DNA from: Janibacter sp. HTCC2649
Lineage (GTDB): Bacteria; Actinomycetota; Actinomycetes; Actinomycetales; Dermatophilaceae
NCBI RefSeq assembly: GCF_000152705.1
Contig: NZ_CH672413.1
Span: 372,001-436,000 of the forward strand
Direction of reading: 5' to 3'
DNA length: 64,000 bases
This document shows, piece after piece, positions 1 through 64,000 of this stretch. A model generated the notes under the pieces. It saw only the letters and a program-made list of their open reading frames with translations. It had not been told where the DNA came from and made no database searches. Numbering within the stretch: position 1 is the stretch's first letter; each line of letters starts with the position of its first letter. Position numbers and translations under genes: made by a program.

Positions 1-141
1 GACCTTGGCCGGGCCGGTGGAGGCCTGTGGGGCCGCGGACTCCTCCTCGAATCCACCACCGCCGCAGGCGGTCAGGGACAGGACGACGCCGGCGGCGCAG
101 ACCAGGGCAGCGCGGGAGCGCCGGGCAGGGGTGGTTCTCAT
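1..141 (-). CDS. Solute-binding lipoprotein of a probable sugar ABC transporter (5' part only)
   Basis: The minus-strand frame begins with ATG at 141 and runs off the window edge, so only 47 residues are visible. They form a classic lipoprotein signal peptide: a basic N-terminus (MRTTPARRSRA), a hydrophobic stretch, the lipobox LTAC, then a Gly-rich and acidic linker. A ribosome-binding site (GGAGAAG) precedes the ATG. The start overlaps the stop of the LacI gene as ATGA, so the two are co-transcribed and translationally coupled. A lipoprotein following a LacI regulator is usually the substrate-binding subunit of a carbohydrate ABC importer; that role is inferred from context because the binding domain lies outside the window. 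Confidence 0.75.
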   Translation of the reverse strand, partial: MRTTPARRSRAALVCAAGVVLSLTACGGGGFEEESAAPQASTGPAKV

Positions 142-1199
142 GACTTCTCCTGGGGGTGGGGGGCGGATGACTGTCGTAGGGTGCTGGCGCGCGGCAACAG
201 GGTCGGCTCGAACATGAGCCCGTGATCGGGGCGGCGCTGGGTGGTGAGCTGGTTGTGGACCTGGGTGAGGAGTTGGCTGGCGATGGACCGGTAGGGCTGG
301 GCGACGCTGGTGAGGTCGTGCGTCCGAGCCGTCTCGGAACCGTCGAACCCGACGACTCCCACGTCCCGACCGGGAACCAGTCCCCGTCGCAGCAGCACCT
401 GCGTCACGCCGAGGGCGAGGACGTCCGAGGCGCACGCAATGGCGCCCCCGATGCCGACGTCGTCGACGAGGGGTTCTGCCGCTGCCATGGCCTTGGCGAG
501 GTCCTGGATGGTGTTCCCCTCCGGGCCCTGGTGCGTCTGACCGTGACGGGTCACGGCCTCCGCCCACCCATTTCGTCGCTCGTCGCCCACGAGGGATCCC
601 TGCGGCCAACCGAGATAGCCGATGCGCGAATATCCCTGTGAAACAAGGTGATCGACCGCGCCAGCGACTCCGTTGCGGCCATCGACGTCTGCCCAGGACG
701 TGAAGCTCGGGTCATCCCACACCCGGCCGAATGACGCGAACGGGATGTCTCGCTCGAGCAGCCAGGCCGGTCGCGGGTCTCCGTGGTGGGTGTCCATGAT
801 GACGAAGGCGTCCACGAGCCGACTGCGCCACATCTCGCGATAGCGCTGCAGCGTCGGGTCCGGCCCGTCGGACCCGAACGTGACGATGTGGCAGTCGTGC
901 TCGGGCGCAGCGATCGTGAGCGAAACGAGGAAGGGGGCCAAGGCGTCACTGAGGGCGTGGGCGCCGAGCCCGGTGAGTTCCATGCCCACGGCACCGGCCC
1001 GCTGACCCCGCAGCGACGTGGCGGCGGTGGAGGGGCGGTAGTCGAGGCGATCGATCTCTGCGTGGACTCGCTCGAGGGTGTCGGGTCGCACCCTCTCGGG
1101 GTGCTTGAGAGCGTTCGAAACGGTCTGACGGGAGACCTGCGCCGCCCGTGCGACGTCGAGGATCGTCGCGCGGCCGTGGCCCGACGGCATCGTTGCCAT
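138..1199 (-). CDS. LacI-family transcriptional regulator
   Basis: A 353-residue regulator with an N-terminal LacI helix-turn-helix (TILDVARAAQVSRQTVSNAL, about residues 12-31), the hinge region (YRPSTAATSLRG), then a periplasmic-binding-protein-like sugar sensor domain ending with the typical GFDGSETA segment. The start at 1199 is chosen because GAGGAG lies just upstream; an open frame extends 18 codons further but would place two operators inside the gene. It probably represses both its own operon, which continues into the lipoprotein gene by an ATGA overlap, and the divergent debranching-enzyme gene, through the two palindromes at 1242-1285. The ligand is unknown, probably an oligosaccharide given the neighbours. 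Confidence 0.9.
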   Translation of the reverse strand: MATMPSGHGRATILDVARAAQVSRQTVSNALKHPERVRPDTLERVHAEIDRLDYRPSTAATSLRGQRAGAVGMELTGLGAHALSDALAPFLVSLTIAAPEHDCHIVTFGSDGPDPTLQRYREMWRSRLVDAFVIMDTHHGDPRPAWLLERDIPFASFGRVWDDPSFTSWADVDGRNGVAGAVDHLVSQGYSRIGYLGWPQGSLVGDERRNGWAEAVTRHGQTHQGPEGNTIQDLAKAMAAAEPLVDDVGIGGAIACASDVLALGVTQVLLRRGLVPGRDVGVVGFDGSETARTHDLTSVAQPYRSIASQLLTQVHNQLTTQRRPDHGLMFEPTLLPRASTLRQSSAPHPQEKS

Positions 1200-1241
1200 C
1201 TCGAACTCCTCACCAGTGGTCATGCTGAGCGAAAGGTGCTC

Positions 1242-1253
1242 TTGAACGTTCAA
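1242..1253. promoter_or_regulatory. LacI-type operator 1 (perfect palindrome)
   Basis: TTGAACGTTCAA is a perfect 12-bp palindrome with the central CG typical of LacI-family operators. It lies in the divergent control region between the regulator gene and the debranching-enzyme gene. Confidence 0.65.
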
Positions 1254-1273
1254 CTCGCCTGTCGGGTGGTAAT

Positions 1274-1285
1274 TTGAACCTTCAA
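1274..1285. promoter_or_regulatory. LacI-type operator 2 (near-palindrome)
   Basis: TTGAACCTTCAA differs from operator 1 at a single base. Its centre is 32 bp away, about three helical turns, so two dimers would lie on the same face of the DNA. Such a pair suits coordinate repression of both divergent genes. Confidence 0.6.
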
Positions 1286-1383
1286 GTCGATAGGGTCACC
1301 ACTGTGACGTGCGCCACGTGGAGTGTCAAGAGATTGCAGGCAGCCGCCTTGGTGGTTGTCCCGGACGTGTGGGGAGGGGCGCG

Positions 1384-3429
1384 ATGACGCGCTACCACCA
1401 GCCCTGGCTGCACGATCTCGAGATCGCCGTCCTCGGCAACGTCACGGCCCTGTCGGATCGGCTGGGTGACATGGGCGTGCCCGGCGCGGGCCTCTATGTC
1501 GACGACCGGCGTGTCCTGTCGCTCTGCAACCTCACGGTCGATGGGGAGCCCCCCACGTGGGTTGCCAGCGCCAGTGGTGGCTCGGTCACCCAGATCGCGA
1601 CCCTGCTGAGGTCGCACGGCGACGAGGGCCCCGACCCCACGGTGGAGCTGCACCGGGTGCGTGAGCTGGTGGATCAGGGCCTGCATGAGCGGATTGTCGT
1701 GACCTCTCATGCGAGCGATCCGGTGGGGGCGCAGCTGAACCTGCTCCTGGCGTCGGACGGCGTCGACATCGCCGTCGTCAAGGGTGGTGGCGAGGGCCAG
1801 CCCGTGCCCGTCACGCTGGTCGACGGAGCTTTGGTGTGGCAGGAGGAGCGCCACGACATCCAAGTCCGCAGTGAGTCCGGATCCCCTGTGGCACAAGGGC
1901 ATTCGGCTCTCTGGACGTGGGATGTGGTCGTCGCACAGGGCGAGACCATCACCCTGGAGTGGACCGTCGCCGTGTCCCGCCGTGAGGAGATCTCCTTCGG
2001 GGCCAATGCCGGGTACGACCTCGTCGACTGGTCAGGGGTCTCGGTGGACTGCGACGACGCGCGAGTCAAGCCGCTGATCGATCGGTCCCTGCTCGACCTC
2101 CGCGGTCTGCTGATGACCGATCCGCAAGCTCCTCAGGATGTCTTCACGGCGGCCGGAACCCCTTGGTATCTCACGCTGTTCGGTCGTGACTCGTTGTGGG
2201 CGGCGCGGTTCATGCTGCCCTTCGGGACCGACCTCGCCGGTGGGACGCTGCGCGCCCTCGCGCGCCGGCAGGGCACGCGTTCGAACGCCCTGACCGCCGA
2301 GGGTCCGGGCAAGATCTTGCACGAAGTGCGCCGGGCTGCCTACGTGGATCCCGTGAGCCACCTCTCGTTGCCTCCGGTCTATTTCGGGTCGGTCGACGCG
2401 ACCCCGCTCTGGATTCAGCTCCTCCATGACGCGTGGCGTTGGGGGCTCGAAGAATCCACGGTCCGAGACCTGCGACTGAACCTCCTCGCCGCTCTGGGCT
2501 GGATGCGGGCGCAGGCCGACCGCGGAGACGGGCTGCTCAGCTATCTCGACGAGAGCGGCAGCGGGCTGGACAACCAGGGCTGGAAGGACTCCGGCGACTC
2601 GATGCGTCGACGCGACGGCTCCATCGCTCCCGCACCGATCGCGCTTGTCGAAACCCAGGCGTATGCCGTGTCCGCAGCTTGCGCTGCGGCGCACCTTCTC
2701 GAGGGCGTGTGGGGCGAGGACGGAGACGCATGGCGTGAGTGGGCCGAGGAGCTGAGCGATCGCATCCGCGAGAGGTTCTGGGTCAGTGACGCCGACGTGC
2801 GCCACCTCGCGATGGCGATCGATGGAGAGGGTCGTCGTGTCGACGGGGTGGGCAGCAACATGGGCCACGTCCTGGGCACGGGAGTCCTGAACGAGGCCGA
2901 GGCACGCAGGACCACCCATGTCCTCACCCGTCCGGACATGTTGGGATCAGGGGGGATTGGCACCCTCTCTCGTGACAATCCTGCCTACAACCCGGTGGGA
3001 TATCACACCGGCTCGGTGTGGACCCACGACAACGCGATTGCTGCGCTGGGGCTGGGTCGCGACGGGTTCGCGGCGGAGGCTGCGCAGGTCCTCAAGGCCC
3101 TTGTCGGTGTCGGATCGAGCGTCGACAACCGGTGGCCGGAGCTCTATGGCGGCGAGTTGCTCATGGGAAAACCGGTCCCGTATCCCGCGTCCTGTCGCCC
3201 GCAGGCCTGGGCTGCCGCCAGCGCCGGAGCTCTGGTCGAAGTGGCTCTGGGGCTGGCTGCTGATGCTCCGCACCGCACACTGCACCTGTCGCCCATCGCA
3301 CCCGCACCCTTCGGAGCCATGCGAGTGGCCGGTCTGCGCGTGGGTCAGACCCCTGTGCGGGTCGAGGTCAACGCGGTGGGCGAGGTTGTCGACGTCGACG
3401 CACCCGGACTCGACGTCATCGTGCGCTGA
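1384..3429 (+). CDS. Glycogen debranching-like enzyme (amylo-alpha-1,6-glucosidase family)
   Basis: A 681-residue cytoplasmic protein resembling the bacterial glycogen debranching family. It has an N-terminal beta-sandwich domain (about residues 1-210, beginning with the MTRYHQPWLHDLEI segment and the YVDDRRVLS motif) and a C-terminal (alpha/alpha)6-barrel glucosidase domain. That domain carries GTPWYLTLFGRDSLWAARF, DNQGWKDSGDSM and NPVGYHTGSVWTHDNA, where the acidic residues should form the catalytic site. ATG 1384 is preferred because GGGGAGGGG precedes it; an upstream in-frame start at 1309 has no such site. It probably trims alpha-1,6-linked or other alpha-glucans. The LacI operators upstream and the adjacent ABC lipoprotein suggest inducible catabolism of an imported oligosaccharide. 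Its last 85 bp overlap the 3' end of the siroheme gene on the opposite strand. Confidence 0.8.
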   Translation: MTRYHQPWLHDLEIAVLGNVTALSDRLGDMGVPGAGLYVDDRRVLSLCNLTVDGEPPTWVASASGGSVTQIATLLRSHGDEGPDPTVELHRVRELVDQGLHERIVVTSHASDPVGAQLNLLLASDGVDIAVVKGGGEGQPVPVTLVDGALVWQEERHDIQVRSESGSPVAQGHSALWTWDVVVAQGETITLEWTVAVSRREEISFGANAGYDLVDWSGVSVDCDDARVKPLIDRSLLDLRGLLMTDPQAPQDVFTAAGTPWYLTLFGRDSLWAARFMLPFGTDLAGGTLRALARRQGTRSNALTAEGPGKILHEVRRAAYVDPVSHLSLPPVYFGSVDATPLWIQLLHDAWRWGLEESTVRDLRLNLLAALGWMRAQADRGDGLLSYLDESGSGLDNQGWKDSGDSMRRRDGSIAPAPIALVETQAYAVSAACAAAHLLEGVWGEDGDAWREWAEELSDRIRERFWVSDADVRHLAMAIDGEGRRVDGVGSNMGHVLGTGVLNEAEARRTTHVLTRPDMLGSGGIGTLSRDNPAYNPVGYHTGSVWTHDNAIAALGLGRDGFAAEAAQVLKALVGVGSSVDNRWPELYGGELLMGKPVPYPASCRPQAWAAASAGALVEVALGLAADAPHRTLHLSPIAPAPFGAMRVAGLRVGQTPVRVEVNAVGEVVDVDAPGLDVIVR

Positions 3430-4649
3430 GGCAGATCGTCGTGCGCGAGTCGCACGACGTCGCCCACGACGACGACTGCTGGGGACTCGACACCGCGGAA
3501 CAGCGCCAGATCGGCGATGTCGGCCAGCGTGCCGATCGTCACCCGCTGGGTCGGGAGGTAGCCGCGTTCGATGATGGCCACCGGGCAGTTCGCTGAGCGA
3601 CCCTCTGCCACAAGGGCGTTCGCACTGGCACGAAGCGTGGACACGCCCATGAGGAGGACGAGGGTGTGGTCCGAACCCGGGGGCAGCGTCGGGATCTGCT
3701 CGTGGCCCGAGACCACGGTGAACGCCTTGGCGACACCGCGGTGGGTGAGGGGGATGCCTGCAGCGGCTGGCACGGAGACAGCGCTCGTGACGCCAGGAAC
3801 GACTTCGACGGGTATGCCGTGTGCCTCGCACGCGAGACGTTCCTCCCCTCCGCGCCCCAGGACGTAGGGGTCGCCACCCTTGAGGCGGACGACGGCGTGC
3901 CCACGCTCGGCCTCCTCGACAAGGATCGCGTTGATGCGGTCCTGGGGGACCGGGTGGTGGCCGGTGGTCTTGCCGACGTCGATGATCCGGACCGACGCGG
4001 GAAGTCGCGACACGACGCCTCGGGGTGCGAGGCGGTCGACGACGACGACGTCTGCACTGGCGAGGAGCTCGTGACCGCGGACGGTGAGCAGACCGTCGTC
4101 TCCGGGGCCGCCACCGACGAGGGCGACCCAACCGGCGCCACGGGTGCGGTGACGGCGGAGGTCGAGGCCGCCGTTGCGCAGCGCGAGGTCGATGCCGTCA
4201 CGCACCGTCGTCGCGAGCAAGGGGTCGCCACCGCCATGGACGGCGACGGTCACAGCGCCGTCGGGAGTGATGACGTGGGTGCGAGCGGGGATGCTCGCAG
4301 CGGTTGCCCGTGAGTCGGTGGCGTCGACGCACCACACCCTCAGCGCGTGTGAATCGCTGCTGATCGCAGTGTCGACGTCAGGATCGCCAGTGGCCGTGTG
4401 GACCAGCCAGGCTCCCTCGAGATCGGCTGGCCCCGCGTAGTCGCGCTGCAGCCACGTCACCCGTTCGGGGTGCTCCGCGAGGAGATCCTGAACCTCTTCG
4501 CAGACCCACGGGGAGACCAGTCGCACGACCGCACCCTCGTCGAGGAAGGCCCGGAGACGTCGACCCGTGACCGGCCCGCCACCGAAGACGGCGACGAGCC
4601 TGCCGGTCAGGTCGAGGACGACCGGCAGGGCGGACTTCAGATCTCCCAT
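3345..4649 (-). CDS. cobA: Bifunctional siroheme synthase: precorrin-2 dehydrogenase + uroporphyrinogen-III C-methyltransferase
   Basis: A 434-residue CysG-like fusion. Residues about 1-150 form the NAD-binding precorrin-2 oxidase part (VFGGGPVTGRR nucleotide-binding loop). Residues about 165-410 form the SAM-dependent methyltransferase part, with VGGGPGDDGLLTVRG, VRLKGGDPYVLGRGGEE and the VVPGVTSAVSVPAAAGIPLTHR substrate motif. It makes siroheme, the prosthetic group of the sulfite reductase encoded upstream in the same operon. The ATG overlaps the 3' end of cysN by 13 bp. The last about 25 residues are low-complexity Ser/Thr and are encoded antisense to the end of the debranching gene, so the C-terminal tail is probably dispensable. 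No separate ferrochelatase domain is visible. Confidence 0.9.
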   Translation of the reverse strand: MGDLKSALPVVLDLTGRLVAVFGGGPVTGRRLRAFLDEGAVVRLVSPWVCEEVQDLLAEHPERVTWLQRDYAGPADLEGAWLVHTATGDPDVDTAISSDSHALRVWCVDATDSRATAASIPARTHVITPDGAVTVAVHGGGDPLLATTVRDGIDLALRNGGLDLRRHRTRGAGWVALVGGGPGDDGLLTVRGHELLASADVVVVDRLAPRGVVSRLPASVRIIDVGKTTGHHPVPQDRINAILVEEAERGHAVVRLKGGDPYVLGRGGEERLACEAHGIPVEVVPGVTSAVSVPAAAGIPLTHRGVAKAFTVVSGHEQIPTLPPGSDHTLVLLMGVSTLRASANALVAEGRSANCPVAIIERGYLPTQRVTIGTLADIADLALFRGVESPAVVVVGDVVRLAHDDLPQRTMTSSPGASTSTTSPTALTSTRTGV

Positions 4650-5980
4650 GCCTCATCACCCTCGGGCTGCGTCGGCGCATCCGCTGCGGTCGGCAAGGTC
4701 GCTCCCACCATGCCGGCAGCGACCGTGCGACCGTCGTGGGCGTCGATGAGGAGGAAGGACCCGCCCAGACGTGACGTCGAGTAGTTCTCGACGGGCACGG
4801 GACTCGCGAGGCGGAGCGTCACCAACCCGATGTCGTTGAGTGCCAGCACATCTGCGGGGTCCGACGTCATCGAGTCGAGGTCGAGGGCGCCGTCGATCGT
4901 GCGCACCGCAGACTGCACCGTGCGCGACCCGTGCTTGAGCAGGAGCCGCTGACCGGGGCGCAGGGGGGCGTCTCCGAGCCAGCACACGACGGCCTTGATG
5001 TCCTGGGTGGGCTCGGGAGCGTCCGCCACGGAGGAGATGACGTCTCCGCGAGAGATGTCGATCTCGTCGGCGAGGCGCAGGGTCACCGACTGGGGCGCGA
5101 ACGCCTTGTCGAGGGTGCGGTCGCCCAGGTCGATCCCGGCGACCGTCGTGCGGCGCCCGGAGGGCAGGACCACGACCTCGTCACCCACACGTACGACGCC
5201 GGAGGCAACCTGACCGGCATACCCGCGGTAGTCGCGGTAGGCCTGGTCGCGCGCCGCACCCTGCGGGCGGATGACGAGCTGGACGGGGAGCCGGAAGGCC
5301 TCGTGGGACGGATCCTCCGACGGCGGCAGCTGCTCCAGGAGCTCGAGCAGGCTCGGCCCTGCGTACCAAGGTGTGCGTGCTGAGCGGGTCGCGATGTTGT
5401 CGCCGTCCAGGGCGCTCACAGGGATGGCGATGGCGTCCTCGACCCCCAGCTCACGGGCCACGGTCTGCACTTCGGCGTTGACCCGTTCGTAGACCTCCTG
5501 CGAGAAGTCGACGAGGTCAATCTTGTTGACGGCCACGATGACGTGCGGCACCCGCAGCAGGGCGGTCACGGCGAGGTGGCGTCGGGTCTGTTCGAGGACA
5601 CCCTTGCGGGCGTCGACGAGGAGCACGACGACGTCGGCCGTCGAGCTGCCGGTGACGGTGTTGCGGGTGTACTGCACGTGGCCCGGGCAGTCGGCGAGGA
5701 CGAAGGAGCGCTGGGCCGTCGCGAAGTAGCGGTAGGCGACGTCGATGGTGATGCCCTGCTCGCGCTCGGCGCGCAGGCCGTCGGTGAGTAGCGCGAGGTC
5801 GGCCGCCGTGAGTCCGCGATCGCGCGACACCCGCTCGACGGCCGCGAGCTGGTCGGACAGAACGGACTTGGTGTCGTGCAGCAGGCGACCGACGAGAGTG
5901 GACTTCCCGTCGTCGACGGAGCCAGCCGTCGCCAGGCGCAGAAGGGTTCCCCGGGTCGGGGCCGTCATGGTGGTGGCCAT
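4637..5980 (-). CDS. cysN: Sulfate adenylyltransferase subunit 1 (GTPase)
   Basis: A 447-residue EF-Tu-like GTPase subunit of ATP sulfurylase. The G-domain motifs are all present: GSVDDGKST (P-loop), the switch segment EREQGITIDVAYRYF, DCPGH and NKIDL. These are followed by the beta-barrel domains. With CysD it activates sulfate to adenosine 5'-phosphosulfate (APS), with GTP hydrolysis driving the reaction. There is no C-terminal APS kinase (CysC) fusion, which fits the APS-type reductase in the operon. The start ATG overlaps the cysD stop by one base (TGATG), so translation is coupled. Confidence 0.95.
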   Translation of the reverse strand: MATTMTAPTRGTLLRLATAGSVDDGKSTLVGRLLHDTKSVLSDQLAAVERVSRDRGLTAADLALLTDGLRAEREQGITIDVAYRYFATAQRSFVLADCPGHVQYTRNTVTGSSTADVVVLLVDARKGVLEQTRRHLAVTALLRVPHVIVAVNKIDLVDFSQEVYERVNAEVQTVARELGVEDAIAIPVSALDGDNIATRSARTPWYAGPSLLELLEQLPPSEDPSHEAFRLPVQLVIRPQGAARDQAYRDYRGYAGQVASGVVRVGDEVVVLPSGRRTTVAGIDLGDRTLDKAFAPQSVTLRLADEIDISRGDVISSVADAPEPTQDIKAVVCWLGDAPLRPGQRLLLKHGSRTVQSAVRTIDGALDLDSMTSDPADVLALNDIGLVTLRLASPVPVENYSTSRLGGSFLLIDAHDGRTVAAGMVGATLPTAADAPTQPEGDEAWEI

Positions 5981-6948
5981 CAGAAGTAGCCCTCTTTCTT
6001 GCGGTCTTCCATGGCGGCCTCGGAGACCCGGTCATCGGCGCGGGTGGCCCCACGTTCGGTCAGGGTGGAGGCTGACACCTCGACGACGATCTCGGCGTTG
6101 GTGCGCGCCGGTGACTCCACGGCACCGGTGCAGGACATGTCGCCGACGGTGCGGTAGCGGACGAGCCGCGTCTCGACCGGCTCGTCGTCGCGCGGCTGGC
6201 TGTAGGGGCCGACCGAGAGCCACATGCCGTCGCGGCTGAAGACCTCGCGCTCGTGGGCGTAGTAGAGCGGGGCGAGTGGGATGTCCTCGCGCTCGATGTA
6301 CTTCCAGACGTCGACCTCGGTCCAGTTGCTGATCGGGAAGGCGCGCACGTGCTCGCCGGGTCGGTGCCGCGGGTTGTAGAGGTTCCACAGCTCGGGGCGC
6401 TGGTTCTTGGGGTCCCACTGGCCGAACTCGTCACGCAGGGAGACGATCCGCTCCTTGGCGCGCGCCTTCTCCTCGTCGCGCCGTCCGCCGCCGAAGACAC
6501 CGTCGAAGCGGTGCTCGTTGATGGCGTCGAGCAGGGGCACGGTCTGCAGGGCGTTGCGCAGACCATCGGCGCGCTCGCGCAGACGACCGTCGTCGAGGTA
6601 GTCCTGCACGCTGGCAACCTCGAGCCGCAGTCCGAGTCGCTCGACCGTCTCGTCGCGGTAGGCCAGCACCTCGGGGAAGTTGTGGCCGGTGTCGACGTGG
6701 AGCACGGGGAAGGGGATCGGTGCCGGCCAGAAGGCCTTCGCCGCGAGGTGCAGCATGATGACGGAGTCCTTGCCACCGCTGAAGAGCAGCACGGGGCGCT
6801 CGAGCTCGCCGACGACCTCACGGATGATGAGGATGGCCTCGGCCTCGAGGGCGTCGAGCTGGCTCAGGACGTGCACGTCGGGGCTGACGGCCGGTTCGGC
6901 GGCATCGGCGCCCGTGTCGGTTGTGGCGTCGATGATGGAGGCGCTCAT
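5980..6948 (-). CDS. cysD: Sulfate adenylyltransferase subunit 2
   Basis: A 322-residue PP-loop ATP pyrophosphatase subunit of ATP sulfurylase. It carries the SGGKDSVIMLHL P-loop, the FGGGRRDEEKARAKERI motif, the LWNLYNPRHRPGEHVRAFPISNWTE segment and the conserved C-terminal DRKKEGYF typical of CysD. It forms the catalytic heterodimer with CysN. ATG 6948 is chosen because it makes an ATGA overlap with the cysH stop; longer upstream frames would overlap cysH extensively. Confidence 0.95.
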   Translation of the reverse strand: MSASIIDATTDTGADAAEPAVSPDVHVLSQLDALEAEAILIIREVVGELERPVLLFSGGKDSVIMLHLAAKAFWPAPIPFPVLHVDTGHNFPEVLAYRDETVERLGLRLEVASVQDYLDDGRLRERADGLRNALQTVPLLDAINEHRFDGVFGGGRRDEEKARAKERIVSLRDEFGQWDPKNQRPELWNLYNPRHRPGEHVRAFPISNWTEVDVWKYIEREDIPLAPLYYAHEREVFSRDGMWLSVGPYSQPRDDEPVETRLVRYRTVGDMSCTGAVESPARTNAEIVVEVSASTLTERGATRADDRVSEAAMEDRKKEGYF

Positions 6949-7661
6949 GTGTGGATCCCGCATTCGGTCTTGGAGAGTCCGGCCCAGCGGCCTGATCGCG
7001 GGTCCTCGCCGGGTGCGACACGCTTCGTGCACGGCTCGCAGCCGATCGATGGATAGCCGTCGGAGAGAAGGAGATTGATGGGCACGCCGTTGTCGAGGGC
7101 GTAGTCCGTGACGTCATCGAGGGACCACGTCACCAAAGGGTTGATCTTCACGAGGCCGTGCTTCTCGTCAAAGGTGACGAGCGGGGTCTCGGTCCGGGTC
7201 GGCGCCTCGTCGCGACGCACCCCGGTCACCCACGCCTCGTAGCCAGCGAGGGTGCGGCCCAGCGGCTCCATCTTGCGCATGGCGCAGCAGGAGGCCGGGT
7301 CGCGCTCATACAGACGAGCACCGAACTTGGCATCCTGCTCGGCGACGGTCAGCTCAGGGAGCACGTCGACGACGTTGACGTCGAGCTCGTCAGCCACCCG
7401 GGCACGAGTGCCGATGGTGTCGGAGAAGTGATAGCCCGTCTCGAGGAAGAGGACGTCCACGCCGGGAGCGCTCTGCGAGATCAGGTGCGGGAGAACGCCT
7501 TCGGCCATGCTGCAGGCCACGGCGAGAGTTCCGGGGAAGTTCTCGGCGGCCCAACGCGCCACTCCGACTGCGTCGGCGTCGTCGAGCAGGGCGCCCTCGG
7601 CGGCGAGAGCGCGGAGCTCCTCCTCGCTGCGCTTGGTGCTGCGGGTGGTCAGGGGGCTCAT
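6945..7661 (-). CDS. cysH: Assimilatory adenylyl-sulfate (APS) reductase with 4Fe-4S site
   Basis: A 238-residue PAPS/APS reductase family protein that reduces activated sulfate to sulfite using thioredoxin. The paired cysteines CC at 125-126 and CEPC (208 and 211) are the four ligands of a [4Fe-4S] cluster, the hallmark of enzymes that use APS rather than PAPS. The catalytic cysteine lies in the C-terminal ECGIH motif (C234). Absence of a CysC kinase in the operon agrees with direct APS reduction. The start overlaps the sir stop as ATGA. Confidence 0.93.
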   Translation of the reverse strand: MSPLTTRSTKRSEEELRALAAEGALLDDADAVGVARWAAENFPGTLAVACSMAEGVLPHLISQSAPGVDVLFLETGYHFSDTIGTRARVADELDVNVVDVLPELTVAEQDAKFGARLYERDPASCCAMRKMEPLGRTLAGYEAWVTGVRRDEAPTRTETPLVTFDEKHGLVKINPLVTWSLDDVTDYALDNGVPINLLLSDGYPSIGCEPCTKRVAPGEDPRSGRWAGLSKTECGIHT

Positions 7662-9361
7662 GTCAGCTCCTCGTCCGTGACTCGGTGTGCCCAGGCGGCG
7701 AAGGACTCGCCGTCGGTCTGCTGATCCAGGAAGCGGCGGGTGATGCGCTCGACGTAGTCGGCGAGGTCGGTCGCCTCGATCTTGAGGCCACGAACGGTGC
7801 GGCCCAGTCCGGCCTCGTCGCGCTCAGGGGAGGCGAGGCCGCCGCCGAGGTGGACCTGGAAGCCGGGCACGTGCTCGCCGGCATCGTTGGTCGTGATGAG
7901 CCCCTTGAGCCCGATGTCGGCCGTCTGGATGCGGGCGCACGAGTTCGGGCAACCGTTGACGTGCAGCGAGATCGGGGTGTCGAGCTCGACTCCGGCAAGG
8001 CGCTCCTCGAGCTCTGCGATGACGGCGGTCGCCGTGTCCTTGGTGTCGACGATCGCGAGCTTGCAGTACTCGATGCCGGTGCAGGCCATCGTCGAGCGAC
8101 GGAACGGGCTGGGTGTCGCGGTGAGCCCGAGCTCCTCGAGGCCGGCCGTGAGCTCGTCCACGCCCTCCTTGGGGATACCGAGGACGACGAGCTTCTGGTG
8201 GGCGGTGAGTCGCACACCGTCGCCTCCCACGCGCTCGATGAGGTCGCCGAGCCGGCTGAGGATGGTGCCACTCACGCGGCCGACGATCGGCGCGGCTCCA
8301 ACATAGAAGCGGCCGTCCTTCTGGGGGTGGACGCCGACGTGGTCGCCGGGACCCTTGGCGGGCGCGGGGGCCGGGCCATCGGGCAACGTGCGGCCGAGGT
8401 ACTCGGTCTCGAGGATCTCGCGGAACTTCTCGGGACCCCACTCTGCGAGCAGGAACTTCAGGCGCGCCTTGGTGCGCATCCGGCGGTAGCCGTAGTCGCG
8501 GAAGATCTGGATGACGCCGTGCCACACGTCAGGCGCATCGGCCTCGGACACGAAGACGCCGAGTCGCTCGGCGAGCCGCGGTGCGGTCGACAGGGCGCCG
8601 CCGACCCAGAGGTCGTAGCCGACCCCGAGTTCGGGGTGCACGACACCGACGAGCGAGATGTCGTTGATCTCGTGGACGACGTCCTGGCTGGGGTGGCCGG
8701 TGATCGCCGTCTTGAACTTGCGCGGCAGGTTGGACAGTTCCGGGTCGCCGAGCCACCGGTCGGTGATGACGCGGATGAGCTCGGTGGGGTCGATGATCTC
8801 GTCGGCCGCGACGCCGGCCACGGGGCTGCCGAGGAAGGCGCGGGGGGTGTCGCCGCAGGCCTCCGTCGTCTGCAGGCCGACCTCCTCGAGGCGCCGCCAG
8901 ATCTCGGGCACGCTCTCGATGGCGATCCAGTGGTACTGGATGTTCTGCCGGTCGCTGATGTCGGCGCTCTCGCGAGCGAAGTCGGTCGAGATGCCACCGA
9001 GGACGCGCAGCTGGTCGGGGGAGAGGACCTGGCCGTCGGTGCGCACGCGGAGCATGAAGAACTTGTCCTCGAGCTCGTGGGGCTCGAGCGAGGCGGTCTG
9101 CCCGCCATCGATGCCGGGCTTGCGCTGGGTGTAGAGGCCCCACCAACGGAAACGGCCGTGCAGGTCGTCGCCCGGAATGGCGTCGAAGCCGTCGCGGGCA
9201 TAGATCGTCTCGATGCGCTCCCGGACGTTGAGGCCGTTGTCCTGCGCCTTGAACGTCTCGTTGGGGTTGAGCGGCTCACGGCCGTCGACGGCCCACTGAC
9301 CGTTGGACCGGCCGGTGCGCGGCGGCCGCAGTGCGCGGCTGCCGGAGGCGACGCTCGTCAT
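7658..9361 (-). CDS. sir: Ferredoxin-type sulfite reductase (siroheme, 4Fe-4S)
   Basis: A 567-residue nitrite/sulfite reductase family hemoprotein, first gene of the sulfate assimilation operon. It has two ferredoxin-like half domains and the siroheme/4Fe-4S cysteine motifs: the STMACTGIEYCKLA segment and NGCPNSCAR. It reduces sulfite to sulfide with six electrons. ATG 9361 is selected because GAGGAACGAGGA precedes it; the frame stays open far upstream, but that stretch opposes another gene and lacks family similarity. Sulfite rather than nitrite is favoured because the operon continues cysH-cysD-cysN-siroheme synthase with overlapping junctions. Confidence 0.93.
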   Translation of the reverse strand: MTSVASGSRALRPPRTGRSNGQWAVDGREPLNPNETFKAQDNGLNVRERIETIYARDGFDAIPGDDLHGRFRWWGLYTQRKPGIDGGQTASLEPHELEDKFFMLRVRTDGQVLSPDQLRVLGGISTDFARESADISDRQNIQYHWIAIESVPEIWRRLEEVGLQTTEACGDTPRAFLGSPVAGVAADEIIDPTELIRVITDRWLGDPELSNLPRKFKTAITGHPSQDVVHEINDISLVGVVHPELGVGYDLWVGGALSTAPRLAERLGVFVSEADAPDVWHGVIQIFRDYGYRRMRTKARLKFLLAEWGPEKFREILETEYLGRTLPDGPAPAPAKGPGDHVGVHPQKDGRFYVGAAPIVGRVSGTILSRLGDLIERVGGDGVRLTAHQKLVVLGIPKEGVDELTAGLEELGLTATPSPFRRSTMACTGIEYCKLAIVDTKDTATAVIAELEERLAGVELDTPISLHVNGCPNSCARIQTADIGLKGLITTNDAGEHVPGFQVHLGGGLASPERDEAGLGRTVRGLKIEATDLADYVERITRRFLDQQTDGESFAAWAHRVTDEELT

Positions 9362-9388
9362 GGATCCTCGTTCCTCAATGGGTGGCAA

Positions 9389-9418
9389 TGCTGATGGAAA
9401 GCATAAGCGTGGGTTATG
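9389..9418 (-). promoter_or_regulatory. Paired inverted repeats upstream of the sulfate operon
   Basis: Two short dyads lie 28-57 bp upstream of the sir start: ATGCT with AGCAT (9389-9404) and CATAA with TTATG (9402-9418). They are A+T-rich compared with their surroundings and sit where a regulator of sulfur assimilation or the promoter would be expected. No specific regulator can be named from the sequence. Confidence 0.3.
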
Positions 9419-9474
9419 AGGGGTTCGGCGTCCGGTCCACGATGTGACCGTCGGTGGGGGATCTGAGGGAGGGC

Positions 9475-9480
9475 TATCAT
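9475..9480 (+). promoter_or_regulatory. -10 element of a leaderless promoter
   Basis: TATCAT is followed by exactly 7 nt and then the ATG at 9488, so transcription would begin at or next to the start codon. It directly abuts the LexA box. Confidence 0.5.
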
Positions 9481-9495
9481 CGAACGTATGTTCGA
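9480..9495. promoter_or_regulatory. LexA (SOS) box
   Basis: TCGAACGTATGTTCGA is a perfect 16-bp palindrome. It fits the actinobacterial/Gram-positive LexA consensus CGAAC-N4-GTTCG. It overlaps the predicted transcription start and the ATG of the downstream gene, an ideal place for repression. Confidence 0.75.
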
Positions 9496-9919
9496 CACCT
9501 CCGCACGGCCGCCCCTGCGCCGTGCGGCGAGCCCCGGAGCGCCGGGCGGGTCCGGTCGACCCGGCCCACCCGGCTGGCCCGATCGCGTGCCGCCACCCGA
9601 GGCGCCGGGTTGGCAGGTGCCCGCCGTCGGCTGGCTGCTCGATCACTGTCCTTCGGACTACCGCATGTATGCCGTGTGGCGCCACCATCCGATCGCCCTC
9701 GCCTGGGTGACCACGCACCACCTGGACGGACAGCTGGGAGCCATGCGGACGGCATACCGGGGTCTGCGTGTTGATCTTGCCGACCACGTCGAACCCGAAG
9801 GGATCGCCGCCTCGCTCGCGGCCCTCGAGGCCGAGGGGGCGCGGCTGCTCGCGGCCCGGCGCGCAGCCGGGTTGCTGCTCGAGGCGATGCAGGGGCATGC
9901 CTTCGTCCCACGACTGTGA
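9488..9919 (+). CDS. Small conserved-looking protein under apparent SOS control, function unknown
   Basis: A 143-residue soluble protein with a Pro/Gly/Arg-rich disordered N-terminus (about residues 1-40). A compact helical domain follows, starting at the WQVPAVGWLLDHCPSDYRMY segment and rich in Ala, Leu, Arg and Glu (LEAEGARLLAARRAAGLLLEAMQG). It has no signal peptide, membrane segment or recognisable catalytic motif. Expression appears leaderless from TATCAT at 9475, and a perfect LexA box covers the start codon, so it is probably induced by DNA damage. It stands alone, between the divergent sulfate operon and a secreted protease. I do not recognise the family. Confidence 0.75.
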   Translation: MFDTSARPPLRRAASPGAPGGSGRPGPPGWPDRVPPPEAPGWQVPAVGWLLDHCPSDYRMYAVWRHHPIALAWVTTHHLDGQLGAMRTAYRGLRVDLADHVEPEGIAASLAALEAEGARLLAARRAAGLLLEAMQGHAFVPRL

Positions 9920-10053
9920 CGGGGTTTCTTGACCGAGGTATACGTTCAGTAAGGAGTTGATCAAGACTCTCCACTTCGGCGCCGCCGAGGGCTTTGATGA
10001 GCCAGTCACGTGACATCGCGTCACGTTTCTCGACTCACGACAAGGAAGTCCCC

Positions 10054-11667
10054 ATGCGTCGATCGCTCTCCGCCCTCGCGTGCCTGGCCGCTGGTTCGGC
10101 CGTCATCGCTGCCGCCGTGCCCGCCTCCGCCCGCCCTGCCGACCCCGTCGGTCCGCTCCGCCAGCTCGACGTGTCCTCTGTCGGCGCGGCCGCAGAGCAG
10201 GCCGTGCGATCGGCTCCCGGACTTGTCCGACTGTCCGCCGCGGAGGACCTCGTGGCGACCTCGGCCATCGGTGAGAGCTCGGGCGCACGCCACGTGCGCA
10301 TGGACCGGACCTATCGCGGCCTTCCCGTCCTCGGCGGCGACCTCGTCGCCCACCTGCGCTCGGACGGCGCCGTCGACTCGGTGAGCCAGACGCTGCGCGC
10401 ACCGCTCTCGGTCGCGACGGCGCCCACGATCAGCGCCGCCCGTGCCGCGATCGCCACCCGCGCCACCCTTCCGGCCGGCGTCAGCGTCGACAGGACGGCC
10501 CCGACCCTCGCGATCGACGCCACCGACGGCACACCACGCCTCGTGTGGGATGTGCGCAGCAGCGGCGTCCGCGCCAGCGGTACCCCCAGCCGGCTGCACA
10601 CCTGGGTCGATGCCGGCTCCGGCAAGGTCGTCAACTCGGCCGACGAGATCCACGAGGCTGACGGCACGGGCTCCTCCCTCTACAGCGGGACGGTCGGCAT
10701 CCAGACCACCCTGTCCGGGTCGACCTACCAGCTCAAGGACGCCACCCGCGGCAACTCGCAGATCGGCGACATGGCCAACAAGGAGGACAGCATCCTGTGC
10801 ACCCTCCTCCAGATCGGCTGCACCACCGGCACCCTCTACACCGATGCCGACAACGCCTGGGGCAACGGCACCAACGCCAACCGTCAGACCGCAGCGGTCG
10901 ACGCGGCCTACGGGCAGGCCCGCACCTGGGACTACTTCAAGAACGCCCACGGGCGCAACGGCATCTGGAACACCGGCCAGGGTTCGCCGAGCCGCGTCCA
11001 CTACGGCAGCGGCTACGTCAACGCGTTCTGGGACGGCAAGCAGATGACCTACGGCGACGGTGACGGCACCTCGTTCGGTCCGCTCGTCTCCCTCGACGTC
11101 GCCGGGCACGAGATGAGCCACGGGGTCACCGAGAACTCGGCGAACCTCACCTACTCCAAGGAGTCCGGTGGACTCAACGAGTCCACGAGCGACATCTTCG
11201 GGTCGATGGTCGAGTTCAGCGCCAACAACGCGAGCGACCCGGGCGACTACCTCATCGGTGAGGAGTTCGACCTCGCCAAGGGACTCGGCTTCCGCCGCAT
11301 GGACAACCCCAGCTCGGACGGCAAGTCGGTCAACTGCTGGAGCTCGTCGGTGGCCAACCTCGACGTCCACTACTCGTCCGGTGTGGGCAACCACTTCTTC
11401 TATCTCCTCGCCGAGGGTTCGGGCGCCAAGACCATCGGCGGCAAGGCGCACAACTCGACGACGTGCAACGGCTCGACGATCGCCGGCATCGGACGCGATG
11501 CGGCGGCCAAGATCTGGTACCGCGCACTCACCGTCTACATGACGTCGTCGACGAACTACTCCGGTGCCCGCGCCGCGACGGTCAAGGCGGCCGGCGACCT
11601 CTACGGCGCCGCGTCGACCCAGGCCACGACGGTCGCGAAGACCTGGGACGCCGTCTCGGTGAAGTAG
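10054..11667 (+). CDS. Secreted M4-family (thermolysin-like) zinc metalloprotease
   Basis: A 537-residue preproprotein. Residues 1-27 are a Sec signal peptide (hydrophobic AACLAAGS-type core, ending ASA). The propeptide follows, then the M4 peptidase domain. The zinc site is HEMSH at about residues 352-356, with the third ligand Glu at about 376 in GGLNESTSD. The C-terminal helical subdomain contains the NHFFYLLAEGS segment. It degrades extracellular proteins after autoprocessing. ATG 10054 is used because AAGGAAG lies upstream and a good signal peptide starts there. The region 9920-10053 contains the palindrome GTCACGTGAC at 10005-10014, a possible regulator site. A long hairpin follows the gene. 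Confidence 0.92.
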   Translation: MRRSLSALACLAAGSAVIAAAVPASARPADPVGPLRQLDVSSVGAAAEQAVRSAPGLVRLSAAEDLVATSAIGESSGARHVRMDRTYRGLPVLGGDLVAHLRSDGAVDSVSQTLRAPLSVATAPTISAARAAIATRATLPAGVSVDRTAPTLAIDATDGTPRLVWDVRSSGVRASGTPSRLHTWVDAGSGKVVNSADEIHEADGTGSSLYSGTVGIQTTLSGSTYQLKDATRGNSQIGDMANKEDSILCTLLQIGCTTGTLYTDADNAWGNGTNANRQTAAVDAAYGQARTWDYFKNAHGRNGIWNTGQGSPSRVHYGSGYVNAFWDGKQMTYGDGDGTSFGPLVSLDVAGHEMSHGVTENSANLTYSKESGGLNESTSDIFGSMVEFSANNASDPGDYLIGEEFDLAKGLGFRRMDNPSSDGKSVNCWSSSVANLDVHYSSGVGNHFFYLLAEGSGAKTIGGKAHNSTTCNGSTIAGIGRDAAAKIWYRALTVYMTSSTNYSGARAATVKAAGDLYGAASTQATTVAKTWDAVSVK

Positions 11668-11684
11668 GTCACGAACTGGAGGGG

Positions 11685-11731
11685 CGTTCACGGGTCCCAC
11701 ACCTCGAGGAGAGGTGTGGGGCCCGTGAACG
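11685..11731 (+). terminator. Long hairpin terminator after the M4 protease
   Basis: Two 21-nt arms (11685-11705 and 11711-11731) pair with only one G-U wobble around a 5-nt loop (GAGGA). There is no T tract, as is usual for strong hairpins in high-G+C actinobacteria. It ends the protease transcript before dxs. Confidence 0.75.
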
Positions 11732-11789
11732 TTGTGTGAGGGGTGCGGTGCAGATGCCGTGGGGAAGATGCGGCGCGCACGAGAGCACC

Positions 11790-11795
11790 TAGACT
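11790..11795 (+). promoter_or_regulatory. -10 element of the dxs promoter
   Basis: TAGACT lies 7 nt upstream of ATG 11803. The same geometry is seen at several leaderless genes in this window, so the transcript would start at that ATG. Confidence 0.45.
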
Positions 11796-11802
11796 CTTGC
11801 GG

Positions 11803-11835
11803 ATGGACATCGGCACCGAGAAGGAGAGCGCGTGA
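11803..11835 (+). CDS. Putative leaderless uORF (10 codons) coupled to dxs
   Basis: ATG 11803 opens a 10-residue frame, [10 protein letters not shown]. Its TGA (11833-11835) overlaps the GTG start of dxs (11832-11834) as GTGA. The dxs Shine-Dalgarno AAGGAGAG lies inside it. With TAGACT 7 nt upstream it would be translated as a leaderless message. It may couple ribosome flow to dxs; the peptide itself shows no recognisable attenuator codon run. Confidence 0.4.
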
Positions 11836-13706
11836 GCGTGTTGGAGCGCATCCAGGGACCTGAGGACCTCAAGGCCCTGAGCCGCCCCGAGCTGGCGACG
11901 TTGGCGCAGGAGATTCGCACCTTCCTCGTCGACGAGGTCTCGCGCACCGGTGGCCACCTCGGACCCAACCTCGGCGTCGTCGAGCTGACCATCGCGATCC
12001 ACCGGGTCTTCGACAGTCCGCGCGACGCGGTCGTCTTCGACACGGGACACCAGTCCTACGTCCACAAGCTCCTCACTGGTCGCCACGACTTCACATCGCT
12101 GCGCAAGCAGGGTGGGCTGTCGGGCTACCCGAGCCGGGCCGAGTCAGAGCACGACGTCGTCGAGAGCTCCCACGCATCGAGCTCGCTGTCGTGGGCCCAC
12201 GGCATCGCGGCGGGACGCGTCGTCGCAGGCGAGCGCGACCGGCACACCGTCGCTGTGATCGGTGACGGGGCACTCACCGGCGGCATGGCCTGGGAAGCCA
12301 TCAACAACATCGCGGCCGAGAAGGACCTGCCGCTCGTCATCGTCGTCAACGACAACGAGCGCTCCTACGCCCCGACGCGCGGCGGACTCGCCGACCACCT
12401 GGCCACCCTGCGCACGACGCGCGGCTACGAGCGGTTCCTCGACTGGGGCAAGTCCGCGCTGCACCGCACGCCCGTCGTCGGGGGAGCGATGTACGAAACG
12501 CTCCACGGTGTGAAGAAGGGCATCAAGGACATCGTGGCGCCGCAGGGACTCTTCGAGGACCTCGGCCTCAAGTACGTCGGGCCCGTCGACGGTCATGACG
12601 AGGCCGCGCTCGAGCAGACGCTCCGGCGCGCCAAGGCCTTTGGCGGGCCGGTGCTCGTCCACGTCATCACCCAGAAGGGCAAGGGCTACGAGCCGGCCAT
12701 CAACGACGAGAGCGACCAGTTCCACGCCGTCGGTGTCATCAACCCCGAGACCGGCCTGCCGCTCGAGATCTCCGGACGCAGCTGGACCGACGAGTTCAGT
12801 GACGCCCTCGTCGAGCTGGGGGAGGAGCGCGACGACATCGTCGCGATCACCGCCGCCATGATGATCCCGGTCGGGCTCGATGCGTTCTCGAAGCGCTTTC
12901 CTGATCGGACTTTCGATGTCGGCATTGCCGAGCAGCACGCCACCACGATGGCTGCGGGACTGGCGTATGCCGGCCTGCATCCGGTTGTCGCGATCTACGC
13001 GACGTTCCTGAACCGCGCCTTCGACCAGCTGCTCATGGACTGCGCGCTGCACAAGGCCGGCGTGACGTTCGTGCTCGACCGCTCCGGTGTCACCGGGCCC
13101 GACGGCGCCTCGCACCACGGCATGTGGGACATGTCGATCGCCGGGATCGTGCCGGGGCTGCACCTCGCCGCGCCCCGCGACGGCCACCAGATCCCGATCG
13201 CGTTGCGCGCTGCCGTCGACATCTCCGATGCGCCGTCGGTCATCCGCTTCCCCAAGGGCTCGGTCTCCGACCCCATCGAGGCCGTGCGGTCCACTGACGG
13301 TGTCGACGTGTTGGTCGAGCCGGACGCGAGCGACGCCGAGGTCGACCTGCTGCTCGTTGGTGTCGGGTCCATGGTCGCGACTGCTCTCACGGTCGCCGAG
13401 AAGCTCGCCGCCGAGGGGCTGCGCGTGCGCGTCGTCGACCCGGTCTGGGCGCTGCCGGTCAACCCGGCTGTCGGTGAGCTGGCCCGCTCGGCACGCCGCA
13501 CCGCCGTCCTCGAGGACAACTCCGTTGCTGGCGGCGTCGGGTCGCACATCATGAAGTCGTTGCGCGACAGCGGAATTGACTCACCAATTGATCTCTTCGG
13601 CCTGCCGCGTGAGTTCCTTGACCACGGGTCGCGTGGCCAGGTCCTCGACCGCGTCGGCCTCACGCCCGACGCCATCTCGACCAAGCTCCTCGACTCCCTG
13701 CGCTGA
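11832..13706 (+). CDS. dxs: 1-deoxy-D-xylulose-5-phosphate synthase
   Basis: A 624-residue transketolase-like enzyme, of normal family length. The thiamine-diphosphate motif [16 protein letters not shown] (about residues 145-160) and the second-half motif [18 protein letters not shown] with the catalytic Glu are intact, as is the C-terminal transketolase domain. It condenses pyruvate and glyceraldehyde 3-phosphate into DXP, the entry step of the MEP isoprenoid pathway. It also feeds thiamine and pyridoxal synthesis. GTG 11832 is preceded by AAGGAGAG, which sits in a possible leaderless uORF. The gene is monocistronic and followed by a hairpin. Confidence 0.97.
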
Positions 13707-13715
13707 CGACTCGGC

Positions 13716-13748
13716 CTCGTGCCCCGTACGGACACACGGGGCAACGAG
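13716..13748 (+). terminator. Hairpin terminator after dxs
   Basis: CTCGTGCCCCGT (13716-13727) pairs with ACGGGGCAACGAG (13736-13748), with one bulged base and an 8-nt loop. A 20-nt stretch here (from TCGTGCCCCG) recurs with one mismatch in the inverted repeat at 24174-24247. Confidence 0.65.
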
Positions 13749-13847
13749 TTCTGTGGTTCCGGAACCCATGTGTGAACGCCACTGTCCGGCATACCGTTTG
13801 AGGCACTGGGGTGGCACTCGGCGACCCGGGAACGGAAGGGGAACCAC

Positions 13848-14768
13848 GTGAGAGTCGAACCGTCGTTCAGCGTCGAGGTCTCGTCCGGCACCCTTGCGGT
13901 CCACGACCTCATCCCTGGCGCCTTCTCACCGGGCGCCCCGGTCGTCCTCGCTCTCCACGGCATCACCGCCAACGGGCTGGCGTGGCAGGTCCTCGCCGAC
14001 GAGCTCGTTCGCCGACATGGCGCGGGTGCCGTCAGGCTGCTCGCGCCGGACCTGCGCGGTCGGGCCGCGAGCCGTGACGTTCCGGGCCCCTACGGCATCG
14101 GCATCCACGCCGCCGACGCCCTCGCCGTCGCGTCGGCCTTTGGCGGTCGGCCCATCCTCGTCGGGCACTCGATGGGAGCCTTCGTGGCGGCGGTGGCTGC
14201 TGCCAGCGAGCCGGAGCGCTTCCACTCGGTCGTCCTCGTCGACGGCGGTCTCGGGTTTCCCGTGCCCGCGACGATGTCCGTCGATGACGCCCTGTCGAGC
14301 GTCATCGGGCCTGCCATGACCCGGCTGTCGATGGTCTTCGACTCGCCCGAGGACCACCTCGCGTTCTGGCGTCGGCACCCAGCGGTCGGACCGTTGCTCG
14401 CGGGACCGGGTGGACTGTGGCTGCGCCGCTACCTCGACCACGACCTCATCGAGACCGAGCAGGGCTGGCGGTCGAGCTGCGTGCTCGACGCCGTGCGTGC
14501 CGACGGCCGCGACGTCCTCGCTGATCCCACGACCCTGGCCGCCGTCGGCGCAGCGGTGGGCTCGGGCGTCGACGTGGAACTGCTGTGGGCGCAGCGCGGC
14601 CTGCTCGACGAACCTCAGGGCCTCTACGACGAGGCACGGCTCGCTGCTCTCGACCTGCCGTCAGGTCTGCGCACCACTGCGGTGCCCGACACCAACCACT
14701 ACTCGATCATCCTCGACACGGCGCCGATCCAGACACTGGCCAACGTGATCGACCGTCAGCTCGCCTGA
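13848..14768 (+). CDS. Alpha/beta-hydrolase fold protein
   Basis: A 306-residue cytoplasmic protein with the oxyanion-hole segment LALHGITANGLAW and the nucleophile elbow GHSMG (serine about residue 107). The catalytic His is probably in DTNHYSII near the C-terminus, and an acid residue lies between. Substrates could be esters, lactones or similar; the sequence gives no specificity. The start is GTG 13848, preceded by GGAAGGGGAA. It appears to be a single-gene transcript ending in a small hairpin. Confidence 0.85.
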   Translation: MRVEPSFSVEVSSGTLAVHDLIPGAFSPGAPVVLALHGITANGLAWQVLADELVRRHGAGAVRLLAPDLRGRAASRDVPGPYGIGIHAADALAVASAFGGRPILVGHSMGAFVAAVAAASEPERFHSVVLVDGGLGFPVPATMSVDDALSSVIGPAMTRLSMVFDSPEDHLAFWRRHPAVGPLLAGPGGLWLRRYLDHDLIETEQGWRSSCVLDAVRADGRDVLADPTTLAAVGAAVGSGVDVELLWAQRGLLDEPQGLYDEARLAALDLPSGLRTTAVPDTNHYSIILDTAPIQTLANVIDRQLA

Positions 14769-14772
14769 CCGC

Positions 14773-14798
14773 ACGCGTCACGACGAAACGTGATGCGT
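14773..14798 (+). terminator. Short hairpin after the alpha/beta-hydrolase
   Basis: Ten-base arms (14773-14782 and 14789-14798) pair with one G-U around a 6-nt loop just after the stop codon. The rest of the spacer to 15001 contains one GTATGCCG copy and no recognisable gene. Confidence 0.45.
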
Positions 14799-15001
14799 CG
14801 CCATACCTTCGGCGTATGCCGTGTGGTCGCTTGTCTCGGGCCTCTCGGTCGGCGGGTGTCAGAGGCTTCTGATGGACTCTTTGGGTGGGTGGCCAGCAGT
14901 GGAGCGGGCGGCCGATTCAGCCCTGTTTGCGGACGCCGCCAGATGACGAGTTCCGCTGCGCTGCAGGCGAATTCGCGTGTGGATAAACCTTTGAGTGTCA
15001 G

Positions 15002-15015
15002 CGAACAGGTGTACG
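15002..15015. promoter_or_regulatory. LexA-like (SOS) box, one mismatch
   Basis: CGAACAGGTGTACG matches CGAAC-N4-GTTCG at all fixed positions but one. It overlaps the predicted -10 element TACGAT (15012-15017), which stands 7 nt from ATG 15025. Confidence 0.5.
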
Positions 15016-15024
15016 ATGAGAGGT

Positions 15025-16527
15025 ATGGAGGGGACACCAGCACTGGCCGGGCCTGAGGTTCAGGTCCGCTCCTTCCTGTCCTCGTTGGGCACGGTCGAAC
15101 CCGAGGGTTTGACCGAGGCGGAGCGGGTCGCGGTGGTGTCGGCGCTGGAGGCGTTGAAGGGTGCCGCGGCTGCGGCGCAGGCTCGCGTCACTGCCGCCGC
15201 GGTAGTGGATCGGGAAGCATTGGGTGAGGACTCCCGCAGTGTCCGGGCGGACCTTGCCTTGGCTCGGAAGTGTTCGCCGACATTGGCGGATCAGCACGTT
15301 GGTGTTGCCAAGGCACTGATGTCTGAGATGCCCGAGACGATGGCGGCGTTGACGAGTGGTGAGTTGAGCGAGAAGCGGGCGGGGATTCTCGTGCGGGAGA
15401 CCGCCTGCCTGAGTGCTGAGCACCGGGCCGAGGTCGACAAGCAGTTGGCCGCAACGATGACGTCGCTGGGTGACAAAGCCCTTGCCGGTGCTGCCCGTCG
15501 GGCTGGTGCCGCGTTGGATGCGGAGTCGTTGGCTGAGCGGAACCGTCGCGCGGTCGCGAGTCGCCGCATGAGTGTTCGTCCGGCCGTGGACGGTATGGCG
15601 TGGTTGTCGATCCTGGGTCCAGTGAAGGACGTCATCGGCGCCCACGTCGCCCTGACCGCTGAAGAAGTTCGCCGTCACGTCATCGACCCCACCCTGTCCC
15701 CCGACCAATGGGAAGCTGCCGTGGCCGCGGCGAAGGCGGACGACCGCGGCAAGGGTGCTTGGCTCGCGGACCGCGCCCTGGAGTTGCTGTCCGGTCGGGC
15801 GAAGGGTCAGCCGCAACCGGTCGAGGTCAACCTCGTCATGACCGACAAAGTGTTGCTCCCGGCAGCGTTCGGCGGTCTAGCGCCCGCCGACGACGTTGCC
15901 GTCATCCCCGGCTGGGGTCCGATCTCTGGCGAGGAAGCTCGAGCGCACATCGCCGACCTGCTGAACCACGGCAATGACACCAACGGCGACACGACGAGCG
16001 GCACCGGCGCCGTTGGTGACGGTGGCGCGTTTGTGTGGCTGCGGCGCCTGTTCACCGACCCCACGGGGCGTGACCTCGTCGCCCTCGACTCCACCCGACG
16101 CCGCTTCCACGGCGGCCTGCGCAAATTCCTGCAACTGCGCGACCCCACCTGCCGCGTCCCGTGGTGCGACGCCCCAGCCATCGAAGCCGACCACGTCCAA
16201 CCCGTCCACGACGGCGGCACCACGACCGGAGCCAACGCCAGCGGCCTGTGCAAACGCCACAACCAGATCAAGGAAGAAGTCGGCTGGTACTTCACCGTGC
16301 GCTCGACCGGCCTCGACGGGACGGGACCACACGGCATACGCATCACAACCCCCACCGGCCGAGTCCATGACTCGACGGCACCACCCATCCTCGGCGAAGG
16401 ATGGCTGGGCACGACGCCCGATCCTGACCCCCCGTTCATGGAGCTGGATGAGGAGCAGGAACGATTCGCGGAAGAGTTCGGTGCGTGGCTCGAGCACGCG
16501 CAGGAGGGCCACTGTTGGGCTGCATGA
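15025..16527 (+). CDS. DUF222 / HNH endonuclease-domain protein (13E12-repeat type)
   Basis: A 500-residue protein with an N-terminal helical DUF222 domain (about residues 20-330) and a C-terminal HNH nuclease motif. The nuclease part reads CRVPWCDAPAIEADHVQPVHDGG, then LCKRHNQIKE, with the zinc-like cysteines and catalytic His. This family is multicopy in many actinobacteria, and some Mycobacterium tuberculosis members are known LexA targets. Here a LexA-like box overlaps the promoter. ATG 15025 is chosen because TACGAT lies 7 nt upstream (leaderless geometry); ATG 15016 is an alternative. The biochemical role is uncertain: DNA-damage-linked nuclease or mobile-element remnant. Confidence 0.85.
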   Translation: MEGTPALAGPEVQVRSFLSSLGTVEPEGLTEAERVAVVSALEALKGAAAAAQARVTAAAVVDREALGEDSRSVRADLALARKCSPTLADQHVGVAKALMSEMPETMAALTSGELSEKRAGILVRETACLSAEHRAEVDKQLAATMTSLGDKALAGAARRAGAALDAESLAERNRRAVASRRMSVRPAVDGMAWLSILGPVKDVIGAHVALTAEEVRRHVIDPTLSPDQWEAAVAAAKADDRGKGAWLADRALELLSGRAKGQPQPVEVNLVMTDKVLLPAAFGGLAPADDVAVIPGWGPISGEEARAHIADLLNHGNDTNGDTTSGTGAVGDGGAFVWLRRLFTDPTGRDLVALDSTRRRFHGGLRKFLQLRDPTCRVPWCDAPAIEADHVQPVHDGGTTTGANASGLCKRHNQIKEEVGWYFTVRSTGLDGTGPHGIRITTPTGRVHDSTAPPILGEGWLGTTPDPDPPFMELDEEQERFAEEFGAWLEHAQEGHCWAA

Positions 16528-16592
16528 ACGGTCAGGGGCGTCCGGTCACGACGCGCTGGCGGCCTTGACGAGCGCACCGACACCAGCGCTTC

Positions 16593-18452
16593 TCAGCCGG
16601 CGGCCACGAGGTGTCGCAGCCGCAGCGCCAGCTGGAGCTCGAGCGCGCGCTCGGGTGACTGCCAGCCGTCGCCCACGAGGCGGGTGATGCGCTCAAGTCT
16701 CTGGGCCACGGTGTTCGTGTGGACGTGCAGGCGCGTGGCCGCATGCCGTGGGCTGGCTCCGGCCAGGAAGTAGGCCTCGAGCGTGCCCACGAGGTCGGTG
16801 CCCCGTGACATGTCGTAGTCGTGCAGTGGACCAAGAACAGAGTGCACGTATGCCGTGACTTCCGGTTGGGTGCCCACGATGAGTCCCGCGAAACCCAGGT
16901 CAGCGGCGGCCGCGCCATCGCCGCGGCGCCCGAGTGCGACGAGCGCCTCGGCCGTGCGGACGGCCTCGGTGTGTGCCGCCGCGAGGTCGGTCCCCAGGGT
17001 TCCTCCCGCCTCACTCACGGGACCGGCCGCACCCACGGTGACGATCTGGTTGCGCGACAGGCGCTGGGCCAGATCGGTTGCGGCAGAGCCGGGTTCGACG
17101 CCGGGCAGGAGAGCCACAACATGCCCCTCGACCTCCCCGACGAGGCCGACGCCGCCCAGTGCGGCGTTGACCGCCAGCACGAGGGATCGAGCCGTCGCCG
17201 CCTCGGTCCCGAGCACAGCGAGCAGGCAGGAGGGTTCGCGCAGGTCGAGGCCGAGCGAACGAGCCGCCGGGAGCAGCAGGCCAAGATCGGCGTGGCCGCT
17301 GACGAGGCCCGAGACGAGGTCGGTGCGCTGTTGCTGGCGGGTCTCGGCACGGTTGCGCTCACCGAGAAGGACGAGCGCGGTGACCACGGCGGCACGCTCG
17401 ACGGTCCGCTCGTCGGAGTCATCCATGGACGAGACCTCGCCGATGACGAGCGAGCCCAGTGGCTCTCCGGCCGCAGCGATGCCGATGGCCCACGCGTCAC
17501 CGACGCGGGACAGTCGCCCACCCTCGACGCCCCCCTCGAGTTGGGCGGTGAGATCGGTCAACGCCTCGCCACTGGGCGGGGACTCGCCCGCGATGCTGCG
17601 CGGCATCCCCTCGAGGTCGAGCAGGAGGGCCCATCCGCCGAGGAGCTGAGTCAGGGACTCGGTGAGGTCATCGACCCCACCGCCCTCGAGGACGATCTCA
17701 GCGAACCGGTCGTGTGCCGCGGCCGCGCGCTCGATGCCGGCGGCGTAGTGGCTCACGCGGTCAGTGGCGTTGGAGAGGGCGGCCAAAGTGCGGGTGGCCT
17801 CCTCGACCGCCCGCACCTGGACGATCGTCACGGCCGCCAATGCCGCGAGTGAACCGAGGAGGGCGACCTCGTCGTGGGTGAAGGGTCGCGGGGTGCGGTT
17901 GGAGGCGAACAGCACCCCGACGAACTCGTCCTTGACGAGCAGGGGAGTGCCACAGATGGCGACGAGGCCCTCGTCACCGACCGCGCCATCGATGGAGTGG
18001 GTGTGGCGAAAGCGAGCATCCGCGAAGTAGTCGGCGGTCCAGTAGGGCTTGTGCGACTGTGCGACGAGTCCTCCGAGGCCTGCGCCGAACGCCAGCCGCA
18101 CGACCTGGAACTGCGCCGAGACCGAGCCAGCGGTCGCCCGCATGTAGGTGTCGCCACGCTCGTGGTCAAAGAGAGTCAGGTAGGCGACGTCGGTGCCCAT
18201 GAGGGTGCGGGCGCGCCGGACGATGGCGTCGAGCACGACCGAGGGGTCGCTCATCGAGGCCAGCTCGCCGGCCGTGTCGACGAGAGCCGCCAGCTGCTGT
18301 TCGCGGCGGCGCTGCACATCGAAGGCGCCGCTGATCCTGATGGCGAGGTCCCGGGCGTGGGGATCGACGTCGAGGGAGGCCAGGTCGCCTGCGGACGCCC
18401 CGGAGGCGAGCATCTCGAGCAGGCGGGTGCCCACGTCCACGTCATCGTGCAT
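16593..18452 (-). CDS. GAF-domain PucR/CdaR-type transcriptional regulator
   Basis: A 619-residue regulator. The N-terminal part includes a GAF ligand/redox-sensing domain (about residues 75-215, with TLMGTDVAYLTLFD and GTPLLVKDEFVGVLFASNR). The middle is a long helical, GGDEF-like region. The C-terminal PucR-type helix-turn-helix (about residues 555-615) contains the AYFLAGASPRHAATRLHVHTNTVAQRLERI sequence type. TAGGAT 7 nt upstream of ATG 18452 indicates a leaderless mRNA. It is divergent from the ABC transporter/dehydrogenase operon and most likely controls it, perhaps sensing the substrate or an aromatic/acyl signal. A 3' spacer of about 65 bp separates it from the DUF222 gene. Confidence 0.88.
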   Translation of the reverse strand: MHDDVDVGTRLLEMLASGASAGDLASLDVDPHARDLAIRISGAFDVQRRREQQLAALVDTAGELASMSDPSVVLDAIVRRARTLMGTDVAYLTLFDHERGDTYMRATAGSVSAQFQVVRLAFGAGLGGLVAQSHKPYWTADYFADARFRHTHSIDGAVGDEGLVAICGTPLLVKDEFVGVLFASNRTPRPFTHDEVALLGSLAALAAVTIVQVRAVEEATRTLAALSNATDRVSHYAAGIERAAAAHDRFAEIVLEGGGVDDLTESLTQLLGGWALLLDLEGMPRSIAGESPPSGEALTDLTAQLEGGVEGGRLSRVGDAWAIGIAAAGEPLGSLVIGEVSSMDDSDERTVERAAVVTALVLLGERNRAETRQQQRTDLVSGLVSGHADLGLLLPAARSLGLDLREPSCLLAVLGTEAATARSLVLAVNAALGGVGLVGEVEGHVVALLPGVEPGSAATDLAQRLSRNQIVTVGAAGPVSEAGGTLGTDLAAAHTEAVRTAEALVALGRRGDGAAAADLGFAGLIVGTQPEVTAYVHSVLGPLHDYDMSRGTDLVGTLEAYFLAGASPRHAATRLHVHTNTVAQRLERITRLVGDGWQSPERALELQLALRLRHLVAAG

Positions 18453-18459
18453 GTGACCG

Positions 18460-18465
18460 ATCCTA
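18460..18465 (-). promoter_or_regulatory. -10 element of the GAF/PucR regulator gene
   Basis: On the minus strand TAGGAT is followed by 7 nt and ATG 18452, the leaderless arrangement used repeatedly in this window. Confidence 0.5.
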
Positions 18466-18496
18466 GGCCGCCCACCCAGCCACCGTATGGGCCGTT

Positions 18497-18528
18497 GCAC
18501 CATGAGAAGGGGCAGACCATGGTGCCCC
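18497..18528. promoter_or_regulatory. Nested inverted repeats between regulator and transporter operon
   Basis: GCACCATG (18497-18504) faces CATGGTGC (18518-18525), and GGGGCA (18509-18514) faces TGCCCC (18523-18528). These dyads occupy the divergent control region and are candidate operators for the PucR-type regulator. Confidence 0.4.
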
Positions 18529-18615
18529 GCGCCATGTGAGCCCTCCCCGGTCCGTCCTAGGGTGATGCCTCATCGCCTGCAGACGTCCTGCACCGCGGAG
18601 CACAAGGAGGTGCTG

Positions 18616-19422
18616 GTGAGCGCGAGCCCATCGACCACGGAATCCAGCTCGACGTCCCGTCCGTCGTCGCCGATTCTGCGGACTGTCGACCTGACGAAGG
18701 ACTTCAGGGGCTTCACTGCCGTCAACGCGGTGAACCTCGACGTCGCGGAGGGCACGATCCACGCGCTCGTCGGCCCCAACGGTGCGGGCAAGACCACGCT
18801 CTTCAATTTGCTCACCGGCTTCCTCACGCCGACGTCGGGGCAGATCCTCCTGAGGGGCGACGACATCGCCGGGAAGCAGCCCGAGCAGATCGCCCACCTC
18901 GGCGTCGCCCGCTCCTTCCAGATCACCAGCCTGTTCGACGAGATGACCCTTCTCGAGCACCTCGAGCTCGCCCTCGCCTCACCGACCGGGATCGGCTACC
19001 GGTTCTGGACCTCGCGCAAGCGGCTTGGTGCCTTCCGCGAACGCTCGATGGAGCTGCTCGGAGAGGTCGGCCTCGCCGACCGCAGCGGCCAACGAGCCGG
19101 CTCCCTCGCCTACGGCCAGAAGCGCGCTCTCGAGATCGCCCTGGCGCTGGCTCTCGATCCGTCCTTGCTCCTCCTCGACGAGCCCACCGCAGGCATGGGT
19201 CTCGAGGACGTCGACCGGACCATTGCCCTCGTCAGATCAGTCTCCGACGGACGCACGGTCGTCTTCGTCGACCACAACATGCACGTCGTGGGCTCGCTCG
19301 CCGACAACGTCACCGTCCTCCAGTCGGGCGAGGTCCTCGCAGAGGGGACCTACGACGAGGTGCGGGTCGACGAAAAGGTCATCACGGCATACCTCGGAGA
19401 GGCTGGAGACACCCATGAGTGA
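18616..19422 (+). CDS. ABC transporter ATP-binding protein, LivG type
   Basis: A 268-residue ATPase of the branched-chain/hydroxy-acid transporter (HAAT) group. It has Walker A GPNGAGKTT, the signature LAYGQKR (a YGQ-type variant usual for LivG), Walker B LLLLDEPTAGM and the switch DHNMHVV. GTG 18616 is used because AAGGAGG lies 5 nt upstream; an earlier in-frame ATG at 18487 would add a non-homologous Arg/Pro-rich leader. It is the first gene of the transporter operon and overlaps the next ATPase gene. Confidence 0.92.
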   Translation: MSASPSTTESSSTSRPSSPILRTVDLTKDFRGFTAVNAVNLDVAEGTIHALVGPNGAGKTTLFNLLTGFLTPTSGQILLRGDDIAGKQPEQIAHLGVARSFQITSLFDEMTLLEHLELALASPTGIGYRFWTSRKRLGAFRERSMELLGEVGLADRSGQRAGSLAYGQKRALEIALALALDPSLLLLDEPTAGMGLEDVDRTIALVRSVSDGRTVVFVDHNMHVVGSLADNVTVLQSGEVLAEGTYDEVRVDEKVITAYLGEAGDTHE

Positions 19423-20122
19423 CACCTTGCTCAAGGTCGACAACCTCTCGGCGTTCTATGGCGAGGCGCAGGTGTTGCGTGACGTCTCCATCGACGTCGC
19501 ACCCGGTGAGGTCGTCACGCTCGTCGGCCGCAACGGAGCCGGCAAGACGACCCTGCTGCGCTCGATCATGGGGCTGCACAAGGGAACTCGCGGCTCGATC
19601 GCCTTCGCGGGGAGCAGCCTCGACGGCAAGTCCGCCGACAAGCGCGCCCGTCTCGGACTCGGGTGGGTCCCGGACGACCGCGGGATCTACGCCACCCTCA
19701 CCGTCGCCGAGAACCTCAGCCTCCCGCCCGTCGTCGACAAGGCGGCAGCGTGGAGCCTGGACAAGATCTACGAGCAGTTCCCGGTCCTGCGCGAACGCCG
19801 TGACTTCCCGGGCACCAAGCTCTCCGGCGGTGAGCAGCAGATGCTCGCGATGGCTCGCCCGCTCCGGGCGGGGTCGCGACTCCTGCTCCTCGACGAGCCG
19901 AGCGAGGGACTCGCGCCGGTGATCGTCAACCAGATCGGCCAGATCATCCGTGACATCAAGGCCCAGGGCGTCGCGGTCCTCCTCGTCGAGCAGAACGTGA
20001 AGTTCGCGTCGACCGTGGCCGACCGCCACAACCTCCTCGCCCAGGGCGAGGTCGTCGAGAGTCTCGACAACGCCGAGTTCCAGTCCCGCACAGCGGAACT
20101 GCTCCAGCACCTCGGCATGTAG
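19415..20122 (+). CDS. ABC transporter ATP-binding protein, LivF type
   Basis: A 235-residue ATPase, partner of the preceding LivG-like protein. Walker A is GRNGAGKTT, the signature LSGGEQQ and Walker B LLLLDEPSEGL. The typical LivF ending is present (RTAELLQHLGM). Its ATG lies inside the end of the upstream gene (8-bp overlap), so the two nucleotide-binding subunits are made together. Confidence 0.93.
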   Translation: MSDTLLKVDNLSAFYGEAQVLRDVSIDVAPGEVVTLVGRNGAGKTTLLRSIMGLHKGTRGSIAFAGSSLDGKSADKRARLGLGWVPDDRGIYATLTVAENLSLPPVVDKAAAWSLDKIYEQFPVLRERRDFPGTKLSGGEQQMLAMARPLRAGSRLLLLDEPSEGLAPVIVNQIGQIIRDIKAQGVAVLLVEQNVKFASTVADRHNLLAQGEVVESLDNAEFQSRTAELLQHLGM

Positions 20123-20225
20123 CCGAGACCACTCCAACGCTCTCGATCCAAGAGCACTGCACCAACACAGAACCGCACCAGGACACGGACCGCCGGGCAC
20201 GGCATACACACCCCAGGAGGGGAAC

Positions 20226-21476
20226 ATGCGAAACACCAAGATGATCAGCCTTGCGGCCATGGTGGCCAGCTCAGGTCTGCTGCTCACCGCGTGCGGCAGC
20301 GCAGGCGGCGGCCCATCGAGCGCCAGCGGCAAGATCAGCGACGACAAGATCGTCCTCGCCGTCCTCAACGACCAGTCCGGTGTCTACAAGGACCTCTCCG
20401 GCACCAACTCGGTCGAGGCCGTGAAGATGGCCGTCGAGGACTGGAAGGCCGCCCACAAGGACGATGCGGTGACCAAGAACATCGAGGTCGTCACGGCCGA
20501 CCACCAGAACAAGCCCGACATCGCCAACACCAAGGCGCAGGAGCTCTACGACCGGCAGAAGGCCGACATCATCCTTGACGTCCCGACCTCGTCCGCGGCC
20601 CTCGCCGTCGCGACGCAGGCCAAGGCGAAGAAGAAGGTCTACATCAACATCGGCGCCGGGACGACCGCCCTCACGGGGGCGCAGTGCAACAAGTACACGT
20701 TCCACTGGGCCTACGACACCTACATGCTCGCCAAGGGCACGGGTGGCACGCTCACCAAGGATGGTGGCAAGAAGTGGAACGTCGTCTACCCCGACTACGC
20801 CTTCGGTCAGGACATGACCAAGTCGTTCGAGGGCCAGATCTCCTCCGCCGGCGGTGCGATCGGCCAGAAGGTCCCGACGCCGTTCCCCAACGACAACTTC
20901 GCGACCTACATCACCAAGGCCGCGGCAGACAAGCCTGACGTCATCGGCACGATGCACGCGGGCGGCGACCTCATCAACTTCGTCAAGCAGTACAACCAGG
21001 CCGGGATCAGCGACCAGATCAAGCTCGCCGTCGGTCTGATGTTCATCACCGACATCCACAGCCTCGGTGCCGAGCAGTTCAAGGGCGTCACGTTCACCGA
21101 CGCCTGGTACTGGAACTTCGATGACCAGAACCGTAAGTGGGCCGACAAGTTCCAGGCCAAGACGAAGACGCGCCCGTCATTCGCCCACGCTGCGAACTAC
21201 TCGGCGGCCTACAACTACCTCGAGGCCGTCCAGGAAGCCGGGTCCGACACCGGTGACGACGTCGTCGCCAAGCTCGAGGGCAAGAAGATCAACGACTTCT
21301 TCCTGCGCAACGGTGAGGTCCGCGCGGCCGACCACCGCGTCATCCACGACGCCTACCTCGCCGAGGTCAAGCCGCAGTCCGAGGTCACGGAGGAATGGGA
21401 CCTCGAGAAGATCGTCGCCACCATCCCCGCGGCCGAAGCCTTCAGGCCGGCCGCCGAGTCCGGCTGCTCGATGTGA
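20226..21476 (+). CDS. ABC transporter substrate-binding lipoprotein, LivK type
   Basis: A 416-residue extracellular receptor. The lipoprotein signal peptide ends in LLTAC (Cys about residue 22). A type I periplasmic-binding fold of the branched-chain amino acid/hydroxy-acid group follows (VLNDQSGVYKDLSGTNSVEAVKMAVEDW segment, with YPDYAFGQDMTKSF later). CAGGAGGGGA precedes the ATG. The ligand cannot be read directly. The operon ends with a 3-hydroxybutyrate dehydrogenase, so a short hydroxy acid is plausible. Confidence 0.92.
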   Translation: MRNTKMISLAAMVASSGLLLTACGSAGGGPSSASGKISDDKIVLAVLNDQSGVYKDLSGTNSVEAVKMAVEDWKAAHKDDAVTKNIEVVTADHQNKPDIANTKAQELYDRQKADIILDVPTSSAALAVATQAKAKKKVYINIGAGTTALTGAQCNKYTFHWAYDTYMLAKGTGGTLTKDGGKKWNVVYPDYAFGQDMTKSFEGQISSAGGAIGQKVPTPFPNDNFATYITKAAADKPDVIGTMHAGGDLINFVKQYNQAGISDQIKLAVGLMFITDIHSLGAEQFKGVTFTDAWYWNFDDQNRKWADKFQAKTKTRPSFAHAANYSAAYNYLEAVQEAGSDTGDDVVAKLEGKKINDFFLRNGEVRAADHRVIHDAYLAEVKPQSEVTEEWDLEKIVATIPAAEAFRPAAESGCSM

Positions 21477-21518
21477 CGTCCCGATTCCCTTCGTCCAACA
21501 GAGGTCACTGATTCAGCG

Positions 21519-22388
21519 ATGAGTGCATTCATCCAGTACACGCTCCAGGGTCTGGCGACGGGCGGCTTCTATGCCCTCGCCGCCCTGGGGCTGGCGGTCA
21601 TCTTCGGTGTCATGGGGGTGGTCAACTTCAGCCACGGCGCCATGTACATGCTCGGCGCGGTCGGGTCGGCCGTGCTCCTCGACGTCGCGGACGTCCCCTT
21701 CTGGGGTGCCCTCGTCATCATCCCGATCCTGTTGTTCCTCTTCGGGATCCTCGTCGAGCGACTGCTGGTGAGGTGGTTGTTGGGGCTCGATCCGCTCTAC
21801 AACTTCCTGCTCACCTTCGGCCTGACGCTGCTCATCGTCGACCTGGTCAAGAGGCGCTACGGCGTCTCCGGGTTGCCGTACGAGCTGCCGGCAGGACTTG
21901 AGGGTCGGGTGAGCGTCGGCGGGCTGAGCCTGTCGAGTTACCAGCTGTTCGCGGCGTTCTTCTCGGTGGTCCTCTGTGTCGCCGTGTGGATGCTCCTCAC
22001 CAAGACGCGCATCGGCATGATCGTGCGGGCCTCGACCGAGGACGCCGAGCGCACCCGCGCCCTGGGCATCAACGTCGGCCGCTGGGTGACTCCGGTGTTC
22101 GGCTTCGGGATCGCGCTGGCCGGTGTGGCCGGTGTGCTCGCTGCTCCGTTCCGCGCCATCACTGCCGACATGGGCAGCAACTTCATCATCATCCTGTTTG
22201 CCGTCGTCGTCATCGGCGGGCTCGGCTCGATCCTCGGCGCTGTCGTCGCCGGGTTCCTCGTCGGGCTCGTCGAGGCGTACGGCCAGGCCTACGCACCGTC
22301 CTACGCGCAGGTCCTCATCTTCGTCCTCATGGCAGCGGTCGTCCTCGTCCGCCCGGCAGGACTCTTCGGCCGCGAGGAGGCCTCATGA
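21519..22388 (+). CDS. ABC transporter permease, LivH type
   Basis: A 289-residue inner-membrane permease with about eight hydrophobic segments. LivH hallmarks include LQGLATGGFYALAALGLAVIFG, GVVNFSHGAMYMLGA and the coupling-helix region RASTEDAERTRALGINV. It forms the transmembrane channel with the LivM-like subunit. It ends in an ATGA overlap with that gene. Confidence 0.92.
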   Translation: MSAFIQYTLQGLATGGFYALAALGLAVIFGVMGVVNFSHGAMYMLGAVGSAVLLDVADVPFWGALVIIPILLFLFGILVERLLVRWLLGLDPLYNFLLTFGLTLLIVDLVKRRYGVSGLPYELPAGLEGRVSVGGLSLSSYQLFAAFFSVVLCVAVWMLLTKTRIGMIVRASTEDAERTRALGINVGRWVTPVFGFGIALAGVAGVLAAPFRAITADMGSNFIIILFAVVVIGGLGSILGAVVAGFLVGLVEAYGQAYAPSYAQVLIFVLMAAVVLVRPAGLFGREEAS

Positions 22389-23422
22389 GTGCCCAGCTCA
22401 CCGAGACGACGCGGGTCGAGACGGCTGCATCGGCCGCACCCGACCGCAAGCTCAACCCGTTCGTGCGGGCCGGCATGCTCGTCGTCGCACTGCTCGTCAT
22501 CCTCGCCCTGCCCTGGTACATCTACCCGCCCGTGGCCATGGACATCATGGCGTGGGGACTGTTCGCGATCTCCGTCGACCTGCTGCTCGGCTTCACCGGG
22601 TTGCTGAGCTTCGGGCACGCGATGTTCTGGGGCACGTCGGCCTACGTCACGGGACTCATCGCCACGCGTTCCGGACTGCCCTTCCCCGTCGCGATCCTCG
22701 GTGGCGCCGTCGTCGCCATGCTCATCGCGGTGCCGACGGGCTACCTGGCGGTGCGCCGGACCGGGATCTACTTCGCCATGGTGACGCTGGCGTTCGCCCA
22801 GATGATCTTCTTCATCGCCAACCAGGCACGCGACCTGACCGGTGGGGAGAACGGCCTTCAGGGCATCCCCAAGACGTTCTTCGGTATCGAGCTCGTCGAG
22901 ACCGACCCGTTCTACTTCTACTACGCCGCTCTGCCGCTCATCCTGCTCGGGGCCTTCGTCGCCTGGCGCACGGTCTCCTCGCCCTTCGGTCGCGTCCTCC
23001 TCGCCATCAGGGACAACCCGGCCCGTGCGCGTGCCCTCGGCTACGACGTCGAGCGCTACAAGATCATGGTGTTCGTCATCTCGGCCGGCATCGCTGGCCT
23101 CGCCGGGGGAGTGTTCTCGGTGAGCCACGGGTTCGCGTCGCTACAGGAGCTCATCTGGCAGACGTCCGGCAAGGTCGTGCTCATCACCGTCCTCGGTGGC
23201 ATCGGCACCCTGTGGGGTGGCCCGCTCGGGGCTGCGGTCGTCGTGCTTCTCGAGGACTCCCTCGCGTCGTCCGGCTTCAACGGCATCGGCATCATCACCG
23301 GCACGATCTTCGTGCTCATCGTCCTGCTCTTCCGCAAGGGCATCTGGGGCACCGTGGCCGACCTGGTCGCCCGAATCCGTGGCCGTGCGGCAACTGCTGC
23401 CCAGGGGAAGCGCGATGCTTGA
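22385..23422 (+). CDS. ABC transporter permease, LivM type
   Basis: A 345-residue membrane protein with LivM features: the LGFTGLLSFGHAMFWGTSAY motif, about nine transmembrane stretches and the coupling segment RDNPARARALGYDVERYKI. ATG 22385 overlaps the livH stop. Its own stop overlaps the following dehydrogenase start by 8 bp, which ties the enzyme to the transporter. Confidence 0.92.
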   Translation: MSAQLTETTRVETAASAAPDRKLNPFVRAGMLVVALLVILALPWYIYPPVAMDIMAWGLFAISVDLLLGFTGLLSFGHAMFWGTSAYVTGLIATRSGLPFPVAILGGAVVAMLIAVPTGYLAVRRTGIYFAMVTLAFAQMIFFIANQARDLTGGENGLQGIPKTFFGIELVETDPFYFYYAALPLILLGAFVAWRTVSSPFGRVLLAIRDNPARARALGYDVERYKIMVFVISAGIAGLAGGVFSVSHGFASLQELIWQTSGKVVLITVLGGIGTLWGGPLGAAVVVLLEDSLASSGFNGIGIITGTIFVLIVLLFRKGIWGTVADLVARIRGRAATAAQGKRDA

Positions 23423-24164
23423 CGGTCGCACTGCGCTCGTCACGGGCGCCGGAAGCGGGATCGGTGCCGCCGTCGTGGATCGCCTCGTCGCCGAGGGAGC
23501 CCACGTGCACGCGGTGGACATCGATGGCGACGCCCTCAAGGCCCTTGTTGACCGCCTCGGCGAGGAGCGGGTCACTCCGTGGGTCACCGACCTGTCCGAC
23601 CTCGGCGCGCACGGCGGGCTGCCCACCGACATCGACGTCCTCGTCAACAACGCCGGGATCCAACACGTCGCACCCGTCCACGAGTTCCCCGTCGAGGAGT
23701 TCGAGCGGATCCACCGGATCATGCTGCTCTCGCCGTTCCGGCTCGTGCGCTCCTGCCTTCCCCACATGTATGCCGCCGGGTGGGGTCGCGTCGTCAACGT
23801 CTCGTCCGTGCATGGGCTCCGGGCCAGCGAGTTCAAGTCGGCGTATGTGTCGGCCAAGCACGGCCTCGAAGGGCTGAGCAAGGTCGTGGCCCTCGAGGCC
23901 GGGGACAAGGGCGTCACGAGCAACTGCATCAACCCGGCGTATGTGCGAACGCCATTGGTGGAGAAGCAGATCAGCGCACAGGCGCAAGCACACGGCATAC
24001 CCGAAACCGAAGTCCTGGCGGAAGTCATGCTGACGCCGGTGGCCGTGAAACGGCTCATCGAGCCGGCCGAGGTCGCCGACCTCATCGGATTCCTGTGCGG
24101 GCCCTCGTCGGCGTCGATCTCGGGCTCGTCGTTCAGCATGGACGGCGGCTGGACCGCCCACTGA
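23415..24164 (+). CDS. Short-chain dehydrogenase, probable D-3-hydroxybutyrate dehydrogenase
   Basis: A 249-residue SDR enzyme. It has the NAD motif TGAGSGIG, the NNAG motif, Ser in VSSVHG, the catalytic YxxxK (YVSAKHG), and the long C-terminal NPAYVRTPLVEKQI helix segment that is characteristic of 3-hydroxybutyrate dehydrogenases. It would oxidise D-3-hydroxybutyrate to acetoacetate. Translational overlap with the permease gene suggests that the imported substrate is, or is converted to, a 3-hydroxy acid. The start ATG 23415 agrees with the standard SDR N-terminus (LDGRTALVTG). Confidence 0.85.
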   Translation: MLDGRTALVTGAGSGIGAAVVDRLVAEGAHVHAVDIDGDALKALVDRLGEERVTPWVTDLSDLGAHGGLPTDIDVLVNNAGIQHVAPVHEFPVEEFERIHRIMLLSPFRLVRSCLPHMYAAGWGRVVNVSSVHGLRASEFKSAYVSAKHGLEGLSKVVALEAGDKGVTSNCINPAYVRTPLVEKQISAQAQAHGIPETEVLAEVMLTPVAVKRLIEPAEVADLIGFLCGPSSASISGSSFSMDGGWTAH

Positions 24165-24173
24165 CCCTCACAC

Positions 24174-24247
24174 CGACTTCGTGCCCCGCACGGACACACA
24201 GACGTCGGCTGCGCTCACGCAACGTGTCCGTGCGGGGCACGAAGTCG
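24174..24247. terminator. Perfect 24-bp inverted repeat between convergent genes (bidirectional terminator)
   Basis: Arms 24174-24197 and 24224-24247 are perfectly complementary, separated by 26 nt. The repeat fills the gap between the dehydrogenase and methyltransferase genes, whose 3' ends face each other, so it should terminate both transcripts. Part of the arm (from TCGTGCCCCG) is shared with the dxs terminator. Confidence 0.75.
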
Positions 24248-25360
24248 TCAGGTGCGCTTGCGCGAGCTTGTCACGGTGAACTTGCTCGTGCGCTGGACCT
24301 GCTTGGTGGAGCCGATGGTCCTGTCGAGGATCGGCCGGTAGTTCAGCGGGGTGTTCCAGACGACCCAGAGCTCACCGCCGGGCTCCAGTGCCCGGGCCGC
24401 CTCGGCGAAGAGGCGCTCGGCCAGGCGCGTGTGGACTGCGGCACCGACGTGGAAGGGCGGGTTGAGCACGATGAGCTGTGCCGACGCCGTGGCGACGGTC
24501 TCGAGCCCATCGGCGCGAACCACCTCCACGCGGTCACTGACACCGTTGGCGGCCGCGGTCGCGCGAGTTGACGCGATCGCCGCAGCCGACTGGTCGGTGG
24601 CCAGGACGTGGAGCTCGGGGCGAGCCAGGGCCAGAGCCGCCGCCACGACACCACTGCCGCAGGCGAGGTCGATGGCCCGCTCGGCCTGACGCATCTCCGG
24701 GATGTGGTCGAGCAGCAGGCGCGTCCCGATGTCGATGCCGTTGCCGGCGAAGACGCCACCGTGGGCCGCAATCGTGAGGCCTGCGTCGTCGTGCCGCTGC
24801 TCGCGCGGCCAGGACACAGCGACTCCTTCGCGCGGACCCGTGACGTGCAGGGCACGCGACTTCTGGCGGGCGCGGCTGGGGCGCACGTCCTGGAAGTGGC
24901 TCGAGAGAACGTCATTCATCGTCAGCGCCATGTGCTTGACCCGGCCGCCCGCGACGAGGTGCACGTCGGGGTGGGCGTGCGCCGCGATGAGCTGGGCGAT
25001 CTCATCGAGCTCATCGAGCGAACGAGGCAGCTGCAGCAGTACGAGGCGGGCACCGCGCACCAGGTCAGCATCGAGGGCGTGGTGCTCGAAACCATCGACT
25101 CGACGGCGAGCGGCGTTGGCGTCGAGCGCGCGTTCACCCAGGACACCGTCCTGGTACACCCGCACCCGGGTTGCGCCGCCGTCGAGGGCCCCGAGGGTCA
25201 GGGCTCCGTGCCGGTCGCCGATGACCACGATCTCGTCGGGGAGTCCGCCGGTCAGCTCCCTGGCCTCATCGAGGATGAGGGAGTCGCTGGCGTCCCACGC
25301 CTGGAGGTTCGAGGCCTCGACATCGGGCCAGCGGCGCAGGTCGTTCCAGTCAGTCGTCAA
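24248..25360 (-). CDS. Class I SAM-dependent methyltransferase (RsmC/RlmG-like)
   Basis: About 370 residues. The C-terminal half is a Rossmann methyltransferase with the SAM motif IDLACGSGVVAAALAL and the LNPPFHVGAAVHTRLAERL motif. NPPFH is typical of rRNA guanine-N2 methyltransferases such as RsmC and RlmG. The N-terminal half resembles the degenerate duplicated domain of those enzymes. No in-frame ATG exists near the natural N-terminus; TTG 25360 is the likeliest start (CTG 25375 is also possible). The frame extends further upstream only as antisense to murA. An RNA substrate is inferred from the motif. Confidence 0.75.
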   Translation of the reverse strand: MTTDWNDLRRWPDVEASNLQAWDASDSLILDEARELTGGLPDEIVVIGDRHGALTLGALDGGATRVRVYQDGVLGERALDANAARRRVDGFEHHALDADLVRGARLVLLQLPRSLDELDEIAQLIAAHAHPDVHLVAGGRVKHMALTMNDVLSSHFQDVRPSRARQKSRALHVTGPREGVAVSWPREQRHDDAGLTIAAHGGVFAGNGIDIGTRLLLDHIPEMRQAERAIDLACGSGVVAAALALARPELHVLATDQSAAAIASTRATAAANGVSDRVEVVRADGLETVATASAQLIVLNPPFHVGAAVHTRLAERLFAEAARALEPGGELWVVWNTPLNYRPILDRTIGSTKQVQRTSKFTVTSSRKRT

Positions 25361-25371
25361 GGTGTCGATGA

Positions 25372-26907
25372 TCAGATGTCGCGGAAGATCTCGATGGTGG
25401 CCCCGAGAGCGTTGAGTCGCTCGGCGAGATCTTCGTAGCCACGGTTGATCACATAGACGTTGCGCAGCACGGAGGTGCCGTTGGCCGCGAGCATCGCGAG
25501 GAGCACGACGACACCGGGGCGCAGGGCCGGCGGGCACATGACCTCGGCCGGACGCCACTTGGCGGTACGACCGGTGATCATGACGCGGTGCGGGTCGAGC
25601 AGCTGCACCTGGGCGCCGACCTTGGTCAGCTCGGTGAGATAGATGGCGCGGTTCTCGTAGACCCAGTCGTGGATCATCGTCGTGCCCTCGGCGCAGGCCG
25701 CGATGAGCGCGAAGAACGGCAGGTTGTCGATGTTGAGGCCGGGGAACGGCATCGGCGCGATCTTGTCGATCGGGGCCGTGAGCTGGCTCGGCAGGATCGT
25801 GATGTCGGCGAGGCGCGTGTGGCCGTTCTTGGCGAGGTACTCGTCGGAGATCTCGTACTGCAGCCCCATGCCATCAAGGGTCGCGAGCTCGATCTCGAGG
25901 AACTCGATCGGCGCACGCTCGATGGTGATCGAGGACTCCGTGACGACGGCCGCGGCGATGAGGCTCATGGCCTCGATCGGGTCCTCGCTGGGGGAGTAGT
26001 CGACGTCGACGTCGATCGACTCGCAGCCCGTGACCTTGAGGGTCGTCGTGCCGATGCCCTCGATCCTGACGCCGAGGCGCTCGAGGAAGAAGCAGACGTC
26101 CTGGACCATGTAGTTCGAGGAGGCGTTGCGGATGACCGTCGTGCCCGGGTGGAGGGCGGCGGCGAAGAGGACGTTCTCGGTGACAGTGTCGCCGCGCTCG
26201 GTGAGCACGATGGGCTTCTCGGGGCGCGTGTTCTTGTCGACCTTGGCCTCGTAGGAGCCGTGCGTGGCCGCGACGTCGAGCCCGAACGCCTTGAGGGTGG
26301 CAAGGTGCGGCTCGACGGTGCGCGTGCCGAGGTCACACCCGCCGGCGTAGGGCAGCGAGAACGTGTCGAACTGGTGCAGCAGCGGTCCGAGGAACATGAT
26401 GACGGTGCGCGTGCGGCGGGCGGCCGCGACGTCGATGGCGTCGAGGTCGAGCGTGGCCGGCGGGATGATCTCGAGGTCGCTGCTGTCGGGGAGCCAACGC
26501 ACCTTGACGCCCATCGAGGTGAGGACCTCGATGATGCGGTTGACCTCCTCGATGCGCGCGAGGTTGCGCAGCGTGGTGCGGCCCTTGTTGAGCAGGGCGG
26601 CGCACAGGAGCCCGACCGCGGCGTTCTTGGACGTCTTGACCGGGATCGAGCCGGACAGCTTGGCGCCACCGACGATCCGCAGGTGCTGGGGGCCGCTGTG
26701 GCCGAGGGAGACGAACTCGCTGCCGAGGGTCTCGCCGACGCGGGCGAGCATCTCGAGGCTGAGGTTCTGACGGCCCTGTTCGATGCGGGCGACGGCGCTC
26801 TGGCTCGTGCCGAGCTTGTCTGCGAGCTCGTTCTGGGTCAGGCCCTGATGGCGGCGCGCATCCCTGATCAGGGTGCCGATCCGGGTGAGGTAGCTGGACT
26901 CAGTCAT
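25372..26907 (-). CDS. murA: UDP-GlcNAc 1-carboxyvinyltransferase with fused N-terminal XRE helix-turn-helix
   Basis: A 511-residue fusion. Residues about 8-62 are a Cro/XRE DNA-binding domain (IRDARRHQGLTQNELADKLG, then SQSAVARIEQGRQNLSLEML). Residues about 73-505 are an EPSP-synthase-fold MurA. Key MurA features survive: KNA (94-96), the PEP-binding Cys191 in AGGCDLGTRTVE, Asp in PGLNID and the YENRA motif. It should catalyse PEP transfer to UDP-GlcNAc, the first committed step of peptidoglycan synthesis. The sequence is divergent from ordinary MurA, so it may be a second, regulatory paralogue. An A+T-rich dyad stands just upstream (26919-26936). Confidence 0.88.
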   Translation of the reverse strand: MTESSYLTRIGTLIRDARRHQGLTQNELADKLGTSQSAVARIEQGRQNLSLEMLARVGETLGSEFVSLGHSGPQHLRIVGGAKLSGSIPVKTSKNAAVGLLCAALLNKGRTTLRNLARIEEVNRIIEVLTSMGVKVRWLPDSSDLEIIPPATLDLDAIDVAAARRTRTVIMFLGPLLHQFDTFSLPYAGGCDLGTRTVEPHLATLKAFGLDVAATHGSYEAKVDKNTRPEKPIVLTERGDTVTENVLFAAALHPGTTVIRNASSNYMVQDVCFFLERLGVRIEGIGTTTLKVTGCESIDVDVDYSPSEDPIEAMSLIAAAVVTESSITIERAPIEFLEIELATLDGMGLQYEISDEYLAKNGHTRLADITILPSQLTAPIDKIAPMPFPGLNIDNLPFFALIAACAEGTTMIHDWVYENRAIYLTELTKVGAQVQLLDPHRVMITGRTAKWRPAEVMCPPALRPGVVVLLAMLAANGTSVLRNVYVINRGYEDLAERLNALGATIEIFRDI

Positions 26908-26918
26908 GCCGAATAGCG

Positions 26919-26936
26919 TATGTCAAATATGAGATA
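26919..26936. promoter_or_regulatory. A+T-rich imperfect palindrome upstream of XRE-murA
   Basis: TATGTCAAATATGAGATA is an 18-bp dyad with 14 symmetric positions. It starts 12 bp upstream of the start codon and is strikingly A+T-rich for this genome. It is a natural candidate for binding by the XRE domain of the MurA fusion (autoregulation) and overlaps the likely promoter. Confidence 0.45.
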
Positions 26937-27001
26937 ACGCAAGCCTGCGCGCCACGCACAGGTTCCCCGGCAGACGCCCTCACGCATGCCACCATGTCGC
27001 T

Positions 27002-27496
27002 ATGACAGGGGTCCCGACGCGTGAAAATCTTCCTTGGTATGCCGTGGGCTGGCGGTTGGTCGTGAGCGTGGCGGTCGTGGTCATCGTCGCTGCGGGCACC
27101 CTCGTCGGCAACGACGGCTGGTGGCCCTTCTCACCCATGTCGCAGTACGCCTTCTCGGTGAAGAACGACGGCGTCATCAACTCCTTGACCATGGGGGCTC
27201 TCACCGTGGATGGCGAGGAGATTCGGGTGCCCTTGTCCAAGGAGAAGATCGGCATCGAGCGCTCCGAGATCGAGGGGCAGGCACCGCGCATCATCAACAA
27301 CCCGGGCCTGCTCCAGGACGTCGCAGTGCTCCACCGCCGCCGCCTCAGCCATGAGCCGGCCTATCGCACCATCTGGTTGCAGAACACCCAGCGCGACATC
27401 CGCACGGGCACGACGACGGTCAAGACCCTCGTCTCGTGGAACGTCGTCGATCCCGCCAATCCGGCGCCGAGCGGCATCTCGCAGGATGCTCGATGA
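27002..27496 (+). CDS. Single-pass membrane protein of unknown function
   Basis: A 164-residue protein with one N-terminal transmembrane helix (about residues 17-36, VVSVAVVVIVAAGTLVG). A mainly polar extracytoplasmic part follows, beginning with NDGWWPFSPMSQYAF. No family is recognised. The stop overlaps the start of the next gene (ATGA), which encodes a multi-pass membrane protein, so the two probably act together. No clear ribosome-binding site precedes ATG 27002. Confidence 0.7.
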   Translation: MTGVPTRENLPWYAVGWRLVVSVAVVVIVAAGTLVGNDGWWPFSPMSQYAFSVKNDGVINSLTMGALTVDGEEIRVPLSKEKIGIERSEIEGQAPRIINNPGLLQDVAVLHRRRLSHEPAYRTIWLQNTQRDIRTGTTTVKTLVSWNVVDPANPAPSGISQDAR

Positions 27497-28362
27497 GGTC
27501 GGTGCGCACGTTCCTCGCGCCGTCCCTGCCCCTCGCCCGGGTGGCGTGGATGCGCCGCTTCATCTACGCGTTCGTGTGGCTGGACGTGTTGTGGATCGTC
27601 ACCGACCCCATTCCGCACGGTGACGTCCCGGCGAGTCTCTACCGAGGGCTCAGCGTGCGGTCCCTGCTCGGCATGCCGGCGCCGTCCCACACCTATGTCC
27701 GGGTCCTGCTCGCGCTCATCCTGATCAGCTCGCTGTGTGCGGCCCTCGGGCGCCTTCCGCGACTGGCCGGATGGGTCACCGCGATCGGAATGCTCGACTG
27801 GGTCAGCAACGCCTTCGCCTACTCCAAGGTCGATCACGACCACTTCGCCCTCATCGTGGCGCTGTTCGTGCTGCCCACCGTGGGCCGGGCCAGCATCCGC
27901 GACGTCGAGGTTCGCTCGGAGGCTGCGGGCTGGGCCATCCGGATGATCCAGATCGGGGCCGTCTCGGTCTATGCGTTGTCGGCCTGGGCCAAGATGCGCT
28001 TCGGCGGCTGGGGCTGGGCCAACGGCGCGACCCTCATCTGGGCCCTGACGCGCCGACCCAACGGCATCGGACCGTGGGTCGGGTCGCACCCGTCGCTCAC
28101 CCACGCGCTGCAGTGGATCGTCCTCGTGGCCGAGTTCTGCGCGCCGATCATGCTGTGGCTGCGTGGCAAGGCGCTCTATGTCGCGTTGTCGTTCTGGGCG
28201 GGCTTCCACCTGAGCACCTACCTCATGCTCAAGATCCACTTCCTGCCGTTGGCGGTGTGCCTGCTGGCCTTCCTGCCGCTGGAGCGCATCGGGTCCGTCG
28301 CGGATCGGCTCGCACTGGTCCGCTCGCGGCGGGCAAGGGTGAGCACGCAGGTCGCCGAGTAG
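27493..28362 (+). CDS. Multi-pass membrane protein, possibly HTTM/gamma-carboxylase-like
   Basis: A 289-residue membrane protein with about six to seven hydrophobic segments and conserved-looking aromatic/charged loops (YSKVDHDHFAL, WAKMRFGGWGWANGATLIW). The overall pattern resembles HTTM-domain proteins, the membrane module also found in vitamin K-dependent carboxylases, but I am not certain of the family. It is translationally coupled to the preceding single-pass protein by an ATGA overlap. The substrate and role are unknown. Confidence 0.65.
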   Translation: MRSVRTFLAPSLPLARVAWMRRFIYAFVWLDVLWIVTDPIPHGDVPASLYRGLSVRSLLGMPAPSHTYVRVLLALILISSLCAALGRLPRLAGWVTAIGMLDWVSNAFAYSKVDHDHFALIVALFVLPTVGRASIRDVEVRSEAAGWAIRMIQIGAVSVYALSAWAKMRFGGWGWANGATLIWALTRRPNGIGPWVGSHPSLTHALQWIVLVAEFCAPIMLWLRGKALYVALSFWAGFHLSTYLMLKIHFLPLAVCLLAFLPLERIGSVADRLALVRSRRARVSTQVAE

Positions 28363-28410
28363 CGAGCGCGCCCACGAAGGGCGAGGGGGCGGCATACCCG
28401 CGAAGGTCTG

Positions 28411-29697
28411 TCAGCTGGCGTCGGGATGGGCCGCGAAGGCCCGGGCCAGCATCGGCGCGACGATCTCGGCCTGCCACTGCCGGACGCCGTAGTCGTAGAG
28501 CGCCTCTGTGAAACCGGCCTCGTCACGCTCCGTCGGAGGTCGCCACACGGCCCGCCGCAGCGGGTCGGGCGAGATGACGTTCTCGATCGGGATCTGGCGT
28601 TCTTCGGCGTATGCCGTGAGCTCGGCTCGCGTGGCCGCCAACCGTTCCGCGGCGATCGGGTCCTTGTCGGCCCAGGAACGCGCCGGCGGGGGTCCGTCGG
28701 AACGGATCGTGCGCTGCGGCAGGTCTGCCTCGTCGATGGCGTTGGCGCGCTTGACCGCAGCCACCCACTGGCGGCCGTAGCGCGAGATGGCTCGGTGCCC
28801 GCTCGGGAGATCGGCCGGTGAGGTCGGCGCCTCGGTGGCAATGGAGATGAGACCTGCGTCGGGCAGGATCCGGCCGGGGGAGGTGTCGCGGTCGCGGGCG
28901 ATGTCGTCACGGGCGTACCAGAGCTCGCGCACGACGGCGACGCCGCGACGGCTGCGGATCGTGTTGAGTCCGCTGGTGCGACGCCACGGGTCGACCCGCT
29001 CGGTGGGCTCCCACGTGAGCAGCGCCTCGAACTCCTGGCGGGCCCACTCGGACTTGTCCTGGCGCGCGAGGTCGACGCCCATGAGGTTGCGGAGCTCGGT
29101 CAGCACCTCGACGTCGAGCGCGGCGTAGCGCAGCCACGGCTCGGGCAGGGGGCGCGTCGACCAGTCGACGGCCGAGTGCTCCTTGGCCAGAGCGAGACCG
29201 AGGTAGTGCTCGACGACGGCGGCCAGACCCACGCGGGGGAGTCCGAGGAGTCGGGCGCCGAGCTCGGTGTCGAAGAGCTGGACGGGGCGCAGCCCGACCT
29301 CCGCCAGGCACGCGAGGTCCTGGGTGGCCGCGTGCAGGATCCACTCGGCGCGGCCGATGGCGTCGTTGAGGGGAGAGAGGTCCGGGCAGGCGATCGGGTC
29401 GATGAGCCAGGTGCCGGAGCCCTCACGGCGCACCTGGATGAGGTAGGCGCGCTGGCCGTAGCGGTAGCCCGAGGCGCGCTCGGCGTCGACCGCGACAGGA
29501 CCTTCACCGGCGGCGATCGCCTCGGCTGCCTCGGTGAGTCGACGCTCGGTCTCGACGACGTCAGGCGTGCCGTCGGCGGGCTCGTTGAGGGGTGTGGGAG
29601 GGGGAGGCGACGGCTCTGTGTCATCGGCGATGTCGGTGTCTGCGGCGATGTCGGCGTCTTCGGTGGGGTCGGACGCGGTGGAAGGAGCGTCGGTCAT
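28411..29697 (-). CDS. rnd: Ribonuclease D-like 3'-5' exonuclease with HRDC domain
   Basis: A 428-residue protein. After an acidic, Pro-rich N-terminus (about 50 residues) comes the DEDD exonuclease domain: VAVDAERASGYRY (DxE), HAATQDLACL and YAALDVEVL. A C-terminal HRDC-type helical domain follows (WVAAVKRANAIDEADLP region). It should trim the 3' ends of stable RNAs. ATG 29697 lies 1 bp from the stop of the upstream DUF3000 gene, so the two form an operon. Confidence 0.88.
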   Translation of the reverse strand: MTDAPSTASDPTEDADIAADTDIADDTEPSPPPPTPLNEPADGTPDVVETERRLTEAAEAIAAGEGPVAVDAERASGYRYGQRAYLIQVRREGSGTWLIDPIACPDLSPLNDAIGRAEWILHAATQDLACLAEVGLRPVQLFDTELGARLLGLPRVGLAAVVEHYLGLALAKEHSAVDWSTRPLPEPWLRYAALDVEVLTELRNLMGVDLARQDKSEWARQEFEALLTWEPTERVDPWRRTSGLNTIRSRRGVAVVRELWYARDDIARDRDTSPGRILPDAGLISIATEAPTSPADLPSGHRAISRYGRQWVAAVKRANAIDEADLPQRTIRSDGPPPARSWADKDPIAAERLAATRAELTAYAEERQIPIENVISPDPLRRAVWRPPTERDEAGFTEALYDYGVRQWQAEIVAPMLARAFAAHPDAS

Positions 29698-29698
29698 G

Positions 29699-30286
29699 TC
29701 AGCGGCGGGGCCCGGGCAGGGCGACGACGCCCTCGGGCAGGGGAGGGAGGCCAGCGATGGTGCAGAGCAGATCGGACCAGGCGAGAAGGTGCTGACCGGC
29801 ATCGGGTCCGACGGGGGTCCACGACGCGCGCACCTCCATCTCGACACTGGCCGGACGGTCGGCGAGACCGGCGAAGCTCTGGCTGACGACTCGGGTGACG
29901 GTGCCGGCCTCGTTGATCGCCTCGACGTCGCGGTTGCCCAGGGCGTCAACGAGCCAGGACCAGCCCACTTCACCCAGGAGCGGGTCAGCGGCGAGCTCGG
30001 GTTCGAGCTCGGCGCGGGCGAAGGTCACGGCGCGCCACTCGCCGCCCCAGGGCTCGGGTGCGGACGGGTCGTGGAGGAGGACGAAGCGGCCCGAGGCCAG
30101 CTCGTCCTCGTCGTCGGCGGCGGAGCCGAGCACATCGGCGGTGAGGGCCACGGCATACGGAGCGATCCGTTGCGGTGCGGGCACCTCGGTGATCCGGACC
30201 TCGGGACGCAGCCGGACGTGCCTGAGCGCCTCGAGAGCCTCGGTGAACTCCGGGGACTCGCGGCCAGGAAGAGAGCGTGTTGCCAC
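29699..30286 (-). CDS. DUF3000-family protein
   Basis: A 195-residue soluble actinobacterial protein with the DUF3000 pattern: EALEALRHVRLRPEVRITEVPAPQRIAPYAVAL near the start and GGEWRAVTFARAELEPELAADPLLGEVGWSWL in the middle. The function is unknown. It commonly accompanies RNase D and heme genes in actinobacteria, as it does here (hemE is 1.1 kb away). GTG 30286 is the only start that gives the standard N-terminus; the Shine-Dalgarno is weak. Confidence 0.78.
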   Translation of the reverse strand: MATRSLPGRESPEFTEALEALRHVRLRPEVRITEVPAPQRIAPYAVALTADVLGSAADDEDELASGRFVLLHDPSAPEPWGGEWRAVTFARAELEPELAADPLLGEVGWSWLVDALGNRDVEAINEAGTVTRVVSQSFAGLADRPASVEMEVRASWTPVGPDAGQHLLAWSDLLCTIAGLPPLPEGVVALPGPRR

Positions 30287-30449
30287 CTGATGAGGGTATG
30301 CCGGGTGGCTGGGTTCGCGTCGAGGCCACGCCGGGGTTGTGCCGCCATGACCAGCCCGGACCACGTTGCATCGATCGCCGCTGGGCCATCGATCCGGCGG
30401 ATCCGGTGGGCGCCCTGGCGTTCGCGGGCCGGATCGCGGACCCATGGGC

Positions 30450-30480
30450 GAGCACTCACTCCTAGGCTGCGTGAGTGCTC
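30450..30480. promoter_or_regulatory. Inverted repeat covering the EamA start codon
   Basis: GAGCACTCAC (30450-30459) is perfectly complementary to GTGAGTGCTC (30471-30480), separated by 11 nt that contain the presumed -10 TAGGCT (30463-30468). The right arm includes GTG 30475. It may be an operator at a leaderless promoter or a translation-blocking hairpin. The rest of 30287-30449 shows one GTATGCCG copy and nothing else recognisable. Confidence 0.4.
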
Positions 30481-31308
30481 TCACTCCTTGCCCTCGCGTC
30501 CTCGGCGGTGTGGGGGACCTCGGACTTCTTCGGTGGCCTCATGGCCAAGCGGCTTCCGGCCGTGGCAGTCGTGGGGATCACCCAGGGCCTGGCGTTCCTC
30601 CTCCTCTGTCTCGTCGTCCTCGTCCGGTTGGCGCTCGGCCACCCGCCGGAGTGGGGGAGCTGGGTGGGCTGGGCCGTCCTGGCCGGAGTCAGCGGCTCGA
30701 CCGGGCTCGTCGCCTTCTACACGGCACTGGCCAGCGGCACGATGGGCGTCGTCGCACCCATCGCGTCGATGGGCGTCCTCGTCACCGTCGGCCTCGGTGT
30801 TTCGACGGGCGAAACACCGTCGCCCTGGGTGTGGGTGGGTATCGCCGTGGCCGTCGTCGGGATCGTGCTCGCGTCCGGTCCCGAGATCTCCGGCGCCGTG
30901 TCACCACGTCCGGTGCTCCTCGCCTGCGTTGCCGCTGCCGCCTTCGGTCTCGGCCTCTTTTCCCTTGACCGGGGTTCGCGCGACTCACTGCTCATGACGT
31001 TGTGGGGGATGCGGTTCACCTCGGTCGTGATCTTTGCCCTGGCGGCGCTCGTGCTCCGGTCCGTCGGTGGCGCCGGACGTGCCCACCTGCTGCCCCTTGC
31101 TGCGATCGGCTCGGCCGACCTGCTGGCCAACACGCTCTTTGCCACAGCCTCCTCACGCGGACAGGTGAGCGTCGCCTCGGTGCTGGGCTCGCTCTATCCG
31201 GTCGCGACGATCCTGCTGGCGCGCATCGTCCTGGGGGAGCGGCTGCGCCCCATCCAGCAGATCGGTGTCGTGCTTGCTCTGGCTGGCGCCGGCATCATCT
31301 CGCTCTGA
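30475..31308 (+). CDS. EamA/DMT-family transporter
   Basis: A 277-residue inner-membrane protein with ten hydrophobic helices arranged as two EamA repeats (ALASSAVWGTSDFFGGLMAK at the start, LGSLYPVATILLARIVLGERL near the end). The drug/metabolite superfamily exports or imports small metabolites; the substrate cannot be inferred. GTG 30475 appears to be the start of a leaderless mRNA (TAGGCT 6 nt upstream) and lies in an inverted repeat. Confidence 0.85.
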   Translation: MLSLLALASSAVWGTSDFFGGLMAKRLPAVAVVGITQGLAFLLLCLVVLVRLALGHPPEWGSWVGWAVLAGVSGSTGLVAFYTALASGTMGVVAPIASMGVLVTVGLGVSTGETPSPWVWVGIAVAVVGIVLASGPEISGAVSPRPVLLACVAAAAFGLGLFSLDRGSRDSLLMTLWGMRFTSVVIFALAALVLRSVGGAGRAHLLPLAAIGSADLLANTLFATASSRGQVSVASVLGSLYPVATILLARIVLGERLRPIQQIGVVLALAGAGIISL

Positions 31309-31390
31309 CCCTCCCACCCTCTTCCCCACGAAGACGGGGAGGGGGTATGGGCCGAGAGGGCAACCAGTGGTGAGGTGAGAGGATTCCGCG

Positions 31391-32419
31391 GTGATCTCCG
31401 ACAGCCCGCTCGTCCTTGCCGCCACCCGCCAGCCCGTCCCGCACACCCCCGTGTGGTTCATGCGCCAGGCCGGTCGTTCGCTGCCCGAGTACCGCGCGCT
31501 GCGAGAGGGCACCGTCATGCTGGAGGCCTGCCGCACGCCTGACCTCGTCACCGAGATCACGATGCAGCCCGTGCGTCGGCACAACGTGGACGCGGCGATC
31601 TTCTTCTCCGACATCGTCGTGCCGCTCGCGGCCGTCGGCGTCGATCTCGACATCGTCCCGGGCACGGGACCCGTGGTGCCGGCACCGTTCCGCACGCGCG
31701 CGGACCTCGACCGTCTCCCGGAGCTGACCGCCGACGCCATCCCCGACATCACCGAGTCGGTGCAGCGACTCGTCGGCGAACTCGGGTCGACGCCGCTCAT
31801 CGGCTTTGCCGGCGCACCGTTCACCCTCGCGTCCTACCTCGTCGAAGGTGGGCCCTCGCGCACCCATGAGAAGACCAAGGCGCTCATGCACGGCGACCCG
31901 CAGCTCTGGAACGACCTCTGTGAGCGCCTCGCCCAGATCTCCGGCGCCTTCCTGCGCGTCCAGGTCGAGGCCGGAGCCAGCGCCATCCAGCTCTTCGACT
32001 CCTGGGTGGGGGCGCTCCCGAGAGCCGACTACACGGCATACGTGCAGAAGCACTCGGCCACAGCGCTCGCCGCGGTCGCAGACCTCGGTGTGCCGCGCAT
32101 CCACTTCGGTGTCGGAACCGGCGAACTCCTCGACCTCATGGGCGAGGCGGGGGCCGACGTCGTCGGCGTCGACTACCGCGTCTCACTCACCGATGCCGTT
32201 GCGCGACTGGGGGATGCGTATGCCGTGCAGGGCAACCTGGACCCGGCTCTGCTGGGTGCGCCGTGGGACGTGCTCGAGGCCCGGGTGCGCGCGATCGTCG
32301 ACGAGGGGCGCCATGCGCCGGGACACATCTTCAACCTCGGCCACGGAGTCCCGCCGCATGCCGACCCCGACGTCCTCACGAGGATCGTCGACGTCGTGCA
32401 CGAGCACTCAGCCCGCTGA
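31391..32419 (+). CDS. hemE: Uroporphyrinogen decarboxylase
   Basis: A 342-residue enzyme that decarboxylates uroporphyrinogen III to coproporphyrinogen III. It has the N-terminal signature [16 protein letters not shown], the catalytic-loop Asp in [28 protein letters not shown] and the C-terminal [17 protein letters not shown] 31391 is preceded by GAGGAT 6 nt away, and no better start exists. It begins a heme biosynthesis stretch with hemY and chdC downstream. Its 3' end overlaps the convergent DUF4349 gene by 12 bp. Confidence 0.96.
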
Positions 32420-33376
32420 CGGGGGCATCGGTCCGCCAGGGCCCGCCGGCTGGACCAGGGGTGCGACGTAGGCCGGCCGCAGTGCCCGACGACGGCGCAT
32501 CCACCAGATGACGGGAGCGAGCACGAGGCCGATCGCGACGGCGAACGGAAGCACCGCGCCGATGACCGTGACGAGGACCGCGAGGGAAGCGGTGAACGCC
32601 GACCATCCGGCCTTGAGGCCCGACAGGAAGCCACTCGAGGCGATCGGCTCCTCGAAGTCGTCCGTGGACAGCGAGATCGAGATGGGTGACATCGTCACCG
32701 AGTCCTTGAGATTGGTCAGCTGTGCCGTGAGGGCGTCGAGGTCTGCCTGACGGGCGGACAGCTCGTTCTCGAGAGAGACGAGATCGCCCACCGTCGTCGC
32801 CTTGGCGAGCAGCTCTCGAATCCGGGCGACGCTCGCCGTCATGGACTTCACGCGGGCCTCGGTGTCGACGTAGGTCGCCGTGACGTCCTCGGTCGAGGTG
32901 TTGCGGAACTGCAGGTCGCCGACCTTCTCGAGAAGCGTGATCGTCGCGTCCAGTGAGTTCGACGGGACGCTGATGGTGATGGACCCGGAGGTGTTGCTGC
33001 CCGCCGCACCGGAGTAGAGCTCCTCGGACAGCACGGCACCGTTCTGCTGGGCGGCGATGGCCCGGATGCGCGTGGCCGACTCCGTGAGGCCCTTGACCTT
33101 GAGCTGGAGGTTGGCGCGCCGGACGAGCTTCTGGTCCACCCCGGCCCGAGCCTGGTTGGTCGCCCCGGACTTGCCGGTGCTGTCGGCCTCGAACGCCTTC
33201 CCGGCGTTGTCCTGCGGTGCGACCTCCCCGCTCGCGGCCTGCGCGCCGCTGTCAGCGGAGTCGTCGCCGCCGCCACCGCACGCGCTGAGTCCACCCATTG
33301 CGAGGAGGCCGGCGAGAGCGGCGCCCGCGAGGCGGCGGCGCACGTGCCCGGAGGGGCGCAGAACCTGGTTGCTCAT
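32408..33376 (-). CDS. DUF4349-domain lipoprotein with C-terminal membrane segment
   Basis: A 322-residue envelope protein. A signal peptide with lipobox LSAC (Cys about residue 33) leads into a Ser/Gly/Asp linker. The DUF4349 domain follows ([28 protein letters not shown] through the coiled-coil-like [22 protein letters not shown]). Near the C-terminus is one long hydrophobic helix ([28 protein letters not shown]) and a basic tail. It is probably anchored at both ends; its function is unknown. It lies between hemE and hemY on the opposite strand. Confidence 0.85.
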
Positions 33377-33502
33377 CGTGCTCTCCACTTCTCCGGATGG
33401 ACCGGCTGCTCGAAACTCTTGGTGGTGAGACTGCTCTTCGTAGGTCACGGGTTCCCACGATCCGGGTCACGAGTTGATGACGGCCGGTGAGAGAGTGGGT
33501 CG

Positions 33503-34924
33503 GTGAGCGCAGCCGCACCCGATGCCCGCCCGTCCGTCGTCGTCATCGGCGGTGGAGTTGCTGGGCTCACGGCGGCCCGCGATCTGCTCGTGTCCATGCC
33601 GGGAGCCCAGGTGGTGCTCCTCGACGCGTCCGACCGGGTGGGCGGCAAGGTGCGGCGCGAGGAGATCGGCGGACACCTCGTCGACGTCGGCGCGGAGGCG
33701 ATGCTGGCCGTGCGACCCGAGGCCCTCGATCTCGTGGGTGAGCTGGCCGACTCGGCGGAGGTCGTGACTCCGACGACGACCTCGGCGCGAGTGTGGTCCC
33801 GCGATGGGCTGCATCCGTTGCCGCGCACCCGAATTGGCGTCCCATTCGCTGACTCCGTCGTGGCGGGTCTCCTCACCGCTGACGAGGAGTTCCGGATGCG
33901 TGCCGAGGCCGAGGCGCCCGAGGTGGGCGACGACGTCTCCGTCGCCGACTACATCGGTGGTCGGTTGGGTTCCGCTGTCGTCGACCGTCTCGTGGAGCCA
34001 CTCCTGGGTGGTGTGTATGCCGGCCAGTCCAGTCGGTTGTCCCTGCGCGCCACGATGCCGGCCGTCTGGGCGATCGCCCGGGCGCGCGGATCCCTGCTGG
34101 CGCCACCGGTCGTCGACCCGCAGGCTGGCACGGCGCGACCACCGTTCATCGGCATCGCGGGTGGCGTGGGCCGCCTGGCCGAGCTGCTCGCGGCCGACAT
34201 CGAGAAGCGTGGGGGAGTCATCGAGTCGGCCACGATCGTGCGCGGTCTGGAGCGCACCCCCAGTGGATGGTCCGTCCTCAGCGGACCGACGACCCAGCCG
34301 CGCCGACTCGAGGCGGACGCCGTCATCGTGGCCGTCCCCCCGCCAGCGGCCTCCAGGCTGCTGTCCCCGATCTCGTCGGCTGCGGGTGTCGCGCTGGGGG
34401 AGATCGAGATGGCGTCCGTCGCCGTGATCACCCTGGCCGTGCCCAGGGCCGAGGTCGCGTCGTGGCAGGGCTCGGGTTTCCTCGTTCCTCCGGTCGACGG
34501 CCGAGGCATCAAGGCCAGCACCTTCAGCTCGGCCAAGTGGGGCTGGCTCGCAGCGGAAGGTGACGACACGGCATACCTGCGTGCGTCTGTCGGACGCGCG
34601 GGCGAGACCGCGTCCCTGCAGCGTGACGATGCCGACCTCGTGGCCCTGGCAGTGCGCGAGATCTCCGAAGCGGTCGGCGCCCCGCCGCTCACGCTCATCG
34701 ACAGCCACGTCCAACGATGGGGTGGCGGCCTGCCGCAGTACACCGTGGGACACGTTGAGCGCATTGCCCGCGTGGCCGGAGCGGTCGCGGAGGTTCCTGG
34801 CCTGGAAGTGGCCGGGGCGGCATACCAGGGCATTGGCCTTCCGGCCGTCATCGCGTCTGCGCACGCGGCAGCGGCGGCGACAGCGACCCACCTGAGGGCG
34901 GTCGCGGCGCGCGCGCGAGAATGA
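33503..34924 (+). CDS. hemY: Coproporphyrinogen III oxidase / protoporphyrinogen oxidase-type flavoenzyme
   Basis: A 473-residue FAD amine-oxidase-fold protein with the dinucleotide motif [17 protein letters not shown] and the second FAD motif [15 protein letters not shown]. The C-terminal FAD-contact segment contains [12 protein letters not shown] and [12 protein letters not shown]. In actinobacteria, which use the coproporphyrin-dependent pathway, HemY homologues oxidise coproporphyrinogen III to coproporphyrin III (also called CgoX). The next gene, chdC, supports that assignment. The start is GTG 33503. Confidence 0.93.
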
Positions 34925-34928
34925 CGGC

Positions 34929-35657
34929 ATGAGCACCCCGACCGGTCGTCCCACCCCGAGCAAGCCCACCCCCACCCAGATGCGCGAGATCAACGAGTCG
35001 ATCCGCTACACCATGTGGTCGGTCTTCGAGGTGACCGAGCCGCTGGGCAAGGACGACCGGGCTGCCATGGTGGCCGAGGTCGAGGAGCTCGTCGCCGAGC
35101 TCGAGTCCGGTGACGTGGTCGTGCGCGGGTTCTATGACGTTGCGGGACTGCGCGGCGACGCCGACCTCATGGTCTGGTGGCACGCCGAGCGCATCGAGGA
35201 CCTCCAGGACGCCTATCACCGCCTGCTCCGGACGGACTTCGGCGCACACCTGTCCTCAGTGTGGTCCAACGCGGCGATCCACCGGCCGGCCGAGTTCAAC
35301 AAGAGCCACGTGCCCGCCTTCATGGCCGGTGAGGACCCCCGCGCCTATGTCTGCGTGTACCCGTTCGTGCGGTCCTACGAGTGGTACCTGCTCGAGGAGA
35401 ACGAGCGTCGCGACATGCTGCGCGAGCACGGCCAGATGGCCCGCGAGTTCCCCGACGTGCGCGCCAACACGATCTCGTCGTTCGCGCTCGGCGACTACGA
35501 GTGGATCCTGGCGTTCGAGGCCGACGAGCTGCACCGGATCGTCGACCTCATGCGTGAGCTGCGGCCGTCGCGGGCCCGGTTGCACGTGCGCGAAGAGGTG
35601 CCGTTCTTCACCGGTCCGCGCGTGGCCGTCGCCGACCTCATCGCACGCCAGCGCTGA
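34929..35657 (+). CDS. chdC: Coproheme decarboxylase (HemQ)
   Basis: A 242-residue chlorite-dismutase-fold enzyme, the last step of the coproporphyrin-dependent heme pathway. Actinobacterial catalytic residues align by motif: Tyr144 in [13 protein letters not shown], distal His127 in NKSHVPAF and proximal heme ligand His167 in LREHGQ. It converts coproheme to heme b with hydrogen peroxide. Its ATG is 4 bp after the hemY stop, and no Shine-Dalgarno is evident. Coproporphyrin ferrochelatase is not in this window. Confidence 0.95.
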
Positions 35658-35658
35658 G

Positions 35659-36102
35659 TCAGTCGGTGGCTTCGGTGGCTTCGGTCGCCGGGCGCAGGGT
35701 CATGGCGATGCTGTTCATGCAGAAGCGCTGGTCCGTCGGGGTGTCATAGCCCTCACCCTCGAAGACGTGACCCATGTGGCTGCCGCAGTTGGCGCAGCGC
35801 ACCTCGACGCGCGGGCGGCCCGGCAGTGATGAGTCCTCGATGAACTCGACCGAGTCACCGGCGAGCGGGCTGTAGAAGGACGGCCAGCCGCAGTGGCTGT
35901 CGAACTTCGTGCCCGAGGTGAAGAGCTCGGCTCCACAGGCGCGACACGAGTAGACGCCCTCCGTCTTGGTGTCGGTGTACTCACCTGCGTAGGGACGCTC
36001 CGTGCCGGCCTGACGCAGGACGGCGTACTCCTCGGGGGTGAGCTCGGCGCGCCACTCCTCGTCGGACTTGGTGACGGCATACGTGCGGTTCGTGGGCTCC
36101 AT
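35659..36102 (-). CDS. msrB: Peptide-methionine (R)-S-oxide reductase
   Basis: A 147-residue MsrB. Zinc cysteines are in CRACGAELF and CANCGSHMG, the substrate motif is HCGWPSF, and the catalytic Cys is in RFCMNS. It repairs oxidised methionine using thioredoxin. It is convergent with chdC, with one base between the two stops. The spacer to the ligase gene (36103-36173) carries an imperfect palindrome around AACGTT at about 36131-36136. Confidence 0.96.
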   Translation of the reverse strand: MEPTNRTYAVTKSDEEWRAELTPEEYAVLRQAGTERPYAGEYTDTKTEGVYSCRACGAELFTSGTKFDSHCGWPSFYSPLAGDSVEFIEDSSLPGRPRVEVRCANCGSHMGHVFEGEGYDTPTDQRFCMNSIAMTLRPATEATEATD

Positions 36103-36160
36103 GTCATGAGCAAACCACGAAGCCCCCGAGAACGTTCCCGGAGGGCAAAGTCAGGATGAC

Positions 36161-36166
36161 TAGGCT
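36161..36166 (+). promoter_or_regulatory. -10 element of the primase-ligase gene
   Basis: TAGGCT is followed by 7 nt and ATG 36174, suggesting a leaderless mRNA and favouring that ATG over the in-frame ATG at 36156. Confidence 0.45.
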
Positions 36167-36173
36167 GGCTCAC

Positions 36174-38315
36174 ATGGCGACGCCCACCACGATGGAGATC
36201 GATGGACCCGACGGTGTCCGCGAGGTGCGCCTGTCGAGCCCCGACCGGATCATGTGGCCCGGTGCCGGGATCACCAAGGGTGACCTTGCGGCATACATGG
36301 TCTCTGTCGGTGAACCGCTCGTGCGCGCCCTTGGCGACCGACCGGTCACACTCCAGCGGTTCCCGGAGGGGATCGAGGGCGAGGAGTTCTGGTCCAAGAA
36401 CCCGCCGAAGGGTATGCCGGACTGGATCCGGACGGTCTCGTGCCGCTATCCGTCGGGGCGTCGTCACGCCCAGCTCGTCGTCGACGAACCCGCCGCGGCG
36501 GTGTGGGCCGTGCAGATGAACACCGTGACGTTCCACCCATGGCCGGTGCGCACCGCCGACAACGACAACCCGGACGAGCTCCGGATCGACCTCGACCCGC
36601 AGCCCGGCCGCAACTTCACCGACGCGGTCGAGGCCGCAGTCGCCCTGCGTGAAGTGCTGGCCGAGGTGGGCCTCACCGCCTGGGCCAAGACGTCCGGCAA
36701 CCGCGGCGTTCACGTCTTTGCCCGCATCACGCCCAGCCACGAGTTCCTCGACGTCCGTCATGGCGTCATCGGCATCGCCCGTGAGCTCGAGCGTCGCCTG
36801 CCCGACCTCGTGACCACGTCCTGGTGGAAGGAGGAGCGTGGTGAGCGCGTCTTCGTCGACTTCAACCAGGCGTGTCGTGACCGCACGATCGCGTCGGCCT
36901 ACAGCCCGCGGCCCCTCGAAGGCGCTCCGGTCTCGATGCCGGTGTCGTGGGACGAGCTCGGCACCGTGGCTCCCGGGGACTTCACGATCCTCACGGTCCC
37001 CGAGATCGTCGCGGACCGGGGCGACGCATGGGCCGACATGGACGAGTCCGTGGGCGACATTGCCCCGGCGCTCGCCCTGTGGGACGCGGACGTCGAGCGC
37101 GGTCTGGGCGAGCTGAACTTCCCGCCGGACTACCCGAAGATGCCTGGCGAGCCGCCGCGCGTGCAGCCGAGCAAACGCCGCACGGACCGGGCCGACGAGG
37201 ACTACATGAAGCCGAAGGCCGAGCGCGACGCTGACCTTCGCGAACAGTGGGGTATGCCGGTCGTGCCACCGATCGCTCCCATGCTCGCCAAGCCGTCCAA
37301 GAAGTTGGTCGAGGGTGACGTGAGCTATGAGCCGAAGTGGGACGGGTTCCGCTCGATCATCTATCGCTCCGGGGACCAGGTCGAGATCGGCAGCCGCAAC
37401 GAGAAGCCGATGACGCGCTACTTCCCGGACGTCGTCGAGGCGGTGCTCGCGAACTTCCCCGACAAGTGCGTCGTCGACGGCGAGATCATCCTCATCCGCC
37501 CCGGCGAGGACCGGCTCGACTTCGAACTGCTGCAGCAGCGGATCCACCCGGCCGCCAGCCGCGTCAAGAAGCTCGCGGGCGAGACGCCGGCGTCGTTCGT
37601 CGCGTTCGACCTGTTGTCGCTGGGGGAGCGCGACCTCATGGGCGAACCCTTCGAGGTGAGGCGCGCCGAGCTCGAGAAGGCCTTTGCCACCGTCGAGTCG
37701 CCGATCCACCTCACGCCGGCCACTCGTGACGTCGAGCAGGCCCAGGGATGGTTCCAGCAGTTCGAGGGCGCCGGGCTCGATGGCGTGATGGCCAAGCCCC
37801 TCGACGGCACCTATGAGCCGGACAAGCGCACGATGCACAAGTTCAAGCACGAGCGCACGGCCGACTGCGTCGTCGCGGGCTATCGCACGCACAAGACGGG
37901 CGACGACCTCATCGGCTCGCTGCTCCTCGGTCTCTACGACGACGAGGGCGCGCTCGCCAGCGTCGGTGTAATCGGGGCCTTCCCGATGGCGCGGCGCAAG
38001 GAGCTCTTCGAGGAACTGCAGGAGCTCGTCACCGACTTCGACGACCACCCTTGGGCGTGGGCCAAGCAGGAGGAGGGGCAGCGCACACCGCGCAAGGGCG
38101 AGGGCTCGCGCTGGAACAACGGCAAGGACCTGTCCTTCACGCCGTTGCGCCCCGAACGCGTCGTCGAGGTCCGCTACGACCACATGGAGGGCGTGCGCTT
38201 CCGGCACACGGCCCAGTTCGTCCGGTGGCGCACCGACCGCGACCCGGAGTCCTGCACCTATGCCCAGCTCGAGGAACCCGTCTCCTACGACCTCGCCGAT
38301 GTCCTCGATGCCTGA
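36174..38315 (+). CDS. Fused primase-polymerase (LigD-Pol/PrimPolC-like) and ATP-dependent DNA ligase (LigC-like)
   Basis: A 713-residue repair protein. Residues about 1-305 form an archaeo-eukaryotic-primase-type polymerase domain, with the RIDLDPQPG metal-binding motif, KTSGNRGVHVF and FVDFNQACRDRTIA. After a short linker, residues about 355-713 form an ATP-dependent ligase. Its adenylation motif is YEPKWDGFR (Lys nucleophile), followed by VVDGEII, FVAFDLL, GLDGVMAKP and KFKHERTADCVV, ending in an OB-fold. No phosphoesterase domain is present between or before them, unlike mycobacterial LigD. The ligase half reads more like LigC, whose mycobacterial partner is a separate PrimPolC. A role in gap-filling or break repair is inferred. 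A Ku gene is not in the window. Confidence 0.9.
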   Translation: MATPTTMEIDGPDGVREVRLSSPDRIMWPGAGITKGDLAAYMVSVGEPLVRALGDRPVTLQRFPEGIEGEEFWSKNPPKGMPDWIRTVSCRYPSGRRHAQLVVDEPAAAVWAVQMNTVTFHPWPVRTADNDNPDELRIDLDPQPGRNFTDAVEAAVALREVLAEVGLTAWAKTSGNRGVHVFARITPSHEFLDVRHGVIGIARELERRLPDLVTTSWWKEERGERVFVDFNQACRDRTIASAYSPRPLEGAPVSMPVSWDELGTVAPGDFTILTVPEIVADRGDAWADMDESVGDIAPALALWDADVERGLGELNFPPDYPKMPGEPPRVQPSKRRTDRADEDYMKPKAERDADLREQWGMPVVPPIAPMLAKPSKKLVEGDVSYEPKWDGFRSIIYRSGDQVEIGSRNEKPMTRYFPDVVEAVLANFPDKCVVDGEIILIRPGEDRLDFELLQQRIHPAASRVKKLAGETPASFVAFDLLSLGERDLMGEPFEVRRAELEKAFATVESPIHLTPATRDVEQAQGWFQQFEGAGLDGVMAKPLDGTYEPDKRTMHKFKHERTADCVVAGYRTHKTGDDLIGSLLLGLYDDEGALASVGVIGAFPMARRKELFEELQELVTDFDDHPWAWAKQEEGQRTPRKGEGSRWNNGKDLSFTPLRPERVVEVRYDHMEGVRFRHTAQFVRWRTDRDPESCTYAQLEEPVSYDLADVLDA

Positions 38316-39474
38316 AGCCACCGGCACCCGAAAGGCCGCCTACGCTGCGGCTGCGGTGGGGGCGACCACGACGATCGCGAGCGCGGCAGGCTCGCTCGCG
38401 GCGGCGGCATACTTTGCTCGTCGTGTCCTCACCCCGGAACGCGACCGGCCCGACGACGTGCAGATCCTCGACGTCCGCGGCGACCGGGTTCTGCTGTCCG
38501 CGACGGCCGAAACGGTCGTGCCCGGGCACTACGGCCTGTGGCTCGACAACGGTCAGGGACACGTGCGCGTCGGCAACCTCACGGGGTCGGACGTGGCTGA
38601 GGGAACCGTGGAGCGCGAGGTCCTCGGCGTCGACTCGGGCGAGCTCGTGGTCGGTGGGGCCCGCTTCAACGGCTACTACTACGCAGGCACCCCGGACGTG
38701 GCTCTGGGGCTGCCCACCGAGCACGTAGAGATCGATGGAGAACTCGGGCGCATGCCGGCCTGGGTCGTGCCAGCCAGCGGCGGTCGGGGGTCTCGGTGGG
38801 CGGTGCTCGTCCACGGGCGTGGCGCCCGACGCGAGGAAGTCCTGCGGGCGCTGCCGTCCCTCCACGAAGCGGGGTGGACCTCCCTCGTCCCGACCTATCG
38901 CAATGACGAGGACGTCCCGGCAGGGCCTGACGGTCGCTACAACCTCGGGTTGTCGGAATGGCGCGACATCGAATCTGCCGTGGAGTATGCCGTCGAGTCC
39001 GGTGCCGATGAAGTGCTCATCGTGGGCTGGTCGATGGGTGGCGCGATCGCACTGCAGTTCCTCGATCGGTCGCCTCTGGCCGACCTCGTGTCCAAGGTGA
39101 TCCTCGACGGGCCGGTCATCGACTGGGGCGACGTGCTCGACCACCACGCCCGGATGCACCGAGTGCCCAAGGCCGTGGGCGCACTCTCGCGCTCGATGAT
39201 GGGCCGCCGCTGGGGCAAGCGCTTGGTCGGTGTTCACGAGTCGGTCGATGTCGCACAGACCGACTGGGTGCGCCGCGCCGACGAGCTGCGGCACCCGATG
39301 CTGCTCATCCACTCCGCCGACGACGAGTTCGTGCCGGTGGGGCCCTCGCGACTGCTCGCGCAGCACCGACCCGACCTCGTGACCTATGAGGAGTGGCGGG
39401 TTGCTCGTCACTGCAAGGAGTGGAACACCGACCCGGAGCGCTGGCAGCGGCTCGTCACCGACTTCGCCCGGTAG
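38308..39474 (+). CDS. Alpha/beta-hydrolase with N-terminal membrane-anchor-like segment
   Basis: A 388-residue protein. An Ala-rich hydrophobic stretch (about residues 10-37) may anchor it to the membrane. A beta-rich domain of about 120 residues follows, then a serine-hydrolase domain with VHGRGARREE, nucleophile elbow GWSMGG, acid in HSADDEFVP and His in ARHCKEWN. It resembles prolyl-oligopeptidase/S33-type hydrolases without clear specificity. ATG 38308 overlaps the ligase stop by 8 bp, so the two are co-transcribed; ATG 38299 is an alternative start. Confidence 0.8.
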   Translation: MPEATGTRKAAYAAAAVGATTTIASAAGSLAAAAYFARRVLTPERDRPDDVQILDVRGDRVLLSATAETVVPGHYGLWLDNGQGHVRVGNLTGSDVAEGTVEREVLGVDSGELVVGGARFNGYYYAGTPDVALGLPTEHVEIDGELGRMPAWVVPASGGRGSRWAVLVHGRGARREEVLRALPSLHEAGWTSLVPTYRNDEDVPAGPDGRYNLGLSEWRDIESAVEYAVESGADEVLIVGWSMGGAIALQFLDRSPLADLVSKVILDGPVIDWGDVLDHHARMHRVPKAVGALSRSMMGRRWGKRLVGVHESVDVAQTDWVRRADELRHPMLLIHSADDEFVPVGPSRLLAQHRPDLVTYEEWRVARHCKEWNTDPERWQRLVTDFAR

Positions 39475-39656
39475 GCCGATCTGCGGGGCGGGGGAATAGC
39501 CCGGCGGGGGTGGCCGTTGGCGCCCACGTGTGCACCCCGTCGACGACCCCAGTCCTGTGGCGCCGGCTCCCCGTGGATCTGAGGTTGGACGCCAGCGACC
39601 GCTGTCTGGGCTGACCGCTTCCGCCCTCAGCCCATTCACTGTCCAGGAGTCCCGTC

Positions 39657-41075
39657 ATGTCCAGCACCACCCCTGATGCCGCAGCGTCCGCGCCGGCACC
39701 CACGACCGTCCGCAAACGGCCCAGCGTGCCCTTCTGGGCGCAGGTCTTCATCGGCCTCGCCCTCGGCGTCCTGCTCGGCTTCATCGCCCGCCAGTTCGAC
39801 CAGGCGTGGCTCGCCGAGACCCTCAAGACGGTTGGCGGAATCTTCGTCCAGCTGCTCCGCGTCATAGTCGTCCCGCTCGTCCTCACCGCGATCATCGTGT
39901 CGATCGCCAACCTGCGGCAGGTGACCAACGCTGCGCGTCTCGCGGGGGAGACCCTCATCTGGTTCGCCATCACGGCCGCGGCCTCGGTCGTCGTCGGCAT
40001 CTCCCTCGGCCTCCTCACCAACCCGGGCGCCAACGCCACGCTCGACACGAGTGCAGGCGCGGCCCCCAGCCACACCGGCAGCTGGCTCGACTTCCTCACC
40101 TCGATCGTCCCCGGCAACTTCCTCGGCCTCGAGGTGTCGACGTCCGCCGAAGAGGGCGGCGCGCTCAGCTCCAGCCCGGACTTCAACATCCTCCAGCTCG
40201 TCGTCCTGGGCCTGGCCATCGGCGCTGCTGCGCTCGCCGTCGGCGCCAAGGCGGACCCGTTCATCAACCTCACCCGCAGCGCGCTCGAGGTCTTCAGCAA
40301 GCTCGTCTGGTGGGTCATCAAGCTCTCGCCGCTCGGCACCGCGGCCCTCATCGGTTCGGCCGTCGCGAACTACGGCTGGGACCTGCTCGGGCCACTGGCG
40401 CTGTTCACTGCTGACGTCTACATCGGCTGCGCCATCGTGCTGCTCGTCATCTACCCGATCGTGGCTCGTGCCAACGGTTTGAGCCCGGTGAAGTTCTTTG
40501 CCGGTGCCTGGCCCGCGATCCAGTTCGCGTTCGTCTCACGCAGCTCCATCGGCACTCTGCCGCTGACCCAGCGCGTCGTGACGCACAACCTCGGTGTCTC
40601 GCGCGACTACGCGTCCTTCGCCGTGCCGATCGGTGCGACGACCAAGATGGACGGCTGCGCCGCGATCTATCCGGCGCTGGCCGCGATCACCGTCGCCCAG
40701 CTGTTCGGGGTGGACCTCGGGCTGACCGACTACCTCCTCATCGCCTTCGTCTCCATCGTCGGATCGGCCGCCACGGCAGGTCTCACGGGTGCCGTCGTCA
40801 TGCTGACGCTCACCCTCTCCACGCTCGGTCTCCCGCTCGAGGGTGTCGGCCTGCTCCTGGCCATCGACCCGATCATCGACATGATCCGCACCGCCACCAA
40901 CGTGGCCGGTCAGGCGCTCATCCCGACGATCGTGGCCAAGCGCAACGGTCTGCTCGACCAGTCGGTCTACGACAGCAACACCTTTGCTGGAGCCGACGCT
41001 CGGCTCGAGCTCGACGAGGACGAAGTCACCGTCGCTCCCGCCGCGGACGAGACGCGGATCGCGGTTCCCGCATGA
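39657..41075 (+). CDS. Dicarboxylate/amino acid:cation symporter (DAACS family)
   Basis: A 472-residue inner-membrane transporter of the GltP/DctA fold. Family landmarks are the HP1 loop ([11 protein letters not shown], replacing the usual SSSAATLP), the TM7 motif in [13 protein letters not shown] (replacing NMDGT) and HP2 ([13 protein letters not shown]). The altered residues suggest a substrate other than aspartate/glutamate. CAGGAG precedes the ATG. The 182-bp region before it (39475-39656) is G+C-rich and holds no recognisable gene or strong site. It overlaps the next gene by 4 bp. Confidence 0.92.
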
Positions 41076-42076
41076 CCACGGCAGGACCGCGGCTCTCGCT
41101 GCTCGACCTCGCCACGGTGGGCCGTGACCAGTCCATCGGCGAGGCCCTCGAGACCAGCGTGACGTTGGCCCAGAAGGCGGACTCGCTCGGCTCGTTCGAG
41201 CGCCTCTGGTTCGCCGAGCACCACAACATGCCGTCGATCGCGTCGGCGGCCACCGCGGTCCTGCTCGCGCACGTCGCTGCCCGAACCGATCGCATCCGCG
41301 TCGGTTCGGGCGGCGTCATGCTGCCCAACCATTCGCCCCTCGTCATCGCTGAGCAGTTCGGCACGCTGGCTGAGCTCCACCCCGGCCGCGTCGACCTCGG
41401 ACTCGGCCGGGCGCCGGGCACCGACCAGGTGACGAGCCGTGCCCTGCGCGTGGATCCGCGCGCGTCCGACGGCTTCCCCGACGACGTCCTCGAGCTCCAG
41501 GGCTACCTCGCCGACGAGAGTCTCGTACCCACGATTCACGCCTTTCCGGGGCGCGGGACCAAGGTGCCGCTCTACATCCTCGGCAGTTCTCTCTTCGGTG
41601 CCCAGCTCGCGGCGCGTCTCGGGCTGCCGTATGCGTTCGCGAGTCACTTCGCACCGGATGCCCTGCAGCAGGCGGTGGAGGTCTATCGCCGCGAGTTCCA
41701 GCCGTCGGAGCAGCTCGCGGAGCCCTACGTCATCGCGGCGCTCAATGTCGTCGTCGCCGACGATCAGGAGCACGCCGAGGCGTTGGCGGCTTCGGTTCTT
41801 CGCTCCCGGGTGCGTTCGCTCGCCTCCCGAGTTCCGGCGTATGCCGGCCAGCTCGACGATGCGACCGTCGACGCTCTGATGCAGTCACCGGTGGCCGCCC
41901 AGGCGCGCCACATGATGACCTACACGGCCGTCGGGGACATCGCGGCGGTGCGCACCTATCTCGACCAGTTCGCCGGCCTTGCCCGCGCTGACGAGCTGAT
42001 GATCAACAACGCCGCCCCCGGCCTCGACAACCGCCTGAGAGCCCTCGAACTCCTCGCCACGCCACTTACACCCTGA
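41072..42076 (+). CDS. LLM-class (luciferase-like) flavin-dependent oxidoreductase
   Basis: A 334-residue TIM-barrel flavoprotein of the MsnO8-like subgroup. It begins with [10 protein letters not shown], has the [28 protein letters not shown] motif and the [13 protein letters not shown] segment. It would use FMNH2 or F420-type flavin chemistry; substrate unknown. The ATGA overlap with the symporter gene suggests that the enzyme acts on the transported compound. Confidence 0.88.
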
Positions 42077-42084
42077 GCCCAGAC

Positions 42085-42166
42085 ATTTTCGTCCAATAGG
42101 GCACGAATGGTTGGTAGTGCGCCTCGAGCCGACAACAGCCAAACGCGTCCTATTGGACGGAAATGG
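42085..42166. terminator. Spaced inverted repeat between convergent genes
   Basis: A 17-nt arm at 42085-42101 (CATTTTCGTCCAATAGG) is complementary to 42150-42166 with one G-T wobble. The 48 nt between them are themselves partly palindromic around CTCGAG. It sits between convergent stop codons and may be a bidirectional terminator. Its unusually low G+C content also leaves open a small mobile-element origin. Confidence 0.5.
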
Positions 42167-42169
42167 TTG

Positions 42170-42865
42170 TCAGGGGTGGGCCGGGGTTGGCTTGACCTTC
42201 CAGAGGCCGAGGATCGAGTGGTCCTCTTCGAGGAGGTGGACGATCTCGGTGTCGAGGCCGGATTCGCCACCAAGGGGTATGCCGGCGACGACGCGCACGT
42301 GGTCGCCGCCGACCAGACGTGGTGCGAGCGTGAGGGCGAACTCGTCGACGAGCCCAGCGTCGAGAAGGCTGTGGAAGAGGTGCGGGCCGCCCTCTGCGAG
42401 CACACGCGGCATACCCGCTGTGCGCAGGCGAGCCACGACGGCCGGGAGGTCGACCTCGTCGTCCCCCTCGATCCAGACGTCGTCCGCGTCGGAGCGTCCT
42501 GACGCAGCGCAGGTGGCGAGGATGACGTCACCCTCACCGGAGGCCAGGGATTCGGGCAGGTGCCCTCTGCGACTGACGACCACGATGGGCTTGCTTCCGC
42601 GCCGGTAGCCCTCTGCGCGAACGGTTCCCGCACCGACGAGGACGCAGTCGGCGAGCTCTCGCTGGAGGTGGAAGATCCGTCCGTCGGCCTCGGTGTTGAT
42701 GGAACCGCTCCGACTGTCCCCACCGACCGCAGAACCGTCGAGCGTGCTGACGAAGTTCGCGCGCACGCCGCCGTCGGTGGGCCAGGCGTAGAGCCGCGAC
42801 AGGTCGTCGTCACTGAGCAGGCCGGGCGAGAAGGAACGGGACCGGTTGTCGAGGAGGAGGCGCAC
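42170..42865 (-). CDS. RibD C-terminal-domain reductase (pyrimidine reductase-like)
   Basis: A 231-residue NADPH-dependent reductase of the RibD_C/DHFR-like fold. It has RANFVSTLDGSAV near the start, the VLVGAGTVRAEGY motif, and VLAEGGPHLFHSLLDAGLVDEFALTLAP near the end. There is no deaminase domain, so it may act in a side branch or as a riboflavin-pathway reductase partner. GTG 42865 is the start. It is divergent from ppk2 across a 50-bp spacer. Confidence 0.88.
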   Translation of the reverse strand: MRLLLDNRSRSFSPGLLSDDDLSRLYAWPTDGGVRANFVSTLDGSAVGGDSRSGSINTEADGRIFHLQRELADCVLVGAGTVRAEGYRRGSKPIVVVSRRGHLPESLASGEGDVILATCAASGRSDADDVWIEGDDEVDLPAVVARLRTAGMPRVLAEGGPHLFHSLLDAGLVDEFALTLAPRLVGGDHVRVVAGIPLGGESGLDTEIVHLLEEDHSILGLWKVKPTPAHP

Positions 42866-42915
42866 CTCGTGAGTCTGACACCCACGCAGGGCACCTCGCC
42901 TGACAGGATGCGGGA

Positions 42916-43824
42916 ATGGCGAAGAAGAGCGCGAAGGACAAGAAGAACACCAAGGACGTCAAGGCCACGAAGGGCAAGGGCGACACGCCCTCGTCGTTCA
43001 CGGAGGCCCTGCGTGCCGGTCACGGCTTCGAGCTCGTCGACCTCGACCCTCGGGCGACGCCCGGCTTCGACGGCGACAAGGCGGCCGGGGAGGAAGCCCT
43101 GGCAGGGCTGGGCGACCAGCTCGCGGAGCTGCAGGAGCGGCTCTTCGCCGAGTCCAAGGGCGGCGGCAAGCGGTCGATCCTGCTGGTCGTCCAGGGCATG
43201 GACACCTCCGGCAAGGGCGGCATCCTGCGCCACGTCGTCGGAGCCCTCGACCCGCAGGGCGTCCACATCACCTCGTTCAAGGCGCCCTCGGCAGAGGAGC
43301 TCAAGCACCCCTTCCTGTGGCGCATCCGCAACGCCCTGCCCACGCCCGGCCAGATCGGTGTCTTCGACCGCTCGCAGTACGAGGACGTCCTCATCGTGCG
43401 GGTCCACGACCTCGTGCCGCCGTCGCAGTGGTCGCGCCGCTACGCCCAGATCAACGCCTTCGAGAAGAAGGTCGTGGAGTCCGGCACCACCGTCATCAAG
43501 GTGATGCTCCACATCTCGAGCGAGGAGCAGAAGGCCCGCCTCACCGAGCGCCTGGATCGTCCCGACAAGCACTGGAAGTTCAACCCCGGTGACCTCGACG
43601 AGCGGGCGCACTGGGCGGCCTACCAGGAGGCCTACCAGGTGGCGATCGAGAAGTGCTCCACTCCGGCAGCACCGTGGTTCGTCGTGCCGGCCGACCGCAA
43701 GTGGTACGCCCGGCTTGCCGTGACCAACCTCGTCCTCGAGCACCTCAAGGCACTCGACCCGCAGTGGCCCAAGGCCACCTTCGACGTCGAGGCCGAGCAG
43801 AAGCGGCTGGCCGAATCCCCCTGA
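42916..43824 (+). CDS. ppk2: Polyphosphate kinase 2 family protein
   Basis: A 302-residue PPK2-family phosphotransferase with Walker A in QGMDTSGKGG, Walker B-like FDRSQYEDVLIVRVH, and the lid region RLDRPDKHWKFNPGDLDER. It transfers phosphate between polyphosphate and nucleotides; which nucleotide (AMP, ADP or both) cannot be decided from sequence. The Lys-rich N-terminus (about 25 residues) is disordered. CAGGAT stands 6 nt before the ATG, suggesting a leaderless message. Confidence 0.93.
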   Translation: MAKKSAKDKKNTKDVKATKGKGDTPSSFTEALRAGHGFELVDLDPRATPGFDGDKAAGEEALAGLGDQLAELQERLFAESKGGGKRSILLVVQGMDTSGKGGILRHVVGALDPQGVHITSFKAPSAEELKHPFLWRIRNALPTPGQIGVFDRSQYEDVLIVRVHDLVPPSQWSRRYAQINAFEKKVVESGTTVIKVMLHISSEEQKARLTERLDRPDKHWKFNPGDLDERAHWAAYQEAYQVAIEKCSTPAAPWFVVPADRKWYARLAVTNLVLEHLKALDPQWPKATFDVEAEQKRLAESP

Positions 43825-43837
43825 GCCGCAGCCACAC

Positions 43838-45481
43838 TCACGACCAGGCGCGGTCAAGGATCTGGGTGACCTCGGCCGCGCCGACGACGCCAAGGGTGCC
43901 GAACGTCGCCGCCGGCCCGCCCTCGGCCAGGCGGCTCGCGATGAAGGTGTCGGCGACCGCGTGGGGGGAGTGCTGGACGAGCAGCGCTGCCTGGAACGTC
44001 ACCGCGAGATGCTCGACGATGCCCCGCGCCTGCCAGGCGCCTGAGTCGCTGCCGGCGGCGGCCACGAGCGCCGGGACAGCATCGATCGCGAGGTCGAGGC
44101 GACGGTCGTGTCCGCGTGCGAGCGAGAGCTCTTTGTCGAGCGCAGCCACGCTGGCCGGCTCGCGGGTCATCGCCCGCAGGACGTCGAGGGCGCCGACGTT
44201 GCCGGAGCCCTCCCAGATCGAGTTGAGCGGCGCCTCGCGATAGAGACGGGCCAGGCCGTTCTCCTCGACGTAGCCCGCGCCACCCAGGCATTCGAGGGCC
44301 TCGCCGACCAGGTGAGGTGTGCGCTTGCAGACCCAGAACTTGCCCAGCGCCACGCCCAGACGGGCGAGCTCGCTCTCGCCGGCATCGACCGCGTGGGCCA
44401 GCCGGAAGCCCAGGAGCTCGGCTGCCTCGGCCTCGATCGCGAGATCGGCGAGGACGTTGCGCATGAGCGGCTGCTCGATCAACCGCGCGCCGAACGCCGA
44501 GCGGTGCCGTGCGTGGTGCACGGCCCGGACCGTCGCCTGTCGCATCGTGGCCGACGAGCCGAGGATGCAGTCCAGACGGGTCGACGAGACCATCTCGATG
44601 ATCGTGCGTATGCCGCGTCCGTCGCCTCCCACACGGACCGCCCAGGCCCCCTCGAACTCGACCTCGGACGAGGCGTTGGAGCGGTTGCCGAGCTTGTCCT
44701 TGAGCCGCTGCAGCCGCAGGGCGTTGCGGGTGCCGTCGTCGAGGACGCGCGGCACGAGGAAGCACGTGACCCCGGACTCCGTCGTCGCCAGCACGAGGAA
44801 CACGTCACTCATCGGAGCCGAGAAGAACCACTTGTGGCCGGTGAGGCGATAGGTGTCGCCGCCGTCGATCGGGCCACCCGGCGTCGCGACCGCCTGGGTG
44901 ACGTTGGCGCGCACGTCGGAGCCGCCCTGCTTCTCGGTCATCCCCATGCCCGCGATGGCCGATCGCCTGTCCGAGAACGGCTTCAGCTCGGGGTCATAGT
45001 CGCGCGACGCCAGCAGGGGGAGCCAGCGGTCTGCCAAGGCGGGGGAGACACGCAAGGCGGGCGCCGCGGCATACGTCATCGAAATGGGACAGAGGTGACC
45101 CGCCTCGGCGCGGGACCACGTCACGAAACCGGCGGCGCGCCGCAGGTGTGCGCCGGTGTCAGCGGGGCGCGTCCAGGCCTCCGCAGTGAGCCCGTGGCCC
45201 ACGGCGGTGCGCATGAGGTCGTGATAGCTGCGGTCGTAGGCGACCTCGTCGATGCGGTGGCCGACGCGGTCATGAGTGACCAGGCGAGGAGTGTTCCGGT
45301 GGGCGTCATCGGCCCAGGCCTGGGTCTGCGCGGCGCCAGCGAGCGAGCCGAGGGCCGTGAGCTCGGCAACGTCCTCGGCTCGTCCCCACCGGTGCATCGC
45401 CTCCACCGCGACCTCATCGGAGGAGAAGAGGTTGTGGCCGACGAAAGCGGGCACCTGGTTCACGACGTCGTGGGTGTGCAC
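43838..45481 (-). CDS. AidB-like acyl-CoA dehydrogenase
   Basis: A 547-residue flavoprotein of the acyl-CoA dehydrogenase superfamily, AidB branch. It has the N-terminal NQVPAFVGHNLFSSD segment, GMGMTEKQGGSDVRANVT (FAD/substrate region), HKWFFSAPMSDVFLVLA and the C-terminal CLGGAGYVEENGLARLYREAPLNSIWEGSGNV. AidB of E. coli is an adaptive-response DNA-binding flavoprotein; a metabolic role is equally possible. GTG 45481 is favoured because TAGCGT lies 7 nt upstream (leaderless) and the family N-terminus starts there. Confidence 0.88.
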   Translation of the reverse strand: MHTHDVVNQVPAFVGHNLFSSDEVAVEAMHRWGRAEDVAELTALGSLAGAAQTQAWADDAHRNTPRLVTHDRVGHRIDEVAYDRSYHDLMRTAVGHGLTAEAWTRPADTGAHLRRAAGFVTWSRAEAGHLCPISMTYAAAPALRVSPALADRWLPLLASRDYDPELKPFSDRRSAIAGMGMTEKQGGSDVRANVTQAVATPGGPIDGGDTYRLTGHKWFFSAPMSDVFLVLATTESGVTCFLVPRVLDDGTRNALRLQRLKDKLGNRSNASSEVEFEGAWAVRVGGDGRGIRTIIEMVSSTRLDCILGSSATMRQATVRAVHHARHRSAFGARLIEQPLMRNVLADLAIEAEAAELLGFRLAHAVDAGESELARLGVALGKFWVCKRTPHLVGEALECLGGAGYVEENGLARLYREAPLNSIWEGSGNVGALDVLRAMTREPASVAALDKELSLARGHDRRLDLAIDAVPALVAAAGSDSGAWQARGIVEHLAVTFQAALLVQHSPHAVADTFIASRLAEGGPAATFGTLGVVGAAEVTQILDRAWS

Positions 45482-45488
45482 GGGCGAA

Positions 45489-45494
45489 ACGCTA
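45489..45494 (-). promoter_or_regulatory. -10 element of the aidB-like gene
   Basis: Minus-strand TAGCGT is 7 nt upstream of GTG 45481. The divergent yihY-like gene uses an identical hexamer. Confidence 0.45.
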
Positions 45495-45582
45495 ACCCGG
45501 GACCCTGACCCAACCGACAGTTGTGACCGGCTCGTGTCGCACGGGCGTCGTGTCATGGACGGCTGGCCCGGACCCCGGCAGA

Positions 45583-45588
45583 TAGCGT
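45583..45588 (+). promoter_or_regulatory. -10 element of the yihY-like gene
   Basis: TAGCGT is followed by 7 nt and ATG 45596, again a leaderless arrangement. Confidence 0.45.
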
Positions 45589-45595
45589 GACCCGA

Positions 45596-46741
45596 ATGAC
45601 CGATGCGAAGCGACGCCTGCGGCGGTGGCTGGCGCGGTTCCCTGCCCTGGAGTCGCTGGCGCGGCTCACGGTCGAGACGATCCGCATCTGCCTGCGCTAC
45701 CGGGTGACCGGGTTGGCCTCCGAGGCCGGCTTCTTCGCGCTGCTCTCACTCCCGCCGCTCGTGCTCGGACTCTTCGGCGGGGTCGGCTACATCGGTCGTT
45801 GGCTCGGTCAGGACACGGTGGCGACCGTGCGTGAGGCGATCACCGAGTATGCCGCACGCTTCCTCACGGACGACGTCATCTCCTCGACCTTGGCACCGAC
45901 CGTCGACGACGTCTTCACAGCCGGTCGTTTCGATCTCATCTCCGTGGGCTTCGTGCTGTCCCTGTGGTCGGGTTCGCGAGCCCTCAACGTCCTCGTGGAC
46001 ACCGTCTCGATCATGTACGGCCAGTCCGGCGTGCGAGGGATCGTACCGACACGCGTGCTCAGCTTCTCGCTCTACATCGTCGCGCTCGTCGTCGGGATCA
46101 TCACCATCCCGCTCGTGCTCATCGGCCCGACCCTGCTCGGTGAGGTCCTGCCGGACACGTGGGACTTCCTGACCTTCCTCTACTGGCCCGTCGTCTCGCT
46201 GGTCGTCATCGCAGCCTTCACGAGCCTCTACCACGTGTCCACGCCCCTGCGCAGTCCGTGGACTCGAGACATCCCCGGCGCAGTGCTCACCCTGCTCATC
46301 TGGGTCGTCGCGTCGTTCGCGGTGCGGGGCTCGATCGCCGCCTCGCTCGGCGGCACGTCGATCTACGGGCCACTCAGCGCGCCGATCGTGCTGCTCATCT
46401 GGCTCTACATGCTCGCCATCGCGGTGCTCATCGGTGCCGCCCTCAACGCGGGCATCCGCAACCTGTGGCCGTCGGGGGAGCAGCGAGGACTGCGCGAGCG
46501 TCTCGCGGCCTTCCTGCTGCCCCAGCGCGCCGCCGACCGGTCCGTTGCAGAGGCCGCCGGCCACGGCAAGGTCGCGCCCGGCGACGGTACCGACGAGGAG
46601 ACGTTGGACGACGCGGACGGTGACGTCGACGATGACCTCGACCTGCGCGGCATACGCGAAGCCGCCCGGCGACCGCTGACGCCGATCAACGACGACGAAA
46701 CGCTCGTGATCCCACGGATTCGGGTCGGATCCGGCCGCTGA
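45596..46741 (+). CDS. YihY/BrkB-family membrane protein
   Basis: A 381-residue inner-membrane protein with about six transmembrane helices in the YihY (formerly RNase BN) pattern: GLASEAGFFALLSLPPLVLGLFGGVGYIG at the start and SIYGPLSAPIVLLIWLYMLAIAVLIGAALNA near the end. A cytoplasmic, highly acidic C-terminal tail follows (EETLDDADGDVDDDLDL). The function of the family is not established; it is not a nuclease. It precedes the tRNA cluster. Confidence 0.9.
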   Translation: MTDAKRRLRRWLARFPALESLARLTVETIRICLRYRVTGLASEAGFFALLSLPPLVLGLFGGVGYIGRWLGQDTVATVREAITEYAARFLTDDVISSTLAPTVDDVFTAGRFDLISVGFVLSLWSGSRALNVLVDTVSIMYGQSGVRGIVPTRVLSFSLYIVALVVGIITIPLVLIGPTLLGEVLPDTWDFLTFLYWPVVSLVVIAAFTSLYHVSTPLRSPWTRDIPGAVLTLLIWVVASFAVRGSIAASLGGTSIYGPLSAPIVLLIWLYMLAIAVLIGAALNAGIRNLWPSGEQRGLRERLAAFLLPQRAADRSVAEAAGHGKVAPGDGTDEETLDDADGDVDDDLDLRGIREAARRPLTPINDDETLVIPRIRVGSGR

Positions 46742-46752
46742 GGGGTGCTGGT

Positions 46753-46781
46753 TTGGAGTTCATGCGGAGGATCAGTTAAGT
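46753..46781 (+). promoter_or_regulatory. Probable promoter of the tRNA cluster
   Basis: TTGGAG (46753-46758) and TTAAGT (46776-46781) are separated by 17 bp, a good sigma-70-type arrangement, about 40 bp upstream of tRNA-Gly. Confidence 0.4.
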
Positions 46782-46819
46782 TTCTCTCCGCACGCAACGA
46801 AGGAAACTTCGAAGCGCTC

Positions 46820-46892
46820 GCGGATGTAGCTCAGTTGGTAGAGCGCAACCTTGCCAAGGTTGAGGTCGCCGGTTCGAACCCGGTCATCCGCT
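46820..46892 (+). tRNA. tRNA-Gly (GCC)
   Basis: 73 nt. The acceptor stem GCGGATG pairs with CATCCGC, the T arm contains GGTTCGAACCC, and the anticodon loop TTGCCAA gives anticodon GCC (46853-46855). CCA is not encoded. Confidence 0.95.
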
Positions 46893-46916
46893 CGGAGGGT
46901 TAGCCACCCCTTAAAT

Positions 46917-46987
46917 GGTGGAGTGGCCGAGAGGCGAGGCAGCGGCCTGCAAAGCCGTTTACACGGGTTCAAATCCCGTCTCCACCT
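46917..46987 (+). tRNA. tRNA-Cys (GCA)
   Basis: 71 nt. The acceptor GGTGGAG pairs with CTCCACC, the discriminator is T as expected for Cys, the T arm is GGGTTCAAATCCC, and the anticodon is GCA (46939-46941). CCA is not encoded. Confidence 0.95.
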
Positions 46988-47004
46988 CAAGTAGTACCCA
47001 TCGC

Positions 47005-47079
47005 GGGCGATTGGCGCAGCGGTAGCGCGCTTCCCTGACACGGAAGAGGTCACTGGTTCGATCCCAGTATCGCCCACCA
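47005..47079 (+). tRNA. tRNA-Val (GAC)
   Basis: 75 nt including an encoded CCA. The acceptor GGGCGAT pairs with ATCGCCC, the T arm contains GGTTCGATCCC, and the anticodon is GAC (47037-47039). Confidence 0.94.
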
Positions 47080-47122
47080 AAGAACCGCAGCACAGGTCTC
47101 GCCACCTGAGCTGCGGTTCTTT
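47079..47122 (+). terminator. Strong terminator of the tRNA operon
   Basis: A perfect 13-bp stem (AAAGAACCGCAGC with GCTGCGGTTCTTT) around an 18-nt loop begins at the 3' end of tRNA-Val and finishes in TTTCTC. It is the most canonical rho-independent terminator in the window. Confidence 0.85.
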
Positions 47123-47237
47123 CTCATTCCGGCCCGGGACCTCGCCGCCTCAAAATCCATTCGGTATGCCGTGTGTGCACCTTCCGCGTGACGAGACCGC
47201 GGTCCGGGACGAATCGATGAAACGGCATACTGCCGAC

Positions 47238-48437
47238 ATGAAAGTACTGCTCCTCGAGAACATCCACCCACGTGCTGTCGACGCCTTGCGGCGCGCTGGC
47301 CATGAGGTCGAGGAGCGACCGGGTTCGCTGACGGAGACCGAGCTCATCGAGGCCCTGGAGGGCGTGTCCCTGCTCGGCGTGCGGTCCAACACGAAGGTCA
47401 CGAGCAAGGTGCTCGCGGCAGCTGATGACCTGCTGGCCGTCGGCTGCTTCTGCATCGGCACCAACCAGGTGGACCTGCCCGCCGCCTCGGCCCGCGGGGT
47501 GGCGGTCTTCAACGCGCCCTTCTCCAACACCCGCAGCGTCGTGGAGCTGGTCCTCTGCGAGATGCTCGCCCTGACGCGCCGGCTGCCCGAGAAGACCGAG
47601 AAGATGCACGCCGGAATCTGGGATAAGTCTGCCCGGGGTAGTCACGAGATCCGGGGCCGGACCCTGGGAATCGTCGGTTACGGCAACATCGGAACCCAGT
47701 TGTCCAATGTCGCCGAAGCAGTGGGACTTCACGTCATCTTCTACGACACGGCAGACCGTCTGGCCCATGGCAACGCTCGCAAGGTCGAGTCACTCGAGGA
47801 GTTGCTCGGAGAGGCCGACATCGTCAGCCTTCACGTCGACGGCCGGCTCGGCAACGCGGGCCTGTTCGGTGCGGACCAGTTCGCCCTCATGAAGCCCGGT
47901 GCCGTCTTCATCAACGCCTCCAGGGGCATGGTCGTCGATGACCATGCGCTGCGGGACCGCATCCTGTCCGGCGACATCTCGGGTGCGGCCATCGACGTGT
48001 TCCCCACGGAGCCCAAGGCTCAGGGCGACCCGTTTGACTCCCCTCTGAAGGGCCTAGACAACGTCATCCTCACTCCTCACGTCGGAGGGTCGACACAGGA
48101 GGCGCAGGAGGAGATCGGGACCTTCGTGGCCACCAAGCTGCTCGGCTTCGTCGATGGCGGCGCCACCTCGCTGTCGGTGAACCTGCCCGAGGTTGCGGCG
48201 CCCTCGGTCGATGCGCCCTTCCGACTCGGATACCTCCACCACAACGTCCCCGGAGTCCTGGCGTCCATCAACCAGACGTTCGCTGAGGCGGGCGTCAACG
48301 TGACCGGTCAGTCGCTCTCCACCCGCGGGGAGCTCGGCTATGTCGTGACGGACACGGACGTCCTGCCGTCGGAGCAGACCCTCGACGGCTTGAGCCAGCT
48401 GGACCACACCGTCTGGCTGCGCACATGGCCGGCCTGA
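47238..48437 (+). CDS. serA: D-3-phosphoglycerate dehydrogenase with ACT domain
   Basis: A 399-residue E. coli-type SerA. The NAD motif is GRTLGIVGYGNIGTQL. Substrate and catalytic features include GCFCIGTNQVDL, NASRGMVVDD and the catalytic His in LTPHVGGSTQEAQEEI, followed by a C-terminal ACT regulatory domain (about residues 325-399) that usually binds serine. It starts serine biosynthesis, and homologues can also reduce 2-oxoglutarate to D-2-hydroxyglutarate. ATG 47238 is chosen at the family N-terminus; ATG 47217 is possible. A likely D-2-hydroxyacid dehydrogenase follows 42 bp downstream. Confidence 0.93.
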   Translation: MKVLLLENIHPRAVDALRRAGHEVEERPGSLTETELIEALEGVSLLGVRSNTKVTSKVLAAADDLLAVGCFCIGTNQVDLPAASARGVAVFNAPFSNTRSVVELVLCEMLALTRRLPEKTEKMHAGIWDKSARGSHEIRGRTLGIVGYGNIGTQLSNVAEAVGLHVIFYDTADRLAHGNARKVESLEELLGEADIVSLHVDGRLGNAGLFGADQFALMKPGAVFINASRGMVVDDHALRDRILSGDISGAAIDVFPTEPKAQGDPFDSPLKGLDNVILTPHVGGSTQEAQEEIGTFVATKLLGFVDGGATSLSVNLPEVAAPSVDAPFRLGYLHHNVPGVLASINQTFAEAGVNVTGQSLSTRGELGYVVTDTDVLPSEQTLDGLSQLDHTVWLRTWPA

Positions 48438-48479
48438 GGTCCTGGTCGGCCGCGTGAGCAATGTGACCCGGGAGAAGTC

Positions 48480-51311
48480 ATGACCCTCGTTGCCCTCCGT
48501 GAGGACCTCACGACACGGGTGGCCTACGTTTCGGACGCCTCGATCTACCGGCGCGTGCCCGCGGCCGTGGTTGAACCCCGCTCTGTGGAGGAGATCCGCG
48601 ATGCCCTGCGCATCGCCACAGAACGTGGCTGGTCCGTGACCTGCCGCGGGGGCGGCACCTCGGTGGCAGGAAACGCCATCGGGCACGGACTGATCATCGA
48701 CATGAGCCGGTACTTCAACGAGATCCTGTCCATTGACGTGGAGGCCCGCACAGCCCGGATCCGTCCCGGTGTCGTCTGCGACACGCTCCGCGACGCCGCC
48801 GAACCGTTCGGACTGACCTACGGGCCCGACCCGTCAACTCACTCGCGCTGCACCGTCGGCGGGATGTTCGCCAACAACGCCTGCGGTTCCCACTCCGTGG
48901 CCTGGGGCACGGCGGCGGACAACATCGTCTCGCTCAAGCTCATGCTTGCTGACGGGCGCGAGATCGAGATCGGCGCCAACCACTGCAGCGATCCGGTCAT
49001 CGAGGACCAGCTCAAGCGGCTCCGGGACGAGCATCTGGGCATCCTTCGGACAGAGCTGGGGAAGTTCGCTCGGCAGGTCTCCGGGTATGGGCTTCACCAT
49101 CTGCTTCCCGAGAACGGTTTCAACGTGGCCCGGGCCATGGCCGGGACCGAGGGGACCTGCGGGGTCATCACGGAGTTGACGGTCCGGCTGGTCGAGCGGC
49201 CGCGGGCCACCGCGTTGGCTGTCCTGGGATTCTCCGACGTCTTCGCGGCCGCAGCTGCCGCCCCGCTTCTGCGCAAGCCAGGCGTGTACACAGTCGAGGG
49301 CATGGGAGCTGACCTCCTGGCCGCTCTGCGTTCACGACCAGGCCAGGGCTCGGCGGGATCCGAACTGCCCGAGGGCGGAGGCTGGCTCTATGTGGAGGTC
49401 GGCGGGGAAACCCCTGACGACGCTGGAGACACAGTCCGGGCCATCGTCGACGACCTGGCCCGGGACGGGCGGATCGTCGACTCGCACGTCGTGACTGACC
49501 CCACTCAGGCACGCGCTCTGTGGCGGATCCGGGAGGCCGGCGCCGGCATCGTCACCCGGTTGCCCGACGGCAGCGAGGCCTGGCCGGGCTGGGAGGATTC
49601 CGCGGTGCCGCCGGAGCACCTGGCGGACTACCTTCGTGACCTCTACAAGATCTTGGACTCTCACGGGCTGCGCGGCATCCCGTTCGGCCACTTCGGTGAA
49701 GGATGCGTGCACATTCGCATCGACTTCAGTCTCGGGTCAGAGGAAGGGGTCCTTCGCTACCGGCGGTTCATCGAGGAGGCAGCCACTCTGGTGGCCCGCT
49801 ACGGCGGGTCCGTCTCCGGCGAGCACGGCGATGGGCGCGCACGCTCGGAACTGCTGCCGTTGATCTACTCAGCAGAAACCCTGACGGCCTTTGCCCAGTT
49901 CAAGAACATCTTCGACAAGGAGAACGTCTTCAACCCGGGCGTTCTTGTCGACCCGGAACCGCTGGATCAGGGCATCCGCCCCGGCCCAGGAGGCCTCACC
50001 TTCGAACTGACACCCGTGCACGCTTTGAGTCATGACGCAGGTTCCTTCGCAGGCGCCATGAACCGCTGCGTCGGCGTGGGGCTGTGCCGGTCCGATGTCG
50101 GCTCCATGTGCCCCTCCTACCAAGTGACGCGGGACGAGGTGCACTCGACCCGTGGCCGGGCGCGAGCGCTGGCAGAGATGCTGCGCGGAGAATCGGTCAC
50201 CGACGGCTGGCGATCAAAGGAAACCCTCGAGGCGCTGGACCTGTGCCTGTCCTGCAAGGCGTGCGCCAGCGAATGCCCGGTCAACGTGGACATGGCCACC
50301 TACAAGGCCGAGTTCCTCCACCACCACTACAAGGGGCGCCTCCGCCCGATGGCCCACTACGCCATGGGATGGCTGCCACTGACGTCCCGCCTGCTGGAGG
50401 CTCTTCCCGGGGGCGCCCGCTTTGCCAACTGGACCCTCGCGTTCCGCCCGGTCGAGGAGCTGGTGAAGCGCCTCGGCGGCATCGAACCCAAGCGCCGCAT
50501 GATCCACTTCGCACCCCAGACCCTGCGGAAGTGGTTCACGAAGCGGCAAGCCTCCATGACGCAACCGGTCGACCTGGACCGACCCACCGTCATGCTGTGG
50601 CCGGACACGTTCAACAACTTCAACTCGCCCGGCGTCGGCCAAGCCGCCGTCGAGGTCCTGGAGGCCATGGGATACCGCGTGATCCTCCCGGCCGGGCAGG
50701 TGTGCTGTGGCCTGACCTGGCACTCCACCGGGCAGCTTGGCATGGCCAAGCGGATCATCACCCAGACCCTGGATTCACTGGGGCGTGCTCTGGACGAAGA
50801 CATGCCGATCATCGGCCTCGAGCCGTCCTGCACCGTCATGCTCGCCGACGAAATCACCGAACTCCTGCCCGATGACCCCCGCGCCGCAAAGCTGGCACAG
50901 CAAGTCGTGACGCTGGCGGACGTCGTTGCTGCGCATGAAGGACCGTGGCCGTTCGGCGAAATCAACATCAAGGCCATCTCCCAGGTGCACTGCCACCAAG
51001 AGGCGAAAGGCTCCTATGGCCCTGACAAGGCGGTGCTGCAGAGGCTCGGAATGGACACCGACGTCATCGGTTCCGGTTGTTGTGGACTCGCCGGCAACTT
51101 CGGGTTCGAGCCCGGACACTGGGACGTCTCACAGGCACTGGGGGAGCGCGAGCTCTTCCCCAAGGTACGAACAAGAGACGAGGCCACGATCGTGCTGGCC
51201 GACGGGTTCTCCTGTCGCACCCAGGTCGCCCAGGGCACCGGAGCCGAAGCCAGCCATCTGGCCGAAATCCTGAAACTGGCCCTGGAGCAGAAGACGACCC
51301 AACCCGACTGA
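48480..51311 (+). CDS. FAD- and Fe-S-containing D-2-hydroxyacid dehydrogenase (YdiJ/D-2-hydroxyglutarate dehydrogenase-like)
   Basis: A 943-residue multidomain flavoenzyme. Residues about 25-255 form an FAD-binding type 4 domain (CRGGGTSVAGNAIGHGLIID, FANNACGSHSVAWGTAADN). Residues about 255-500 form the FAD-oxidase C-terminal cap (GIPFGHFGEGCVHIRID, SGEHGDGRARSELL). About 525-620 is a ferredoxin-like part with CVGVGLCRSDVGSMCPSY and CLSCKACASECPVNVD. About 690-930 carries two CCG motifs (VCCGLTWHSTGQ, GCCGLAGNFG). This architecture is that of E. coli YdiJ, described as a D-2-hydroxyglutarate dehydrogenase. GGGAGAAG precedes the ATG. Its position after serA supports removal of D-2-hydroxyglutarate made by SerA; D-lactate or glycolate are alternatives. 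Confidence 0.88.
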   Translation: MTLVALREDLTTRVAYVSDASIYRRVPAAVVEPRSVEEIRDALRIATERGWSVTCRGGGTSVAGNAIGHGLIIDMSRYFNEILSIDVEARTARIRPGVVCDTLRDAAEPFGLTYGPDPSTHSRCTVGGMFANNACGSHSVAWGTAADNIVSLKLMLADGREIEIGANHCSDPVIEDQLKRLRDEHLGILRTELGKFARQVSGYGLHHLLPENGFNVARAMAGTEGTCGVITELTVRLVERPRATALAVLGFSDVFAAAAAAPLLRKPGVYTVEGMGADLLAALRSRPGQGSAGSELPEGGGWLYVEVGGETPDDAGDTVRAIVDDLARDGRIVDSHVVTDPTQARALWRIREAGAGIVTRLPDGSEAWPGWEDSAVPPEHLADYLRDLYKILDSHGLRGIPFGHFGEGCVHIRIDFSLGSEEGVLRYRRFIEEAATLVARYGGSVSGEHGDGRARSELLPLIYSAETLTAFAQFKNIFDKENVFNPGVLVDPEPLDQGIRPGPGGLTFELTPVHALSHDAGSFAGAMNRCVGVGLCRSDVGSMCPSYQVTRDEVHSTRGRARALAEMLRGESVTDGWRSKETLEALDLCLSCKACASECPVNVDMATYKAEFLHHHYKGRLRPMAHYAMGWLPLTSRLLEALPGGARFANWTLAFRPVEELVKRLGGIEPKRRMIHFAPQTLRKWFTKRQASMTQPVDLDRPTVMLWPDTFNNFNSPGVGQAAVEVLEAMGYRVILPAGQVCCGLTWHSTGQLGMAKRIITQTLDSLGRALDEDMPIIGLEPSCTVMLADEITELLPDDPRAAKLAQQVVTLADVVAAHEGPWPFGEINIKAISQVHCHQEAKGSYGPDKAVLQRLGMDTDVIGSGCCGLAGNFGFEPGHWDVSQALGERELFPKVRTRDEATIVLADGFSCRTQVAQGTGAEASHLAEILKLALEQKTTQPD

Positions 51312-51360
51312 GCACGAAGCTGCGGCTCTGCTTCTCCCCGAAGCGCACGTCCTCGCCAGA

Positions 51361-52623
51361 TCACGTCACGGTCAGCCAGAGCAGGGCCATGACGCAGACT
51401 GCGGTCAGGGCGATCGTGACGAGGTGCCCCCCGGCCTGACGTCGGTTCGTCGTGAACTCGCCCATGACCGTCGGGTCACGTCCCAGGCGATACATGAAGA
51501 CCAGAAGGGGCAGCAGCAGCACGGTGTTGAGAACCTGGCTCAGGACGAGGACCGGGATGAGGGGCAGCCCCGGCACGAGCACGGTTCCGGCGGCGACAGC
51601 CACGACGGCCACGAAGCTGCCGTAGAACATCGGCGCTCGTCGGAAGCCGTCGTCCACCGCACCTTCGTGTCCGGTGAACTCGCAGACGGAGTATGCCGTT
51701 GACAGGGGCAGGACTGCGGCCGCCAGGAGCGCGGCGCCCACGAGCCCGGCACCGAAGAGATGGCTCGCGAACTGACCGGCCAAAGGCTCCAGTGCCGACG
51801 CCGCATCCGCGGCCGTCTCGATCGTGACTCCGCGGGCGTGCAGAGTCGCAGCGCTGGTCACCACGACGAAGAAACCGATGACTCCCGTGAGAAGGGAACC
51901 GATGAGGACGTCGAAGCGCTCGTAGCGCAGGTCTGCGGGGGTGAGTCTCTTGTCCACCGCGTAGGACTGGATGAAGCTGAGCCCCCATGGGGCAAGCGTG
52001 GTGCCGACCGTGGCCGTGACCACCAGCACCGCACCACGATCGATGGGGAGGCTGGGAACGACCAGACCCCTGGCCGCGGCGCCCCAGTCCGGTCCGACGA
52101 CGAACCCGGCAGCGATGTAGGTGACGAAGACGGCGGACAGCGCCATCAGCACGTGCTCCACGCTGCTGAACGTCCCCTTGAGAACGAGGACCGTCAGCAC
52201 CATCGCCGCGACGGGGACCGAGACATACCTGGACACCCCGAACAGCTCGAAACCCGCTGCCACACCGGCGAACTCGGCCGCGGCAGTGCCGACGTTCGCG
52301 ACGAGCAGGAGCACCAGGGCGAGCGAACCGAGGCGTACGCCGTAGCGGTCACGGACAAGTCCGATGAGGCCCTGCCCGGTCACGACCCCCATGCGGGCAC
52401 CGAGAGTGTGGAAGATGATCAGGGCCACCGTGGACGCGAGCAGGACCCAGAGCAGCTGGTAGCCGTACTCCGCGCCGAGGACGCTGTAGGTGGTGATGCC
52501 GGCGGGGTCGTCGTCCGAGAGTCCGGCCAGTAGCCCCGGTCCCACGACCGCCAGGAGGAGCCCGAGGCGAAACCGTCGGGTGACCCGGGGCGTTCGTCGC
52601 GGCGACGTGGTCGGAGCGGTCAT
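51361..52623 (-). CDS. NRAMP-related divalent cation transporter (non-canonical, NRMT-like)
   Basis: A 420-residue membrane protein with 11-12 helices in the NRAMP fold. The two metal-binding motifs are altered. The TM1 motif DPGN reads DDDPAGITTYS, and the TM6 motif MPH reads LAPWGLSF, so the soft-metal methionine is replaced by alanine. Those changes resemble NRAMP-related magnesium transporters (NRMTs) rather than manganese/iron transporters. The start overlaps the preceding gene as ATGA. That gene encodes a PRC-barrel/MgtE-N protein, further suggesting magnesium. Confidence 0.85.
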   Translation of the reverse strand: MTAPTTSPRRTPRVTRRFRLGLLLAVVGPGLLAGLSDDDPAGITTYSVLGAEYGYQLLWVLLASTVALIIFHTLGARMGVVTGQGLIGLVRDRYGVRLGSLALVLLLVANVGTAAAEFAGVAAGFELFGVSRYVSVPVAAMVLTVLVLKGTFSSVEHVLMALSAVFVTYIAAGFVVGPDWGAAARGLVVPSLPIDRGAVLVVTATVGTTLAPWGLSFIQSYAVDKRLTPADLRYERFDVLIGSLLTGVIGFFVVVTSAATLHARGVTIETAADAASALEPLAGQFASHLFGAGLVGAALLAAAVLPLSTAYSVCEFTGHEGAVDDGFRRAPMFYGSFVAVVAVAAGTVLVPGLPLIPVLVLSQVLNTVLLLPLLVFMYRLGRDPTVMGEFTTNRRQAGGHLVTIALTAVCVMALLWLTVT

Positions 52624-53546
52624 GTGTCACCGTCGCTACGGTCCGTGGGTCCGGTGCCAGGAGCCGCGGGTGGTGACGATGCGAGGGGCGGGAGGCGGCG
52701 CCATCCGGATGTTCGGCGGAAGCGACGGTGGTGCAGGGCTGGCGGCTGAGCCAGGTGGACAGTCGCGTCGGCGCGGACCCGGGGCGGCAGGGTTGCGAGC
52801 ATGGGTGTCGCCTCCTCGGGCCCGAGCGCCTTCAACAACCGTGCTGCTGTGAGGGGGTGGCTTCGGTGCACTGCCGTCGCGGCCCGTTCCGGGTCGATCG
52901 CTCGGAGGAGCCCAGCCGCATTGCCGGTGCTCAGGCGGGCCAGCAACTCGGCCAGGTCACCGGCGTCGAGCTGGCGGTAACCAGCCGTCTCCGTCGCGAG
53001 CTGGACCGTGTGTGCCCGAGGGGAGGTGAGGTGCAGGTCCTGCCAGTCGACTGCCGGGTGCGAGTGGTGACGAACGAAGCTGCCCAGTCCGAGACGGGGC
53101 AGGATCGCCATCAGGCCGAGCCGGACGGCGGCGACCTCGGGGCTGCCGTCGTCGCGTTCCACCAGGACGACCTCGGCCACCCGCGAGAGCCGTTGCCCCT
53201 GAAGGTCGACGACCTGCGTGTCCAGGACATCGCGACGCAACAGGATCTCTGCCGGAGCGAGGTCGGGAGGGCCGGGTTCGGGTGCACCACACGGGGGAGC
53301 GTTCGTGAGGACGATCGCGTCGTCCGTGACGTTGTGGACGGCGCTCCACGGCACCATCAAGGACGTGTGGCGGTCGGGGCGCACGAGGAGCCGTTCCAGG
53401 TCGGGGTGTGGCATGCCGAGGTGGATGGAGACGTCCTCGAGTCGACCCACCTCCGCCCCGTCGTGGGTGCGCACGGGTCGGCCCAGCAGGTCCGTCAGGG
53501 TTCCGAAGCGGCCCGTGGGCACGGAGCCGGTCCGGCGCGGTGACAT
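52620..53546 (-). CDS. PRC-barrel / MgtE N-terminal-domain protein
   Basis: A 308-residue soluble protein. Residues about 15-75 and 85-165 look like PRC-barrel-type beta domains (LLGRPVRTHDGAEVGRLEDVSIH, then VVDLQGQRLSRVAEVVLVERDDG). Residues about 185-265 match the MgtE intracellular N domain, a helical repeat that acts as a magnesium sensor in MgtE (LDAGDLAELLARLSTGNAAGLLRAIDPERAATAV). No membrane channel domain is present, so it probably regulates the adjacent transporter. ATG 53546 is preferred: it lies 36 nt from a DosR-like box and 7 nt from GACGAT. ATG 53555 is the alternative. Confidence 0.8.
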   Translation of the reverse strand: MSPRRTGSVPTGRFGTLTDLLGRPVRTHDGAEVGRLEDVSIHLGMPHPDLERLLVRPDRHTSLMVPWSAVHNVTDDAIVLTNAPPCGAPEPGPPDLAPAEILLRRDVLDTQVVDLQGQRLSRVAEVVLVERDDGSPEVAAVRLGLMAILPRLGLGSFVRHHSHPAVDWQDLHLTSPRAHTVQLATETAGYRQLDAGDLAELLARLSTGNAAGLLRAIDPERAATAVHRSHPLTAARLLKALGPEEATPMLATLPPRVRADATVHLAQPPALHHRRFRRTSGWRRLPPLASSPPAAPGTGPTDRSDGDT

Positions 53547-53582
53547 GTCGTCCATCGTCGACCGGAACGGTGCTGCAGCACA

Positions 53583-53596
53583 GGGGCCAAGGTCCT
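53583..53596 (-). promoter_or_regulatory. DosR/DevR-like box upstream of the PRC/MgtE-N-NRMT operon
   Basis: On the minus strand AGGACCTTGGCCCC; it differs from the ideal GGGAC-N4-GNCCC pattern at its first base. Its edge is 36 nt from ATG 53546, matching the spacing at three other genes of the island. Three tandem AGGTC copies follow to 53634. Confidence 0.45.
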
Positions 53597-53632
53597 GACG
53601 TCAGGGCCCGAGTCCAGCCAGGTCAGGTCAGG

Positions 53633-56353
53633 TCAACGCGTGTCGCTGAGACTGGTGCCTTCGGCCAGCACCGCGGCCCGCCCAACCTCGAGACGCGCCA
53701 CGGGCACCCGAGGCGGTGAGCAGGACACGTAGTCGAGGCCGCAGTCCACGAAGAAGGCGATCGAATCCGGGTCGCCAGCCTGCTCACCGCAGGCGCCCAG
53801 TTCCAGGTCCGGGCGGGTCCTGCGTCCGCGTTCCACCGCGATCCGGATGAGCTCGCCCACGCCGCGAGGATCCAGGGTCGTGAACGGGTCCTTCGGGAGT
53901 ATGCCGTCGCTCAGGTAGGTCGAGAGGAAGCCGGTTTCGGCGTCGTCTCGAGACATGCCCCAGGTCGTCTGGGTGAGGTCGTTCGTGCCGAACGAGAAGA
54001 ACTCCGCGACGGTCGCCAGGTCATCAGCGCACAGGGCTGCGCGTGGCAACTCGATCATCACGCCCACCGGAGGCGTTGGGAGGTCGGATCCGAGCGCCAA
54101 CACCGTTGCCACGGCCACCTCGACGATGCGGCTGCGGGCGGACACCAGCTCGGCGACGTCGCTGACCAGCGGGACCATGATCTCGGGGCGTGGGTTGCCT
54201 CCGGCGGCGTCCAGCTGGTGGGCTGCGGTGACGAGTGCACGAACATGGACGTCGACGAGCTCGGGGTGCACGGTGAGCAGACGCACCCCGCGCAGCCCGA
54301 GCATCGGATTGGACTCTCGCCACCGACGAGTGGCGTCCAGACGAGTGCGCAGGACGTCGGACACCGGCTTGCCCGCACCCTCGAGGAGGGCTACGGCCAC
54401 CGCCAGGCCTTCCGGATCCGGAAGGAACTCGTGCAGCGGCGGATCGAGCAGCCGCACCACGACCGGCAGTCCGTCCATGACACGCAGCAGGCCCGTGAAC
54501 TCCTGAACCGCGAGCTGCTCCATCCGCGCCAACGCATCCTGCGCGCCGATCCCGAGGATCACGTTCTCGACCAGGGCGCGGCGGGAGCCGAGGAGCATGT
54601 GTTCGGTGCGGCACAGGCCGATTCCCGTGGCGCCCGCAGCCCGGGCAGCGGCTGCCTCGTCGGCCGTCTCCGCGTTGGTGCGCACCTTCACCGTGGCGCG
54701 CTGGTCGGCGTGCTGCAGGATCCTGCGCACGGCAGCCAGGACGCGTTGGTCGGCGCCGTTCCCCGGACCCTCCGGGTCCGAGGCATCCTCGACCGTCATG
54801 AGGCCGCCTGCGACCGGCCCCGGACGGACGGCGAGGGAACCGGCATACACCGTTCCTGTCGTGCCGTCGACGGAGACGACGTCGCCCGTTCGCAGAACGT
54901 CGCCCGCTGCAGTGACGGCTTGCCCTGCGAGCTCGTCGACGACGAGCCCGGCGACTCCGGTGACGCAGGTGCGCCCAAAGCCCCTGGCCACGACGGCGGC
55001 GTGCGACGCGAGGCCGCCCCTTGCGGTGACGACGGCCACCGAGGCGAGGATGCCGTCGAGATCCTCTGCGCTGGTCTCGGTGCGCACGAGGACGACATCG
55101 TCGCCGGCAGCGCGCCGGGCGACTGCGGTGTGCGGGTCGAACACGATGCTCCCGACTCCGGCGCCTGGGCTGGCCGGGAGTCCGGTCATGAGTGGCCTGG
55201 CTCCGCCCGGGACCTCGAACGTGTCGTGAAGGAGAAGCTCGAGCTGTCGACCACCGACCCGGACGAGGGCCTCGTCCTCGGACACCAAACCCTCCTCGGC
55301 CATGTCGGCGGCGATGACGAACGCGGCAGCAGGGCTGCGTTTGCCCACTCGGGTCTGGAGGACGTAAAGGGTGCCGTCCTGGACGGTGAACTCCACGTCG
55401 CACAGGTCTCGGTAGTGCTTCTCGAGGGTGGAGATGTGGGAGAGCAACTCGTGATGGGCGCCGGGTTCACGTCCTGCCATGTGGGCGAGGGACAGGGTGG
55501 CCTGGCTGCCGCTCACGACGTCCTCACCCTGAGCCTCTGGCAGATAGTCGCCATAGGGTTCGGGATCTCCGGTGGCGGGGTTGCGACTGAAGCACACGCC
55601 CGAGCCGGAGTGGGGCCCGCTGTTGCCATAGACCATCTGCATGACGGTGACGGCCGTCCCGAGGTCGCCGGAAATACCTTCGTGCCGCCTATACACCTGC
55701 GCCCTGATGCTGTTCCACGAACTGAACACGGCGTCGATGGAGCTGGTCAGTTGTTCCCACGGGTCCTGGGGCAGGTCCAGCCCCGTTGTTGCGACGAGAG
55801 CCCGGCGGTGGGCAGCCACCAGCGAGCGCAGGCCAGCGACGTCCAGCTCGGCGGTCGCGGAGACACCCTGCTCGGCGAGCACCCCGGCGCGCACGGCGTC
55901 GATGGACGTTGATGGCACACCCAGTACGGTGCGGCCGTACATCTCGACGAGTCGCCGGTAGCAGTCCCACACGAACCTCGGGTCCTGCCGCAGCACCATT
56001 CGCTCCACCAGCGCATCGGTCAACCCGACGTCGAGCACGGTCTCCATCATCCCGGGCATCGAGAACTTGGCACCCGAGCGAACGGAGACGAGCAGGGGTC
56101 GGTCACCCTCCCCGAAGGCTCGACCGGTCGAACGCTCGAGGTCGGTGAGCGCCTTGCGGACCTGGTCGTCCAGTCCGGGCGGACGATGCCCGTCCTTCAG
56201 GTAGCGGCGACAGGCCTCGGTCGTGAGGGTGAAGCCCGGGGGGACGGGCAACCCGAGCCGGGTCATCTCGGCGAGGTTGGCCCCCTTGCCGCCGAGAAGA
56301 TCGGTCATCCCACGTTCTCCATGGGCGAAAGGGACGAGGAGTGACACATTCAT
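53633..56353 (-). CDS. ppdK: Pyruvate, phosphate dikinase
   Basis: A 906-residue three-domain enzyme that interconverts pyruvate, ATP and phosphate with PEP, AMP and pyrophosphate. The N-terminal ATP-grasp domain has GGKGANLAEMTRLGLPVPPGFT and SVRSGAKFSMPGMMETVLDVG. The phosphohistidine domain has TARGGLASHAAVVARGFGRTCV (catalytic His). The C-terminal PEP barrel has GLCRTEHMLL, FFSFGTNDLTQTTWGMSRDD and the catalytic Cys in VSCSPPRVPVARL. ATG 56353 fits the family N-terminus and places a DosR-like box 35 nt upstream; no Shine-Dalgarno is visible. It may run glycolysis reversibly with pyrophosphate under energy limitation. Confidence 0.94.
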   Translation of the reverse strand: MNVSLLVPFAHGERGMTDLLGGKGANLAEMTRLGLPVPPGFTLTTEACRRYLKDGHRPPGLDDQVRKALTDLERSTGRAFGEGDRPLLVSVRSGAKFSMPGMMETVLDVGLTDALVERMVLRQDPRFVWDCYRRLVEMYGRTVLGVPSTSIDAVRAGVLAEQGVSATAELDVAGLRSLVAAHRRALVATTGLDLPQDPWEQLTSSIDAVFSSWNSIRAQVYRRHEGISGDLGTAVTVMQMVYGNSGPHSGSGVCFSRNPATGDPEPYGDYLPEAQGEDVVSGSQATLSLAHMAGREPGAHHELLSHISTLEKHYRDLCDVEFTVQDGTLYVLQTRVGKRSPAAAFVIAADMAEEGLVSEDEALVRVGGRQLELLLHDTFEVPGGARPLMTGLPASPGAGVGSIVFDPHTAVARRAAGDDVVLVRTETSAEDLDGILASVAVVTARGGLASHAAVVARGFGRTCVTGVAGLVVDELAGQAVTAAGDVLRTGDVVSVDGTTGTVYAGSLAVRPGPVAGGLMTVEDASDPEGPGNGADQRVLAAVRRILQHADQRATVKVRTNAETADEAAAARAAGATGIGLCRTEHMLLGSRRALVENVILGIGAQDALARMEQLAVQEFTGLLRVMDGLPVVVRLLDPPLHEFLPDPEGLAVAVALLEGAGKPVSDVLRTRLDATRRWRESNPMLGLRGVRLLTVHPELVDVHVRALVTAAHQLDAAGGNPRPEIMVPLVSDVAELVSARSRIVEVAVATVLALGSDLPTPPVGVMIELPRAALCADDLATVAEFFSFGTNDLTQTTWGMSRDDAETGFLSTYLSDGILPKDPFTTLDPRGVGELIRIAVERGRRTRPDLELGACGEQAGDPDSIAFFVDCGLDYVSCSPPRVPVARLEVGRAAVLAEGTSLSDTR

Positions 56354-56388
56354 GTCGCGATCGTCGCGCGCGGATGACGGAGCGGACA

Positions 56389-56402
56389 GGGACTTTGGGC
56401 CC
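56389..56402. promoter_or_regulatory. DosR/DevR-like box upstream of ppdK
   Basis: GGGACTTTGGGCCC on the plus strand matches the core of the mycobacterial DosR box (GGGACTWWAGTCCC) at 12 of 14 positions. It lies 35 nt upstream of ATG 56353 on the minus strand, overlapping the expected -35 region. Confidence 0.65.
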
Positions 56403-56453
56403 GCGCTGTGCGCCACCGTCCGGGACCGGGCGAGGTCAACTCCTCCTCATGTG

Positions 56454-56467
56454 GGGACCAAGGACCC
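56454..56467. promoter_or_regulatory. DosR/DevR-like box upstream of the universal stress gene
   Basis: GGGACCAAGGACCC, an imperfect palindrome of the same 14-bp form, stands 36 nt upstream of ATG 56504. GATGCT, 7 nt before that ATG, could be the -10 element. Together with the box at 56389 it makes the ppdK/usp divergent region doubly occupied. Confidence 0.6.
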
Positions 56468-56503
56468 ATCCCTGATCCCCGAGTGAGGGTGATGCTCGGT
56501 GGC

Positions 56504-57436
56504 ATGGAGACAACCAGGGAGAGCGAGAGGGGGCCAGTCATGGTCGCCAACACGGGCCAATACACGGTGGTCGTCGGGTGTGACGGCTCCTGGGACAGTT
56601 TTCGGGCGGTGGACCTGGCGGCCCGCGAAGCCCTTGGTCATGGCTGCCGCCTGACGGTGCTCGTCGTGCCGCGCGATGACCCGCCGGGCAGCGACGAGCC
56701 CCTGTCCGGGTACTCGGCGGCCGAGGACCGAGGACGGTCCCGGGCTCAGGTGACTGCCCACCTTGCGCGGGAACGTGCACTGGCGGCGGCCCCGGACCTG
56801 GGCGTGGACATCGTGGTGGATGCGGTCGACGGCCCCGCAGTGGAGGCGCTCGCCCAACGAGCCATGATGCTCGTCCTCGGTGGACGGGGACGCGGTGGCC
56901 AACGAGCGCTGTCCCTCAGTTCGCCCAGTGACGAGTTGGTGCGACACCTCCGGGTACCGATCCTGATCCCGGGGGTGCGGTCTCCCGTGCCGTCCACCGT
57001 TCCGCACGCGCCCCACGTCGTCGTGGGGGTGGACGGGCGTGGTGGAGAGGAAGAGCTGATCAGCATCGCCGCGGTCGAGGCAGCGGCTCGCGGCTGCTGT
57101 CTGGTGATCGTGCGCGTGGTCCGTCCGGACCCCGCGGGCGGCGGCCTGGCTCGTCCGCACATCTGGGACGAGACCTGGATGGCGGTGCACCAGGCAGATA
57201 CGGCTGCGTCCGTGTCGTGTCGAGTGGTGGTGACGGTTGGCGACCCAGTGACGGCGCTCACCGACGAGTGCGGACCCGAGGACCTGCTCGTTGTGGGCAC
57301 ACGTGGTCAGGGGCGCCTGGCCGGACTGGTGCCGGGGTCCGTGGCCCGCGGTGTCCTTGACGTCGGCACCCGCGATGTCATGGTCGTGCCACCGGCCGCC
57401 CGTGACATCGCCACCCGACATCCATCGGTGCAGTGA
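56504..57436 (+). CDS. Tandem universal stress protein
   Basis: A 310-residue protein of two UspA domains (about residues 17-165 and 175-302). The second carries the nucleotide-binding-like GTRGQGRLAGLVPGSVARGVL motif (GxxGxGx9GSVA); the first has a degenerate GGRGRGGQRALSLSSPSDELV. Tandem Usps are frequent members of dormancy regulons. ATG 56504 fits the box spacing; ATG 56540, with GAGAGGGGG upstream, is a plausible alternative. It overlaps sulP by 4 bp (GTGA). Confidence 0.87.
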   Translation: METTRESERGPVMVANTGQYTVVVGCDGSWDSFRAVDLAAREALGHGCRLTVLVVPRDDPPGSDEPLSGYSAAEDRGRSRAQVTAHLARERALAAAPDLGVDIVVDAVDGPAVEALAQRAMMLVLGGRGRGGQRALSLSSPSDELVRHLRVPILIPGVRSPVPSTVPHAPHVVVGVDGRGGEEELISIAAVEAAARGCCLVIVRVVRPDPAGGGLARPHIWDETWMAVHQADTAASVSCRVVVTVGDPVTALTDECGPEDLLVVGTRGQGRLAGLVPGSVARGVLDVGTRDVMVVPPAARDIATRHPSVQ

Positions 57437-59148
57437 ACCGCCCCTGGACGACCGGCAACCTGCTCCACCTGCGTCGGTACGACCGGGCGTGGCTGCGAGG
57501 TGACGTCGTCGCGGGACTGACGGTCGCGGCATACCTTGTCCCCCAGGTCATGGCGTATGCCGAGATCGCCGGTCTGCCCGCCACCGCGGGATTGTGGGCG
57601 GCCGTTGCGGCGCTTCTCGTCTACGCCGTCCTGGGTTCGTCCCCGCAGTTGTCCATCGGTCCGGAGTCCACGACGGCGCTCATGACGGCGGTGGCGCTGG
57701 GCGGTCTGGCGGCAGGCGACCCCGCAAGGTACGCCGTGTATGCCGCCAGCCTCGCCATCGTCGTCGGTGTCCTCTGCATCGTGGCCGGGGTGGCTCGGTT
57801 GGGTTTCGTTGCCGAACTTCTGTCGCGACCGGTCCTCGTGGGATACATGTGCGGGATCGCGGCCCTCATGGTCGTGAGCCAGCTGGGCCACCTCACGGGG
57901 CTGACCGTGAAGGATGGCTCGGCGGCGGCTGAGGTCACGCAGGTGGCCCGACATCTCGGTGAGCTGCACGCACCCACCGTCATCCTCGGGTTGATCGTTC
58001 TCGCCCTGCTGTTGCTGCTCGCTTGGAAGCTGCCACGCCTTCCAGGACCGCTGCTCGCGCTGCTCCTCGCCTCAGCGGCGGTCATCGTCCTGGGTCTCAG
58101 GAGCCGCGGCGTGCTCGTCATCGGGCCGGTCGACTCGGGCCTCCCGGACGTCCGGGCGCCGCACCTCCATCCGACGGATCTCGCCCTTCTGGTGCCCGCC
58201 GCCGTGGGTGTGGCCCTCGTGGGGTTCACGGACACGATGCTGACGGCGCGAGCGTTCGCGAGTCGCCGTGGGGACCACATCGACAACAACCAGGAGCTCC
58301 TCGCGCTCGGAGTGGCGAACGTGGCCGCCGGTGTGGCACAGGGGTTTCCGGTGAGCAGCTCGGGCAGTCGCACTGCCCTCGGCGTTGCCGCCGGGAGCCG
58401 CAGCCAGGTGCATTCGCTCGTCACCGTCGTGGCCGTGCTGCTCGCCGTCACGCTGGGTTCGAGGGTCATCTCGGCCGTGCCGGTTGCGGCACTGGGCGCC
58501 GTGGTCGTGTATGCCGCGACCCGCCTCGTCGACGTCGCTGACCTTCGGCGGATGGCCCGGTTCAGGCGGACCGAGCTGCTTCTGAGCGTCGTCACGGCCG
58601 GGGGAGTCATGGCCCTCGGTCCGCTCACGGGGATCCTCGTCGCCGTCGGTCTGTCCGTCCTCGATCTTCTGCACAGGGTGGCACGACCCCATGACGGCAT
58701 CCTCGGCTTCGTGCCAGGACTTGCGGGCATGCATGACATGGACGACTACCCAATGGCGGAGCCCGTGGCTGGGCTCGTCGTGTACCGCTACGACTCGCCC
58801 CTGTTCTTCGCGAACGCCCAGGACTTCCTCCGGCGGGCGCTGGTCGCGGTCGACCGTTCGCACACACCGGTGCAGTGGTTCCTCCTCAATGCCGAGGCGA
58901 ACGTGACCATCGACATCACGGGACTCGATGCCCTCGTGAGGCTCGACGAAGAGCTGCAGCGCCGGGGGATCGTGCTGGCTCTGGCCCGGGTGAAGCACGA
59001 GCTGCGAGCCGACCTGGAACGAGGTGGGTTCCTCGAGCGAATCGGTGACGCACACGTGTTCATGACCTTGCCGACGGCTGTCGCGGCCTACGTCGGTTGG
59101 TACCAGCAACGGCATGGGCGGGCCCCCGAGGGAGCCGTCGGGTCCTGA
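57433..59148 (+). CDS. SulP-family anion transporter with STAS domain
   Basis: A 571-residue inner-membrane transporter. Residues about 20-425 carry the SulP membrane domain (VVAGLTVAAYLVPQVMAYAEIAGLPATAGLW and GSSPQLSIGPESTTALM). Residues about 450-560 are the cytoplasmic STAS domain (VYRYDSPLFFANAQDFLRR, then NVTIDITGLDAL). Substrates of the family include sulfate, bicarbonate and dicarboxylates; here the choice is open. GTG 57433 overlaps the Usp stop, so it shares the box-controlled transcript. The last 89 bp overlap the convergent ybhN-like gene. Confidence 0.92.
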   Translation: MNRPWTTGNLLHLRRYDRAWLRGDVVAGLTVAAYLVPQVMAYAEIAGLPATAGLWAAVAALLVYAVLGSSPQLSIGPESTTALMTAVALGGLAAGDPARYAVYAASLAIVVGVLCIVAGVARLGFVAELLSRPVLVGYMCGIAALMVVSQLGHLTGLTVKDGSAAAEVTQVARHLGELHAPTVILGLIVLALLLLLAWKLPRLPGPLLALLLASAAVIVLGLRSRGVLVIGPVDSGLPDVRAPHLHPTDLALLVPAAVGVALVGFTDTMLTARAFASRRGDHIDNNQELLALGVANVAAGVAQGFPVSSSGSRTALGVAAGSRSQVHSLVTVVAVLLAVTLGSRVISAVPVAALGAVVVYAATRLVDVADLRRMARFRRTELLLSVVTAGGVMALGPLTGILVAVGLSVLDLLHRVARPHDGILGFVPGLAGMHDMDDYPMAEPVAGLVVYRYDSPLFFANAQDFLRRALVAVDRSHTPVQWFLLNAEANVTIDITGLDALVRLDEELQRRGIVLALARVKHELRADLERGGFLERIGDAHVFMTLPTAVAAYVGWYQQRHGRAPEGAVGS

Positions 59149-60178
59149 GCCCGAGCCGTCGACCGAACCACCAGGCCAGCAGCAGTCCTCCGACGGGGAC
59201 CTCCATGCCGACGACGAAGATCCGATAGAGCAGAACTCCACCCGCGGCGGTTGCCTGGTCGACGCCCGAGGCAACCAGGAACCCGGTCATGCCGAGCTCG
59301 ACGATCCCCGTGGCTGCGGGCGAAATGACAGCGAGGGAGAGCACTCGCTCTGCGGCGAAGGTCGCGAAGACGATCACGAGGGGAGGCTGGGAGCCCAACA
59401 GGCGCAGGCACAACCACAGCAGAACGGCTTGGAGCGCGGCATACGCCGCCTTGCCGATGGTGAGCCGAGTGCAGGCGCCGGCGATGAGCTCGGCCACGGA
59501 ACGTTGCGCGGACACTGCCGTGGAGGCGTAGCTCGAGCCGCGCGGCCGCAACCGGTCAACTCGGTGCGTCACCCGATCGGCGAGCTGCCCGGCTCGCCGT
59601 GCCCATGACTCGGTGCGGAGAGCGGCGATCGTGAAGACCATGAGGCCCGCCAGGAGGCCGGACGCACCCAGCCCCGCGTCCCTCATGGCCCGGGAGGGCG
59701 AGCCGTCGAGCACGAGCCAGACCAGGGCGATTCCTGGGACAGCGAGCCGGGACAACACGTCCCAGATGTTCGTCACCAGTGCCCAGCGAAGGAACTCGGC
59801 CGTGCTGAAGCCCCACCTCCTGGCGGACAGGAGGTTGACCGCCGAGCCAACCGCGCCGCCGAGGGGGAGCACGTTCGACACCGCGCTGCCCGTGATGTTG
59901 AGGAAGAACGCCCGGCGGTGGTTCAGTCCGGGAAGGGCGGCTGACAGGGCGATGGTGTGCAGCCAGAGCCCGGCCAGCCAGACAGCCGCGAGAAGGACGG
60001 TCCCGGGAGTGGTCACAGTCGAGAGGACAGTGCCGATCTGATGCCAGCTCGCCCCAGCGACTCGCGGAAGGCCGAAGGCGAGCAGGCAGGCCGCGAGCGC
60101 GACGGCCAGGACCGCTTCACTCTGACGGCGCACGGTCGCCCACCGTGTGGGTGGAACCTCCAGGGTGGCCTCGTCCAT
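59060..60178 (-). CDS. YbhN / lysylphosphatidylglycerol synthase-type membrane protein
   Basis: A 372-residue integral membrane protein with about eight helices in the UPF0104/LPG-synthase membrane pattern (FFLNITGSAVSNVLPLGGAVGSAVNLLSARRWG; VISPAATGIVELGMTGFLVASGV). It has no C-terminal aminoacyl-transfer domain, so it may be a lipid flippase-like or regulatory protein. It is the third gene of the xfp-ackA operon, sharing one base with the ackA stop, and overlaps sulP tail-to-tail. Confidence 0.85.
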   Translation of the reverse strand: MDEATLEVPPTRWATVRRQSEAVLAVALAACLLAFGLPRVAGASWHQIGTVLSTVTTPGTVLLAAVWLAGLWLHTIALSAALPGLNHRRAFFLNITGSAVSNVLPLGGAVGSAVNLLSARRWGFSTAEFLRWALVTNIWDVLSRLAVPGIALVWLVLDGSPSRAMRDAGLGASGLLAGLMVFTIAALRTESWARRAGQLADRVTHRVDRLRPRGSSYASTAVSAQRSVAELIAGACTRLTIGKAAYAALQAVLLWLCLRLLGSQPPLVIVFATFAAERVLSLAVISPAATGIVELGMTGFLVASGVDQATAAGGVLLYRIFVVGMEVPVGGLLLAWWFGRRLGLRTRRLPRGPAHAVAGTNRRRPRQPSARS

Positions 60179-61317
60179 CAGGGGTCCATTGCGCTCGCTC
60201 GCAGCCCTGCACTCGCGCGTTCCAACACGCCCGCCGACGCTCGAACCATCTGCACTTCCTCGCGAGCGCGGACGACGTGGACCCGGCAGGGCGCCGATGC
60301 CTCGGCGATGTCGCGGTCGTACGTGTCGAGGTTGGCGTTGCGCTCCTCGTCGATGTGCACTCCGAGGTGACCCAGGCGGGCGGCAGTGGCGCCTCGGATC
60401 TGGGCGGAGTTCTCGCCGATACCGCCCGTGAACACCAGCGCATCCATCCCGCCCGCTGCCGCCGCCATGGCGCCGATGCTGAGGACGAGGCGGTGGACGA
60501 AGACCTCGACGGCCAGCTGGGCCCGATCAGGCTCGGGGCCCCGGCGGCACCGCGCCATGACCTCGCGCATGTCCGAGGTGCCGGCCAGCGCGAGCAACCC
60601 TGACTCGTGTTCGAGGGCTTCGAGGGCTCGTGCGCTCGACACGCCGTGGTGGACCTGGAGCCAGGGGATCAGTCCGGGATCGACCGACCCGGACCTGGTG
60701 CCCATGACGAGACCGTCCAGCGGCGTGAAACCCATGGTGGTCTCGACGCTCTGCCCGTCCACGGTGGCGGCGAGGGAGCATCCGGACCCGAGGTGTGCCA
60801 CGACGACGCGACCGTGCCGTTGCCCGAGGAGCTCAAGGGCTCGCCGGGAGGAGTAGGCGTGGGACAGGCCGTGGAAGCCGAACCGACGAACCCCCCAGGC
60901 CTCACGCCACTCGGCCGGAATGGCCAGGGTCGTGGCGGCAGGCCCAAGAGTGCTGTGAAAAGCGGTGTCGAATACGGCCACGTGGGGGACATCGGGCATC
61001 CCAGAGCCCAAGGTGTCGATGACCGAGAGAGCTCGCCGCTGGTGGTCGGGTGCGAGGTCCGAGAGCTCACGGAGAGCCAGCAGGACGTCGTCATCGATGA
61101 GCACTCCCTCGCGAAAACGGTTGCCGCCATGCACGATTCGATGGACCACGACCTCCGGTGGTGGAGATGCCGACACGGCGGACGTCACTGCGAATGACAG
61201 GTCGCCCTCGGCAACGGAGCCCCCTGCCGAGAGGTCCACCGACGACACCACACCCTCGCCCTCGAGCCAACGCAGCTTCACCGAGCTGCTGCCGACGTTG
61301 ACCGTGAGGACGGTCAT
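60178..61317 (-). CDS. ackA: Acetate kinase
   Basis: A 379-residue ASKHA-fold kinase. Motifs are the N-terminal [43 protein letters not shown] and [13 protein letters not shown]. It converts acetyl phosphate plus ADP to acetate plus ATP. ATG 61317 overlaps the xfp stop as ATGA. It is therefore directly coupled to phosphoketolase, which makes the acetyl phosphate: a short ATP-yielding bypass of glycolysis. Confidence 0.95.
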
Positions 61318-63692
61318 TCCTGCACGGAGGTGCTGGTGGCAGGCCACGACCAGTTCGCGATGGCCGGGTGGTCCTCACCGTGGACCCTCGTGTAGTCGCG
61401 GGCGGCCAATCGCGCGTCGGCCATCTCCTGGCGCAGACCCGCTGACACCTCGCTCAGCTGGGGCACCCGGTCGATGACGTCCATGACGAGATGGAAGCGG
61501 TCGAGGTCGTTGAGCATCACCATGTCAAAGGGGGTCGTCGTCGTGCCCTCCTCCTTGTAGCCGCGGACATGGATCTGGGGGTGCGCGTGGCGTCGGTAGG
61601 TGAGGCGGTGGATGAGGCCGGGATATCCGTGGAAGGCGAAGATCACGGGGCAGTCCGGCGGAAAGAGAGCGTCGAAGTCACGGTCGGACAAGCCGTGCGG
61701 GTGCTCGCTGTCCGGTTCCAGACGCATGAGGTCGACGACGTTGACCACGCGCACGCGCAGGTCGGGCAGTCGGTGCCGAAGGATGTCGGCGGCCGCAAGG
61801 ATCTCGAGCGTCGGGACGTCGCCGGCGCAGGCCAGGACGACATCCGGATTCGCTCCTCCATCCGTGCTCGCCCACTCCCACAGGCCGAGCCCACGGGCGC
61901 AGTGGGCATCGGCCTGCACCGGATCAAGGAAGGTCAGCGCGGGCTGTTTGCCGGCCACGATGACGTTGATGAGGGAGCGCGACCGGAGGCAGTGCTCGGC
62001 GACGCTGAGCAGGGTGTTGGCGTCCGGCGGCAGGTAGACGCGGACGGTCTGTGCCTTCTTGTTCACGACGTGGTCGAGGAAGCCGGGGTCCTGGTGAGAG
62101 AACCCGTTGTGGTCCTGCCGCCAGACGTGCGAGGTCAGGAGGTAGTTCAGTGAGGCGATGGGCCGACGCCACGGCACTTCGGCGGAGACCTTCAACCACT
62201 TCGCGTGCTGGTTGAGCATGGAGTCGACGATGGGGATGAAGGCCTCGTAGCAGTTGAAGAGTCCGTGTCGGCCGCTGAGCAGGTAGCCCTCGAGCCAGCC
62301 CTGGCAGAGGTGTTCCGACAACACCTCCATCACGCGCCCGTCGACGTCGAGGTGGTCGTCTCCGGCGCGGATCGGGAGGGCCCACGCGCGCCCTGATTGC
62401 TCGAAGATGGCCTGCAGCCGATTGGACGCGGTTTCGTCAGGGCCCATGACACGGAAGTTGTGAGGGTTGTCGCGCACCACATCGCGCAGCCACGGGCCGA
62501 GCGCCCCTGTCGCAGAGCGCAGTTCGCGAGCCGGCTCGCCGACGGGCACCTGGTAGTCGCGGTGCGCCGGCAGCACGAGGTCACGCAGGACGACTCCGCC
62601 GTTTGCGTGGACGGACGCGCTCATCCGCAGTTCGGGGGCAGGCGCCAGCGCACGGATCTCGGCGCGGACGGCTCCCACCTCGTCGAAGAGTTCCTCCGGA
62701 CGGTAGGACCGCAGCCAGTCCTCGAGGAGTCGGAGATGCTCTGGGTTCGTCCGGGGGGCGGCGATGGGCACCTGGTGCGAGCGGAACGAACCTTCGACTG
62801 TGTGGCCGTCAACCGTGGCCGGTCCGGTCCAGCCCTTCGGGGTGCGAAGAACGATCATCGGCCATTGGAGGGGATGGCCGGCGCCCGTTCCGCGGAGCTC
62901 GGCGAGGCGAAGGTATGCCGTGTCGAGGGCATCCGCTAGCGCCTCGTGCACTGCCACGGGGTCATCGCCCTCGACGAAGAGCGGGTCGTGGCCATGGCCG
63001 ATCAGGAGCGACCTGAGCACGCTCTCGGGCTGGCGCGCGAGGACCGTGGGGTTGGCGATCTTGTAGCCGTTGAGGTGGAGGATCGGCAGGACCGCACCGT
63101 CACGGGCCGGGTTGATGAAGGCCGTCGACTGCCAGCTCGCGGACAGGGCTCCGGTCTCGGCCTCGCCGTCACCGATGACGCACGCGACGGTGAGGTCGGG
63201 GTTGTCGAAGGCCACGCCGTAGGCGTGGGCCAAGGAGTAGCCCAGCTCGCCGCCCTCATGGAGCGAGCCCGGGGTGTGCGGAGACGCGTGGCTGGGGATG
63301 CCGCCGGGCGAGGAGAACTGGCGAAACAGCCGGGTGAGTCCCGCCGTGTCACCGGTGATGCTGGGGAAGAGGTCCGAGTAGGTGCCGTCGAGGTAGGCAT
63401 TCGCGACGACGGCCGGCCCTCCGTGCCCCGGCCCGGCGATGAAGACCGTCGGCGCGGCATGACGACGGATGGCGCGGTTGAGGTGGGCCCACAGGAGGTT
63501 CAACCCGGGTGAGGTGCCCCAGTGGCCCAGAAGGCGCGGCTTGATGTGCTCGGCCGCGAGGGGTTCTCGGAGCAGGGGGTTGTCGCGCAGATAGATCTGG
63601 CCGACGGAGAGGTAGTTCGCGGCTCGCCACCAGGAATCGACCCCCTCGAGGTCAGTCAGTGCTGCGGCGGGGGCAGGTGCGAGAGTCGTCAT
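61314..63692 (-). CDS. xfp: Xylulose-5-phosphate/fructose-6-phosphate phosphoketolase
   Basis: A 792-residue thiamine-diphosphate enzyme of family-typical length. Signatures include [38 protein letters not shown], the [31 protein letters not shown] motif and GDGEAETG (ThDP/Mg site). It cleaves sugar phosphates with inorganic phosphate to acetyl phosphate. The start ATG 63692 is supported by the family N-terminus and by a DosR-like box exactly 35 nt upstream; the open frame beyond it has no similarity. It heads an operon with ackA and the ybhN-like gene and is divergent from a DosS-like gene. Confidence 0.95.
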
Positions 63693-63727
63693 GCCACCAA
63701 CGTTCACCAGACGAGGACCACCGTGGA

Positions 63728-63741
63728 GGGCCTTTGGTCCC
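63728..63741 (-). promoter_or_regulatory. DosR/DevR-like box upstream of xfp
   Basis: On the minus strand GGGACCAAAGGCCC, 35 nt upstream of ATG 63692, the same distance as at ppdK. It lies in the divergent region shared with the DosS-like gene. Confidence 0.65.
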
Positions 63742-63790
63742 TGTTCGGGGTTTCTGACGTCCTTTGAGTGCGCTCGGAGGGTGAGCGGCA

Positions 63791-63796
63791 TACATT
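63791..63796 (+). promoter_or_regulatory. -10 element of the DosS-like gene
   Basis: TACATT is 6 nt from ATG 63803, indicating a leaderless transcript; it overlaps a GTATGCCG-family copy (CGGCATAC). Confidence 0.4.
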
Positions 63797-63802
63797 GAGC
63801 GC

Positions 63803-64000
63803 ATGGCCGACAAGCGTTCGCGAGGCCAGATTCCCAAGGACTCGGCAGAGTCGGCCACAGCTTCGCTCTGGTCAGCCTCCTCGCTGCAGCTCGATGATCT
63901 GCTCGAGGAGCTGCGAGCCCGGGCCGGTAGTGCGCGCGAGTCACAGGTGCGCATGGCGTCGTTGCTCGACGCGGTCGTGGCGGTCAGCTCCGACCTCGAC
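63803..64000 (+). CDS. Probable DosS/DevS-type GAF sensor histidine kinase (5' part only)
   Basis: The frame runs from ATG 63803 off the window end, 66 codons with no stop. The visible sequence ends ...[19 protein letters not shown] after an acidic helix ([15 protein letters not shown]). This pre-GAF helix followed by LLDAVV.V.SDLDL is characteristic of the N-terminus of actinobacterial DevS/DosS-like heme or redox sensor kinases. The kinase part is not visible, so the call rests on this short match and on four DosR-like boxes nearby. Confidence 0.6.

Follow-up and report, generated by a model that had tools for sequence, protein, structure and literature searches.

The four 14-bp boxes found in this stretch of Knoellia (Intrasporangiaceae) DNA (the window, 64 kb, C1:372001-436000) are very probably binding sites of the bacterium's own DevR within a low-oxygen regulon, set in class II promoters of which some would give rise to leaderless mRNAs. 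In the proposed mechanism, falling oxygen, or NO or CO, would be sensed by the DevS/DosT-type haem kinase encoded beside the phosphoketolase gene xfp, leading to activation of DevR. DevR~P would then bind the box, whose centre would lie at -42.5 relative to the transcription start and which would overlap the -35 region, and RNA polymerase would recognise a NANNN(T/A) -10 element with its A 24-25 nt further downstream. At seven of the fifteen strongest promoters transcription would start at the ATG within ~1 nt and yield a leaderless message, while most of the others, with box and -10 identically spaced, would have a leader that often carries a Shine-Dalgarno sequence. Low oxygen would in this way bring about expression of universal stress proteins, pyruvate phosphate dikinase (PPDK), a phosphoketolase-acetate kinase operon and ion and anion transporters. 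The case is built from sequence (an orthologous regulator and sensor that retain their key residues, boxes that are enriched and co-occur with devR, a rigid spacing of box and -10, a peak of ATGs and scarce Shine-Dalgarno sequences), and from it we infer DevR binding, hypoxic induction, the 5' ends and an ATP/PPi-sparing metabolic benefit. Knoellia and its family would thereby join Mycobacterium and Streptomyces as carriers of this dormancy switch.

All four boxes proposed by the initial annotation are present, and the distance of 35-36 nt that it gave between box and start codon agrees with our measurements. A weak box (AGGACCTTGGCCCC, 53583-53596, minus strand) ends 36 nt from the ATG at 53546 of a gene for a PRC-barrel and MgtE_N protein (52620-53546, minus; Pfam PF05239, PF03448, searched with the frame opening at 53555), with a second in-frame ATG at 27 nt; its -10 element GACGAT (53554-53559, minus) stands 8 nt, counted from its last base, from the ATG at 53546, and the box/-10 spacing is that seen in the family. 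This gene overlaps by 4 nt, as an operon, a gene for an Nramp-family transporter (51361-52623, minus; PF01566). The box of ppdK (53633-56353, minus; PF01326, PF02896, PF00391) is a quasi-palindrome at 56389-56402 (minus; GGGCCCAAAGTCCC in the ppdK direction), 35 nt from the ATG at 56353, with GACGAT at 56360-56365 (minus) occupying -12 to -7 relative to that ATG. On the plus strand, the box at 56454-56467 lies 36 nt from the ATG at 56504 of a universal stress protein gene with two Usp stretches (usp, 56504-57436; PF00582), preceded by the -10 element GATGCT (56491-56496, plus); a SulP-family anion transporter with a STAS domain (57433-59148, plus; PF00916, PF01740) follows in the same operon with a 4-nt overlap. 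The fourth box (63728-63741, minus), which is also upstream of the divergent kinase gene, is 35 nt from the ATG at 63692 of xfp (61314-63692, minus; PF09364, PF03894, PF09363), a xylulose-5-phosphate/fructose-6-phosphate phosphoketolase matching PDB 8io8 'probable phosphoketolase' at E 0, and AACGTT (63699-63704, minus) fills -12 to -7. The xfp operon continues with acetate kinase (ackA, 60178-61317, minus; PF00871), whose ATG overlaps the xfp stop codon, and ends with an LPG_synthase_TM-like membrane protein (59060-60178, minus; PF03706). The PRC gene, ppdK, usp and xfp are all predicted to be leaderless. Longer open frames exist for each of these four genes, and the promoter rule that emerges (box, 24-25 nt, the A of the -10, then an immediate ATG or a leader) would fix their starts and be usable for annotation.

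The check proposed in the initial annotation, for a dosR gene next to the kinase gene just outside the window, brought up a DevR orthologue close by, and the reading of the island as a DosR-type regulon is supported in outline, a DosR-type regulator being encoded in the genome. The kinase gene runs from 63803 to 64000 and on to window-equivalent position 65494 (plus, divergent from xfp), and is followed by usp (65543-66490, plus) and devR (66513-67178, plus), the latter 2.5 kb past the window end and two genes on from the kinase gene. Further on come a CBS gene (67183-67776, minus), an acetyl-CoA hydrolase/transferase (67879-69270, minus), another usp (69341-70225, plus) and then two pyridoxamine-oxidase-like genes, a DoxX-like gene (named by eye, with no Pfam match) and a DUF1003 gene. 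The regulator, a receiver plus GerE (LuxR-type) protein (PF00072, PF00196), matches DevR of PDB 3c3w at E 2.1e-60, the next best match being VraR at 6.6e-36, and in alignment it conserves the equivalents of Asp54, Lys179, Lys182 and Asn183 of 3c3w. We take the first of these to be the phospho-acceptor and the other three to be DNA contacts. In the kinase, a GAF-A domain matching DosT GAF-A (PDB 2vzw, E 1.3e-48) is followed by HisKA_3 and HATPase domains (Pfam); in the alignment the GAF-A has kept its proximal His (His149/His147) as well as its distal Tyr (Tyr171/Tyr169), and it shares the Gly of DosT (Gly85), not Glu87. Given the roles described for GAF-A residues in DevS/DosT (PMC4082495), the kinase is predicted to be a haem sensor responding to O2, NO or CO.

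The boxes are rare and their distribution follows the regulator. A strict pattern, GGGACYWWNGNCCC, has 12 exact matches in the 4.24-Mb genome vs 1 for the reversed pattern, and seven of the 12 lie at C1:428389-444124, a stretch of 16 kb that surrounds devR. With 1 mismatch allowed, the loose pattern GGGACNNNNGNCCC showed no enrichment in the window (34 observed vs 67.9 expected from shuffles), so that it proves nothing alone and was dropped as evidence, and GGGACCNNNGGNCC with 1 mismatch did not outnumber its reversed control (764 vs 934). A combined sequence model of box plus -10 (R1) was trained on 59 of 69 sites picked for a 24-nt spacing, ten being omitted without a fixed rule; its -10 part is therefore built in, and the peaks of ATG position and A..T spacing described below do not depend on it. 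R1 finds 15 promoters in the genome at E<0.05, ten of them at C1:425550-444127; eight are training sites and seven are not, the latter including the weak PRC box (C1:425550-425595, E 0.0014). The other three boxes of the window, all training sites, were matched at C1:428355-428406 (ppdK, E 1.4e-5), C1:428454-428499 (usp, E 0.012) and C1:435693-435744 (xfp, E 0.0048). Eight genomes of the genus with devR carry 6-29 R1 matches each at E<=0.5, six of these eight having supplied training sites, and the sole genome lacking DevR at E<=1e-40 (G092) has 1 match at E 0.48. Across 99 genomes of the family, scanned at E<=0.01 with stricter filters that lose weak matches, 48 of the 59 with DevR at E<=1e-58 have matches and 11 have none; outside the training set, matches occur in 37/48 genomes with devR vs 2/40 without clear DevR (Fisher P 1.6e-12), the two exceptions being G022 and G030 (84% complete). 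A random distribution of the motif, which would have counted against the initial annotation, is thus not seen; the boxes cluster around devR and track it across the family, and those that the annotation expected at usp-type genes occur at four of them: the window gene at 56504, L009:12543 and L009:16341 (L009 = C1:425001-445000), and L011:6970. GGGAC-type palindromes are simple, and a second related response regulator (41% identity) is encoded at C1:2100154-2100798, so the boxes might bind another NarL/LuxR-type regulator or repressor with a similar palindrome; we regard this as very unlikely, however, as the boxes cluster around devR and devS, are nearly gone from family members in which DevR was not found, and the Knoellia protein retains the KTVKNY recognition region of 3c3w.

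With DevR as the preferred regulator, the fixed distance to the start codon calls for a cause, and that proposed here, which goes beyond the initial annotation, is the class II geometry of DevR (centre at -42.5) combined with leaderless mRNA. A constant spacing between box and gene would be explained if the messages, with their predicted 5' ends, began at the start codon. The geometry set comprised 116 stretches, namely 115 loci chosen for having devR and one adjacent stretch (L010) that contributed no rows; six sharing many 40-mers were removed before counting. The 115 devR loci hold 165 boxes (330 site-directions), and the reversed-pattern control gave 0. ATGs opening at least 80 codons occur 29 times at 35 nt, 15 times at 36 nt and 50 times at 34-37 nt from the box, over a background of 0.65 at each neighbouring position, and in the 35-nt class position -11 is A in 29/29 and -7 is T or A in 29/29. 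Counting an A at p and a T at p+4 after the box gives a maximum of 97/329 site-directions at p=24, with most other values of p near 6; the runners-up are p=25 (24) and p=46 (22), the latter a secondary A..T peak. Might transcription nonetheless start upstream and leave a short leader without a Shine-Dalgarno sequence before the ATG? Actinobacteria commonly have such leaders (in M. smegmatis a canonical Shine-Dalgarno precedes only 47% of leadered genes; PMC6448022), and 6/50 genes with an ATG at 34-37 nt do carry a Shine-Dalgarno-like tetramer. Yet this compares with 43/82 genes with an ATG at 53-75 nt (Fisher P 2e-6), the A at -11 is invariant in the 35-nt class, the p=24 peak persists where there is no ATG or GTG at 33-38 nt (56/232), which argues that in the first class transcription starts at the ATG itself, and the sparse stretch at 38-52 nt from the box (12 ATGs over 15 positions) parts the two classes; we therefore judge a short leader very unlikely and retain leaderless transcription as the probable cause.

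Much of this has precedent in better-known systems. With DevR/DosR-DevS/DosT of M. tuberculosis, Knoellia shares orthologues of the response regulator and haem-GAF kinase, a GGGAC..GNCCC palindrome and a box over the -35 region. The M. tuberculosis system is also known to have a further sensor gene, as well as secondary boxes upstream. Unlike that regulon, Knoellia has boxed PPDK and phosphoketolase-acetate kinase operons, and its kinase gene is divergent from xfp. The DevR-regulon trait of a box overlapping the -35 some 34-35 nt from the transcription start fits Knoellia, its start being placed from the -10. In M. tuberculosis DrrS, the DosR site is 34 bp upstream of the mapped start and overlaps the -35, was likened to class II and agrees with the canonical distance, as described in PMC5360333. 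A usp gene lies directly upstream of devR in both species (Rv3134c in M. tuberculosis; PMC5069765). The same source describes for the predicted OsdR/OsdK regulon of S. coelicolor a ppdK with divergent usp (SCO0208/SCO0207c), a pyridoxamine-oxidase gene (SCO0214) and usp genes around the regulator, all shared with Knoellia, and a consensus AGGGCCGATCGGCCCT as against GGGACYWWNGNCCC here. Whereas the boxes of Knoellia are fixed in position, the sites in Table 1 of PMC5069765 vary widely, between +36 and -391 relative to the gene start, and phosphoketolase, boxed in Knoellia, is absent from that table. The likeness to DevR/OsdR clusters claimed in the initial annotation therefore stands for the ppdK/usp pair, to which the pyridoxamine-oxidase-like genes can be added, and is not borne out by that table for the phosphoketolase-acetate kinase operon. 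Leaderless transcripts, which make up 24-40% of those in mycobacteria, follow a TANNNT/YANNNT -10 and start at the start codon (PMC3898074, PMC6448022, PMC8022548); these surveys are genome-wide and, in the parts relevant here, draw no tie to DosR promoter geometry. The main text of PMC5069765 does not contain the word 'leaderless', and among the matches listed for the open-licence literature none links DosR or DevR to leaderless starts, or either to control of phosphoketolase.

Near devR, 13 of the 16 phosphoketolase (xfp) genes examined are boxed within 1 mismatch (two of 18 with <150 nt upstream were excluded), and towards xfp all 13 show A..T/A at 23-26 nt; the corresponding figure for random windows is 116/3000. 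The intergenic position of the box, between xfp and devS, allows the alternative that it serves only devS and that xfp lies beside it outside the control of DevR, as does the finding that 29 of 32 xfp genes outside this genome and not chosen for devR are unboxed (one of 34 loci in that set was excluded for its short upstream region). This is distinctly improbable given the consistent pattern at devR-linked xfp, a -10 at family spacing that faces xfp with its ATG at 35 nt, no -10 at 23-26 nt towards devS, and a separate TACATT at -12 to -7 of the devS ATG. DevR control of the Knoellia xfp remains our favoured reading. As a general rule, DevR control of xfp was rejected, with 3/32 boxed in the set not chosen for devR (two in a Micromonospora clade and one weak site without a -10); of four congeners with xfp, three lack a box at the gene, and the site of the fourth has 1 mismatch and no -10. 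A single DevR-specific phosphoketolase family was likewise rejected, as boxed genes are scattered in a 51-row tree, among Knoellia and an Intrasporangiaceae MAG, Micromonospora, Actinoplanes (a distinct deep branch) and Dactylosporangium. The tree has 5 changes of state, with 15 boxed among 50 rows (the weak site L205 omitted; a boxed Arthrobacter xfp, L058, was too short and left off), pointing to either gain or loss on several occasions. In several branches of the phosphoketolase tree, an enzyme that supplies acetyl phosphate and ATP without oxygen would thus be controlled by an oxygen-sensing regulator.

One rather improbable extension is that DevR regulons outside mycobacteria repeatedly acquired phosphoketolase, with a metabolic loop as the result, in which DevR would raise Xfp, the acetyl phosphate made by Xfp would keep DevR active without the kinase, AckA would turn the surplus into ATP, and leaderless messages would be translated by intact 70S ribosomes when initiation is low. 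Leaderless mRNAs can be translated by intact 70S ribosomes, and acetyl phosphate is described as phosphorylating the orthologue OsdR in vitro. The sign of the feedback could also be opposite, through acetylation of Lys182, which is conserved in Knoellia DevR. This modification reportedly stops DosR from binding DNA.

Other genes of the island differ in how consistently they are boxed near devR elsewhere: no box was found at ackA (0/5), nramp (0/1) or CoA-transferase (0/9; 1/9 with a wider stretch) homologues, sulP is boxed in 1/5, and, within 1 mismatch, pyridoxamine-oxidase-like (pnp2) genes in 26/39 and DoxX-like genes in 9/10. The second promoter class, as predicted, is one in which the box/-10 spacing is kept and a leader is added, and class follows the gene: boxed pnp2 genes are predicted to be leaderless in 20/25 cases, CBS genes in 0/12 and DoxX-like genes in 0/9, a gene-specific leader type that offers material for asking what purpose leaderless mRNA serves.

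Adjoining the window (C1:372001-436000 of a 4.24 Mb genome) is a kinase gene with two GAF stretches, followed by a universal stress protein gene (usp) and then a DevR orthologue, so that a dosR does lie near the kinase gene just outside the window, where the initial annotation advised looking. The DevS/DosT-type kinase occupies 10803-12494 of L009 (the end of the window plus flank, C1:425001-445000), starting at window position 63803, and DevR occupies L009:13513-14178, matching PDB 3c3w at E 2.1e-60, with VraR as the next family (6.6e-36), and retaining Asp54 and the KTVKN stretch when aligned to 3c3w. The kinase matches the GAF-A domains of DosT (E 1.3e-48) and DevS (7.9e-44). With residue register set by counting along the printed alignments, it retains the histidine in HPPM (DevS His149, DosT His147) as well as the LYLTDK tyrosine (Tyr171), and has glycine, as in DosT, at the position of DevS Glu87 (for the roles of these GAF-A residues see PMC4082495). 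At -12 to -7 of its ATG the kinase gene carries a TACATT of its own, with a shared box 61 nt away (L009:10728-10802, window 63728-63802); it therefore looks leaderless, its promoter's box lying further upstream.

Within the island at window positions 53583-63803, the four predicted 14-bp DevR boxes preceding the PRC/MgtE_N gene, ppdK (pyruvate phosphate dikinase), usp and xfp (phosphoketolase) were correctly located, 35-36 nt from the intended ATGs. The longest open frame begins upstream of the chosen ATG in all four genes (by three codons in the PRC gene), so the choice of start matters, and the geometry of box, -10 element and ATG upholds the starts chosen. We scored all ATGs opening at least 80 codons past each exact box, in both directions and with no picking of gene starts, across 2.19 Mb comprising 115 devR loci and one adjacent stretch. 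Fifty ATGs fell at 34-37 nt (29 at 35, 15 at 36) from 50 distinct site-directions (one box read one way) in 40 loci, over a nearby background of 0.65 per position; 12 followed at 38-52 nt, and then a broad group of 82 (73 site-directions) at 53-75 nt. Taking the ATG as +1, all 29 members of the 35-nt class have A at -11 and T or A at -7, which places a -10 element exactly at -12 to -7; across the 34-37 nt ATGs the same pair stands 24 and 28 nt past the box in 36/50, and at 25 and 29 nt in 12 more. A Shine-Dalgarno tetramer precedes 6/50 of these starts versus 43/82 of those at 53-75 nt.

With 35 nt between, the box covers -49 to -36, centred at -42.5. The DosR site of DrrS overlaps the -35 and is separated by 34 bp from the mapped start downstream, a class II-like arrangement in agreement with the canonical distance (PMC5360333), and mycobacteria, in which leaderless starts are many, use -10 elements of the form TANNNT or YANNNT (PMC3898074, PMC6448022, PMC8022548). 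We infer that the boxed promoters with the ATG at 35-36 nt are leaderless class II promoters, which explains the fixed distance from box to ATG and is well supported by sequence. The A..T pair at 24 nt also occurs where neither ATG nor GTG stands 33-38 nt past the box, in 56 of 232 such site-directions (most other positions give about 5), and thus leadered and leaderless boxed genes are predicted to use the same promoter, differing solely in the leader. A secondary A..T peak was seen at p=46 (22/329 site-directions; 18/232 without a start at 33-38 nt).

Leader type goes with the gene among boxed devR-linked homologues, counting those without a start at 34-38 nt as leadered or other: the leaderless share is 20/25 for pnp2 (pyridoxamine-oxidase-like), 7/14 for usp2 and 23/54 for devR, and 0/12 for CBS, 0/9 for DoxX-like, 1/13 for xfp and 2/30 for usp3. 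In the genome itself 7/15 promoters are predicted to be leaderless class II promoters: those of PRC, ppdK, usp, xfp, the usp preceding devR, a gene at 443278 for a pyridoxamine-oxidase-like protein and one at 2571740 for a BON-domain protein. As this is little above the 24-40% reported for mycobacteria (PMC3898074, PMC6448022, PMC8022548), we claim no preference of DevR for leaderless genes.

In its loose form the box is not enriched in the window (34 found vs 67.9 expected); the strict form GGGACYWWNGNCCC exceeds chance, with 12 exact sites genome-wide, seven of them in C1:428389-444124, vs a single site for the reversed pattern. In the island and relatives, 69 sites have A 24 nt and T 28 nt past the box; 59 of them served to train a sequence-only model (R1) covering the box plus 6 nt upstream and 36 nt downstream. 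R1 found 15 matches in the genome at E<0.05 (next best 0.68): 10 in C1:425550-444127, three in 2565045-2571787 and single ones at 2886102 and 3069707. Training sites make up 8 of these; the other seven include the weak PRC box, the box of the usp ahead of devR (437495) and four distal matches aligning almost full length. The match at 2886102 covers the box part only.

DevR relatives (E<=1e-40) occur in 95/149 family genomes. Under stricter filters, R1 matched (E<=0.01) in 48/59 genomes with strong DevR (E<=1e-58), or 37/48 once training genomes were removed, and in 2/40 remaining genomes, three of which have a weaker DevR match. Exact boxes average 8.0 per genome in 25 with strong DevR vs 2.7 in 11 without (P 0.0008), a difference that may be partly composition, since the reversed control is also higher with DevR (3.2 vs 2.1, P 0.085). 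Within the genus, the sole genome without DevR at 1e-40 has one marginal R1 match and the eight others 6-29, six of these eight having supplied training sites. Judged by sequence, we regard the predicted DevR regulon as real. One assembly, 84% complete, has three strong R1 matches (best 2.2e-7) and no DevR at E<=1e-40; its DevR may sit in the missing part.

Across 114 devR loci (own genome excluded, <=1 mismatch; random-window control 116/3000), boxes precede xfp in 13/16, DoxX-like genes in 9/10, cbs in 12/18, pnp2 in 26/39, usp3 in 30/50, usp2 in 14/27, usp1 in 2/4, devR in 54/116, ppdK in 4/7, devS in 21/96, pnp1 in 2/11 and sulP in 1/5; near devR in these loci, no boxed acetate kinase (ackA, 0/5), CoA-transferase (0/9), Nramp (0/1) or DUF1003 (0/1) gene was found. 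The likeness to the known OsdR set first proposed holds for ppdK and usp and does not extend to phosphoketolase in the published table: PMC5069765 lists ppdK, usp, pyridoxamine oxidase and nitrate reductase for OsdR, and no phosphoketolase. Phosphoketolase is a recurrent new predicted DevR target, its boxed state requiring five changes on the tree; many of the 13/16 are Micromonospora and so not independent. Among xfp genes picked regardless of devR, 3/32 are boxed, one by a weak site without a -10. Four congeners carry xfp from other branches (57-64% identical), without a proper box and with no devR or devS match in the ~5 kb loci. Rhodococcus equi has DosR-regulon homologues and Xfp, no link between them being stated in the relevant part of PMC2947987.

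In the mechanism judged most likely, the haem kinase would sense low oxygen or NO, and DevR~P would bind the boxes and recruit RNA polymerase at class II promoters, giving stress proteins, PPDK, phosphoketolase and acetate kinase as output. Acetate kinase turns acetyl phosphate into ATP. Acetylation of DosR Lys182 reportedly inhibits DNA binding. Phosphoketolase converts sugar phosphates to acetyl phosphate (PMC6456759; also established biochemistry), which phosphorylates OsdR in vitro (PMC5069765), suggesting by analogy an acetyl phosphate feedback on DevR that, given the Lys182 report, could have either sign.

A single box (L009:16263-16276) is shared by divergent usp and acetyl-CoA hydrolase/transferase promoters, with a -10 at 24 nt each way. 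At other places in the genome, isolated genes with a box encode a DUF305 protein (L013:6786-7406) and an MFS transporter (L012:4694-6136), the latter's box lacking R1's -10 part. A second boxed cluster (L011:6970-13739, C1:2564970-2571739) holds two usp, a short-chain dehydrogenase, a DsrE-like protein, a pyridine-nucleotide-disulphide-oxidoreductase-like flavoprotein and a protein with three BON domains; the gene for this last protein is predicted to be leaderless, with 35 nt from box to ATG.
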